Assembly: GCA_903819565.1 (NCBI GenBank)
Contig: CAIJDY010000102.1
Location: 1 to 42,091, forward strand
Direction: 5' to 3'
Length of the DNA stretch: 42,091 bases
Source: Candidatus Omnitrophota bacterium
GTDB taxonomy: Bacteria; Omnitrophota; Omnitrophia; Omnitrophales; Aquincolibacteriaceae
Under the pieces are notes generated by a model. It had not been told where the DNA came from. It ran no database searches and was given only the letters and a program-made list of their open reading frames with translations. Below, piece by piece: positions 1 to 42,091 of this stretch; within the stretch, counting starts at the first letter, position 1; each line of letters starts with the position of its first letter. The translations under genes were made by a program, and so were the position numbers.

Positions 1-63
1 CAACTTCTTCTTGCGCTTGTGCTTGTACATCTTCTACTTGCGCTGATTACGAGCCCAAGGCAT
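1..63 (-). pseudogene. Interrupted small basic ORF, COX24/AURKAIP1-like
   Basis: A strong ribosome binding site (GGAGGAAACA) precedes an ATG at 63 on the minus strand. The frame reads MPWARNQRK, then TAG, then KMYKHKRKKKL, and runs off the left edge. The basic KHKRKKKL pattern resembles the very short COX24/AURKAIP1-type (mS38-like) proteins associated with the small ribosomal subunit in many bacteria; this is inferred from about ten residues only. TAG differs by one base from AAG (Lys), which would suit the run, so a point nonsense mutation or a base-call error is plausible. Restart at the ATG at 30 is possible but its ribosome binding site is weak. TAG serves as an ordinary stop elsewhere in the window (gatB, the HD-GYP gene, the radical SAM gene), so recoding is unlikely. 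The gene lies 76 bases downstream of hisG. Confidence 0.4.
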
Positions 64-84
64 TGTTTCCTCCGGTTGTAGTTC

Positions 85-110
85 GTAAGCGGAAAATGAA
101 AACCGCTTAC
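85..110. other. Perfect 8-bp stem-loop between hisG and the small ORF
   Basis: GTAAGCGG at 85-92 pairs perfectly with CCGCTTAC at 103-110 around an A-rich ten-base loop. It sits after the hisG stop and just upstream of the ribosome binding site of the small basic ORF on the minus strand. There is no U-tract after the stem in either direction, so it is more likely an mRNA processing, stability or attenuation hairpin than an intrinsic terminator. Confidence 0.5.
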
Positions 111-138
111 AACTTAACGCTTACAGCTGCTATCCGTG

Positions 139-1011
139 TTACGGGATGACCTTATTCAGGGGGTATTCGATGATACCGTTCGCCCCGGCCTTTTTGAGCG
201 CGGGGATAAGTTCGCGGACGACCGCTTCGTCGATGATCGTTTCCACGTCGAGCCAGTTCTTGTCCGTCAGATTGGCGATTGTCGGCTTCTTCATGGCCGG
301 CAGCAGCGCCAGGACCTTGCGAAGGTTCTTCTTTTCCACGTTCATCTTCAGCCCCACCTTCTCCTGGGCCCGCATCGCGCCCTCGAGAAGCAGGATCAGA
401 TTGTCCATCTTGTGCTTTTTCCACGGATCCTGAACACTTTTTTTGTTCGCGATGAATTTCGGGATCGAAACGATCACGGTATCGATGATCTTGAGCTTGT
501 TGGCGCGAAGGCTGGATCCGGTCTCGGTGGCTTCCACAATAGCGTCCGCGAGACGAGGCGGCTTCGCTTCGGTCGCGCCCCAGGAAAATTCCACTTCCGC
601 GTTCACTTTGTTCTTCTTCAGATAGCGTTTCGTGACGCTCACGAGCTCCGTGACCACTTTCTTCCCCTGCAGATCCTTTACGCTCTTGAAAGGCGAGGAT
701 TCATGAACGGCCAGAACCCAGCGGACGGGGTTGGACGTGCGCTTGGAATACTGGAGCTCGGCGAGTTCGGCGACATCGGATTCATTCTCGACGACCCAGT
801 CATGTCCGGTAAGGCCGCAGTCCACGATGCCCTGTTCGACGTACCGGGACATTTCCTGCGGGCGGAACAGCACGACTTCGATCTCGGGATCATCAATGGA
901 AGGAATGTAGGAGCGGGAGCTGACATTGATCCGGAAGCCGGCCCGTTTGAAAAGATTATAGGTCGCTTCTTCGAGACTGCCTTTTGGTAACGCTATCTTG
1001 AGCTTATTCAC
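139..1011 (-). CDS. hisG: ATP phosphoribosyltransferase, long form
   Basis: First enzyme of histidine biosynthesis: it condenses ATP with PRPP to give phosphoribosyl-ATP in the cytoplasm. The 290 residues fit the long HisG form, a two-lobed catalytic part with a C-terminal regulatory ACT-like domain (about residues 210-290) that usually binds histidine for feedback inhibition. Visible landmarks are the N-terminal IALPKGSLEE, the VDCGLTGHDWV segment, and GATEAKPPRLADAIVEATETG, which matches the PRPP-binding region. Translation starts at GTG 1011, with GGAG about ten bases upstream. No other his gene is nearby, so hisG stands alone here. Long-form HisG does not need HisZ, and none is seen. A near-consensus promoter lies about 70 bases upstream, between hisG and the MgtC-like gene. 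Confidence 0.95.
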   Translation of the reverse strand: MNKLKIALPKGSLEEATYNLFKRAGFRINVSSRSYIPSIDDPEIEVVLFRPQEMSRYVEQGIVDCGLTGHDWVVENESDVAELAELQYSKRTSNPVRWVLAVHESSPFKSVKDLQGKKVVTELVSVTKRYLKKNKVNAEVEFSWGATEAKPPRLADAIVEATETGSSLRANKLKIIDTVIVSIPKFIANKKSVQDPWKKHKMDNLILLLEGAMRAQEKVGLKMNVEKKNLRKVLALLPAMKKPTIANLTDKNWLDVETIIDEAVVRELIPALKKAGANGIIEYPLNKVIP

Positions 1012-1083
1012 TGCGGCGAAATCTCCGATCCTTTTGGTTCTGGAATGAAAGTTGTCTACCCCCCCAGGACAAACAAGAGGCGG

Positions 1084-1112
1084 ATTCTAACTTTTTGCCT
1101 TCCCGGTGTCAA
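1084..1112 (-). promoter_or_regulatory. Predicted sigma70-type promoter of hisG
   Basis: On the minus strand TTGACA (1112-1107) and TAGAAT (1089-1084) are separated by exactly 17 bases. The -35 box is perfect and the -10 box differs from TATAAT at one position. Transcription would start near 1077, giving a leader of about 66 bases before the hisG GTG. Confidence 0.7.
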
Positions 1113-1129
1113 TGTTGGAGATAAGGCTC

Positions 1130-1633
1130 TTACTGCCCACCCTCGGAATGTCCGCTCGGATGATTTTTTTTGGGAAGAACCGTCCTCTGAACCCTGGAAA
1201 AAACAACAAGCACGACCAGCACCAGGAACGTCGTAAAAATGGCTTGTTTGTAAAGCCCCAGCCCACATGCGAGTCCGATCGCGCAGGCGGACCAGATCCC
1301 CGCCGCGGTGGTAAGTCCCCGGATACCTCCCTGCTGAGAACGGATGATCGCCCCGGCACCCAGAAAACCGATGCCGGTGACGGCCTGCGCTGCAATGCGT
1401 CCCGGATCCACGTTGGCCATGCCGTTGAAAAGCATGAACACATCCAGGGAAACGATCATCATCAGCGCGGAGCCAAGACAGACCAGCGAATAAGTCTTGA
1501 AGCCGGCCTCTTTCCCGTGGACCTCACGTTCAAGACCGATCGCGGCTCCGAGAAATGTTGCCACGAGAAGCCGGATCGCAAGATCCAGATCCATGTGCGT
1601 AAAGACGAACTGATTTATGAGCGTGTGGTACAT
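1130..1633 (-). CDS. MgtC/SapB-family membrane protein
   Basis: A 167-residue inner-membrane protein of the MgtC family. The N-terminal part has the family hallmarks: LLVATFLGAAIGLEREVHGK (about residues 22-41), the GFKTYSLVCLGSALMM helix, and the GIGFLGAGAIIRS and GLTTAAGIWSACAIGLACG helices. Four to five membrane segments are followed by a short basic tail. Family members are linked to magnesium limitation, acid tolerance and control of the F-type ATP synthase. This protein lacks the long C-terminal ACT-like domain of Salmonella MgtC, so it is closer to the short SapB-like form and its role is not settled. The start at 1633 has a good ribosome binding site (AGGAG, seven bases upstream). It follows tsaD with a short hairpin between them. 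Confidence 0.9.
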   Translation of the reverse strand: MYHTLINQFVFTHMDLDLAIRLLVATFLGAAIGLEREVHGKEAGFKTYSLVCLGSALMMIVSLDVFMLFNGMANVDPGRIAAQAVTGIGFLGAGAIIRSQQGGIRGLTTAAGIWSACAIGLACGLGLYKQAIFTTFLVLVVLVVFSRVQRTVLPKKNHPSGHSEGGQ

Positions 1634-1660
1634 GGCTTTCTCCTATGAGTTCTTTGCTTT

Positions 1661-1676
1661 GGGCACTATTGTGCCC
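1661..1676. other. Perfect hairpin between tsaD and the MgtC-like gene
   Basis: GGGCAC-TATT-GTGCCC is a perfect 6-4-6 inverted repeat seven bases after the tsaD stop on the minus strand. No T-run follows the stem in the direction of transcription, so it may slow or process the transcript rather than terminate it. Confidence 0.45.
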
Positions 1677-1682
1677 GCCTTT

Positions 1683-2735
1683 TCAAACAAGTGCAAGCCC
1701 TGGATCAGCGGTCATCTTGTAAGACGACCGGACGCCCCGCGCGTAAAGCTCGAGACCTCGCCGCGCGATCATGGCCGCGTTGTCCGTACTCAGTGAAAAC
1801 GGCGGGAACCGAACCTTGATGCCTTTCGCCGCGCCGTCCCGCGCCAACTTTTCGCGAAGGTAAGAATTCGCGCTCACGCCGCCACCCACGACGATATCCG
1901 AAACGCCTTTGAATTCGCAGGCATCGATCACTTTCTCCACCAGCCAGCCGATCACCGCATGCTGAAAGCTCGCCGCCATGTCCGCACGGGAAGGCGCCTC
2001 CGGGTTCGGCTGTCCGGTCCTGGGATCCCGCAGCTTGTAAAGGACCGCGGTCTTCACACCGCTGAAGCTAAAATCAAAACGCTTGTCCTGTTTCGGCCGG
2101 GTAAAATGAACGGCGCGCGGGTTCCCCCGCTTCGCGAGCTTGTCCAGGACCGGCCCACCCGGATAACCGAGCCCCATAAGCTTGGCGACTTTGTCATACG
2201 CCTCACCGACCGCGTCGTCGACGGTCTCGCCCAGCACGTGGATCTTTCCTTTTTCACAAAAGGTAAGAATCGTGTGCCCTCCGGAGACGAGCAGCCCGAC
2301 ATACAGCCGGGGTTCCACCTGGCCGAAAAGGCTCGCGACAAGATGGCCTTCCATATGATGAACACCCACGAACGGGATCTTGAGCTGGTAGGCGAGCGCC
2401 TTGGCAAAAGAAACCCCGACAAAAAGCGAGCCGATGAGGCCGGGTCCCCGCGTCACCGCGATCAGATCAAGGTCCGCCGCTTTGATCTTCGCTTCGCGCA
2501 GCGCCTCCTCGAAAACGCACTGGATCTGCTCCATGCAGTGCCGCGAGGCGATCTCGGGCACCACGCCGCCGAACTTTTTATGGCGGAAGAGACTTGAGGA
2601 AACGACATTGGAAAGGATCTCGTCCCTGCCCCGCAGGACCGCGCAGGAAGTTTCGTCGCAGGAGGTTTCAATGCCTAATACGTATCGCGGGCAGCGCACA
2701 GCACTAACTCGAGAGTTTTTTAAGAAGGATTTCAT
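1683..2735 (-). CDS. tsaD: tRNA N6-threonylcarbamoyladenosine transferase TsaD
   Basis: Catalytic subunit that transfers the threonylcarbamoyl group to A37 of ANN-decoding tRNAs, working with TsaB, TsaE and TsaC, which are not in this window. ASKHA-fold landmarks are VLGIETSCDETS near the N terminus, the metal-binding HHMEGH (HxxxH) segment, SGGHT, and GGGVSANSYLREKL near the C terminus. The start is uncertain. ATG 2735 gives 350 residues with an 18-residue extension and a 32-base overlap with gatB. GTG 2699 lies five bases after the gatB stop and would give VRCPRYVLGIE, closer to the usual family N terminus. It is read directly behind gatC-gatA-gatB. Confidence 0.95.
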   Translation of the reverse strand: MKSFLKNSRVSAVRCPRYVLGIETSCDETSCAVLRGRDEILSNVVSSSLFRHKKFGGVVPEIASRHCMEQIQCVFEEALREAKIKAADLDLIAVTRGPGLIGSLFVGVSFAKALAYQLKIPFVGVHHMEGHLVASLFGQVEPRLYVGLLVSGGHTILTFCEKGKIHVLGETVDDAVGEAYDKVAKLMGLGYPGGPVLDKLAKRGNPRAVHFTRPKQDKRFDFSFSGVKTAVLYKLRDPRTGQPNPEAPSRADMAASFQHAVIGWLVEKVIDACEFKGVSDIVVGGGVSANSYLREKLARDGAAKGIKVRFPPFSLSTDNAAMIARRGLELYARGVRSSYKMTADPGLALV

Positions 2736-4149
2736 TGACCATTTTCGGATTCGCTTTTCCCTGAGTTTCTTTCATGACCGCGCCGACCAGCGCGCCGAGC
2801 GCCTTCTGCTTTCCAGCCCTGAAGTCGGCCACCGACGCGGGATTCGCGGCCATGGCTTTCTCGACGGCTCGCTCGATCAATCCGGTGTCTGCGACCTGGG
2901 CGAGGCCTTTTTCTTTAACGATCGCGTCCGCGGATTTTCCCGTCGCCGCCATGTCGATCAAAACGGCCTTGGCGGTCGTGCTATTGATCGTCTGACTTTC
3001 GGTCAAACGGATGAGCCCGGCCAAAGCGTCCGGTTTCACGAGGCAATCCCCGATCGCGCTGTTCTTTTCATTCAGGATGGCGAGCAGGTCGTTCAGGACC
3101 CATTTGCTTGCCGCTTTCGCGCCGGCGCCGGCGGAGACGCAGGCCTCAAAAAATTCCGCCGTGCCTTTTTCCTGCACGAGGACCGCCGCGTCGTAGGAAG
3201 AGATGCCGAAGTCGCGAACGAACCGTTTCGCGCGTTCCCGAGGCAATTCGGGAAGCGTTTTCCGGATCGCCGCGACGGTCTCTTTGGAAAGCGTGAACGG
3301 CACAAGGTCCGGCTCCGGGAAATAGCGGTAGTCGTGCGCCTCTTCCTTGGAACGCATCGAGAAGGTCACGCCTTTGGCATCGTTCCAAAGCCGCGTTTCC
3401 TGGACCACTTTTTCGCCGCTTTCGACCAATTCCGTCTGGCGGTCGATCTCATATTGAATCGCCTTGGCGACCATCTTGAAAGAATTCAGGTTCTTGATCT
3501 CGGCTTTGGTCCCGAACTTTTCCTGCCCCTCGGGCCGCACGGAAACGTTCGCGTCGCAACGCAGGCTCCCTTTTTCCATATCACAGTCGCTGATCTCGAT
3601 GCACTGAAGGATGGCCTTGAGCGCGGTGAGATAGTCGTAAGCTTCCTGCGGCGAGCGGAGGTCGGGTTCCGAAACGATCTCAAGGAGCGGGATGCCGCCG
3701 CGGTTATAATCCACGAGGCTTCCGTCCGGGATCCCTTCGTGCAAAAGTTTTCCGGCGTCTTCTTCCAGATGGGCGCGCGTGATGCCGATCGTTTTTTCGA
3801 CGAGCGCCCCGTCCGGCGCCTTGGTCTCGATGAGCAACTCGCCTTTCCCGTTCACCGGCATGTCGTATTGCGAGATCTGATACGCTTTCGGCAGATCGGG
3901 ATAAAAATAATTCTTCCGGTCGAATTTGAGCCGCTCCGCCACTTTGCAGTTAAGCGCAAGCCCCGCCCTGATCGCGAGCGCGAGCGCTGCTTCGTTCACC
4001 ACCGGCAACGATCCCGGCCAACCGAGGCACACGGGACACGTGTGCCTGTTCCCTTCCGCGCCAAACTCCGTCGAGCAGGCGCAGAACAGCTTCGATCGGG
4101 TTTTCAGCTGCACGTGGACTTCTAATCCGATAACGGGCTCGTATTTCAT
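2704..4149 (-). CDS. gatB: Aspartyl/glutamyl-tRNA amidotransferase subunit B
   Basis: GatB binds misacylated Glu-tRNA(Gln) or Asp-tRNA(Asn), activates the acyl group with ATP, and receives ammonia from GatA. The length of 481 residues is normal. It begins YEPVIGLEVHVQLKTRSKLFC and carries the zinc-binding set CAC and CPVC near residues 24-42. The catalytic cradle (DLPKAYQISQYDMP, VDYNRGGIPLLEIVSEPD, SLRCDANVSVRP) and the C-terminal YqeY-like tail domain (about residues 330-481) are complete. Its ATG overlaps the gatA stop (ATGA), implying coupled translation. Its stop is TAG. Confidence 0.97.
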   Translation of the reverse strand: MKYEPVIGLEVHVQLKTRSKLFCACSTEFGAEGNRHTCPVCLGWPGSLPVVNEAALALAIRAGLALNCKVAERLKFDRKNYFYPDLPKAYQISQYDMPVNGKGELLIETKAPDGALVEKTIGITRAHLEEDAGKLLHEGIPDGSLVDYNRGGIPLLEIVSEPDLRSPQEAYDYLTALKAILQCIEISDCDMEKGSLRCDANVSVRPEGQEKFGTKAEIKNLNSFKMVAKAIQYEIDRQTELVESGEKVVQETRLWNDAKGVTFSMRSKEEAHDYRYFPEPDLVPFTLSKETVAAIRKTLPELPRERAKRFVRDFGISSYDAAVLVQEKGTAEFFEACVSAGAGAKAASKWVLNDLLAILNEKNSAIGDCLVKPDALAGLIRLTESQTINSTTAKAVLIDMAATGKSADAIVKEKGLAQVADTGLIERAVEKAMAANPASVADFRAGKQKALGALVGAVMKETQGKANPKMVNEILLKKLSS

Positions 4150-5567
4150 AAAGTTGGTTTCTTCTTATAGATGCCGGTTTCCTGCTCGAACGCGTAGCCC
4201 GCGCGGAAAAGGGCCGCTTCCTCGAAGGGGCGCGCCATCAGCTGCATCCCGATCGGCAATCCGGAAGCCGTAAAGCCGCAAGGAACGGACATCGCGGGAA
4301 TTCCGGCATGGTTCGCGGGAATGGTGAAAATGTCGGACAGGTACATCGCGAGCGGGTCCGCGGTCTTTTCGCCGATCTTGAACGCCGGCGTCGGCGAGGT
4401 GGGCGAAAGGATCACGTCCACTTCCCGGAACGCCTTCTCAAAATCCTGTCGGATCAGCGTACGGACCTTTTGTCCTTTAAGGTAATAGGCCTCGTAATAA
4501 CCGGCCGAGAGCACGAACGTCCCGAGCAAAATGCGGCGTTTGGCTTCCTGTCCGAATCCCTGGTCGCGCGTTTCAAAATACATTTCGCGAAGTTCCTTGG
4601 CCGGCACGCGCAGCCCGTACTCCACGCCGTCAAAGCGACCGAGGTTCGAGCTCGCTTCCGCGACTGCCACGATGTAGTAGACAGCCACGGAATATTCGGT
4701 GTGCGGCAGGCTGATGGTCTGGACTGTCGCGCCTAATTTCTTATAAAGGTCGGCTGCCTGGCGCACGCTTTTTTCAACTTCCGGGTCGATCCCTTCGATG
4801 AAATATTCTTTCGGGAGGCCGATGCGCAGTCCCTTCACATCCCGCTTGAGCGCCTGCGTGAAATCGGGAACGCTCCGGGGCGCGGACGTGGAATCCTTCG
4901 GGTCGTGACCGCTGAGGATGTTCGTGAGGATCGCCGCGTCTTCGACGGTCTTGGTGATCGGTCCGATCTGATCAAAGCTCGAACCGAACGCGATGAGCCC
5001 GTAACGCGACACGCGGCCGTACGTGGGCTTCAGTCCCACGACGCCGCAAAGCGCCGCGGGCTGGCGGATCGAACCGCCGGTGTCCGACCCCAGCGCCGCG
5101 AGCGTCATGTCCGCCGCGACCGCCGCCGCCGAACCTCCGCTGGAGCCGCCCGGGACCCGCGCCAGGTCCCACGGGTGTTTGCAGGGACCGATCGCGGACG
5201 TTTCGCAGGAAGAACCGAACGCGAACTCATCCATATTGCACTGACCGAAAAGGGTCGCGCCGGCCGCTTTTAACTTTTCGATCACGGTCGCATCGTAAGG
5301 CGCGACATGCCCGGCCAGGATCCTGGACGCGCAGGTCACTTCCCTGCCGTCGATGCAGATATTGTCTTTAATGGAAACCGGAACGCCGCAAAGCGGCGCC
5401 TTGTTCACGGAGGCTTCGATCTTCGCGGGATCAAAGCGGAGGAACGCGTTGACCTTGGGATTCAGCGCCTGCGCCCTTTTGGAAAAAGCGTTCAGAAGGG
5501 ACTGCGCCCCGTCTTGTTTCGCGAGATCGGTCGCTTCTTTGAGTGTGAGCCGGCAGAGGTCCGTCAT
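4146..5567 (-). CDS. gatA: Aspartyl/glutamyl-tRNA amidotransferase subunit A
   Basis: Amidase-signature glutaminase subunit that releases ammonia from glutamine for GatB. At 473 residues it is full length. The catalytic Lys is in PVSIKDNICIDG, and the Ser-rich signature is seen in VPGGSSGGSAAAVA and GSDTGGSIRQPAALCGVVG, which supply the Ser-cisSer-Lys triad. The GLKPTYGRVSRYGLIAFGSS segment is also typical. It follows gatC with only five bases between stop and start, and its own stop overlaps gatB. The ribosome binding site is modest (GAGGG within the gatC end), consistent with coupled translation. Confidence 0.97.
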   Translation of the reverse strand: MTDLCRLTLKEATDLAKQDGAQSLLNAFSKRAQALNPKVNAFLRFDPAKIEASVNKAPLCGVPVSIKDNICIDGREVTCASRILAGHVAPYDATVIEKLKAAGATLFGQCNMDEFAFGSSCETSAIGPCKHPWDLARVPGGSSGGSAAAVAADMTLAALGSDTGGSIRQPAALCGVVGLKPTYGRVSRYGLIAFGSSFDQIGPITKTVEDAAILTNILSGHDPKDSTSAPRSVPDFTQALKRDVKGLRIGLPKEYFIEGIDPEVEKSVRQAADLYKKLGATVQTISLPHTEYSVAVYYIVAVAEASSNLGRFDGVEYGLRVPAKELREMYFETRDQGFGQEAKRRILLGTFVLSAGYYEAYYLKGQKVRTLIRQDFEKAFREVDVILSPTSPTPAFKIGEKTADPLAMYLSDIFTIPANHAGIPAMSVPCGFTASGLPIGMQLMARPFEEAALFRAGYAFEQETGIYKKKPTL

Positions 5568-5572
5568 GGGGT

Positions 5573-5857
5573 TTAATCCCTCTGCACGATCTTGGGGACT
5601 TTAAAGAAATCCCCGTCCCGGTGAGGGGCATGCTCCAGGGCTTTCTCCGCCGCGTTCGAGGTCTTCACTTCGTCCGCGCGGAACACGTTCTCAAGGTTCA
5701 GGACGTGGCTCGTCGGCTCGACGCTGCCCGTATCCAGGGTGTTGAGCTTCTGGGCATAGTCGAGGATCGCGCCAAGGTCCTTCTCGAGCTTGGACTTTTC
5801 TCCGGGTTTCAAGTTGAGACGCGCGAGTTCCGCGACTTTATCGATCTGAAACTCCAT
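5573..5857 (-). CDS. gatC: Aspartyl/glutamyl-tRNA amidotransferase subunit C
   Basis: Small subunit (94 residues) that wraps around and stabilises the GatA-GatB complex. Recognisable parts are VAELARLNLKPGEKSKLEKDLGAIL at the N terminus, SVEPTSHVLNLENVFRADEV in the middle and the final GDFFKVPKIVQ. It begins at ATG 5857 after AAAGGA and is the first gene of the gatCAB-tsaD run. A clear promoter lies 45-70 bases upstream. Confidence 0.95.
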   Translation of the reverse strand: MEFQIDKVAELARLNLKPGEKSKLEKDLGAILDYAQKLNTLDTGSVEPTSHVLNLENVFRADEVKTSNAAEKALEHAPHRDGDFFKVPKIVQRD

Positions 5858-5900
5858 GAAATTCCTTTATGAATGGTGCCGGGTGCCGTTTGCGCCTCAG

Positions 5901-5929
5901 AAACTAGCACGGCCCCGAGGGGGTGTCAA
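5901..5929 (-). promoter_or_regulatory. Predicted sigma70-type promoter of gatCAB
   Basis: On the minus strand TTGACA (5929-5924), a 17-base GC-rich spacer, and TAGTTT (5906-5901). The -35 box is perfect and the spacing ideal; the -10 box is weaker. It lies just upstream of gatC and downstream of the GT-C/TPR gene, so the amidotransferase operon can be transcribed on its own. Confidence 0.6.
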
Positions 5930-5972
5930 ATGGTCGCGAAAACGAAAGGGCAAGCCGGCCTCGCCCGCCGCC

Positions 5973-7796
5973 CTAAACTTCCGGAGCTGCGTCCGTCCGA
6001 TGAAGATAAAGTTTATAAAGCTCGTCGACAGGTTTTTTGTCGCGGGGATCCAGTTGCATGGCTTTCCTGAAAAGCTTTACGGCCTGGACCTTTTCTCCGC
6101 GGTCGTTCAATACCATCCCTAAATGCGTATACGCCGACGCGTAATCAGGGTCCAATTGAATGGCCTTATTGAAAAAGGCGACGGCCGTTGGACGGTCGCC
6201 TTTCCTCTGATAAACGAGTCCGAGATTATCGTACGCAGGCACATAAGAAGGCTCTATCGCGATCGCTTTTTTAAACGCCCCGGCCGCAGCGTCCCAGTTT
6301 CCCTGTTGGGCGTAAACGTTCCCCCGGTTGTTATAGGCGATATAGTATTCAGGATCCATTTCGATCGTTTTCTCGTAAAGCGCAAGCGCCCGGTCCAGTT
6401 TTCCCTCGCGGTGGTATCCCAGCGCCAGGTTAAAACATGCCGGCACGTAATGAGGGTCCAACCGGTAAGCCGTTTCAAAAAGCTCCAGCCCTTTCCCGCG
6501 TTCGCCGATCGTGCAGTAGTACTGACCCAAATTATTGTACCCTCGGGCTTTTTGCGGCGACTTCCGGATCACGTCTTCCCAAAAAACCACCTCGTTCCGC
6601 CAGACGCGATTGCGCGCACACGTCATTCCCGATAACACCGCCAGGAGGATCACGCCCGCCGCGACGCAGCAAGAAATCTTCCTGAGCAGAAAATAGATCC
6701 CGACGGACAGAAAGATCGCGCACCCCGCCAGAGGAAGGTACATGCGGTGTTCCGCGATAACGTCGTCGATCGGAAAAAAGCTGGATTCGACCGACAGCGT
6801 CAGAAAGAACCAGAAAATAGAAAACGCCGCGAGACGGTTCCTCCGCCACATCGCGAGAGCTGACGCGAACAGCCCCGCCAAAATCAGGAAACACGAAAAA
6901 GTCTTCGGCTCAAAAAAGGAGTGCGCAAGGGGATAAGCATAATCGGCGTTTTGGCCCGCCGGGAAAAAGAACAGCCGCAAGTAGGTGCCCAAGACGTTGA
7001 TTTCTGTCAGAAAATAATCCCCCCGGGAAAGCGCGTTCTTCTGGATCGGGAGGAACACATGCCGGACCATATCCGACTTCACTTCCGCGTGAACGAAAAA
7101 AGGAATGATGAAGAGGGTCGCTAAAAAAGGCACCCATCGCAAAAAGGCTTTCCTTTTCCCCTCGGGGAAACCGAAAAACAACGCTTCCGTGAGGATCAGG
7201 ACCGCCGGAAGCGTAAAAGAGATCTCCTTGCAGAACATGGCGGCAACGGTCATGCCCCACGCGATGCAATAATAAGACCTGTTCTGTTCAAGCCTGGCCT
7301 TCAGGTAAAGAACCACCGCTCCCAGATAAAAGAACGCCGCCATGGATGTGATGCGCTGCACGAGATAAGTAACCGCCTGGGTCTGAAGCGGATGACAAAG
7401 AAAAAGAAGCGCGCTAAAGCCCGCCAGATAAATGGCCGCGTTCGGAGGGTAAGTCCCGCGCAACTTCGGGGTTGCCAGAAGCCCGAGGACCAAAAGATAG
7501 ACCCAGAAAGAATTGAAAATATGAAGCGCGAGATTAAAAAGGTGGTAACCGAAAACGTTCGCCTTGCCCACAGAACAATTGACGGCAAAGGACAAATAAG
7601 GGAGAAACCTTGTTTTGGCGTTCGCGTCCCAGATCGCCCGGAGGTCCGGCAATTTACGGAGGGAAGCGTTCTGGATGATATTCGGGCCGTCGTCGAAGAG
7701 AAAGGGCACCTTCAGGGAATTTGAATAGAGGGCTATCCCCGCAAGAAAGAGAAGTCCTAAAAAAATCCAGTGGGCCTTTTTATTTTCCGCGTCCAT
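5973..7796 (-). CDS. GT-C membrane glycosyltransferase-like protein with C-terminal TPRs
   Basis: A 607-residue protein. Residues 1-400 are a polytopic membrane region with about ten hydrophobic helices. The first periplasmic loop carries FLFDDGPNIIQNASL, an Asp-Asp motif of the kind found in GT-C (PMT/ArnT-like) transferases that use polyprenyl-linked sugars. Residues about 415-595 hold five consecutive tetratricopeptide repeats (for example ARGYNNLGQYYCTIGERGKG and AYNNRGNVYAQQGNWDAA). The layout is that of TMTC-like O-mannosyltransferases and the many PMT-TPR proteins of Omnitrophota and Planctomycetes. Acceptor and sugar cannot be read from sequence. The ATG at 7796 has AAGGGA upstream. 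It lies after the DUF2892 gene and before the gatC promoter. Confidence 0.8.
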   Translation of the reverse strand: MDAENKKAHWIFLGLLFLAGIALYSNSLKVPFLFDDGPNIIQNASLRKLPDLRAIWDANAKTRFLPYLSFAVNCSVGKANVFGYHLFNLALHIFNSFWVYLLVLGLLATPKLRGTYPPNAAIYLAGFSALLFLCHPLQTQAVTYLVQRITSMAAFFYLGAVVLYLKARLEQNRSYYCIAWGMTVAAMFCKEISFTLPAVLILTEALFFGFPEGKRKAFLRWVPFLATLFIIPFFVHAEVKSDMVRHVFLPIQKNALSRGDYFLTEINVLGTYLRLFFFPAGQNADYAYPLAHSFFEPKTFSCFLILAGLFASALAMWRRNRLAAFSIFWFFLTLSVESSFFPIDDVIAEHRMYLPLAGCAIFLSVGIYFLLRKISCCVAAGVILLAVLSGMTCARNRVWRNEVVFWEDVIRKSPQKARGYNNLGQYYCTIGERGKGLELFETAYRLDPHYVPACFNLALGYHREGKLDRALALYEKTIEMDPEYYIAYNNRGNVYAQQGNWDAAAGAFKKAIAIEPSYVPAYDNLGLVYQRKGDRPTAVAFFNKAIQLDPDYASAYTHLGMVLNDRGEKVQAVKLFRKAMQLDPRDKKPVDELYKLYLHRTDAAPEV

Positions 7797-7853
7797 TGAT
7801 CCCTTTGGGATACCCGTGCGTTCAAAAAAAAGCGAACCCCTGATCTCCGGCCG

Positions 7854-8063
7854 TCACTTTGACGCCGGAGTACAACATCCCTTCACGCCGAACTTCTTAA
7901 GGATCCCCTCAGCAAGGCACCAGTTCGTGAAAGCCGACTGGATCAGGTTAAGACCGACGAGCGCGGTCCAGATCAGCCACCACTTGTTGACAAGCAAGGC
8001 AAGCGCCAGGCTGATCAGGATGAAAGACCCCGCGATCACGCGAATGCATTTTTCCATAGTCAT
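7854..8063 (-). CDS. DUF2892/YgaP-type small membrane protein
   Basis: A 69-residue protein beginning MTMEKCIRVIAGSFILISLAL. Two hydrophobic helices (about residues 8-24 and 27-40) and the segment NLIQSAFTNWCLAEGILKKFGV match the DUF2892 (YgaP inner-membrane) family. The tail ends GVKGCCTPASK, with paired cysteines. Its ATG overlaps the RND stop codon (ATGA) with GGAG upstream inside the RND gene, so it is translationally coupled. DUF2892 proteins often follow efflux or rhodanese genes; their function is unknown. The paired Cys and the arsenite exporter in the same operon suggest a metalloid or thiol link, which is inference. Confidence 0.85.
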   Translation of the reverse strand: MTMEKCIRVIAGSFILISLALALLVNKWWLIWTALVGLNLIQSAFTNWCLAEGILKKFGVKGCCTPASK

Positions 8064-11000
8064 TGTTTTTCTCCTTTTTTTGCCATCATATAATAAAGAA
8101 CCGGAACGGCCGTACGGGAAAGGATCGTGGAAGCGATCTCTCCCGCCATCAACGCCACGGCCAGCCCCTGAAAGATCGGATCGAACAGGATCACGGAAGC
8201 CCCGACCACGACCGCGGCCGCCGTCAGGAGCATCGGCCGGAAACGTTTCGCCCCCGCGTCGATCACCGCTTCCTCGAGCGGCATGCCTTCCGTGCGCCTG
8301 AGCTCGATAAAATCGACCAAGATAATGGAATTGCGGACCACGATCCCCGCGCCCGCGATCATCCCGATCATGGACGTCGCCGTGAAGAAAACACCGCCTA
8401 GCCAGTGCGCCGGCAGGATCCCCACGAGCGTGAGCGGGATCGGCATCATAATGATCCACGGTGTCTTGAACGACTGGAACCATCCTACCACGAGCACATA
8501 GATGAGGAGGAGAACGAACGCGAAGGCGATCCCGAGATCGCGAAACACTTCGTAAGTGATCTGCCACTCCCCGTCCCATTTCAGGGTCCAACGATCCGTA
8601 TTGGCCGGTTGCCCGGTAAAGTTCTGGTCGAATGTCTTCTGTCCCTCGTGATTTTCGGGGACCGTCATTTTCGCGATCTCTTTTTTGAGTTTCAGGATCG
8701 CGTAGGCCGGACTTTCGAACTTGCCCGCCACGTCGGCGATCACATACGAGACCCGCATGAGGTTTTTGTGATAGATCGCGCGGTCTTTTGTGCCTTTTTC
8801 GATATCCACGAGTTCCCGCACGGGGATCGGGTTCCCGTACCGCGAAAGGAGCGTCATATTAAGAACGCTGTCGAGGGCGGCCCGCTTTTCCTTCGGGAGC
8901 CGCAGGAGGATCTCCACCGGTTCGTATTCTTCGGGAAGATGCGCTAAGTCCACCGTTTTTCCGCCCACCGCGGCGGTAATGGCTTCGGCGACCTGCGCAG
9001 CGGAAATTCCGTTCAGGGACGCTTTTTCGGTGTTCACACGCAGGCGCTCCAGCTTCTCCGAGGACTGCACATAAGTGTCGATGTCGGTCACGCCTTCGGC
9101 GCCGGCCAGAAGTTTTTCGATCCTCTCCGCGAGGCGGTTCTGCCCTTCCAGGGTCGGGCCGTAGATCTCCAGGACCAGCGTGGAAAGGACCGGCGGACCG
9201 GGCGGGACTTCCGCGATCTGAACGTGCCCGCCGTATTTCCTTATGATCTCGTGGATCCCGGAGCGCACCGCTTTCGCGATGGCATGGCTTTGCCGCTTGC
9301 GCTCGTGTTTCCCGGCAAGATTCACCTGGAGGTCCGCTTGAAACGGTTTGGAACGGAGAAAATAATGGCGCACAAGCCCGTTGAAGTTATACGGCGCCGC
9401 CACACCGGCATAAAGCTCAATATCGCGCACCTCGGGAACCGTGACAAGATAATTCGCGATCTCCGTCACGGCCTGTTTTGTTTTTTCGGCCGGCGTCCCT
9501 TCCGGCATATTAAGAATGACCTGAAACTCGTTCTTGTTGTCGAAAGGCAGCATCTTCATGCGCACAAGTTTGAGAGGGACCAGCATGATGACCGCCACCA
9601 GTAATCCGCCAAGGACCCACAGGAAAATCCGCCGTATTTTCGGATCGCGGATAAGCGGGTTCATGTACGCGCGATAAAGCCGCGTGAGGAAATCCTCTTT
9701 TTCGCCTTCGTGATGAACCTTCAGCTTCCCTTGGGCGAACGCGCGTCCGAGGATCTGGTAGGCAGCCCACGGCGTGGCCACGAACGCCACGAACATCGAG
9801 AACATCATCGCCGCACTCGCGCCGATCGGGATCGGCCGCATATACGGCCCCATCAGCCCGCGTACGAACGCCATCGGAAGGATCGCCGCGATCACGGTCA
9901 GCGTCGCCAGGATCAGCGGGCTGCGAACCTCGTTCACCGCTTCGATCGTGATCTCGAGGACGGATTTCCCCTTGTTGTCCGGGAGCCGCAGATGGCGGAC
10001 GATATTCTCCACGTCCACGATCGGGTCGTCGACCAGGATGCCGATCGAGAAGATCAGCGCGAAAAGCGTAATGCGGTTGAGCGTGAATCCGAGAAAATAA
10101 AAGGTCGCGAGCGTCAGGGCGAGCGTCATCGGGATCGCGATCGCCACCACGCCGGCTTCGCGGCGGCCGAGCGCCCACGCGATGAGCAGGCTCACGCCGA
10201 ACACGGCGATCGCCATATGGAACAAGAGTTCGTTGGATTTTTCCTTGGCTGTTTCACCGTAATCACGCGTCACGGTCATGACCACGTCCTTGGGCAACGT
10301 CGCCTCGGGAAGTTCCTTGATCGCGTGCAGGATCACTTCTGAAAGATGGGAGGCGTTCGCGCCCTTGCGTTTCGAGATCGAAAGTGTCACCGCCTCGAAC
10401 GGCCCTTTTTCTTTGGTTTTCGAAGCGGGTCCGAAAAAAATCTCCGTCGCGCGTTCCTCTTCATCCGGACCGTCCACGATCTTCGCGACATCCTTCAGCG
10501 TCACGACGCTTCCCGCGCTCACGCCGACCACGAGGTTCCCGAGGTCCTCCGCGGAACGGAAAAAGGAATTGGCTTCCACGAATTCCAGCGCCGGCACGCT
10601 TTCCAGGTGTCCGGCACTTTGCTTCACGTTTGCGGAACGGATGATCTGGGCGATCTCCGACGAGTTCAGAAGCCGCGCTTTCAGTTTTTCTTCATCGAAA
10701 AGAACCCGGAACTGACGCTTCCGGCCGCCCGTGATCTGGGTTTGCGAAACATCGGGAATGGCGTTCACGATATTCTGGAGGCCGGCCACGGTTTTGCGCA
10801 AAGCAACGGGATTTTGCAGGTTGCTATGGAAAGTCAGCGTCATGATCGGCACGTCATCGATGGAGCGCACTTTGATGAGCGGCGGCGTCCCGCCCGACGG
10901 CATGAAATCCAGGTTCGAAGAGACTTTCGCGTAAAGCAGCGTCAGGCTCTTTTCAACGTTCTCGCCCACCTTGAACCGCACGATGAAAAGCGCGCCTTCG

Positions 11001-11281
11001 GGTTCGGTGGTGGAATAAACATACTCTACGCCCGGGATTTCCCAGAATTTCCGTTCCCCGAGGTTCACGATCCGCTGCTCGACCTCCTGGGAGCTCGCGC
11101 CCGGATAAGCCACAAAAACATCGAACATGGGGACCGATATCTGCGGCTCCTCTTCGCGCGGCAAATTGACAACCGCGAAAAATCCGAGAATGAGCGACGC
11201 CGCGATGATCAGCGGCGTGATCTTTGATTTCGCGAAATAATTGACCGTCCCGCTGATAAAGTCGGAGTGATGGACCGTCAT
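8060..11281 (-). CDS. RND-family efflux transporter permease
   Basis: A 1073-residue inner-membrane proton/substrate antiporter of the AcrB/HAE type, full length. The first helix is followed by LPREEEPQISVPMFDVFVAY and PGASSQEVEQRIV, typical of the porter domain entry. Helix 4 carries the proton-relay acid pair in GILVDDPIVDVENIVRH. The second half repeats the fold and ends with GIVVRNSIILVDFIELRR and VVVGASVILFDPIFQGLAVAL. The ATG overlaps the TolC-like stop (ATGA), and its own stop overlaps the DUF2892 start. RND pumps normally work with a periplasmic adaptor as well as an outer-membrane channel, and no adaptor gene is found in this operon or window. Substrate is unknown; metalloids or toxic organics are candidates from context. 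Confidence 0.93.
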   Translation of the reverse strand: MTVHHSDFISGTVNYFAKSKITPLIIAASLILGFFAVVNLPREEEPQISVPMFDVFVAYPGASSQEVEQRIVNLGERKFWEIPGVEYVYSTTEPEGALFIVRFKVGENVEKSLTLLYAKVSSNLDFMPSGGTPPLIKVRSIDDVPIMTLTFHSNLQNPVALRKTVAGLQNIVNAIPDVSQTQITGGRKRQFRVLFDEEKLKARLLNSSEIAQIIRSANVKQSAGHLESVPALEFVEANSFFRSAEDLGNLVVGVSAGSVVTLKDVAKIVDGPDEEERATEIFFGPASKTKEKGPFEAVTLSISKRKGANASHLSEVILHAIKELPEATLPKDVVMTVTRDYGETAKEKSNELLFHMAIAVFGVSLLIAWALGRREAGVVAIAIPMTLALTLATFYFLGFTLNRITLFALIFSIGILVDDPIVDVENIVRHLRLPDNKGKSVLEITIEAVNEVRSPLILATLTVIAAILPMAFVRGLMGPYMRPIPIGASAAMMFSMFVAFVATPWAAYQILGRAFAQGKLKVHHEGEKEDFLTRLYRAYMNPLIRDPKIRRIFLWVLGGLLVAVIMLVPLKLVRMKMLPFDNKNEFQVILNMPEGTPAEKTKQAVTEIANYLVTVPEVRDIELYAGVAAPYNFNGLVRHYFLRSKPFQADLQVNLAGKHERKRQSHAIAKAVRSGIHEIIRKYGGHVQIAEVPPGPPVLSTLVLEIYGPTLEGQNRLAERIEKLLAGAEGVTDIDTYVQSSEKLERLRVNTEKASLNGISAAQVAEAITAAVGGKTVDLAHLPEEYEPVEILLRLPKEKRAALDSVLNMTLLSRYGNPIPVRELVDIEKGTKDRAIYHKNLMRVSYVIADVAGKFESPAYAILKLKKEIAKMTVPENHEGQKTFDQNFTGQPANTDRWTLKWDGEWQITYEVFRDLGIAFAFVLLLIYVLVVGWFQSFKTPWIIMMPIPLTLVGILPAHWLGGVFFTATSMIGMIAGAGIVVRNSIILVDFIELRRTEGMPLEEAVIDAGAKRFRPMLLTAAAVVVGASVILFDPIFQGLAVALMAGEIASTILSRTAVPVLYYMMAKKGEKQ

Positions 11282-12666
11282 ACTTTCCCCTTCAGCCGGG
11301 TATTCACGCGCTGGAGCCCGTCCTCATCCAACTGGCCAGAAAGAAAAAGCAATTTCGCGTATTCGACTTCCAGGGCAAAAAGCAGTTGCTCCAGCCCTGT
11401 CGTGGTCGCGAGATGGGTGCTGCGTATTTGGAGAAGGTCCGCGATCGATTTCCGGCCCTCCTGATAAAGTTTCGCGGTAAGCTCGCTCGCCTGCGCGGCA
11501 TCGCTGGCGGCTTGTTTTAAAACGGGAAGGTCCAGGGTCACGGTCTCGAACCGCGTGAGTTCCCCCGCCAATCCTTTCGCGATCTCGTCCCGAAGCGCCT
11601 GCCGGTCCGCATTGAGTTCTTCATATTGATGCTTGGCCGCTTTGATGCGTCCGGGCAGCGCGGGATCAAAAAAATCCATCGTCCCCTTGAATCCGACCGT
11701 GTAATCCTGCCCGCCGGTGTGCCAATCCGAGGTATGCTCATTGAGACTGCCGAAACCGTAGAAGCGCGGAAGGAACGACGTCTTCTGCCGGAGGGTCTCG
11801 ATGCGCTGGGCATCGATCATCTGATCCAAAGCCGCGAGGTCTTTGCGCTGCTGGTAGGCCTGCGCGAGCCATGTGCGGAGCTCCCCTTTGTCCTGCACGT
11901 ATTCCGGCAATTGCCCGGTAGGTTCCCACGCAAACTCGAGGTCTTCTCCCATCAGAATATTCATCATCATCCTGGAATTCCTGAGCGCCGCCTGAGCGCG
12001 GTTGCGTTCGCGCTCGATCCCGGCCGCGGTGACCTTGGCCGCATAAAAATCCGCGCCGAGGATCATCCCTTTCTGGTTCAGGTCTTCCGCCTGCTTGAGA
12101 TCCTTGTCGCTCTGTTCTTTCATCGCGGCCGTCACCTTCAGGACTTCTTTTGCGAGCAAGATCCCGAGGTAATTTTCCAACGCCACGATCCCGGCTTCCA
12201 TTTCCGTGAAGTCCGTCTCCAACTCGGCCGACTTCACCATCCTACGCGCCGCGCGGATCTTGGAGATCGTGTTAAACGAGTCAAAAAGCAGCATTTCGCC
12301 CGTGATCCCGAAATGATAATCCGTCCGGCGGCCGGGATTATTCAGCTCGTCGATCGCGAAATTAGATTCGGTGAATTTGTTCTGCTGGAGGAGCATGCCG
12401 AAGACCCCGACAGGATCGTTCGTCGTGGTCATGGAGGCGGCTCCCTGAACGCGGGGGAAAAGATCGGCGATCGCGATATTGCGGCCGGCCTTCGCCTGCT
12501 CCAGCTGTTCGTAGCGTTTCTTCAGGGCCGGGTAACGGGCAAGGACCTTTTCGTAACAATCCCAAAAAGTGAGCGCTGGAGAAACCTGTGTGACAGGCTC
12601 CTCCGCAAAAACGGCCGGGACCGTCAGCAAGCCGAGCATTAAAAGAAGGAGCAGTGTTCTTTTCAT
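11278..12666 (-). CDS. TolC-family outer-membrane efflux channel
   Basis: A 462-residue protein with a signal peptide (MKRTLLLLLMLGLLTVPAVFAEE, cleavage near residue 21) and long alpha-helical, coiled-coil-rich stretches typical of OEP/TolC proteins. Two homologous halves are seen (ALKKRYEQLEQAKAGRNIAIADLFPRVQG, and later RKDLAALDQMIDAQRIETLRQKTSFLPRFYGFG). In a trimer it would form the outer-membrane exit duct for the RND pump encoded directly behind it with an ATGA overlap. It follows acr3 after 46 bases. The ribosome binding site is weak, suggesting dependence on upstream translation. Confidence 0.9.
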   Translation of the reverse strand: MKRTLLLLLMLGLLTVPAVFAEEPVTQVSPALTFWDCYEKVLARYPALKKRYEQLEQAKAGRNIAIADLFPRVQGAASMTTTNDPVGVFGMLLQQNKFTESNFAIDELNNPGRRTDYHFGITGEMLLFDSFNTISKIRAARRMVKSAELETDFTEMEAGIVALENYLGILLAKEVLKVTAAMKEQSDKDLKQAEDLNQKGMILGADFYAAKVTAAGIERERNRAQAALRNSRMMMNILMGEDLEFAWEPTGQLPEYVQDKGELRTWLAQAYQQRKDLAALDQMIDAQRIETLRQKTSFLPRFYGFGSLNEHTSDWHTGGQDYTVGFKGTMDFFDPALPGRIKAAKHQYEELNADRQALRDEIAKGLAGELTRFETVTLDLPVLKQAASDAAQASELTAKLYQEGRKSIADLLQIRSTHLATTTGLEQLLFALEVEYAKLLFLSGQLDEDGLQRVNTRLKGKV

Positions 12667-12712
12667 AAGGTACCTACCATCTTAAAGGTTTTCCGTTCGG
12701 GGGAAAGAATTT

Positions 12713-13747
12713 TCACCCGCCGTAATATTTCCGCTTGAACCAAAGCGAGACCCCGACAAGGCTGATCAAAACAGGCACTTCCACGAGCGGGCCGATCACG
12801 GCCGCGAACGCGGCGCCGGAATGGATTCCGAAGACCCCCACAGCCACCGCGATCGCCAGCTCGAAGTTGTTGCTCGCGGCGGTAAAGGACAACGTGGCCG
12901 ATTGGCCGTACGGCGCGCCGATCTTTTTGCTCATAAAAAAAGAGATCAGGAACATCACGACGAAATAGATGAGGAGCGGGACCGCGATCCGCACGACATC
13001 CAACGGGATCTTTACAATATATTCCCCTTTCATGGAGAACATGACGACGATCGTGAAAAGCAAAGCGACGAGCGTGACGGGGCTGATCGACGGGATAAAT
13101 CTTGTTTCATACCAGGTTTTGTCCTTGATCCTGAGTAAGGCGAATCGCGTCAGCATCCCCGCGAGAAAAGGAATCCCGAGATAGATAAAAACGCTTTTGG
13201 CGATCTGCCCCATCGTGACATTCACTGCCACGCCTTGCAAACCGAACCAGCGCGGCAGGACCGTGATAAAAACCCAGGCATAAACGGAGAAAAAAAGGAC
13301 TTGGAAGATCGAGTTAAACGCCACAAGCCCCGCGCAATATTCCGTGTCGCCTTCAGCCAAGTCGTTCCAGACAATGACCATCGCGATGCAGCGCGCGAGG
13401 CCGATCATGATAAGCCCGACCATGTATTCCGGATAGCCGCGCAGGAACGTAATCGCCAGCACGAACATCAAGGCGGGACCGATCACCCAGTTCTGGACCA
13501 GGGACAGCAGCAGGACTTTCGTATTTTTGAACACGTCGCCGAGCTCTTCGTATTTCACTTTGGCGAGCGGCGGGTACATCATGAGAATAAGACCGATCGC
13601 GATGGGAATATTCGTCGTCCCGGCCTGGAACTTGTTCCAGAAACCCACGACCGGCGGATAGAAATACCCGGCCGCGACGCCAACGCCCATGCCGCAAAAG
13701 ATCCAGAGCGTCAAAAACCGGTCCAAAAAAGATAATTGTTTCCTCAT
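12713..13747 (-). CDS. acr3: Arsenite efflux transporter, Acr3 family
   Basis: A 344-residue, ten-helix membrane carrier that exports arsenite (and in some members antimonite) using the membrane potential. The invariant family segment [17 protein letters not shown] with its essential Cys is present, as are [23 protein letters not shown]-like helix 3 ([10 protein letters not shown]) and [21 protein letters not shown] near the C terminus. The start is placed at ATG 13747 ([11 protein letters not shown]), which overlaps the DUF134 stop as ATGA and has GGAG eight bases upstream; an in-frame ATG at 13777 lies inside the regulator gene and lacks support. No ArsR or arsenate reductase is nearby. Control by the upstream DUF134 protein is the likely alternative. 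Confidence 0.93.
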
Positions 13748-14049
13748 TTTTGATTCTCCGGGGATGTCCTGCAACACCCTCCCTCGATCTTGATGCCGTG
13801 GTTATGGACCAATGCATTCGCGACTTTCTTCCGCGCGGAGGCAAGGATCCGGGAAACGGTCGAGCGGTGCACTTTCATCTTCCCGGCCGCGGCGTCCTGT
13901 TCCAGGCAAAGCAGATCGCAAAGACGAAGGGCCTCGAGCTCATCCATCGTTATTTGGGTCACCACAATATCCTTGCGGGGCACATGGACCGGACGGAAAC
14001 ACCGGTCCCCCGGCTTGCAGCCCACCCACCGCGTCTTTTTAGGTCTCAT
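13744..14049 (-). CDS. DUF134 (UPF0251) helix-turn-helix DNA-binding protein
   Basis: A 101-residue protein of the DUF134/UPF0251 family, predicted DNA-binding proteins. It begins [21 protein letters not shown], with paired Cys in the characteristic N-terminal signature, then [45 protein letters not shown], a sigma-region-4-like helix-turn-helix (about residues 36-80). It ends [14 protein letters not shown], with another Cys pair. The cysteines could sense a metal or metalloid, which is inference. It is the first gene of the efflux operon, 13 bases after a perfect palindrome that overlaps the -10 box, the arrangement expected for an autoregulating repressor. The ribosome binding site GGAGG is ideal. 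Confidence 0.9.
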
Positions 14050-14061
14050 CCCCGCCTCCAG

Positions 14062-14081
14062 TTATGCACATATGTGCATAA
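14062..14081. promoter_or_regulatory. Perfect 20-bp palindromic operator
   Basis: TTATGCACATATGTGCATAA is identical to its own reverse complement over all 20 bases. It lies between the -10 box (overlapping it by four bases) and the DUF134 ribosome binding site. A bound dimer would cover the transcription start, so it is a strong candidate operator for the DUF134 protein encoded immediately downstream. The palindrome is seen directly; the binding partner is inferred. Confidence 0.8.
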
Positions 14082-14105
14082 TACACGCGAAAAATCCTTT
14101 GTCAA
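14078..14105 (-). promoter_or_regulatory. Predicted promoter of the DUF134-acr3-tolC-RND operon
   Basis: On the minus strand TTGACA (14105-14100) is perfect and TATTAT (14083-14078) differs from consensus at one base, with a 16-base spacer. The -10 box overlaps the 20-bp palindrome, so occupancy of that site would block RNA polymerase. Confidence 0.75.
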
Positions 14106-14222
14106 ATATTTTCACAGGATCGGGTCAGAAAACGAGAGACTTCCGGTAAATGGCCTGGCGCGGGGTCGCGTTACTACCTGGGCGCCGGGTTCAGGCCCCC
14201 GGAGATGCCCGCAATCTCTTCT

Positions 14223-15611
14223 TTAATAAGTAACTTCAAAGCGAAGGATAAAGACGTGGGCCGTCTTGATATTTTCCTCCCCGGAGGGATTAAAAATGAT
14301 CTGGTAATCCGGCTGGATCATGAAACGCTCGTGAAGCTGGATGCGGTAAGTCGTTTCGAGGGCGGTTTCCTGGGAAAGAAGTTTCCCCGGCCGCGCACCC
14401 GCCTCCGGATCGGACGGATCGTAGGCCTCGATCTCGAGACTTCGCGATTTTTGAAGTTTTTCGCTCAAAAAAGCGTTAGCGACGGCGATCCCGAAAACGT
14501 CCTTCCCTCTCCTTGGGAGCAATCCGGTATAGTTCAGACCCGCCCCAAAATAATAATCCACGGTATTGCGGTCGTCAGGCGCCCCCCCGAACTGGAAGAA
14601 AACGCCGAGCCCGCGGGGTTCGTTTTCCTCGTTCTGGGAAGGGGTCCGCATATTCAAGAGGTTGGAAAAAAGGGCCGCCGGCCCCTGCCCGGGTTTTTCA
14701 CGATAAACCATCTGATCGATCAATCCATAAAAACCATAATCATTCCGGTGACGGAGGGGATTTCCGAACTCGTCGGTCGACAGGACATCGTCCACATTTT
14801 GTGTGTGCAGCCAGGACCCGAACTTAACACTTCCGGGCAAAGGTTCCATGGTGTTGTTCCACCGGATCTTCTGATGATAGGCCCCCTCGAAAAGAAGCAT
14901 CAGACCCTGGTCTTCGGAAAAACGGTAACGAACCCCATGACGGTTTTTCCCCCCGTCCGAAGGATCGCCATCGTAGATCCCGGCAAGGAATTCCACTTGT
15001 TCATGAGGTTTGATCCTGACGAGCGCCACGGGCCCGACGTCGGGGAAAAGAGAGACGGGAACATTCACTCCAAAGTCCGGCGGCGTTCCGAACGAGGTAT
15101 TGATGAACAGATCCCCGTATTCCGTCACCGCAAACGCGCTGTCAACCCCCTGAACGCCCACGAGAACGGAAAATTTATCTTTCCACAAACTCTGTTCATA
15201 CCACCACTCGTAGAGACGCACGGCGTCCGGAGCTTCCAGGTTATCCGCCAGCTGAAGATCCCCGATATATTTCTGGGTAGGATTGTTCCCTCCGTGGGAA
15301 TCGTTCCCGGAAACGAAAAATTTCCCGCCGGGGATCAACCCCGCTTTCCCAAGGTCCAGGGTCAGCGTCATTTCCAGGGTCCCGATGTAAGTCGTTCTGC
15401 GGTAGAGCCCGCCGTTCAGAACGCTGACCATGTCGCCGGTATAAGCCGCTTCGAAAGAAACGCCTTTTTCCTCCAACTCTTTACGCGGTTTTTCTAAAAA
15501 AACATCCGAGAACTCCAGCGAGAAAGCGTCGGCGGGGAATAACCCCAGAAGCAGGAAGGCTAACCCCGCTCCCAGGCCGCATTTCCGCAAAATGCAAAGA
15601 ACTGTTTTCAT
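14223..15611 (-). CDS. Carbohydrate-selective porin, OprB family
   Basis: A 462-residue outer-membrane beta-barrel protein. It has a signal peptide (hydrophobic stretch AGLAFLLLGLFPADAFS, cleavage near residue 28-30) and then OprB-type features: GVSFEAAYTGDMVSVLNGG, TLEMTLTLDLGKAGLIPGG, a WYEQSLWKDKFSVLVGVQG segment, and EFLAGIYDGDPSDGG. The C terminus ends ILRFEVTY, an aromatic terminal residue as in other barrels. OprB porins admit sugars and other small solutes. The gene lies 49 bases after the second Cys-rich gene of the Feo operon, so co-transcription with iron uptake is possible. Its own ribosome binding site is weak. Confidence 0.85.
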   Translation of the reverse strand: MKTVLCILRKCGLGAGLAFLLLGLFPADAFSLEFSDVFLEKPRKELEEKGVSFEAAYTGDMVSVLNGGLYRRTTYIGTLEMTLTLDLGKAGLIPGGKFFVSGNDSHGGNNPTQKYIGDLQLADNLEAPDAVRLYEWWYEQSLWKDKFSVLVGVQGVDSAFAVTEYGDLFINTSFGTPPDFGVNVPVSLFPDVGPVALVRIKPHEQVEFLAGIYDGDPSDGGKNRHGVRYRFSEDQGLMLLFEGAYHQKIRWNNTMEPLPGSVKFGSWLHTQNVDDVLSTDEFGNPLRHRNDYGFYGLIDQMVYREKPGQGPAALFSNLLNMRTPSQNEENEPRGLGVFFQFGGAPDDRNTVDYYFGAGLNYTGLLPRRGKDVFGIAVANAFLSEKLQKSRSLEIEAYDPSDPEAGARPGKLLSQETALETTYRIQLHERFMIQPDYQIIFNPSGEENIKTAHVFILRFEVTY

Positions 15612-15660
15612 CTTTATTTTTTCATTTTTCGATCAGTGGGCGGTTAAATGATCTTTCGCG

Positions 15661-15822
15661 TTATTTTTTATCTTCCGGTTTCGGGACACCGTCTTTTTTC
15701 TCGAATTTCGGCAGGCAGCCGGAACCGCAACAACCGCCGCCCTTTTTACGAACAAAGTAGCGCACCGCGAGGAAAACGGCCCCGGCCACGATGCCGAGCG
15801 CGACAATCTCGCTCGTTTCCAC
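15661..15822 (-). CDS. FeoB-associated Cys-rich membrane protein (distal copy)
   Basis: A 53-residue protein starting at GTG 15822 behind GGGAGAGAGT: METSEIVALGIVAGAVFLAV, then RYFVRKKGGGCCGSGCLPKF and a lysine-rich tail. One N-terminal membrane helix followed by a Cys cluster (CCGSGC) is the hallmark of the small FeoB-associated Cys-rich family, thought to assist Fe(II) transport by FeoB in a way similar to FeoC. It stands directly behind the feoB C-terminal relic, 15 bases after its stop, so it was probably the partner of that lost transporter. Confidence 0.8.
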   Translation of the reverse strand: METSEIVALGIVAGAVFLAVRYFVRKKGGGCCGSGCLPKFEKKDGVPKPEDKK

Positions 15823-15837
15823 ACTCTCTCCCGCCTC

Positions 15838-16245
15838 TTATTCGAAGCCGAGCAGCCGACCGCCCTGATAAACCAGGAACGAACTCATCCAAGCGAGCCC
15901 TCTCATATAAGCGATCATGAAGAACAGCCAGCCCCAAGAACCGGCCTCTCGTTTAACTACGGCAAATGTCGAGAAACATTGACACGCCAGCACGTAGAAG
16001 ACCATCAGCGAAACCGCCACCAGCGGCGTGTAGAGCGGCTTGCCGGTTTCGGGGTCGCGCTCCCTCTGAAGCGCCTCGATCAGCCCCGCCGTCATCCCCT
16101 CGCCCTCGGTCTTGACATGGTGGCCGATCGCGAGAGTGCTAATAAGAAGCTCGCGCGCCGCAAAAGACGTGATAATCCCGATCTCCCAATTGAACCCGAG
16201 CGGGCGGATCAAGGGCTCGATTCCTTTGCTGCAATGAGCGTAAAA
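15838..16245 (-). pseudogene. C-terminal relic of a second feoB
   Basis: The reading frame encodes about 135 residues that match only the last fifth of FeoB: IEPLIRPLGFNWEIGIITSF (compare IEPVIRPLGFDWRGGIALIT in the intact FeoB upstream), AARELLISTLA (compare AAKEIVVSTFG), PLVAVSLMVFYVLACQCFSTFAVV and a final LVYQGGRLLGFE (compare LIFQGGRFLGFG). The G domain and most membrane helices are missing. Its first in-frame start-like codon is a TTG without a ribosome binding site, and an in-frame stop lies at 16276-16278. The relic begins about 15 bases after the upstream Cys-rich gene stops, which marks the deletion joint. It differs clearly from the intact copy, so it derives from a distinct paralogue and not a recent duplication. 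Confidence 0.8.
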
Positions 16246-16259
16246 CTCAAGCCTGTCGC

Positions 16260-16415
16260 TTACTTCTTCCGACGATCAAGACCTTGGAGCTTATTACAGG
16301 AACCTTTGGAGCCGCACCCCGCACATTCATCACCTTCCTTGATGCTTTTTTTCAAGCCCCGCACCAAGTAGAAAACTGCAGCCCCTCCGATTAAAACAAC
16401 AAAAAAAATATCCAT
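16260..16415 (-). CDS. FeoB-associated Cys-rich membrane protein (proximal copy)
   Basis: A 51-residue protein, MDIFFVVLIGGAAVFYLVRG, then LKKSIKEGDECAGCGSKGSC and a basic end (LQGLDRRKK). One N-terminal helix followed by CAGCGSKGSC fits the FeoB-associated Cys-rich family. It starts at ATG 16415 behind AAGGAG and lies 13 bases after the feoB stop, in the place usual for this family. The Cys-rich tail may bind iron or sense redox state next to FeoB; the precise role is not established. Confidence 0.85.
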   Translation of the reverse strand: MDIFFVVLIGGAAVFYLVRGLKKSIKEGDECAGCGSKGSCNKLQGLDRRKK

Positions 16416-16428
16416 AAACACTCCTTCC

Positions 16429-18660
16429 TCAAGTGCCGAAGCCCAAAAATCTTCCGCCTTGAAATATCAAAAAAGCGACCACCCAAGCAAGCCCAAGACT
16501 GTATCCCACTGCGAACAACGTCCATTTCAGCGAGCCGAGTTCTCGATACATCACACCAAGCGTTCCTATGCATGGAATATAAATGAGCGTAAAAAACATG
16601 AATGCGAGCGCCGATAAAGGCGTCATTTCCTTCCTAAGAGCCTCTCGCAACCCTTCGCTGTCCGCCGCCGCATCGCCCCCCACCTGATACAGGACTCCGA
16701 AAGTGGAAACGACTATCTCTTTCGCGGCGATTCCGGTGATCAAAGCGATCCCGCCGCGCCAATCAAAACCCAGCGGACGGATGACCGGTTCTATCCACTG
16801 ACCCAGATGTCCCGCATAACTTTTCGATACCCGTTCTTTTTCTTTCCGGGCCTTGATCCCCGAGACCTCCGCCATCATGGCCTCCGCGGACTTCCGCTTC
16901 TGGGCCGCTCCGACCGATGTCGCGATCTTCGCTTCATAGCGGGTCTTCGTCTGTGCGATCGCCCGATCGAAATCCATGGAGTAATCGACGTTCCTCGGAA
17001 ATGCCGAAAGAAACCAAATGATCACCGAAGCCGCCAGAATAGTGCCACCGACCTTGCGAACGAAAACAGACCCTTTTTCCCACATGTGAATCATCACACT
17101 CTTAAAAAGCGGCCAGCGATAAGGAGGCAGCTCCATCACAAAGGGGGCCGTTTCGCCTTTGAAGATTGTCCGGCGGAAAAGTTGGCCGACCAGAATGGCG
17201 AGTACAAGTCCCGTCACGTAGATCCCAAAGATAAGGTTGCCCGCTTGTTGCGGGAAAAAGGCCCCGGCCAACAGAATATAAACGGGCAGCCGCGCGCTAC
17301 AGCTGACAAGTGGATTGATCAGGATGGTGAGCATACGATCGGATTTATTTTCCAAGGCCCGCGCGGCCATAATGGCCGGCACGTTGCAACCGAACCCCAT
17401 CACCATGGGGATAAACGATTTTCCGTGTAACCCTAGGGTGTGCATAATCCGGTCCATAATGAATGCGGCGCGTGCCATATACCCCGTATCTTCAAAAAGG
17501 GAGATAAAGAAAAAAAGGATCAGGATATTCGGAAGAAATACCAGCACCCCCCCCACCCCCGACACGATGCCGTCCACCACCAGCGCCTTCAACAATCCCT
17601 CCGGCATGACGCCGTTAAGAAAAGTCGCCAACAAGCCTACCCCGGAATCGATCCAATCCATCGGATAAGCACCTAACTTAAAGGTTGTCTGGAACATCAA
17701 CCATAGAAATCCGACAAGAATGGGAATCCCCAATAAACGATTGGTGACAATCTTGTCGATCTTGTCCGAAAGAGAGCGCCGGCCAGCGGCTTTTTCGTGA
17801 AAAACCTCCAGCAAAAGCCCCTTGATGAAACCGTACCGCCGGTCGGCCAACAAGATCTCCGACTCTTCGTGCAGGATCGTTTCGATATGTTTGTGACTTT
17901 TTTCAAGCTGCTCCAAGATTCCTTGGGCATTCGCGGAGGTTTTTTGTATATGCTCTTTGATACTCCCGTCATGTTCCAATAATTTGACCGAAAGCCAGCG
18001 CGTTGAATAGGCCGCCGTCAATGCCGGATCTTTTCGCATTTCCGCCTGGATCTTCCGAATCTCCTCCTCCACTTCGATCCCATAATTGATATGTAGGTGC
18101 CGTGACACAGGCTCTTCTTTTTCCGCGACTGCGACAATCTCTTTGAGAAGCTCCTGAAACCCAATGCCCCGGTTGCCCACCATGCTCACCACAGGCATTC
18201 CCAAAAGCTTGGCCAATAATTCCTTATCTACCGAAAGACCCTTATGTTCCGCTTCATCCGACATGTTGAGCGCAATCACGGCCCTCGCGCCCAGTTCGAT
18301 CAGCTGCGTCGTTAAATAAAGGTTCCGGTCCAGATTGGTAGAGTCGACCACATTCACCACGACATCCGGCCGCTCTTTAATGATGTAATCCCGGGCCACT
18401 ATCTCTTCCATGGAGTAAGCCGTCAAGCTATAAGTGCCCGGCAGATCGACGAACTCGATCTGATATGGGCCGAAGTTCGCGTGGCCGATCTTTTTCTCGA
18501 CCGTGACGCCCGCCCAATTCCCGACATGCTGGTTCCCTCCGGTCAATTCATTAAAGATACAGCTCTTTCCGGAATTGGGGTTTCCGCAAAGACCGACCTT
18601 GAGGATCTTTTTTTTATCTTCTGCCACCCAATTCTTCGCTTTAAGCGCTTGTGTCGACAT
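16429..18660 (-). CDS. feoB: Ferrous iron transporter FeoB
   Basis: A full-length (743 residues) Fe(II) transporter with an N-terminal G domain. G1 is GNPNSGKS (residues 26-33), the switch region GGNQHVGNWAGVTVE follows, G3 is DLPG (72-75) and G4 is NMSD. Then come the regulatory helical domain (about 175-280) and the membrane part with Gate motifs, including MGFGCNVPAIMAARALENKSDR and the SCSARLPVYILL helix, whose Cys lies on the proposed iron path. The C terminus ends FQGGRFLGFGT. The ATG follows the feoA stop immediately. It sits inside the fur-feoA-feoA-feoB operon, so expression should respond to iron through Fur. Confidence 0.97.
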   Translation of the reverse strand: MSTQALKAKNWVAEDKKKILKVGLCGNPNSGKSCIFNELTGGNQHVGNWAGVTVEKKIGHANFGPYQIEFVDLPGTYSLTAYSMEEIVARDYIIKERPDVVVNVVDSTNLDRNLYLTTQLIELGARAVIALNMSDEAEHKGLSVDKELLAKLLGMPVVSMVGNRGIGFQELLKEIVAVAEKEEPVSRHLHINYGIEVEEEIRKIQAEMRKDPALTAAYSTRWLSVKLLEHDGSIKEHIQKTSANAQGILEQLEKSHKHIETILHEESEILLADRRYGFIKGLLLEVFHEKAAGRRSLSDKIDKIVTNRLLGIPILVGFLWLMFQTTFKLGAYPMDWIDSGVGLLATFLNGVMPEGLLKALVVDGIVSGVGGVLVFLPNILILFFFISLFEDTGYMARAAFIMDRIMHTLGLHGKSFIPMVMGFGCNVPAIMAARALENKSDRMLTILINPLVSCSARLPVYILLAGAFFPQQAGNLIFGIYVTGLVLAILVGQLFRRTIFKGETAPFVMELPPYRWPLFKSVMIHMWEKGSVFVRKVGGTILAASVIIWFLSAFPRNVDYSMDFDRAIAQTKTRYEAKIATSVGAAQKRKSAEAMMAEVSGIKARKEKERVSKSYAGHLGQWIEPVIRPLGFDWRGGIALITGIAAKEIVVSTFGVLYQVGGDAAADSEGLREALRKEMTPLSALAFMFFTLIYIPCIGTLGVMYRELGSLKWTLFAVGYSLGLAWVVAFLIFQGGRFLGFGT

Positions 18661-18894
18661 TCAATTTTTCCCTTCGTGAAGAGCGATGTGAATATGATGA
18701 GCGACCTTCCGATCGATCGCGATCCTGGCCCCCGAAAGCCCGACGATCAAATGGTCCCCGACGGCACGCTGGATCATTTCAACGGTGCGTCCGAAAACAA
18801 ACCCGAGCCCTGAAAGATACTGTCGCATCTTCGGCTGACCGGTCAGCAGGACCACTTGGGCCTTTTCACCGATCCCCAATAAGGTAAGCGTCAT
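18661..18894 (-). CDS. feoA: FeoA-family protein (proximal to feoB)
   Basis: A 77-residue SH3-like FeoA domain protein thought to act on FeoB at the inner face of the membrane. Typical elements are QVVLLTGQPKMRQYLSGLGF, FGRTVEMIQRAVGDHLIVG and the final SGARIAIDRKVAHHIHI. Its ribosome binding site (GGGAGG) lies within the last codons of the upstream feoA, and its stop TGA directly abuts the feoB ATG, so translation of all three is probably coupled. Confidence 0.9.
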   Translation of the reverse strand: MTLTLLGIGEKAQVVLLTGQPKMRQYLSGLGFVFGRTVEMIQRAVGDHLIVGLSGARIAIDRKVAHHIHIALHEGKN

Positions 18895-18900
18895 TTCTTT

Positions 18901-19143
18901 TCAACCTCCCTGCATTCGTTCCACCTGAACATCATTCGCTTCCTCGCGCCGCAACGATAAATGGTAACCTTTCAGGACCAACTCCATGGGATCCCCCAGG
19001 GGGGCGACCTTCTCGACATAAAGCTCGGTCCCTTTCACAAATCCCATTTCCAGTAATCGTTTCTTGATCGCCCGCTCGCCCGTAACCTTGACGATGCGGC
19101 ACTTTCCGCTCACTTCAAGTTCACTTAGCTTCATGGTTCTCAT
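18901..19143 (-). CDS. feoA: FeoA-family protein (proximal to fur)
   Basis: An 80-residue FeoA domain protein: MKLSELEVSGKCRIVKVTGE, then KKRLLEMGFVKGTELYVEKVAPLGDPMEL and KGYHLSLRREEANDVQVE. The RLLEMGFVKGTEL core is the classical FeoA signature, and this copy is more canonical than the one next to feoB. ATG 19143 is chosen because GGAGG lies seven bases upstream; this makes the gene overlap the end of fur by 23 bases. Two FeoA proteins with one FeoB is a known arrangement in anaerobes. Confidence 0.92.
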   Translation of the reverse strand: MRTMKLSELEVSGKCRIVKVTGERAIKKRLLEMGFVKGTELYVEKVAPLGDPMELVLKGYHLSLRREEANDVQVERMQGG

Positions 19144-19636
19144 GAACGGCCCTCCTCGCGCCCTTTTCCACGTTATTCGAGCACCGGGCACACTCGACAA
19201 ATAACCGGTGATCATGGTAGATCAGCTTGCACCGGTGTTTCTCGCAAAGTTTTTGTTGCAAAGCCTCAAAGGCTTCGCTCCTAAATTCGACGATCGTTCC
19301 ACAATGGACACAGATCATGTGGTCATGATGGCCCCCGGCTTCCATGTTTTCAAAATACTCCCGCTTACCTTCCCCAGCGGACTTTTGAACCCTCCCGGCT
19401 TCTAGCAGCAACGGAAGATTCCGGTAAACAGTGTCGCGGGAGATCGGCAACCCCTTCGCCTTGAACCGCTCAAACAGTTCGTCAGCATCAAAATGATTAT
19501 TCATCGAGGCGACCTCTTCGTAGATCTTCTGCCGTTCCAGGGTGACTTTGAGGCCTTTCTTTTTAAGAAGCTCCGCAAAGGCCGCCTCACCCCCGCCCCT
19601 CCCTTTCCCCAAAGATCGTTTTCGTCCTGTTCTCAC
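19121..19636 (-). CDS. fur: Fur-family iron-responsive repressor
   Basis: A 171-residue Fur-family regulator. The winged helix spans about residues 20-95 (LKVTLERQKIYEEVASMNNHFDADELFERF and GLPISRDTVYRNLPLLLEAG). The dimer/metal domain has HHDHMICVHCGTIVEF and ECARC, giving the two CxxC pairs of a structural zinc site plus the His-rich regulatory site. It starts at GTG 19636 behind GGAGGGG. The position at the head of the feo operon, overlapping feoA, points to iron-dependent autoregulation together with Fe(II) uptake. Zur or PerR specificity cannot be excluded by sequence alone, but the context favours iron. Confidence 0.9.
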   Translation of the reverse strand: MRTGRKRSLGKGRGGGEAAFAELLKKKGLKVTLERQKIYEEVASMNNHFDADELFERFKAKGLPISRDTVYRNLPLLLEAGRVQKSAGEGKREYFENMEAGGHHDHMICVHCGTIVEFRSEAFEALQQKLCEKHRCKLIYHDHRLFVECARCSNNVEKGARRAVHENHEAK

Positions 19637-19654
19637 GGAACCCCTCCAGCCTTT

Positions 19655-19679
19655 TTAATGAAGATTATTTCTCAATTAA
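19655..19679. promoter_or_regulatory. Imperfect dyad upstream of fur, candidate Fur operator
   Basis: A 25-bp AT-rich dyad on the minus strand: left arm TTAATTGAGA, five-base centre, right arm TCTTCATTAA; eight of ten positions in each arm are complementary. It lies between the predicted transcription start and the fur ribosome binding site. It is not a textbook GATAATGATAATCATTATC box, but its composition, symmetry and place fit a Fur operator. Confidence 0.45.
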
Positions 19680-19697
19680 GATTTAATCCTATTTATG

Positions 19698-19726
19698 AGG
19701 ATAGCAGGAAAGAGAACGCCTGTCAA
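19698..19726 (-). promoter_or_regulatory. Predicted sigma70-type promoter of the fur-feo operon
   Basis: On the minus strand TTGACA (19726-19721) and TATCCT (19703-19698) with a 17-base spacer. The start of transcription would fall near 19691, upstream of the AT-rich dyad and about 55 bases before the fur GTG. Confidence 0.65.
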
Positions 19727-19766
19727 TGTCCCTTCGGGGAGGAGGGTTCTGCAGCTTGGCGCCGGC

Positions 19767-20036
19767 TCAAAATTTCAATAAAGCAGCGAGACCGAGCGCC
19801 GCGCTCAACAAAGCCAGAAAAAACCCCAAATACGCCGTATTCCTCACTTCGCGCGCCTCATCGATCGGCAGGACCTTCCAATTGAACCGTTCCATGATCC
19901 ATTGATAAAGGCCGATCGAACGCCGCGGCCAAATCGCCGAAAGAATGCCCAGCGCGAACCCTAAAATACCGAGCGCCATGAAAATAACCTTAGGCGACAG
20001 ACAACAACACGAAAGCCTCATGAGCGGACACTGCAT
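19767..20036 (-). CDS. Small two-helix membrane protein, unknown
   Basis: An 89-residue protein not recognised as a named family. It starts at ATG 20036 behind an excellent AAAGGAGG. After a Cys-rich N-terminal end (SCCCLSP) it has a membrane helix (about residues 18-35, FMALGILGFALGILSAIW), a central soluble part (ERFNWKVLPIDEAREVRNT) and a second helix (about 69-87). It sits 40 bases upstream of the fur promoter with its own start region next to a palindromic repeat. No function is proposed. Confidence 0.7.
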   Translation of the reverse strand: MQCPLMRLSCCCLSPKVIFMALGILGFALGILSAIWPRRSIGLYQWIMERFNWKVLPIDEAREVRNTAYLGFFLALLSAALGLAALLKF

Positions 20037-20051
20037 GGCGAACCTCCTTTT

Positions 20052-20140
20052 TTAGCGTATAGCGAATAGGGCTTAGGGTATAGAAAAATCCGCTCTTGCT
20101 TTACCTACCCGCTAAACCCTATACGCTAATCGCTATTTTT
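20052..20140. repeat. Imperfect inverted repeat of GCGTATAG/AGGGTTTAG type
   Basis: The left arm (20052-20083) contains TTAGCGTATAGCGAATAGG and TTAGGGTATAG. The right arm (20111-20140), read on the other strand, contains TAGCGATTAGCGTATAGGG and TTTAG. The arms can fold into a long imperfect hairpin with a loop of about 27 bases. It lies between the end of the helicase gene and the start of the small membrane protein, both on the minus strand. It looks like a dispersed intergenic palindromic element; a T-run follows the right arm on the plus strand. Confidence 0.65.
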
Positions 20141-22173
20141 TTACTCCCAGGCGCTTTGATAACCGTTCACGGACTCCACATAGCGGAGCAGGTCGTCGAA
20201 AAAAGAAAGATTGGAAAGCGTCGCGCTGTCGCCGATCACGATCAGCTTGCGGCGGGCCCGGGTCATCGCGACGTTCATGCGGCGGGTGTCCGTCAAAAAA
20301 CCCAGCTGCCCCTCGCGGTTCGACCGCACCAGCGAAACGATCACGGCCTCTTTCTCGCGTCCCTGGAACGCGTCGACACTGTCGATCTCCAGCGCGCTCA
20401 GTTCCCCGGGTCCCCTTGCTCTCCCAGGATCATGCCGGTCAACAACTTCACCTGCGCGCTGTAAGGACTGATCAGCCCGATCTCCGACGGAGGGACGCCG
20501 GCCTTGAGCAATCGCTTCATCTCCCCGATCACGATCCTGGCTTCATGCGCGTTGTAAGAGCTCGCGGTCCCTTCTTCGGTCTCCTCTTCATGCCCCGACC
20601 CGGCGGTATCCAGAAAAATAAAAGGCGTCGCGTCAATGTCCTGGGCTTTTATATAAGGAAGATCGTGCAAGGTATGGCGCGCCACGGAAGGATCGGCCTT
20701 GAGCGCGCCGTCATAGAACTCTTTGGATGAAAAATCCATAATGTGTTCGTGCATGCGGTATTGCCTTTCCAGCCGCACCTTGGAGGTCCCGTCCAGCGCG
20801 TCGTGCAGCCGTTCGAAAAGCGTGTACGTCAGCCCTTTTTTACCGTGCTGCGGACACTGGACCGTGGGAGGAAGCTGGCAATGGTCGCCGGCCATCACCA
20901 CTTTTCCGGCATGAAGGACCGGAAGCCACGTGCTCGGCTCGGTCCCCTGCGTCGCTTCGTCGATGATCACCCAGTCGAACGCCTTCGCCTTGATCAACGG
21001 GTCGCCGCAGCCCGTGTGCGTGGCCACGATCACGTCCGAAGCGTTCCAGACCTGTTTGAAGATCTGCGTGCGCAGGTCCCGGTTGTCGTCCCGGAGCTTG
21101 TCGATCTCGTCCCGCATGCCGCGCCGCTCTTCCCACGACATCACGCGGCGGTCCTGCCGCCGTTCCTTCTGCCGGGCGAACTGCTCCAGCTTCGCCTCGT
21201 TCTCATCGATCATTTTGGCATAAGGATGTTTGGCGAGCTTATAACTCAAGGTGTGTTCGCGGATCCGTTCGGAGATGCGCGCCGGCTGTCCCAGGCGGGT
21301 GACCGGGATCTCTTTTTCCACAAGACATTCCACCAGATAATCGCAGGCGGCATTGCTCGGAGCGGAAACAAGGACCGCTTCCCCGCGCTTGGTCGCCTGG
21401 TGGATGATCTCTGTCAGCACGCGCGTCTTTCCGGTCCCGGGCGGGCCGTGGATCAGCAGAACATCTTCGGCCTCCGCCGCCATGCAGACCGCTTTCTTCT
21501 GATCGTCATTGAGCGTCCGGTCGAGGAATTCCGTTTTCTCCGGCACGACAGGATCCCGGAAGCGCGGCTTCTTGAGCCCGAGGCTGAGGTCCCGGAAATA
21601 AGCGAGGCGGGAATGTTCCGCCTGCCGGACCGCCTGCAGCGCGTCATACATGCGCTGGTAGGTCGTGCGGTTCTCCGTCAGGTTCAGCTGAAAACTTTTT
21701 TCGCGGCTCACCCATTCCGGGATCCGGCCGCTGAACGCGACCGTGATCCTCCAGCGGTCTTTTTCATAGACCGACCCGTTCGGGCACTCGGACCCCGGTG
21801 TCTGGAAACCGGACAACGAGACCACGTCCCCGACGTTCAGGGAATAACGCGGCAACGGACGGTTGCTCTGAAAAGCGAAGGTCAGCAGTTTCTGGCCGGA
21901 AGGATTGAAATGGGTCTCCAAAAGTTCAAGCCGGAAAAGGGCTTTTCCCCTTCGTTCCCTTTCTTCCGGACGCCGCTCGAGGATCTCGCTCCGGTAGCGG
22001 GCGCGTTCTTCGCGCTCTTCGTCGCGGAGCAGGCGCGTCAGATGAAGAAAATGCTTTTCGGTGACCGCCTCGTCGCCGACCCAGACCTTCCGTTCCTCTT
22101 TCTTGTCGGGCCGCGGAAGCGGCGGGAGCACCGGCTTTTTTTTATGCGGCCGGTCGCGGTAGGTGTGCGCCAT
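20141..22173 (-). CDS. Upf1/SMUBP2-like SF1 helicase, frameshifted near its C terminus
   Basis: DNA/RNA helicase of superfamily 1B. From ATG 22173 (MAHTYRDRPHKKK) the first frame gives 591 residues: a charged N-terminal region, an OB-like part (about 80-165), Walker A GPPGTGKT (243-250), DEATQ (motif II), GDHCQLPP (motif III) and LERQYRMHEHIM (motif IV), ending prematurely in GEQGDPGN at 20398. The next frame continues without a gap: ELSALEIDSVDAFQGREKEA (motif V) and RRMNVAMTRARRKLIVIGD (motif VI), to 20141. Joining needs one extra G in the run GGGGACCCGGGG (about 20406-20418 on the plus strand), giving about 677 residues. Either a base is missing in the assembly, the gene is recently broken, or a -1 shift occurs. 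The ATG lies 11 bases after the YjbQ stop and lacks a clear ribosome binding site. Confidence 0.85.
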
Positions 22174-22184
22174 GTCGGAGGGAA

Positions 22185-22601
22185 TTATTCCCCGAGGATC
22201 TTCACGATGACGCGCTTCCGTCTTCGTCCGTCGAATTCGGCATAAAAGATCTGTTCCCACGTCCCGAAATCCAGCTCGCCGCCCGTGATGGCCACCACGA
22301 CCTCGCGGCCGAAAAGCTGGCGCTTCACGTGCGAATCCCCGTTGTCCTCGCCGGTCTGGTGATGGCGGTACCCCCGGAGGTCGTACGGCGCGAGACGCTC
22401 GAGAAATGCATCGAAATCCTGGATCAGTCCCGGCTCGTCGTCGTTGATGTAGACGCTGGCGGTAATGTGCATGGGATTCACCAGGCAAAGCCCCTCTTTG
22501 ACCCCGCTTTTGCGGACCGCCGCTTCGACCTGGGGCGTGATATTGATGTACGCGCGCTTTTCCTTCGTCTCGAACCAAAGATATTCCGTATGTGTTTTCA
22601 T
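22185..22601 (-). CDS. YjbQ/UPF0047-family protein
   Basis: A 138-residue protein of the YjbQ (UPF0047) family. Members have weak thiamine-phosphate synthase activity, but their main role is not settled. Family landmarks: [20 protein letters not shown], the [24 protein letters not shown] stretch with its conserved His residues, [22 protein letters not shown] at the end. The start at ATG 22601 has GGAGGG five bases upstream and lies 17 bases after the GT-C gene. It is probably co-transcribed with the GT-C gene and the helicase. Confidence 0.93.
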
Positions 22602-22618
22602 GGACCCTCCGGGCGTTT

Positions 22619-24388
22619 TCAGCCGTACTTTTTTAACTTTTCGCCGATCGCTTTCTTTCCCGGATCCAGCGAAAGGATGTAAAAATAAAGACGGTTCATC
22701 AGGATGTTGATCGGGATGTCCCGGCTGAACGTTTCCGTCACGTCGGACTCGAGCTTCTTTTCGAACACCACATGAAAGTCCGCGCAAGGCTCGCGGATCA
22801 GGACCGGCAAAACTCCGGGAATTGCCGCGGGATTCCTCAGCGCGGCGATGTTGTAAGCGTTCTGGTAGGCCTCGCAACGGGCGAGGACCGACGCCGCGGG
22901 ATACCGCGTGATGAAAGCGAAGGTCCGGACCTCAGGGATCTTCTTTTGCTTGATCATTTGATACAGTTTCTGGAAACCTCTCATGTATTCCAGATGAAAG
23001 CCGCGCACGTCATAGAACACCTCGTCCACGTCGTAAGCCTCGAGCGCCGCGCAGATCTCCGCCTCGTTGATCGGATTTTTCCGTTCTTTTAGAAAGACTC
23101 CGTAAAACGCCAGAAAAAGAACGATCACAACCAGTCCCATGCCCGTCAGGATCCTCTGCTGCCAGATCGCGGAAAAGCTCTTGCCCGACAGCGCACGCCA
23201 TATTCCGGAAAAGCCCTCGATCCCCTCGGCGGCCGTGACCGCAAAAAAAGGCAGCAGGATCAGCGTGTGCCGCGACGGACCGTACGGCAGCTGCTTGCAG
23301 GGCACCATGCACCACCACGTCAGCAGCACAAACCCGAAAAAAATCCCGAGGAAACGGGTCTTCCTTTCCGGACCGGTAAAAAAGTTCACGATCCCCAAAA
23401 GGAACAGGCCGAAGAGCCCGACCGAGAAGATCTTGAAAAAGGGTTCCGCTTGTGGGAAAAAACCGGTTTTGGCTTCGAAGATCACGAAAAGATTCCCCAG
23501 ATAGAAGCGGAGGATCGTCATCCCGTTCGCGCCAAGGTCCCGGAACAGCGCGGGATCGAGGCCATATTGACCGAAAGCACCCAGGGCCCACTTCGTGTTG
23601 ACGGCGAACGCGCCGTATTGCGACTTCAGGAAAAAATACCACGTCGGAAAAATCAACGCGACATAAAAGAGCCCGCTGAAAAAAAGATTCCGCACCGTGA
23701 CGGCTTTGGGCCCGGTGTGAAAAAGATAAAAAAGGAGAAGCGCCGCGTAAAAAGCGGGCACGAAAAGCAGCGCCTGGTACTGCATGTGGCTGACGAGCGC
23801 GAGCACCCCGCCGATCAGCGCGGCCCTTTTGAGATCCAACCCTTCTTCGCGCAATTGGGTCACGAATAAAAGGAAGACGATCGCCGCCGCGAGCACCCCG
23901 ATGGCGTAACTGTGCATTTGCTTGGCGAAAGCGATGTTCTCCCAGGAACAAGCGACGAGCGCGAGCGCGAAAAAAGCCTTTGAGAAGGAAACTTTGTCGT
24001 ATTTGCGGTAGAACCCGACGAGCACGAAGAGCGCAAGGCATCCGGCCACGCACGACGGCAGACGCCCCCAGAACAGGATGTTCAGGTAACCCATGGACGG
24101 AGAAACCAGGAAGTAGGTGAACAAATACTGGAACGGGGCGTTCGTCAGGCACTGGGGAATAAAAAAAATATTGTGCTCCGCCTGCCCGCGGAAAAGCTGC
24201 TCCGCGATCCCCAGGTCGTCGGTGTGGCCGAAATGTCCGGTGAGCTGAAAAAAACGGGCCCAGACCCCCACGCCCAAAGCGAATCCGAACAGCCCGAGGG
24301 CCGCCGCGTGTTTCCGGAGCATGACACCGGTGTTGGCAAGGCATTCTTTGATGTTCATCATAGAGCGCTGGATCCGATCGTGTTTCAT
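22619..24388 (-). CDS. GT-C-type polytopic membrane protein, probable glycosyltransferase
   Basis: A 589-residue integral membrane protein with ten or more hydrophobic helices over residues 28-410 and a soluble C-terminal domain (about 440-589). After the first helix the loop has [20 protein letters not shown]; the paired Asp is the position where GT-C transferases (ArnT/PMT/GT39-like) keep catalytic acids. A second loop has [16 protein letters not shown]-like helices and [21 protein letters not shown]. No named family is certain. Lipid-linked sugar transfer to protein or envelope glycans is the likeliest class. It is followed closely by the YjbQ-family gene. No clear promoter is seen in the 40 bases between the upstream terminator and its ATG. 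Confidence 0.7.
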
Positions 24389-24426
24389 TATCGCACCGAA
24401 CCACCCGGTTTAAAAATAAAAACGCC

Positions 24427-24465
24427 AAAAAAAACCGCCATTCCCTTCATGAGGAAATGGCGGTT
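24427..24465 (-). terminator. Rho-independent terminator after the TIGR04073-type gene
   Basis: AACCGCCATT (24433-24442) and AATGGCGGTT (24456-24465) form a perfect ten-base stem. Read on the minus strand, eight consecutive T residues follow the stem, overlapping its base. It ends transcription of the 24494-24850 gene and insulates the GT-C gene downstream. Confidence 0.85.
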
Positions 24466-24493
24466 CCCGGACGAAAACGCTGGTCCAACCCAT

Positions 24494-24850
24494 CTATTTC
24501 GTAAGAGGCTCCACGGTCTTGGTAAAGATCGTTTCCGGCTGTATCACGGGAGCGTAATTGTTCTTCCCCGGGAAAGGACAGGTGGCCATGTCGTAAAGAC
24601 CCACGGCCGCTCGCCGGATCGTGAATCCGGTCCCCCGGACGAGGTCGTAAACAAAGCCCGTCAGGTAATCGGGGCTTTTTTCGATCGAGGTCGGCAATTG
24701 CGTAATGTATTCCCCCCAGCACGTGGCAACGTTCGTCGCCCCGCGGGCAAATTTAGAAGCCGCTTTCGAGGCGTCCGGCATATCGGCCGCGATCCCGGAG
24801 ACGCTCATGATCAGCATCGCGATACTAAGGAACATCAGGAATTTTTTCAT
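24494..24850 (-). CDS. Exosortase system-associated protein, TIGR04073 type
   Basis: A 118-residue exported protein. A signal peptide (MKKFLMFLSIAMLIMSVSGI, cleavage near Ala-Ala-Asp, residue 22) precedes a mature part of KFARGATNVATCWGEYITQL, DYLTGFVYDLVRGTGFTIRR, AAVGLYDMATCPFPGKNNYA and VIQPETIF. This Arg-Gly...Gly-x-x...Arg...Gly-x-Tyr-Asp pattern is typical of the TIGR04073 family found in genomes with exosortase/PEP-CTERM-like sorting, mostly PVC-group bacteria and Omnitrophota. The molecular role is unknown. It is a single-gene unit: AAGGAG eight bases before the start, and a strong terminator behind. No exosortase gene is in the window. Confidence 0.85.
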   Translation of the reverse strand: MKKFLMFLSIAMLIMSVSGIAADMPDASKAASKFARGATNVATCWGEYITQLPTSIEKSPDYLTGFVYDLVRGTGFTIRRAAVGLYDMATCPFPGKNNYAPVIQPETIFTKTVEPLTK

Positions 24851-24916
24851 CAGGATCTCCTTTTTGAGTCATAAGAATACTTTACTCTGCTAAGCATCGG
24901 CCATTTCACGGCTTTT

Positions 24917-26305
24917 TTAACTTTTTTCCGGATCTTCCTCATCTCCGAAACCTTCGGTTTGAAAGACCTCGATCACGGCCTTTCCCAGGTCCGCCTCGTC
25001 CAGCCCCGCCTTTTCCAAGGCGCAGCTCCGGAAAAAAGTCTCCCGGTCCCATCCCGTTTCGGTCGCGACCTCCGGAAGATAAACGCCTTTTCGTCCGCCG
25101 CAGCTCACGATGATCCCGTCCACTCCGAGTCGGATATCCTTGAAAGACTTCACGGGAACGGGCACCGTCAAAAGCGAAACATGGACCCGGAGCACTTCAA
25201 GGTCCCGGAGCGTTACGGGCGGAAAACGCGGATCCTCAAAAGCCGCCGCCAGTGCCATGTCGCGAATGCTTTCGCGAAGAGGCTGGTGCCCCACGATCTG
25301 CCCGATACAGCCCCGGAGCGCTTTCTTTTCTTTCAGCGTAACAAAGATCCCCCGTTTTTCTTCCATCACGTCCGTCTTGAGCGTCAGCACGGGCAACGGC
25401 TTCCTTTGGAGGGCCGCGCGTAAAACCTCATAAACGTAAGCCAGGATCACTTTTTTTTCCGCGGCTTGGAGGCCTTCGGTCCGCCGGAACGCCAAGGCGG
25501 CATACCCGACCACCGAACCCCGCTCTCCCGTCACGTCCCCCGAATTTTCGTACCGGATCAAAGTGGGTCCTTTCCAGCCCCGCCCTTTCGAGAGTTTGAC
25601 CATAGTCAGCATCGGCCCCATACCGCACGCCTCGATCTCTCCCCGGGCGTGGGTCTCGCCGAGGGTCTGAAAATCCGCCTGTTCGAAAAGGGCGATGAGC
25701 CGCTTGTCTTTTTGCACCGCAGTTCCGTAAGGATGAAAATGCGAAAGATCGCTGGTCGCCACGACCAGGACTTCCCGGCCTTCCGTCACTTCGGCCAGGG
25801 CCTCCGCCAAAACGGTGATGTTCCGGACATTCTGCTCTCCAAAGAAAACAGGAACTATTTTCAGGCCGGGAATGACTTCCTGCAGGAATGGGAGCTGGAC
25901 CTCCAGGGAATGTTCTTCCAGACGGCCTTTGAATTCGTCCTGGAGCAGCGGGTGGAACTTCCGGAGTTGGCGGACCATGTCCTGATCCACCGGTACGCGT
26001 CCCAGGGGCGTTTCGTAGAAATCCGCGTCATCCACCAGCACGCCGGGAAGAAAACACCGGTGTAAAAAGGCCACGACAATCACGGCGTCGAACTTCCTGC
26101 CCTGGACAGTCCTGTAAGCCTCCGCCGCGACCCGTCCGGAATAATCATATCCCGCGTGCGGGACAATAAGCCCGCAAACCTTGGCGTCCGTCTGGGAACG
26201 GCCTTGAGCGAGCAGTTGACGCACCTGTCCTTTGAGGGACTCCCGAGCCTCGGGATAGAATTGACCGCTCACCGCCGCCGCACGAACTCTTTCCTGAGGT
26301 TTCAT
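24917..26305 (-). CDS. amrB-amrA: AmmeMemoRadiSam protein B-A fusion (Memo + AMMECR1)
   Basis: A 462-residue fusion of two normally separate proteins. The N-terminal Memo domain (about 1-275) has GLIVPHAGYDYSGR, EEHSLEVQLPFLQEVIPG, ATSDLSHFHPYGTAV and ACGMGPMLTMVKLS; it resembles non-heme iron dioxygenases. The C-terminal AMMECR1 domain (about 280-460) has RGIFVTLKEKKALRGCIGQI, AAAFEDPRFPPV and GGRKGVYLPEVATETGWDRE. These are AmmeMemoRadiSam proteins B and A; the radical SAM partner is at 30986 on the other strand. Start at ATG 26305 (MKPQERVRAAAVSG) is favoured by AGGGAG eight bases upstream over an in-frame ATG at 26338. The natural reaction of the system is not known to me. Confidence 0.93.
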   Translation of the reverse strand: MKPQERVRAAAVSGQFYPEARESLKGQVRQLLAQGRSQTDAKVCGLIVPHAGYDYSGRVAAEAYRTVQGRKFDAVIVVAFLHRCFLPGVLVDDADFYETPLGRVPVDQDMVRQLRKFHPLLQDEFKGRLEEHSLEVQLPFLQEVIPGLKIVPVFFGEQNVRNITVLAEALAEVTEGREVLVVATSDLSHFHPYGTAVQKDKRLIALFEQADFQTLGETHARGEIEACGMGPMLTMVKLSKGRGWKGPTLIRYENSGDVTGERGSVVGYAALAFRRTEGLQAAEKKVILAYVYEVLRAALQRKPLPVLTLKTDVMEEKRGIFVTLKEKKALRGCIGQIVGHQPLRESIRDMALAAAFEDPRFPPVTLRDLEVLRVHVSLLTVPVPVKSFKDIRLGVDGIIVSCGGRKGVYLPEVATETGWDRETFFRSCALEKAGLDEADLGKAVIEVFQTEGFGDEEDPEKS

Positions 26306-26353
26306 GGCGAAACTCCCTGAAATTGAAAAAGCCGGCAAGTACCAGAAAACAGA

Positions 26354-27835
26354 CTATTGAGGGCCCTGATTGACGATTTCGAGGAAAACTTTCACGACCT
26401 GGGGATCAAAATGGGTCCCGGACTCTTCGCGGATAATCTTGAGCGCGTCTTCCTTGGAAAGAGGCTGGCGGTACGGCCGTGTCGATGTCAGCGCATCGTA
26501 AACATCCACGACGGTAAGGATGCGCGCGCTCAAAGAAATTTGTTCCCCCTTGATGCCGTCCGGATAGCCGGAGCCGTCATACCATTCCTGATGATGCCGG
26601 ACGATCTCACGCAGGTCTTTGAACGACCGCAGCTGCGCGATGATCTTTTCGCCCTTTTCGGAATGGGTCTCCATGATCTTCCGTTCTTCCGGAGTCAGCT
26701 TCCCCGGTTTCAAAAGAATGCTGTCCCCGATCGCGATCTTCCCGATGTCGTGCAGGTAGGCCGCGTCCCGCAGGGTCTGGACCGCCTTGGCTCCCAGATT
26801 CATTTCTTCGGCGATCCTCACGACAAGTCCCGTCACGCGCTCCAAATGCCCGCTCGTGTAGACGTCCTTCTCTTCCACCGCGATCGCCAGGGCGGCGATC
26901 GTTTCCATATAACTCTGTTCGGCGTCTGCCGTAAGCCGGGTGTTCTCCGCCGCGACCGCGATCTGGCCCGCCACATTCTCCAGCAGCATCACATCGTCCT
27001 GAACGAACGGCTGGTCGTCTTTTTTATTCAGGACCAATGCGCATCCTTTGCTGTGGTTCTGGTAACGGAGCGGCACGCAGACAAGGGACCGGTAGGTCAG
27101 ATCGGAGGTGTCCTGCGCGATGTCCGAGCGGTTTTCGATGCGGTTGATGAGAAGCGAATTTTTTTCGCGGCTCATCCAGTGGAGCGCCGACGATTCCTGC
27201 GCCGCGAGGGACAACAGCTTTTCCCGCTCTTTCCCGTAGGCGACCGCCTGGAGAAAGTGTTTCCCGTCGCCCGTCTCATTCAGCAAGAGCAAGGCCCCGC
27301 TTTCGGCCGCCATGGCTTTCACCATGCTCTCAAGGATCAGCACCAGAAAACCTTCCGTTTTTTCTTCCGCCGTGATCACGGTGCCGATCTTTTTCATTAG
27401 GTCCTGAATGACCGTCCTGGACTGCTCCAACTGGGTGACCTCGCTCTCCAGGCTCTTGTTCACTTCATTAAAGACTTTGACCAGGTTCCGGATCTCCTCG
27501 GACTGGTCCTTCACGTCGATGCCTCCGGCGATGGCTTTGCCGCTCAAAAGGCTTTGGGCATTTTGGGCCATCTTCGAGATCCCGGTGCCGATCTGGCGGA
27601 TGATCCAATATCCCAAAAGCGCGGAGCAGAGAGCAAGGCCCACGAGGAGTTGGAGCTCCGTGCTGAACCCTTGCGAATTGGTGGAGGTCACCTGGAAAAA
27701 AACTATGTAGACTATGATCAGGATGGGAACGAGGGCCATGAGAAAAAAAGCCGTCCCCATTTTCCGGTTCACGCTGCTGCTGTCCACGGACTGCAACTTA
27801 AAAGTCTTCCGATCTTCCGTTTTTTTCTCACTCAT
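26354..27835 (-). CDS. Membrane GAF/HD-GYP cyclic-di-GMP phosphodiesterase
   Basis: A 493-residue signalling protein with two membrane helices (about residues 27-48 and 62-80), a HAMP-like linker and coiled coil (80-155), a GAF sensor domain (about 160-300) and an HD-GYP domain (310-493). HD-GYP landmarks: HLERV (330), LHDIGKIAIGDSIL (HD at 362-363), HSEKGEKII, and HHQEWYDGSGYPDGIKGEQI (GYP at 423-425). The metal and substrate residues are intact, so it should hydrolyse c-di-GMP. It ends in TAG, 48 bases before the Memo-AMMECR1 start. The pilin genes in the last part of the window are possible downstream targets, but this is only context. Confidence 0.92.
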   Translation of the reverse strand: MSEKKTEDRKTFKLQSVDSSSVNRKMGTAFFLMALVPILIIVYIVFFQVTSTNSQGFSTELQLLVGLALCSALLGYWIIRQIGTGISKMAQNAQSLLSGKAIAGGIDVKDQSEEIRNLVKVFNEVNKSLESEVTQLEQSRTVIQDLMKKIGTVITAEEKTEGFLVLILESMVKAMAAESGALLLLNETGDGKHFLQAVAYGKEREKLLSLAAQESSALHWMSREKNSLLINRIENRSDIAQDTSDLTYRSLVCVPLRYQNHSKGCALVLNKKDDQPFVQDDVMLLENVAGQIAVAAENTRLTADAEQSYMETIAALAIAVEEKDVYTSGHLERVTGLVVRIAEEMNLGAKAVQTLRDAAYLHDIGKIAIGDSILLKPGKLTPEERKIMETHSEKGEKIIAQLRSFKDLREIVRHHQEWYDGSGYPDGIKGEQISLSARILTVVDVYDALTSTRPYRQPLSKEDALKIIREESGTHFDPQVVKVFLEIVNQGPQ

Positions 27836-27922
27836 GGCTTTGATTTTACTCCAAAGTCAATCTCACTTCATTAAGTTTTGAGTATTAGAACGGCCCTAAA
27901 AATAATCAAACCGCTGTGGGTC

Positions 27923-27951
27923 TGGAGTTTCGCGCGGCGGCAGATTATAAT
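27923..27951 (+). promoter_or_regulatory. Possible promoter of the cupin-permease pair
   Basis: A perfect TATAAT at 27946-27951 with a poor -35 candidate TGGAGT (27923-27928) at 17 bases. It lies 55 bases upstream of the cupin ATG and faces away from the HD-GYP gene. No purine-riboswitch-like fold was recognised between it and the coding region. Confidence 0.4.
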
Positions 27952-28006
27952 AAAACTCCTTTTCCGCGAAGACAATCTGGAAAAAAGGTTAAACCCTGGA
28001 GGTTCC

Positions 28007-28357
28007 ATGGCTTCACCGAAAAAACCGGGCTCCCCGGAACAATATTTCATCGGGAAGGCTTTAGACCTCGGCTCCCTGGTCCGTTATCAGGAAAACGCCG
28101 TCGTCAGCAAGCAGGTCCTGAACAAAAAAGCGGGAACCCTCACTTTATTCGCCTTCGACGCGGGGGAAAGCCTCAGCGAACACACCGCCCCCTACGATGC
28201 CTCACTCTTTATTTTGGATGGTCTCGCGGAGGTTCTCATCGACGGGAAACCCCACGTTCTTAAAAAAGGCTCCATGGTCATCCTGCCCGCCAACATCCCG
28301 CACGCCGTGAACGCCAGAAAGCGGTTCAAGATGCTTCTCATCATGATCCGGTCCTGA
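28007..28357 (+). CDS. Small cupin-domain protein
   Basis: A 116-residue single-domain cupin. Motif 1 is represented by AGESLSEHTAPYDASLFILDG (one His only clearly visible plus a Glu/Asp-rich stretch) and motif 2 by LKKGSMVILPANIPHAVNA. The start is set at ATG 28007, with TGGAGG five bases upstream; an upstream in-frame codon at 27878 has no ribosome binding site. It is encoded 19 bases before the purine permease and probably forms an operon with it. Substrate and reaction are not evident. Confidence 0.85.
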   Translation: MASPKKPGSPEQYFIGKALDLGSLVRYQENAVVSKQVLNKKAGTLTLFAFDAGESLSEHTAPYDASLFILDGLAEVLIDGKPHVLKKGSMVILPANIPHAVNARKRFKMLLIMIRS

Positions 28358-28376
28358 CCTGCGAAGGAACGTTCCC

Positions 28377-29663
28377 ATGATCACGCATTTTTTTAAATTT
28401 GAGGAACGGAAGACAACGCTCGGCACCGAGCTCATCGCCGGCGCCACCACCTTCCTGGCCATGGCCTACATTATTTTCGTCAATCCCAGCATCCTGGCGG
28501 CCGCCGGTATGGATAAAACCGCACTGATCACGGTCACGTGTCTCGTGACCGCGCTGGCCACCTTCCTGACGGGCATCTTCGCGAACGCCCCGATCGCCAT
28601 GGCGCCCGGCATGGGGCTCAACGCTTTCTTCGCTTATTCGTTGGTCCTCACAGAAAAAATAAGCTGGGAGACCGCGCTGGGGATCGTTTTCCTCTCCGGC
28701 CTGTTCTTTTTTCTGTTAACTTTGTCCGGGTTCCGCAAAAAGATCGTGGACGTGATCCCCCGGACGCTGATCTCCGCAACCGCCGCCGGCATCGGCCTTT
28801 TCATTACCTTCATCGGGCTGGTCAATCTCGGCGTCATCCAGAAAAATGACGCCACGCTTCTCTCTGCCGCCCCGATCACCCCGACCGTGCTCATCGGGCT
28901 CGCGGGCTTCCTGGTCATGGCCGTCCTTGAAATGAAGCGCGTCAAGGGCTCCATGATCCTCGGCATCCTCACCGCGACCCTCCTCGCGCTTCTCGCCGGA
29001 AAGATCCCCTGGCCGGGATCTTTTTTCTCCTTTGACATCCGGTTGTCCCCCATTGCCTTCCGTCTGGATATCCTCGGCGCGCTCAAATGGAGCTTCGCGG
29101 GAGCCATCTTCACCCTGATGTTCATGGACCTTTTTGACAGCGTCGGCTCTCTGGTCGCCTGCTGCCACCAGGCAAAACTGACGGACGAGAACGGGAACAT
29201 CCGCGGCCTGAACCGGCTGCTTTCTTTGGACGCACTCGCCAGCATGCTCGGCGCGGTCTTCGGGACTTCGACGACCACGACCTACATCGAATCCACGACC
29301 GGGATCGAGCAGGGCGGACGGACCGGCCTGACCTCGGTCACCACCGCGGCCCTGTTCCTACTGGGGCTTTGCTTCACGCCGGTCATCGCCATCGTGCCGG
29401 TCTATGCCACGGCACCGGCTCTGATCCTGGTGGGATTTTTTATGATGCGGGAAATAAGGAACATCGATTTTTCGGATATGGAGGAAGGGTTCCCCGCCTT
29501 CGTCATCATCGTCATGATCGCGCTCAGCTACAGTATCGCCACCGGACTGGCGTTCGGATTCCTGAGCTTCGTGATCTTCAAGATCATGCGGCTGAAGTTC
29601 CGCGAGATCAAACCCGTCATGTGGGCGATCGCGGCCCTGTCCCTGTTTCACTTCATCCTCTGA
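28377..29663 (+). CDS. NCS2-family purine permease, AzgA type
   Basis: A 428-residue, about 13-helix nucleobase transporter of the AzgA-like NCS2 group (hypoxanthine, guanine or adenine uptake by proton symport). Signatures: RKTTLGTELIAGATTFLAMA near the N terminus, NAPIAMAPGMGLNAFFAY, MFMDLFDSVGSLVACC and FGTSTTTTYIESTTGIEQGG, the TM10 substrate motif. AAGGA lies eight bases before the ATG. A hairpin that can act as a terminator follows the stop directly. The cupin upstream is likely co-expressed. Confidence 0.92.
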   Translation: MITHFFKFEERKTTLGTELIAGATTFLAMAYIIFVNPSILAAAGMDKTALITVTCLVTALATFLTGIFANAPIAMAPGMGLNAFFAYSLVLTEKISWETALGIVFLSGLFFFLLTLSGFRKKIVDVIPRTLISATAAGIGLFITFIGLVNLGVIQKNDATLLSAAPITPTVLIGLAGFLVMAVLEMKRVKGSMILGILTATLLALLAGKIPWPGSFFSFDIRLSPIAFRLDILGALKWSFAGAIFTLMFMDLFDSVGSLVACCHQAKLTDENGNIRGLNRLLSLDALASMLGAVFGTSTTTTYIESTTGIEQGGRTGLTSVTTAALFLLGLCFTPVIAIVPVYATAPALILVGFFMMREIRNIDFSDMEEGFPAFVIIVMIALSYSIATGLAFGFLSFVIFKIMRLKFREIKPVMWAIAALSLFHFIL

Positions 29664-29706
29664 AAAGAAAAAGGGACAAGCCGTTCAAAACTCGGGCTTG
29701 TCCCTT
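29664..29706. terminator. Shared terminator between convergent genes
   Basis: AAGGGACAAGCC (29671-29682) and GGCTTGTCCCTT (29695-29706) form a perfect 12-bp stem. On the minus strand a T-rich tract (TTTTTCTTTT) follows, so it is a good terminator for the coiled-coil gene. On the plus strand it follows the permease stop directly but has only a short T-run, so the reverse activity is weaker. Confidence 0.75.
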
Positions 29707-29741
29707 CCGGGGATAGAACGTCCCTTTTTTCTGCGACGTCC

Positions 29742-30185
29742 CTACTTTTTTTCGGTTTCGACGTCTTTTTTATCCTGGAGTGCTTCCTTCTTAGCCTTGT
29801 GCAGTTCTTTTTTGTCCTGCCGCAATTCCTTCTTCGCGCCGTGCAGTTCTTTTTTGTCCTGCTGCATCTGTTTGACATTTTCCTGATGGAGCGCCTTGAG
29901 CTTCGCGCGGAGTTCCTTGGCCTTCGCGGTGTCCCCTGCCACTTTCGCTTCTTTGAGCTGGGCCCGCAGCTCTTTTTCCTCCGACTTGGCCTCCTGAGTG
30001 TCCTTCTTCGTTTCTTCCTTCTGCTCCTTGATCTTCGTCTTATCGGACGCGACCTCTTCCTTGAGGCTCGTCGTTGTTGTCGTTGTCGTTACCGTAGTCC
30101 CGCTTTCTTCGGCATAAACTTTTGCCGTTCCGGATAACGTCACACAAAAAGCAACCGCTATCATCAACCAAAACATCTTCTTCAT
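29742..30185 (-). CDS. Exported heptad-repeat coiled-coil protein, unknown
   Basis: A 147-residue protein with a signal peptide (MKKMFWLMIAVAFCVTLSGT, cleavage near YAEE), a Thr-rich stretch (TTVTTTTTTTS) and then an almost uninterrupted Lys/Glu-rich helix. The last third is made of seven-residue units starting with KKE or KKD: KKELHGA, KKELRQD, KKELHKA, KKEALQD, KKDVETE. A long periplasmic or surface coiled coil is expected. ATG 30185 is chosen over ATG 30191, because AAGGAG lies seven bases upstream of the former but almost touches the latter. A 42-base DNA repeat underlies the heptads. Function unknown. Confidence 0.75.
   Translation of the reverse strand: MKKMFWLMIAVAFCVTLSGTAKVYAEESGTTVTTTTTTTSLKEEVASDKTKIKEQKEETKKDTQEAKSEEKELRAQLKEAKVAGDTAKAKELRAKLKALHQENVKQMQQDKKELHGAKKELRQDKKELHKAKKEALQDKKDVETEKK
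29799..29862. repeat. 42-bp period direct repeat inside the coiled-coil gene
   Basis: A 22-base block (starting GTGCAGTTCTTTTTTGTCCT on the plus strand) occurs identically at 29799-29820 and 29841-29862, a spacing of 42 bases or two heptads. The block between them is a diverged copy of the same unit. This indicates growth of the coiled coil by slippage in units of 21 or 42 bases. Confidence 0.75.
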
Positions 30186-30248
30186 TTTCATTCTCCTTCT
30201 TCTTGGATTTGGAAAGATCGAGTCCCGGACAACGGCTCATTTTATACT

Positions 30249-30278
30249 AAAAAAAATTCCGGGGCAAGTGCCCCCGAA
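30249..30278 (-). terminator. Rho-independent terminator after the GIDE-domain gene
   Basis: TTCCGGGGC (30257-30265) and GCCCCCGAA (30270-30278) pair with one mismatch around a four-base loop. Read on the minus strand, eight T residues follow (30256-30249). It lies 14 bases after the stop at 30292. Confidence 0.8.
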
Positions 30279-30291
30279 CACCCTGTGATTC

Positions 30292-30837
30292 CTAAAACTG
30301 GACCTTCACGTCCGCGGTCTCCTCCTTGGGAATTTCCAGCAGGGAACGGCGCGTGTAACCGAGCCCGTTGGCCAGAAAAACGTCGGGGAGCTGCTGGATG
30401 CGGATGTTGTAAATGTTAACGCTTTCGTTGAAGAATTCACGGCGGTCCGCGTTGAGATAGAGTTCCGCGCTGACGGGATTGATAAGGATCTTCCCCGTCG
30501 CGTCTTCCAGGGAGAACCAGTCCGGCGTCGAGAATTCCTTCAGCGTCACCCAACTCCCGCTTTTCCCGGAGCTACGGTACTCTTCGATCTTGTAGTGGTA
30601 AAAAACGCTGTCCTCTTTGGAAAAGGGCGTTTGGGCCGTTCCGTGGAACGGCCGTGCGATGCCTTTCACCTCCACAAGTCCCATGGCGGCAGCGCGAATC
30701 GTGGAGGTCGGGATATTTTCGATCAATTTTTTCTTGGTACGGAGACTGAATCCGCGGAAAAATCCGACGATGCCGAACACGACCCCCAGACAGAGATAAC
30801 AGAATACTTTTGCTTCCGAATCATCCGAAGAACTCAT
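30292..30837 (-). CDS. GIDE-domain (MULAN-like) membrane protein
   Basis: A 181-residue protein with one N-terminal membrane helix (about residues 10-28) followed by KKLIENIPTSTIRAAAMGLVEVKG, the start of the GIDE domain found in eukaryotic MULAN/MAPL and in bacterial proteins labelled E3 ubiquitin ligase-like. EDSVFYHYKIEEYRSSGKSG and DATGKILINPVSAELYLNAD continue the domain. No RING finger is present, so the ligase label should not be taken literally. It is shorter than many bacterial relatives, which have a C-terminal membrane helix; here the protein ends soon after the domain and is followed by a terminator, so the short form looks natural. Divergent from the radical SAM gene. Confidence 0.85.
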   Translation of the reverse strand: MSSSDDSEAKVFCYLCLGVVFGIVGFFRGFSLRTKKKLIENIPTSTIRAAAMGLVEVKGIARPFHGTAQTPFSKEDSVFYHYKIEEYRSSGKSGSWVTLKEFSTPDWFSLEDATGKILINPVSAELYLNADRREFFNESVNIYNIRIQQLPDVFLANGLGYTRRSLLEIPKEETADVKVQF

Positions 30838-30985
30838 TGCCGGTTCTTTTCTCCCGGGTCTCCAGGACCCCGCTCACCATCCGCGTCATCGAAGAAGCCG
30901 GACCTCCGCTTCGCGCCATATTTTACCATCCCCGGCGATTGAAATTAAGGCATAATAGACAAGAAAGAAAAGAGGCTCGGAACTG

Positions 30986-32056
30986 ATGATGACGGCAAAG
31001 TATTGGCAGCCCATAAAAGACGGACGGGTCCAGTGCGATATTTGTCCGCGCCATTGCAAGCTAGCCGCCGGGCAGCGGGGTTTTTGCTTTGTGCGGGCCT
31101 GCCGGGACGGCCAGATCGCGCTCACGACTTACGGCCGTTCCAGCGGTTTCTGCGTGGACCCGATCGAGAAAAAACCCCTTTTTCATTTCCTGCCCGGCAC
31201 CCCGGTCCTTTCGTTCGGGACCGCAGGCTGCAACCTCGGTTGCGTCTTCTGCCAGAACGCGGACATCAGCCACTCCCGCGAAATGGACACGCTCGCCGAC
31301 ACGGCGTCCCCGGAACTTATCGCGAAAGCGGCGCAAACGCTCAACTGCCGCAGCGTTGCGTTCACCTACAACGAGCCGCACATCTTCCATGAATACGCGG
31401 TGGACACGGCGGAGGAATGCCGCAAACGCGGGATCAAGACCGTCGCCGTAACGGCCGGCTACGTGTGTCCCGAGCCCCGCAGGGAATTTTACGCGTCGAT
31501 GGATGCCGCGAACGTGGACCTGAAAGGCTTCAACGAACAGTTCTACCAAAAATACACGGGCAGTCAGCTTGCCCCGGTGCTCGAAACGCTTCTCTACCTC
31601 AAAAAAGAAACGCCCGTCTGGTTCGAGATCACGACGCTTCTCATCCCCGGTCTGAACGATTCCGAAACGGAACTGCAGGCCATGACGCAGTGGCTTGTCG
31701 AAAACCTCGGGCCGGACGTTCCGCTTCATTTCACGGCGTTCCACCCGGCCTACAAGCTTGCCGGCCCGCCGCCGACGCCCGTCTCAACGCTCCTCATGGC
31801 CCGCGGCATCGCGCTCGCGAACGGGATCCGTTATTGCTACACGGGGAACATCCCCTACCCCGAAGGCGAAACGACCCTCTGCCACTCCTGCGGGGAAAAA
31901 CTGATCGGCCGTGACGGTTATGAGATCGCGGATTGGAATCTCCGGGAGAACGGACTGTGTCAGTTTTGCGGAACGGCCTGTCCCGGCGTTTTCGAGCCAA
32001 AACCCGGAGCCTGGGGGTCCCAACGGCTTCCGGTCAGGCTGGGAGATTTCGCTTAG
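30986..32056 (+). CDS. amrS: AmmeMemoRadiSam radical SAM enzyme
   Basis: A 356-residue radical SAM protein. The N-terminal Cys set CDICPRHCKLAAGQRGFCFV precedes PIEKKPLFHFLPGTPVLSFG and the cluster motif CNLGCVFCQN (C82, C86, C89). Radical-SAM barrel features such as SVAFTYNEPHIFHEY and FHPAYKLAGPPPTPV follow. The C terminus has two further pairs, CHSCGEKLIG and CQFCGTACPG. This is the radical SAM subunit of the AmmeMemoRadiSam system; its partners are the fused B-A protein 4.7 kb away. It begins at ATG 30986, with an alternative ATG three bases on. It converges on the CYTH gene with one base between the two stop codons. Confidence 0.93.
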   Translation: MMTAKYWQPIKDGRVQCDICPRHCKLAAGQRGFCFVRACRDGQIALTTYGRSSGFCVDPIEKKPLFHFLPGTPVLSFGTAGCNLGCVFCQNADISHSREMDTLADTASPELIAKAAQTLNCRSVAFTYNEPHIFHEYAVDTAEECRKRGIKTVAVTAGYVCPEPRREFYASMDAANVDLKGFNEQFYQKYTGSQLAPVLETLLYLKKETPVWFEITTLLIPGLNDSETELQAMTQWLVENLGPDVPLHFTAFHPAYKLAGPPPTPVSTLLMARGIALANGIRYCYTGNIPYPEGETTLCHSCGEKLIGRDGYEIADWNLRENGLCQFCGTACPGVFEPKPGAWGSQRLPVRLGDFA

Positions 32057-32057
32057 A

Positions 32058-32576
32058 TCATGCGGCTTTTAATAGTTGATCGCTGTAAGAATCCGCCAGC
32101 AGGTCCTTTTTCCTGATCCCGAGAAGCCGCCGGTAGGCTTCACACTGCCTTCTGAGTTTTGCCTCGCCGCGCGCTCCCCGGGGGCCAAAAACCTCGATCT
32201 CCACAAAGCGTCCGAGCCGCTTGACGCGATCGATGTGGAACTTGGTGTTCTTGATAAAAAAGATCTCGCGCTGTTTATCCACGACGGTCAGGACCCCGAG
32301 CGTGGAGGCAAGGACTTCTTTCACGGCCGCCCTGTTCCTGCATGCCGCCAGGATGGAATCGCACTTTTTGGAATTTTTTTGGTCCGCGCGCTGGTAGTAG
32401 ATCAGGGCGTTCTCGATACGGCCTTCCCGGAGTTTCAGACGGCCGAAAGGAATGCGGAAATAGGTATCGATCTGACGGTCGAGGCCTTTAAAAACCGCGC
32501 CCTGCGAAATCAGGATTCTGCGGACGCCGGCCGGATCGTGGCACCGCGCCTTGACCTCAAGGCTGAGCGAGCCCAC
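32058..32576 (-). CDS. CYTH-domain protein (class IV adenylate cyclase/thiamine triphosphatase-like)
   Basis: A 172-residue CYTH tunnel-fold protein. It opens [18 protein letters not shown], a variant of the ExExK metal/phosphate motif in which the first Glu is missing. Later parts are [58 protein letters not shown] and [15 protein letters not shown], with the alternating charged residues of the CyaB group. Members act on triphosphate substrates; adenylate cyclase, thiamine triphosphatase and other activities are known. It starts at GTG 32576 after AAGGA and overlaps the end of the histidine kinase gene by 20 bases, so it is translated with it. Confidence 0.88.
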
Positions 32577-33810
32577 GATTTCCTTCGGGCGGTGTGAGGG
32601 GGAGCGTGAACGTGAACGTCGAACCTTTTCCCCTCTGGCTATCGACCCAGACCACCCCGCCGTGCGCTTCGACCAAACGCTTCACGATGGCCAATCCGAG
32701 ACCGGTGCTGGTTTCCCCGCCCGTGGGACGCACCGACGTCTTGCTGAAAAAAGCGAAGAGTTGCGGCAGCTCGGCCGCGGGAATTCCCTGCCCCTGGTCC
32801 GCAACCGAGATCGCGACGGCCGCTTCGAGGCAAACGGCCTTCAGGATGATCTGCGTGTGCGGATTCGAGAATTTAAGGGCGTTCGTGATGAGATTATTGA
32901 TCACCTGCTCGATACGTTCCGGATCGATCCACAGCACCGGCAGCTCGGGGGGCATTTCCAGAACAAGCTCCGTCGCTTTCGCCTGGGCCAGAAGGCTGTT
33001 CGTCTTGTGGATCTCCTGAAGAAAGACACCCAGGTCCACTTTTTTTAACCGGAGATCCAGCCGGCCGGACTCGATCGTGCTGACATCCAGGAGATCATTG
33101 ATCAACACGAGCATTTTCGAACAGTGCCGGACGATCGCCTGCAGCGGCTCTTTTTGGGCCGGAGAAGTTTCCCCCAGCACGCCCTCCTCCAAAAGTTCCG
33201 CGTAACCTCTAATCACCGTGATCGGACTCCGGAGATCATGCGCCGCGATCCCCAGGAACTTGTTCTTCTGGTCGTTCAATTCCACCAGCTGCTCGTAAAG
33301 CCGTCCCTTCTCCGCGGTCAGGGCGAGCTGTCCGGCGATCTCCTGAAAAAGCCTGACGTGGACATCCCGGTAAGTGTTGGGCTTCAGGCTCGAAAAAAAG
33401 ATGAACCCGATCGGCTTCCCCAAAGCGACCAGCGGGCAGGTCAGGCTCGAACGCATGCCTTCCGCCACGATCCTTTGGGTGGAATCCGAGGAGGGATGGT
33501 CTTTGAGATAAGCGACCAGATCATTCAGGACCCGGGGCCGCCCGGTGCGGAGGATGTGTTCAAGGCTGCTGCCTTCCATGGAAGCCGCGTAACCTTTCAC
33601 GATCTTCATCTCGCGGGCTTCGGAACGGGACCAGCGGGCGCGCAACCGGCGGCCGCCATTTTCAAGGAGGGAAAAACCGATGCGGTCATAGGGAAGCGCC
33701 TGTTTTAAAGCGCCGTAGGCATAATCCATAACCTCATCCAGCACAAGACCGGCGTTGATCCTCTCGGTAATGTGAAGGAGTACTTCCAACTCTTCTTCGC
33801 GCGTCAGCAC
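32557..33810 (-). CDS. GAF-domain sensor histidine kinase
   Basis: A 417-residue soluble kinase: a GAF domain (about residues 10-170), HisKA with [20 protein letters not shown] (phosphorylated His 191) and an HATPase_c domain with N box [12 protein letters not shown]1 VADQGQGIP and G2 [22 protein letters not shown]. No membrane segment or receiver domain is present, and no response regulator lies in the window, so the partner is elsewhere. It starts at GTG 33810 with GGAAG nine bases upstream, 50 bases after the AsmA-like gene. It overlaps the CYTH gene at its 3' end. Confidence 0.93.
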
Positions 33811-33860
33811 TTTAAAATTCTTCCGCCGATCCTGGTTTTTTCGATCCGTGCCTGCTTCAC

Positions 33861-34724
33861 TTAAAAAGGCATCTTCAGTTTATTCTTGAGGGCCGACGCG
33901 GCTCCCTTGACCTCGCCCGTCACCGCGCCCGCGGTTTCTTTTAAAGCCCCTTCCGCCTGACCCGCGATCTGTCCGGAAACGTTTCCGGAGGCAGAGGTCA
34001 CCTTTTCCATGCCCATCGCGAACGATTGCCCGGCCATGTCCGTCGCGGAACCGAGGATTCCGGAGACGCTGCTCTCCAATCCGCCCAGATTGAAACCGCT
34101 GAGCATCGCGAGCGGTGTCTTCATCATGACCTTCCAGACGATCAGCTCCACCAGTTTATTGGGATCGGTGATATTGGTGTATTTTTCGTCCAGCCCGACG
34201 TTGAAATCTTTGGTGACGGGACTGCCGCCCGAATAATCCACATAGGACGCCGTCCCGACCCGGAGTCGGAAATTATCGATCTGGATCGCGGGCGCTTTCC
34301 CCGCTTTCGCAGGTGCCGGCTTTTTTCCCGGCTGGGAAGGTTTCTGCGCCTGGAGCGCCTTCAGGGAATCCAGGTTCAACTGGCGTTTTTCATTCTTAAC
34401 GACCGAGAACTGCTTCAGATCGAATTCCAGATCCGTCAGGTGGATCTTTCCTTTCAAAATACTCTGAAGGTCATAGGCCACGAAGATCCGGGGGATCTCG
34501 ACAAAAGTCGTGCTGTGGAAGCCCGCGGGATTCCTGAGCACAAGATCTTCGATGTCAAAATAAGGCTGCGTCAGGCCCAGGTCGAGCTTTTTAATAGTCA
34601 ACGGCATGCCGGTCACGGCCCGGACACCGTTCTCCACGGCCGCCTTAACGACGGTGTTACGGGCGAGCACCAAAATCGCCAACGTGATAAATACAACGAG
34701 AAAAAGATCCGCTATTTTTTTCAT
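33861..34724 (-). CDS. AsmA-like membrane-anchored protein
   Basis: A 287-residue protein with one N-terminal membrane helix (about residues 7-22) and then [39 protein letters not shown] and [20 protein letters not shown]. These are the features of AsmA/DUF748-type proteins related to the TamB/YhdP bridge-like lipid transporters, though this one is short. A Pro/Lys/Ala-rich linker follows near residue 130, and a Gly/Ala/Ser-rich tail (about 220-287) ends in a low-complexity helix. The start has an ideal AGGAGG. Periplasmic, inner-membrane anchored; role in envelope maintenance is inferred. Confidence 0.75.
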
Positions 34725-34810
34725 AACCGCCTCCTGTCAGACTTTATGTTCCGATGTTCCGGCAGCCTCTTGAACCGGCCGCCGGCCGCTCTTCGTCATT
34801 AATTTACCAC

Positions 34811-36559
34811 TTAATGTTTTTGAGGTATAGACGTTTTGGCCATGCTCTTGAAAATGGCTTCCTCGACCGCGACCTCTTTGCGCGCCCGGATACGGCTTAA
34901 ATGCTGGTCAATGCGTTCCGGCGCGATCCCGAATTGCTCCAGGACCACGCGGTTGAGCTCGTGGCTGGCCTCCCACTCTTCCATCACCACAATGTCCGCG
35001 CCCAGCTCGTAAAGCTGCGGCATCTGGGTCTCATAGCGCGTACGGACCGCCAGGATCACTTCGGGATTCAGGTCCTGCACCATGCGGATGATCTGCGTCA
35101 TGCCCAGCACGTCGGGAAAACTCACGATCACCGCTTTCGCGCGGCGGATCCCCGCGCGTTTCATGACCTCCCGGTTCACGGCGTCCCCGTAGATCGCCTT
35201 CATATGAAGCTTCTTCGCGTCACGGACCTTCGAGGGATTCATCTCGAGGATCACGAACGGGATCTTCTCCCCCAAAAAAGCATTCGCAAGATCACGTCCC
35301 GTCGGCCCGAACCCGCAGAGGATCACATGACCGGTCAGGGAAGACAACGTCCGGTCCTCTTTGGCCCAGCTCTGCGGCGGAACCCCGAAGATCACGAACC
35401 GCCCAAGAACCCGTAGGACCACGGGAATGGCCGCGAAGAGCAGCGGCGTCATCAGCATGGTCAGGAACGCCGTGGAAAGCAGGACCTGATAAAGGACGCT
35501 GCTGATATGCCCGGACCCGCGCGCCATTTCGATCAAAACGAACGAGAACTCCCCAATCTGCGAAAGGATGATCCCGGTGATCACCGCCACGCGCGGCGGA
35601 AAGCCGAAGGCCATGATCAGGAACGTCATGATGACGAAGTTGATGAAGAGGACCAGGCTCACCACGGACAGGACCAGCACGATGTGCTGGAAGAAAAATC
35701 CCGCGTCGAACAAAAGGCCGATCGAGACGAAAAAAATACTCACGAAAAGGTGACGGAACGGAATGATGTCGCCGATCAGCTGGTGGGAAAAATTCGTGTT
35801 GGCGAACATGAACCCCGCGAGCAGCGCGCCGATCGCCGCCGAAAGGCCCAGGGCCCCGCTCACCCAGGCCATCCCGAGGCACACGACGACCGAAAAAAGG
35901 AACAGGATCTCCCGGTTCCGGATGACCGCCACGCGGTGCAGTAACCCCGGAAGAAGAAAACGCGAGAAAACGAACGCCCCGGCCAGAAGCATGACCGTTT
36001 TTAAAAAAGCGATGACCAGCGAGAACCCCACGGTCCCCCCGGACTGGCCGAAAGCGGACAGGAAGATCATGAGCGGGACCACGGCAAGGTCCTGAAAAAT
36101 AAGGATGGAGATCGCGATCCGGCCGTGCGGCGTATCGATCTCGCCGCGATCCAGCAGGTATTTGAGCACGATCGCCGTCGAGCTCAGCGCGATCACCGCG
36201 CCGAGGAAGAAACCCTCGTAGAACGTCCAGTGTTTCCACCAGGCGAACGCCAGCGACAGGACGATGGAAATAAAGATCTGAAGCGTTCCGCCCACGATCG
36301 CGAGGTTTTGCATCCCGCGCAGGCGGTCCACCGAAAACTCCAGGCCTATCGTGAGCATCAACAACACGACCCCGATCTCGGCAAGCATGCGGACGTGCTC
36401 ATCGCTCGAAAGGAGCCCGATGCCGTGCGGCCCGATGATCACGCCCGTGAGTAAAAAACCCAGGATGGCAGGAAGCTTGAACTTCTCAAAAAGAATGGCA
36501 ACAGCTGTCGCCGTCACAAGCACGATCAGAAGTTCGGTGAAAAATAAAGGGTTCGCCAT
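34811..36559 (-). CDS. Kef-type cation:proton antiporter with RCK domain
   Basis: A 582-residue CPA2-family transporter. Residues 1-385 hold about 12 helices including LGFLLTGVIIGPHGIGLL, ALSSTAIVLKYLLDRGEIDT and IFQDLAVVPLMIFLSAFG, the core that carries the ion-binding acids. A TrkA-N/RCK nucleotide-binding domain follows (about 405-525), opening GHVILCGFGPTGRDLANAFL. A TrkA-C domain is not evident; the end is a charged helix. Potassium efflux or Na+/H+ exchange is expected. ATG 36559 (MANPLFF) with AAGGA is preferred to an in-frame start at 36637 that would add 26 residues unlike the family. Confidence 0.92.
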   Translation of the reverse strand: MANPLFFTELLIVLVTATAVAILFEKFKLPAILGFLLTGVIIGPHGIGLLSSDEHVRMLAEIGVVLLMLTIGLEFSVDRLRGMQNLAIVGGTLQIFISIVLSLAFAWWKHWTFYEGFFLGAVIALSSTAIVLKYLLDRGEIDTPHGRIAISILIFQDLAVVPLMIFLSAFGQSGGTVGFSLVIAFLKTVMLLAGAFVFSRFLLPGLLHRVAVIRNREILFLFSVVVCLGMAWVSGALGLSAAIGALLAGFMFANTNFSHQLIGDIIPFRHLFVSIFFVSIGLLFDAGFFFQHIVLVLSVVSLVLFINFVIMTFLIMAFGFPPRVAVITGIILSQIGEFSFVLIEMARGSGHISSVLYQVLLSTAFLTMLMTPLLFAAIPVVLRVLGRFVIFGVPPQSWAKEDRTLSSLTGHVILCGFGPTGRDLANAFLGEKIPFVILEMNPSKVRDAKKLHMKAIYGDAVNREVMKRAGIRRAKAVIVSFPDVLGMTQIIRMVQDLNPEVILAVRTRYETQMPQLYELGADIVVMEEWEASHELNRVVLEQFGIAPERIDQHLSRIRARKEVAVEEAIFKSMAKTSIPQKH

Positions 36560-36659
36560 TACTTTCCTTGAAACAACTCCGCTACCGTTAAATAGAAAAT
36601 GCGTCCGTCGGAAATCGAGGACGAGAACAGTATACAAAACTTCAGGTGAAAGAATCCAG

Positions 36660-37044
36660 AATTAACAAGCGCCAACCTTCAATACAGGACCGATGCCAGG
36701 AGCCGCGCGTTGAGTGAGGCTGTCGGGTTGTCGAAGAATACAAATCCAACGGCTGTGATTTGATTGCGTTTCAGTTTTTGAATTGATTGGCGTTACTTAC
36801 CACCTAGTCAATGTAGTTTTATAGGAATCATCCTGATGTTTTCATGGAATTTAAAATTGAGTATTATAAATTAAAAATTTGATAGTAATTGCTATAAATA
36901 CACTTTATAAAATATATGAAAGACTTTTTTTGCTATAAAAATCACCTTGTATGTGGAGCTAAACTTGACTAGACTTGGGTTAGGAACAGAAGATGATGAT
37001 ACAGGATTCAGCGTGCGAACGCCGAGATTTCCGAAGGAGGAACC
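36660..37044. other. AT-rich intergenic region upstream of the first pilin cassette
   Basis: No coding sequence is seen over about 385 bases. The stretch 36820-36960 is strikingly AT-rich against a GC-rich chromosome. It separates the antiporter gene (minus strand) from the pilin operon (plus strand), so it must contain both promoters; a possible antiporter -10 box is TATACT at 36634-36629 on the minus strand. No confident pilin promoter was chosen because many A/T hexamers fit. Confidence 0.6.
36887..36948 (+). promoter_or_regulatory. AT-rich block shared with the second pilin cassette (copy A)
   Basis: By eye this stretch aligns with 40478-40540. Shared blocks in the same order are AATTGCTA, ACTT, AAATATA, AAAGA and TTTTT followed by CTAT. 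Each copy lies about 80-160 bases before the first pilin gene of its cassette. It may be a common promoter or regulator site, or a trace of duplication. AT-rich DNA aligns easily, so confidence is low. Confidence 0.35.
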
Positions 37045-37527
37045 GTGAAGAATGATGGACTCTCGCTCAAATCTGAAAAGAAAGGGCCTCTCCCAGCTCC
37101 TCCAAACCAGGAGGGTTTTTCCCTAACCGAAGTCGTTTTCAGTCTCGTCATATTTTTAATGATCTGGTTGCCGACGGTTTCCGGCATCGTTGCCAGTGTT
37201 TATCTTAGCTCCTACATGAAACATAAAGTTCAAGCCATGTACTGGGCCCAAGAAAACATGGAAGAGCAACGGCGCAGTCCAACAAAGGGCAGCCGCACTT
37301 CGACAGTCCCGCTTGATACTCAAGGGACCATTGCTGACGGAACCTTTGACGTAGGGAAAAATAAGTATTTCAAGGCTACCGGCACCATCACCATCGAGAA
37401 CCTGGATGCCCATCAGCAAAGAGTGCGGGGCAAAATAGAATGGGATGAAAAAATTTTGGGGGGGAAGATTACTGTGCGGGAATACTACACGACCGATATC
37501 CTGAGAGACGAACCCGACTTCAACTAA
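37045..37527 (+). CDS. PilV-like minor pilin/pseudopilin
   Basis: A 160-residue prepilin. The leader of 24 residues ends in Gly and is followed by FSLTEVVFSLVIFLMIWLPT: cleavage by prepilin peptidase after G24, Glu at +5, and a hydrophobic assembly helix. The leader is long for the class. The mature domain is hydrophilic and has no Cys pair. It begins at GTG 37045 behind a perfect AAGGAGG. It is first in a cassette of four genes and corresponds to the PilV position in pilV-pilW-pilX sets, which form tip or initiation complexes of type IV pili or type II secretion-like filaments. Confidence 0.85.
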   Translation: MKNDGLSLKSEKKGPLPAPPNQEGFSLTEVVFSLVIFLMIWLPTVSGIVASVYLSSYMKHKVQAMYWAQENMEEQRRSPTKGSRTSTVPLDTQGTIADGTFDVGKNKYFKATGTITIENLDAHQQRVRGKIEWDEKILGGKITVREYYTTDILRDEPDFN

Positions 37528-37539
37528 GAAGGCGCCAAA

Positions 37540-38136
37540 ATGATGAAAAAGGCCGGTCAGTTTAGCGATGAGAGAACGAGGAAATTCCGGGAAAAAGGGT
37601 TTACCCTTATGGAGATTGTTATAGCCGGGACCATTTCAGCTATGTTCGCGGGGGTTCTCATCGCCGCCCTTACCGCCTCCAGGCAAGTTTGTACACGTAT
37701 CAGCGCGGAACAGGGACTCCAGCAGGTTGCGAACGTTATTTTGAACAAGATCGTTAAAGGCAGTTTTGAACCCGGCAACGGAACCATCCGCCTCTCTGAA
37801 GCATCCCAATGCACCATCAACAATCTAACTTCCCTTTCTTTCCAAATGAATGATTCCCCCAACCCCCAAATAAGGCGGTACTACTTGGCCAATGTGGGCA
37901 ACGGAAGAACGTCTCTTTTATACAATCACCCGACAGCCGCTGGCGTTCAAGACGAGGTCATCTATACCGCTCCAGCCGGAACCAGTTTAAAGCTGCGGTT
38001 CCGGCCATCGGAGGACAATCCCCTTGACTCGACATCTGTCGGGATTGATATCGCCATCATTCAGACTATTTCCGGGCGGACTATTTCCGCTGAGGCATCG
38101 ACACTGGTCAACTTGAGAAATCGGGGGAGGCTATAG
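37540..38136 (+). CDS. PilW-like minor pilin/pseudopilin
   Basis: A 198-residue prepilin with a 20-residue leader ending KFREKG and then FTLMEIVIAGTISAMFAGVL, with Glu at +5. The mature part has SAEQGLQQVANVILNKIVKG, which resembles the PilW/GspJ-type minor pilins. It starts at ATG 37540 (another ATG follows at 37543), 12 bases after the first pilin gene, with AAGG upstream, and is followed three bases later by the PilX-like gene. Confidence 0.85.
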   Translation: MMKKAGQFSDERTRKFREKGFTLMEIVIAGTISAMFAGVLIAALTASRQVCTRISAEQGLQQVANVILNKIVKGSFEPGNGTIRLSEASQCTINNLTSLSFQMNDSPNPQIRRYYLANVGNGRTSLLYNHPTAAGVQDEVIYTAPAGTSLKLRFRPSEDNPLDSTSVGIDIAIIQTISGRTISAEASTLVNLRNRGRL

Positions 38137-38138
38137 CC

Positions 38139-39431
38139 ATGACAGCTCCTCTAAAGCAAGAACGCGGTTTTGTTTTAATCCTGTCCTTGTTGTGCATTTT
38201 TCTAGTAACGGCCTTCTTGGCATCTTTTTTCGTGATCGTAAGCGGCGGTGTCAAACAGGCTACCCGGATGACGGACAACATGCGCGCTTATTATATTGCG
38301 GACGCTGGGCTCACTTATGGCTTTACACAGCTGAGAAATCAAGCCAATCCGCCGGATGAAACTCTTAATTACAACAACGATAAATATTACGTTGATGCAG
38401 ACAAAAAACGCTTCGGAAGTTACGCGGTCAAGATCACGAACGATGGGGCGACTTCTTGTCGGATTTACACATTGGAATCGCGGGGCGTTTTTGGTAATGC
38501 GACAAAAACCCTGACGCTCACCGCCCATACGGGCTCCATGGCTGAATGGAGTTATCTCAGCAAGTCCGAAACGTCTCCTGCCCTGGGGAAACTGTGGTGG
38601 GTCACAGGAATGGTCACGTCGGGAAAAGTTCACACAAACGATCAGCTGAACATCTTTGGCAATCCCGATTTTGAAGGTCCGGTCAGCCAAACGAAGACTG
38701 CCATTAACTACTATCACGGAGGACCGCCCAAGGACAATCCGAACTTCGAAGAGGGAATTACGCTGGGCGCCAGCGAAATTGCTTTCCCGTCAACAACCAT
38801 GCTGTCCCCTATCCAGAGCGGTGCAAGCAAGGACCCGAAATATTCCCTGAAAGGTGAGACAAGCATTGTGTTAAACGCTGACGGCACCATGACCGTGAAG
38901 AACAGCGGAAAAACAAGTACTTTGCCGATGCCCTCGAGCAAAGCCGTTTATGTCGCCGACGGTAACGTGAATGTCCAAGGACAGCTGAACGGCCAGCTTA
39001 CGATCGGCACCAATTCCACAATCACGATCACTGAAGACATCACCTATAAATCCAATCCCAGGCTACCAGGATCTACAAGCACTGATACGCTGGGGCTGGT
39101 GGCAAAAGGAGATGTCATCATCTCGAAAAATGCTTCCCCGAAAAATAACGGCATTGAAATCGACGCTTACATCGTTTCCACCGACGGATCCTTTAAAGTT
39201 GAAAACTACGGAACCGGCTTCAAAGGAGATATGGTTCAGTTTGGCGGCTTGGCAAATAGCGTCTGCGGCCCAACGGGCGTCGTGGATTCTTCCGGAAATG
39301 TAAAAGCTGGTTATAACCAGCTTCAATATTACGACGAACGATTCAAAAAGACGGCACCACCCTTGTTTCCGCCCATCCGAAGCACGGATGGCAGAGCCGT
39401 ATATTCTAGAGACAGTTTTAGCGAAAGTTAA
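38139..39431 (+). CDS. PilX-like pilus assembly protein with large repeat-like C-terminal region
   Basis: A 430-residue protein. The N terminus ERGFVLILSLLCIFLVTAF is a prepilin-type helix without Glu at +5, as in PilX/GspK-like tip subunits, followed by the typical MRAYYIADAGLTYGFTQLRN. The remaining 330 residues are Gly/Asn/Thr-rich and beta-strand-like (for example VYVADGNVNVQGQLNGQLTI and GLVAKGDVIISKNASPKNNG), suggesting a beta-solenoid displayed at the filament tip; this is inference. The ATG follows the previous stop by two bases with GGAGG upstream. It is much larger than the usual PilX. Confidence 0.8.
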   Translation: MTAPLKQERGFVLILSLLCIFLVTAFLASFFVIVSGGVKQATRMTDNMRAYYIADAGLTYGFTQLRNQANPPDETLNYNNDKYYVDADKKRFGSYAVKITNDGATSCRIYTLESRGVFGNATKTLTLTAHTGSMAEWSYLSKSETSPALGKLWWVTGMVTSGKVHTNDQLNIFGNPDFEGPVSQTKTAINYYHGGPPKDNPNFEEGITLGASEIAFPSTTMLSPIQSGASKDPKYSLKGETSIVLNADGTMTVKNSGKTSTLPMPSSKAVYVADGNVNVQGQLNGQLTIGTNSTITITEDITYKSNPRLPGSTSTDTLGLVAKGDVIISKNASPKNNGIEIDAYIVSTDGSFKVENYGTGFKGDMVQFGGLANSVCGPTGVVDSSGNVKAGYNQLQYYDERFKKTAPPLFPPIRSTDGRAVYSRDSFSES

Positions 39432-39454
39432 AGGAGGAGTTCTTTCAAACGCCT

Positions 39455-39901
39455 ATGACAGAATCCGCGAAAAAGGTCCTTTGGATCGCAATTGTTTTCT
39501 TGGTGCTGATAACCTTCGCCTGGCACTCCTTGTCCATGCTAGCCTCGGCTCGCGGAACGGCAACGCCTCCCGTTCCACCGGCACCCACATTCACGGAGGG
39601 CTCTTCTTCTCCTTCTTCGGATTCCGATATCGTCGAGAGAAGGATCCTCACTAATCAAGAAATAGAAACAAGGATCGAGGAAAAACAAAGACGTCTGAAA
39701 ACCCTGGAAGCATTAAAAACTGAGAGACAGAAAAAGGCGGACATTGTAATCGCTAGAGTGAGGGAAGAAAACCATTCACCGGTCTCTCCCGAGCTAAAAG
39801 AACTAAAAGAAACAATACCCGCACAGTCCGACGATGCCGAAAAAGAACGGTCCGAAGAAATACTCAACGGCATTCGGGATCATCGTTACTTCGCTCACTA
39901 G
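39455..39901 (+). CDS. Single-helix membrane protein of the pilin cassette, unknown
   Basis: A 148-residue protein with an N-terminal membrane helix (KKVLWIAIVFLVLITFAW, about residues 6-23), a Pro/Ser-rich linker, then a charged coiled-coil region (EIETRIEEKQRRLKTLEALK) and an acidic end. It has no prepilin cleavage motif. Fourth in the cassette, 23 bases after the PilX-like gene. A strong AAAGGAGGAG lies at 39431-39440, about 14 bases before the ATG, further than usual, so the start or its efficiency is uncertain. No function is proposed. Confidence 0.65.
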   Translation: MTESAKKVLWIAIVFLVLITFAWHSLSMLASARGTATPPVPPAPTFTEGSSSPSSDSDIVERRILTNQEIETRIEEKQRRLKTLEALKTERQKKADIVIARVREENHSPVSPELKELKETIPAQSDDAEKERSEEILNGIRDHRYFAH

Positions 39902-40617
39902 CCACGGCAGAACTCTTAACAGCGTCTAGAACTTGGAAGTTAACGCTCAGGAATAAACAAAAGCTGCTTTCAGAATGGTTTTTATTCACTAATAGCCTAA
40001 GCGCTACTCGCCTTCCTTGTTTTTCGCCTTTGGAAGTGACAGGCATTGCCACGTCCGCCTTTGGCATGATGACAGCAACCGGGCCCATTTCTTGTCTTCC
40101 CAGACGCAGGCCCAAGGAAGCTGCAGGAAACCGCTTTATGTAAGAAGCTACTAAAGAATATTTTCGGCCATGCGGTTTTCAAAACGGAAGGCTCCCAAAA
40201 CCGGCTTGTCGGTGTTGTGGCATCGTTCGCTTTTGGCGACCTTCTCAAAAAATGACAATCGGCAGGACCAGTATCGGCATGAAGAATATTGTTCTCAAAT
40301 GATCCGTGAAAGAGGACGGACGAAAACTCGGAGACGATGTTGTCTTGGCGGAGAAAAACCATATTCTAGAGAAATCGTAAAACACCACAGTACCCGCAGG
40401 CTTGTTTTGGCGGTTTTGTAGTCTTCGTTTTTTGATAAACATATAACTTAATATGCTTTAATGCCATATTTGTATTAAATTGCTACATAATTTACTTAAA
40501 ATATAATTTAAAGATCGTTTTTACTATCATATGATTCTTTACATTAATCTGAAGGTGGCTTAAGACTTACACGGTGGTACTCTACAGGAATTTTTGTTTA
40601 TTAAAGGAGATTTCGCC
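39902..40617. other. Gene-free stretch between the two pilin cassettes
   Basis: About 715 bases without a convincing gene. Several short open frames exist on both strands (longest about 120 codons, minus strand, 40362-39997), but none has a ribosome binding site, recognisable motif or normal composition. 39902-40430 has intermediate GC; 40430-40560 is very AT-rich and probably carries the promoter of the second cassette. It may be decayed coding DNA. Confidence 0.5.
40478..40540 (+). promoter_or_regulatory. AT-rich block shared with the first pilin cassette (copy B)
   Basis: This stretch shares ordered blocks with 36887-36948 (AATTGCTA, ACTT, AAATATA, AAAGA, TTTTT then CTAT). It ends about 80 bases before the first gene of the second cassette. 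See the matching entry for limits. Confidence 0.35.
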
Positions 40618-41079
40618 ATGAGTTGCAAAGAAGGAGCCCGGAAAGATCGGGCGGGGTTCACGCTCATAGAACTGATGGTCGCTCTTTTTGTGATCAGTCT
40701 GGTGATCGCGGGCTATGTAGGCGCTAATATCCTGGCACAACGGAACACTGAGGTCATGCATGAGCGCACCGTCGCGCTCCAGGACGCGAATCGCGTAATT
40801 GAAATGATGAGGAACGATGACGTAAACGCCACCACGTGCCTCCCCAGCAATACCGCCTGCTTATTTCCCGAAACTGTTACCAGCCGCTACCATGGGACTT
40901 TATCCGGAATCAGCGGTCTAACTTTAGCGGATGAGGCGATCGCCGTGACCTACACCGGGGCCACAACAGGCACTCATATTATTCTTAATCCTACGGTCAC
41001 GGTAACATGGACCTCTTATACAGGGCAAAAAGGAACCGCCGCGACTGAAGCAGTCCAAATTTATCTTGGAGCAAGGTGA
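40618..41079 (+). CDS. PilV-like minor pilin/pseudopilin (second cassette)
   Basis: A 153-residue prepilin: leader MSCKEGARKDRAG, then FTLIELMVALFVISLVIAGY, with cleavage after G13 and Glu at +5. A single pair of Cys (TTCLPSNTAC) could form a loop in the globular domain, which is otherwise Thr-rich. It starts at ATG 40618 after AAAGGAG; a TTG at 40594 in the same frame is not needed. First gene of the second pilin cassette. Confidence 0.88.
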   Translation: MSCKEGARKDRAGFTLIELMVALFVISLVIAGYVGANILAQRNTEVMHERTVALQDANRVIEMMRNDDVNATTCLPSNTACLFPETVTSRYHGTLSGISGLTLADEAIAVTYTGATTGTHIILNPTVTVTWTSYTGQKGTAATEAVQIYLGAR

Positions 41080-41082
41080 CAC

Positions 41083-41676
41083 ATGATAAAAATAATGCGG
41101 CAGGGCTTTACGCTCATCGAAGTAATCATCGTCACCGCCATTTCCGTTATCGTTCTCTTCGGAGTGTTCGGCATCCTTCAGGCGAGCAACAAACAGCTTG
41201 AGATCATTCATACCAAAATGAGCCTCGAGGAAAACCTGCGTGAGGCCATGTTCAAAATGGCCCAGGAAATAAGACAGACCACCGGCAACAGGATTGAAAA
41301 CATCGGAGGCGGCGGCAACAGCGGAGCTACGATCGACTTCTGGATCCCTGTGCCGGACCCGACCGCATCCGCCCTTGCGGACCAGAACTTTCAACCCGCG
41401 TTTTCAAACATAATCCGGTATCGTCGAACGCCTCCTGTCCTCGATGACTCCTGCAAAGAAGAAAATCAACTCTGCCGGGACGATCTCACCACGGGCAAAC
41501 ACGCTATTCTCGCTAACGACATCACAGATCTCCATTTTTCAAGACCCAACGCCGTTTCCGGGTTCGTGACGATGACGGCGTCCGCTCAGCGGAAGCTCTC
41601 CGACGGCCGGAGAGTTCCCGAAGAACCCATCCAAACAACCATGCAAGTGCAAGCAAGGAACACGGTGTCATCATGA
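41083..41676 (+). CDS. PilW-like minor pilin/pseudopilin (second cassette)
   Basis: A 197-residue prepilin with a short leader MIKIMRQG and FTLIEVIIVTAISVIVLFGV (Glu at +5). The mature part has SLEENLREAMFKMAQEIRQT, as in PilW/GspJ-type proteins, a Gly-rich loop and a Cys pair (SCKEENQLC). It begins three bases after the previous stop and its own stop overlaps the next ATG (ATGA), showing a tightly coupled cassette. Confidence 0.88.
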   Translation: MIKIMRQGFTLIEVIIVTAISVIVLFGVFGILQASNKQLEIIHTKMSLEENLREAMFKMAQEIRQTTGNRIENIGGGGNSGATIDFWIPVPDPTASALADQNFQPAFSNIIRYRRTPPVLDDSCKEENQLCRDDLTTGKHAILANDITDLHFSRPNAVSGFVTMTASAQRKLSDGRRVPEEPIQTTMQVQARNTVSS

Positions 41677-41954
41677 AAAATCTAATAAAAAGAACTCAGG
41701 AAAAAGGTTTTATCCTGATCGCGGTGTATATGGCCGCGATCTTCGTCTGTATTTTTTCAGTCGTTTTTTTTGGGAGGCACCAGGCCGCCATCCAGGCTAC
41801 AGAACGGTATCAGAACAGGATCCTTGCCTTTAATGCTGCAGAAGCCGCCATTGATCATGCCCTTTGGGAACTTACGACGGACAGCGCCTCACGGCGAACC
41901 AGTACGGCAACGGCAGCCTATACCCCCCAGACGGCCACCTCCCTGGGACAGTGA
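41673..41954 (+). pseudogene. PilX-like gene truncated by an IS21-type element
   Basis: Only 93 residues remain: leader MKNLIKRTQEKG, helix FILIAVYMAAIFVCIFSVVF without Glu at +5, then RYQNRILAFNAAEAAIDHAL, the equivalent of the YYIADAG segment in the first cassette's PilX-like protein. The frame ends in TGA at 41952-41954, which is the first triplet of the inserted element's terminus, so the stop is supplied by the insertion. The intact protein was probably several hundred residues long, judging from its counterpart of 430 residues. The rest of the gene should lie beyond the element, outside the window. Confidence 0.8.
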
Positions 41955-41959
41955 TGGGC

Positions 41960-41999
41960 GACAATTAGAATTCCCGACTGACGACAATTAGAATTCCCG
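41960..41999 (+). repeat. Two direct repeats in the IS21 left end
   Basis: GACAATTAGAATTCCCG occurs at 41960-41976 and again, identical, at 41983-41999. Multiple short repeats near each terminus are characteristic of IS21 elements and are taken as transposase-binding sites. Confidence 0.85.
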
Positions 42000-42048
42000 G
42001 TCTGGCGTAACGCAATAGACTGCTCGAGCTTACTCAAAGGAGGCTCGA

Positions 42049-42091
42049 ATGGTCACAGACCAACAGGTCAGGAGGTTACACATGCTCATCA
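42049..42091 (+). CDS. istA: IS21-family transposase IstA, N-terminal fragment
   Basis: ATG 42049 behind AAAGGAGGCTCGA opens the frame MVTDQQVRRLHMLI, which continues past the window edge. This matches the usual start of IS21-type IstA proteins (MVTDEQV followed by a helix-turn-helix region). IstA is the DDE transposase acting with the ATPase IstB. Only 14 residues are visible, but the terminal repeats next to it support the call. Confidence 0.75.
   Translation, partial: MVTDQQVRRLHMLI

Follow-up and report, generated by a model that had tools for sequence, protein, structure and literature searches.

The window analysed here, a stretch of 42,091 nucleotides that makes up contig C102 of an Omnitrophota bacterium, contains an SF1 helicase gene on the minus strand that occupies two reading frames. 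The question raised by this locus is whether the gene is read in some unusual way, is divided into two cooperating proteins, or has simply come to lack a base. Our analysis shows that it is an ordinary one-base disruption that involves no novel mode of decoding. Very probably, this Omnitrophota gene is an unremarkable SF1 helicase of the IGHMBP2 family from which one base is missing, owing to either a recent one-base deletion or a base dropped from the consensus. The features discussed below are as follows.

20401-22173, minus strand: first 591 codons of the helicase gene (its 5' part), covering motifs I-IV and the ISPYSAQVKLL block and ending just before the TGA at 20400-20398
20398-20400, minus strand: premature TGA of frame A
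20401-20420, minus strand: junction with GGGGACCCGGGGAAC, at which the open frame lacks one base; it holds the 0-frame heptamer C_CCG_GGG and was aligned with 16 relatives
20144-20410, minus strand: downstream (3') part of the gene, open in the -1 frame, with motifs V and VI and the C-terminus, identified by profile matches and identity to homologues
20348-20383, minus strand: motif V, DSVDAFQGREKE
20228-20275, minus strand: motif VI, NVAMTRARRKLIVIGD

Gene Structure and Family Assignment

Frame A extends on the minus strand from the ATG at 22173 through 591 codons to the TGA at 20400-20398, and encodes GPPGTGKT (21447-21424), SAPSN, DWVIIDEAT, GDHCQLPP, QYRMH (20763-20749), and ISPYSAQVKLL (20472-20440). 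Frame B, the -1 frame, reads ELSALEIDSVDAFQGREKE...RRMNVAMTRARRKLIVIGD... and closes at the TAA at 20143-20141; it contributes motif V (EIDSVDAFQGREKE) and motif VI (NVAMTRARRKLIVIGD). No single polypeptide carries motifs I-VI, as the last two sit in the other frame. The two pieces match consecutive segments of the same profiles: positions 2-129 and 138-194, respectively, of PF13087 (Pfam AAA_12), and positions up to 549 and 555-631 of TIGR00376 (NCBIfam, IGHMBP2-family helicase). Against TIGR00376, whose curated cut-off is 348.9 bits, the 5' part by itself reaches 394.9 bits, and the 3' part by itself reaches 115 bits over its segment. The closest solved proteins are SMUBP-2 (PDB 4b3f/4b3g) and, next, UPF1. 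The sequence-only reading, which had proposed an SF1 helicase split over two frames between motifs IV and V, is thus borne out by the motifs and by both profiles.

On these matches, the gene is best read as a descendant of the TIGR00376 family that, as it stands, would encode an incomplete member. It resembles the UPF1-like SF1 helicases of this family in that both pieces match consecutive profile segments and every motif is retained; it differs in the interruption of the frame between motifs IV and V, where one base is missing. The 89 residues downstream of the break are 91% identical to the C-terminus of an intact homologue from the same genus, and the frame break is therefore well beyond chance.

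The Junction

The minus-strand sequence at the junction is GGGGACCCGGGGAACTGA, one base too few for an open frame, the missing base falling in GGGGACCCGGGG. In the DNA alignment with relatives, the break falls within a variable loop that follows the ISPYSAQVKLL block and precedes motif V. Among the relatives, L006, for instance, has GDKSDPGELASLEIDSVDAF in this loop, and the window corresponds to GEQGDPGELSALEIDSVDAF minus one base, as would fit a base lost from the second G run. Since relatives read ...DPGEL... there, one G is most likely absent from that run, in agreement with the earlier proposal that a single added G would join the frames. In the ancestor, the run was probably G5, a length mildly prone to slippage. 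The description of the break as a possible homopolymer error held up less well: the run has only four Gs, and 1,121 G4 runs occur in the genome sample, so that the helicase run is unexceptional.

Comparison with Relatives and Selection

The helicase was found in all 27 family genomes searched, and the genome of the window has no second copy. In every one of the 25 family genomes whose assembly covers the site, the gene is read through in a single frame, and the same break was found in none of them; these comparisons with homologues from related genomes, which had been suggested at the outset, include two congeneric genomes (identities of 88% and 81%) in which the gene is also intact. The break is unique to one lineage with its relatives intact, as in a recent pseudogene. 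The collections searched yielded no further genome of this species. Several candidates for a shared hot spot were rejected: the splits at residues about 296-340 in G010, G015, and G021 correspond to runs of N in the assemblies, and in G019 the gene merely lies across two contigs.

Both parts of the gene are well kept. Relative to G002, dN is 0.065 and dS 0.739 in the 5' part (dN/dS about 0.09), and 0.055 and 0.534, respectively, in the 3' part (dN/dS about 0.10). When changes were polarised, 32 nonsynonymous and 53 synonymous changes fell in the 5' part and four and eight in the 3' part on the branch leading to the window, the corresponding numbers on the G002 branch being 33 and 71, and four and ten. 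A rough binomial bound limits the share of the branch spent under no selection to about 15-20% at most. No second disabling change was seen in the gene. The two parts are under equally strong purifying selection and neither bears a mark of decay; therefore, the break either is very recent or is absent in the organism.

Genome and Assembly Quality

The genome (2.1 Mb in 229 contigs, 84% complete) appears, from its fragmentation and its relatives, to be a short-read metagenome assembly from an uncultured bacterium; its nameable relatives are metagenome-assembled Omnitrophota genomes. In a hexamer-based scan of 212 kb of genome stretches, which is insensitive to breaks near start codons, the helicase was the only strong same-strand switch of frame without a nearby start codon, and the excess of frame breaks expected of an error-prone assembly was not seen in this sample. 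Among the window genes with orthologues in the compared contigs (G001, G002, and G018), no other frameshifted gene was found. A lone frame switch in 212 kb argues against an assembly ridden with indels throughout, and is compatible with either a real deletion or a single local error in the consensus.

Neighboring Genes

Several genes around the helicase differ from their counterparts in relatives. A remnant of feoB encoding about 140 C-terminal residues (15841-16254, minus strand) is 86% identical to its counterpart at the corresponding position in G002, where feoB is full length (678 aa); apart from this remnant, the ancestral feoB is gone from the window. Where relatives carry the ancestral feoB, the window has instead a cluster made up of fur, feoA-like genes, and another feoB (16429-19636, minus strand). 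The new FeoB has 36% identity to the ancestral one, and, as no match above 44% identity was found in the relatives searched, its sequence suggests acquisition from outside the family by horizontal replacement. An OprB-family porin gene (14223-15611, minus strand) adjoins the remnant, with no counterpart seen there in the G002 contig. Finally, a single gene (24935-26317, minus strand) combines the Memo and AMMECR1 domains, which are apparently encoded by two adjacent genes in G018; what could be taken for a second frame break in that relative looks like this gene pair and not like a frameshift.

Weighing the Explanations

The sequence-only reading offered a very recent break, an error, or -1 frameshifting. 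The former two share nearly all of the probability and are nearly equally likely. A genuine one-base deletion, fixed or polymorphic in the sequenced population, which would make the helicase a fresh pseudogene, is given just under an even chance. It agrees with the rest of the genome sample being free of such breaks, with the probable ancestral G5 run, with true gene decay nearby (feoB, cut to its C-terminal part), and with the fragmentation into 229 contigs, which resembles a short-read assembly, where miscalled runs of four or five Gs are uncommon. However, relaxed selection was detected in neither part, and loss of a gene present throughout the family would be unusual. If the deletion is real, translation would halt after 591 residues at the TGA, and the truncated product would be devoid of motifs V and VI and hence of the motif VI arginine. 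In the helicase superfamily, this arginine is required for ATP hydrolysis. With both motifs missing, the product is predicted to be inactive.

A sequencing, assembly, or polishing error, with the gene intact in the living organism, is hardly less plausible. The absence of any trace of decay in the downstream part, the universal conservation of the gene in the family, and the GC-rich run at the site all point to it, although 212 kb of the same genome show no excess of frame breaks and the run is short, with over 1,100 like it elsewhere in the sample. In the GeneTack survey, singleton frameshifts validated by homology are classed as sequencing errors or recent indels, with errors expected to outnumber real indels among them (PMC3711429). 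The helicase shows no notable difference from these singletons, being unique to one genome and having its frameshift validated by homology and Pfam.

The third option was that programmed or tolerated -1 frameshifting at C_CCG_GGG yields the full-length helicase, the 591-residue form being a by-product. The 0-frame sequence GAC CCG GGG AAC TGA does contain this heptamer, formally X_XXZ_ZZN and placed exactly right, as in bacterial -1 programmed frameshifting of the dnaX and IS3/IS911 type; some 10 nt upstream is a purine-rich GGGAG, and a -1 slip would yield ...GDPGELSALEIDSVDAF..., matching relatives such as L006. However, the correct -1 product arises by construction from any one-base deletion in the run, so that the restored ancestral peptide is not independent support, and X_XXZ_ZZN patterns are common in the genome (602 in 81,330 ORF codons). 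Unlike the known systems, the helicase site is unconserved, unstructured, and of a weak heptamer type: none of the 25 covering relatives has the break, and pseudoknot-free folding gave no stimulatory RNA structure stronger than in shuffled sequences, either in the downstream 69 nt (z = +0.35) or in the 92 nt spanning the site (z = +0.34). Two nearly identical heptamers performed poorly in a systematic study in E. coli (PMC4066793): C_CCG_GGC failed to reach the threshold even when paired with a strong stimulator, and C_CCG_GGU is described as shifting poorly. With an unconserved break, no unusual structure, and a poorly shifting type of heptamer, programmed frameshifting is unlikely, and we consider its chance small. 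Slightly smaller still is the chance that a "saviour" frameshift has only just arisen, in which a lineage-specific -1 shift at C_CCG_GGG would rescue the newly deleted base and keep the helicase functional. Least probable, to the point of being negligible, is a split helicase of two separately translated proteins that assemble. Both frames are intact as sequence, but no relative is split at the site, and the first ATG, GTG, or TTG of the downstream frame is the GTG at 20344, past motif V. As no start codon precedes motif V in this frame, an independent subunit with motifs V and VI is not credible, and separate translation of the C-terminal part is nearly refuted.

Significance

Taken alone, the locus is of little significance, being a further case of a gene with a broken frame in a genome assembled from environmental DNA. 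In annotation, the helicase gene should be flagged as carrying a likely indel, and should be counted neither as a new frameshifting element nor as a split helicase.
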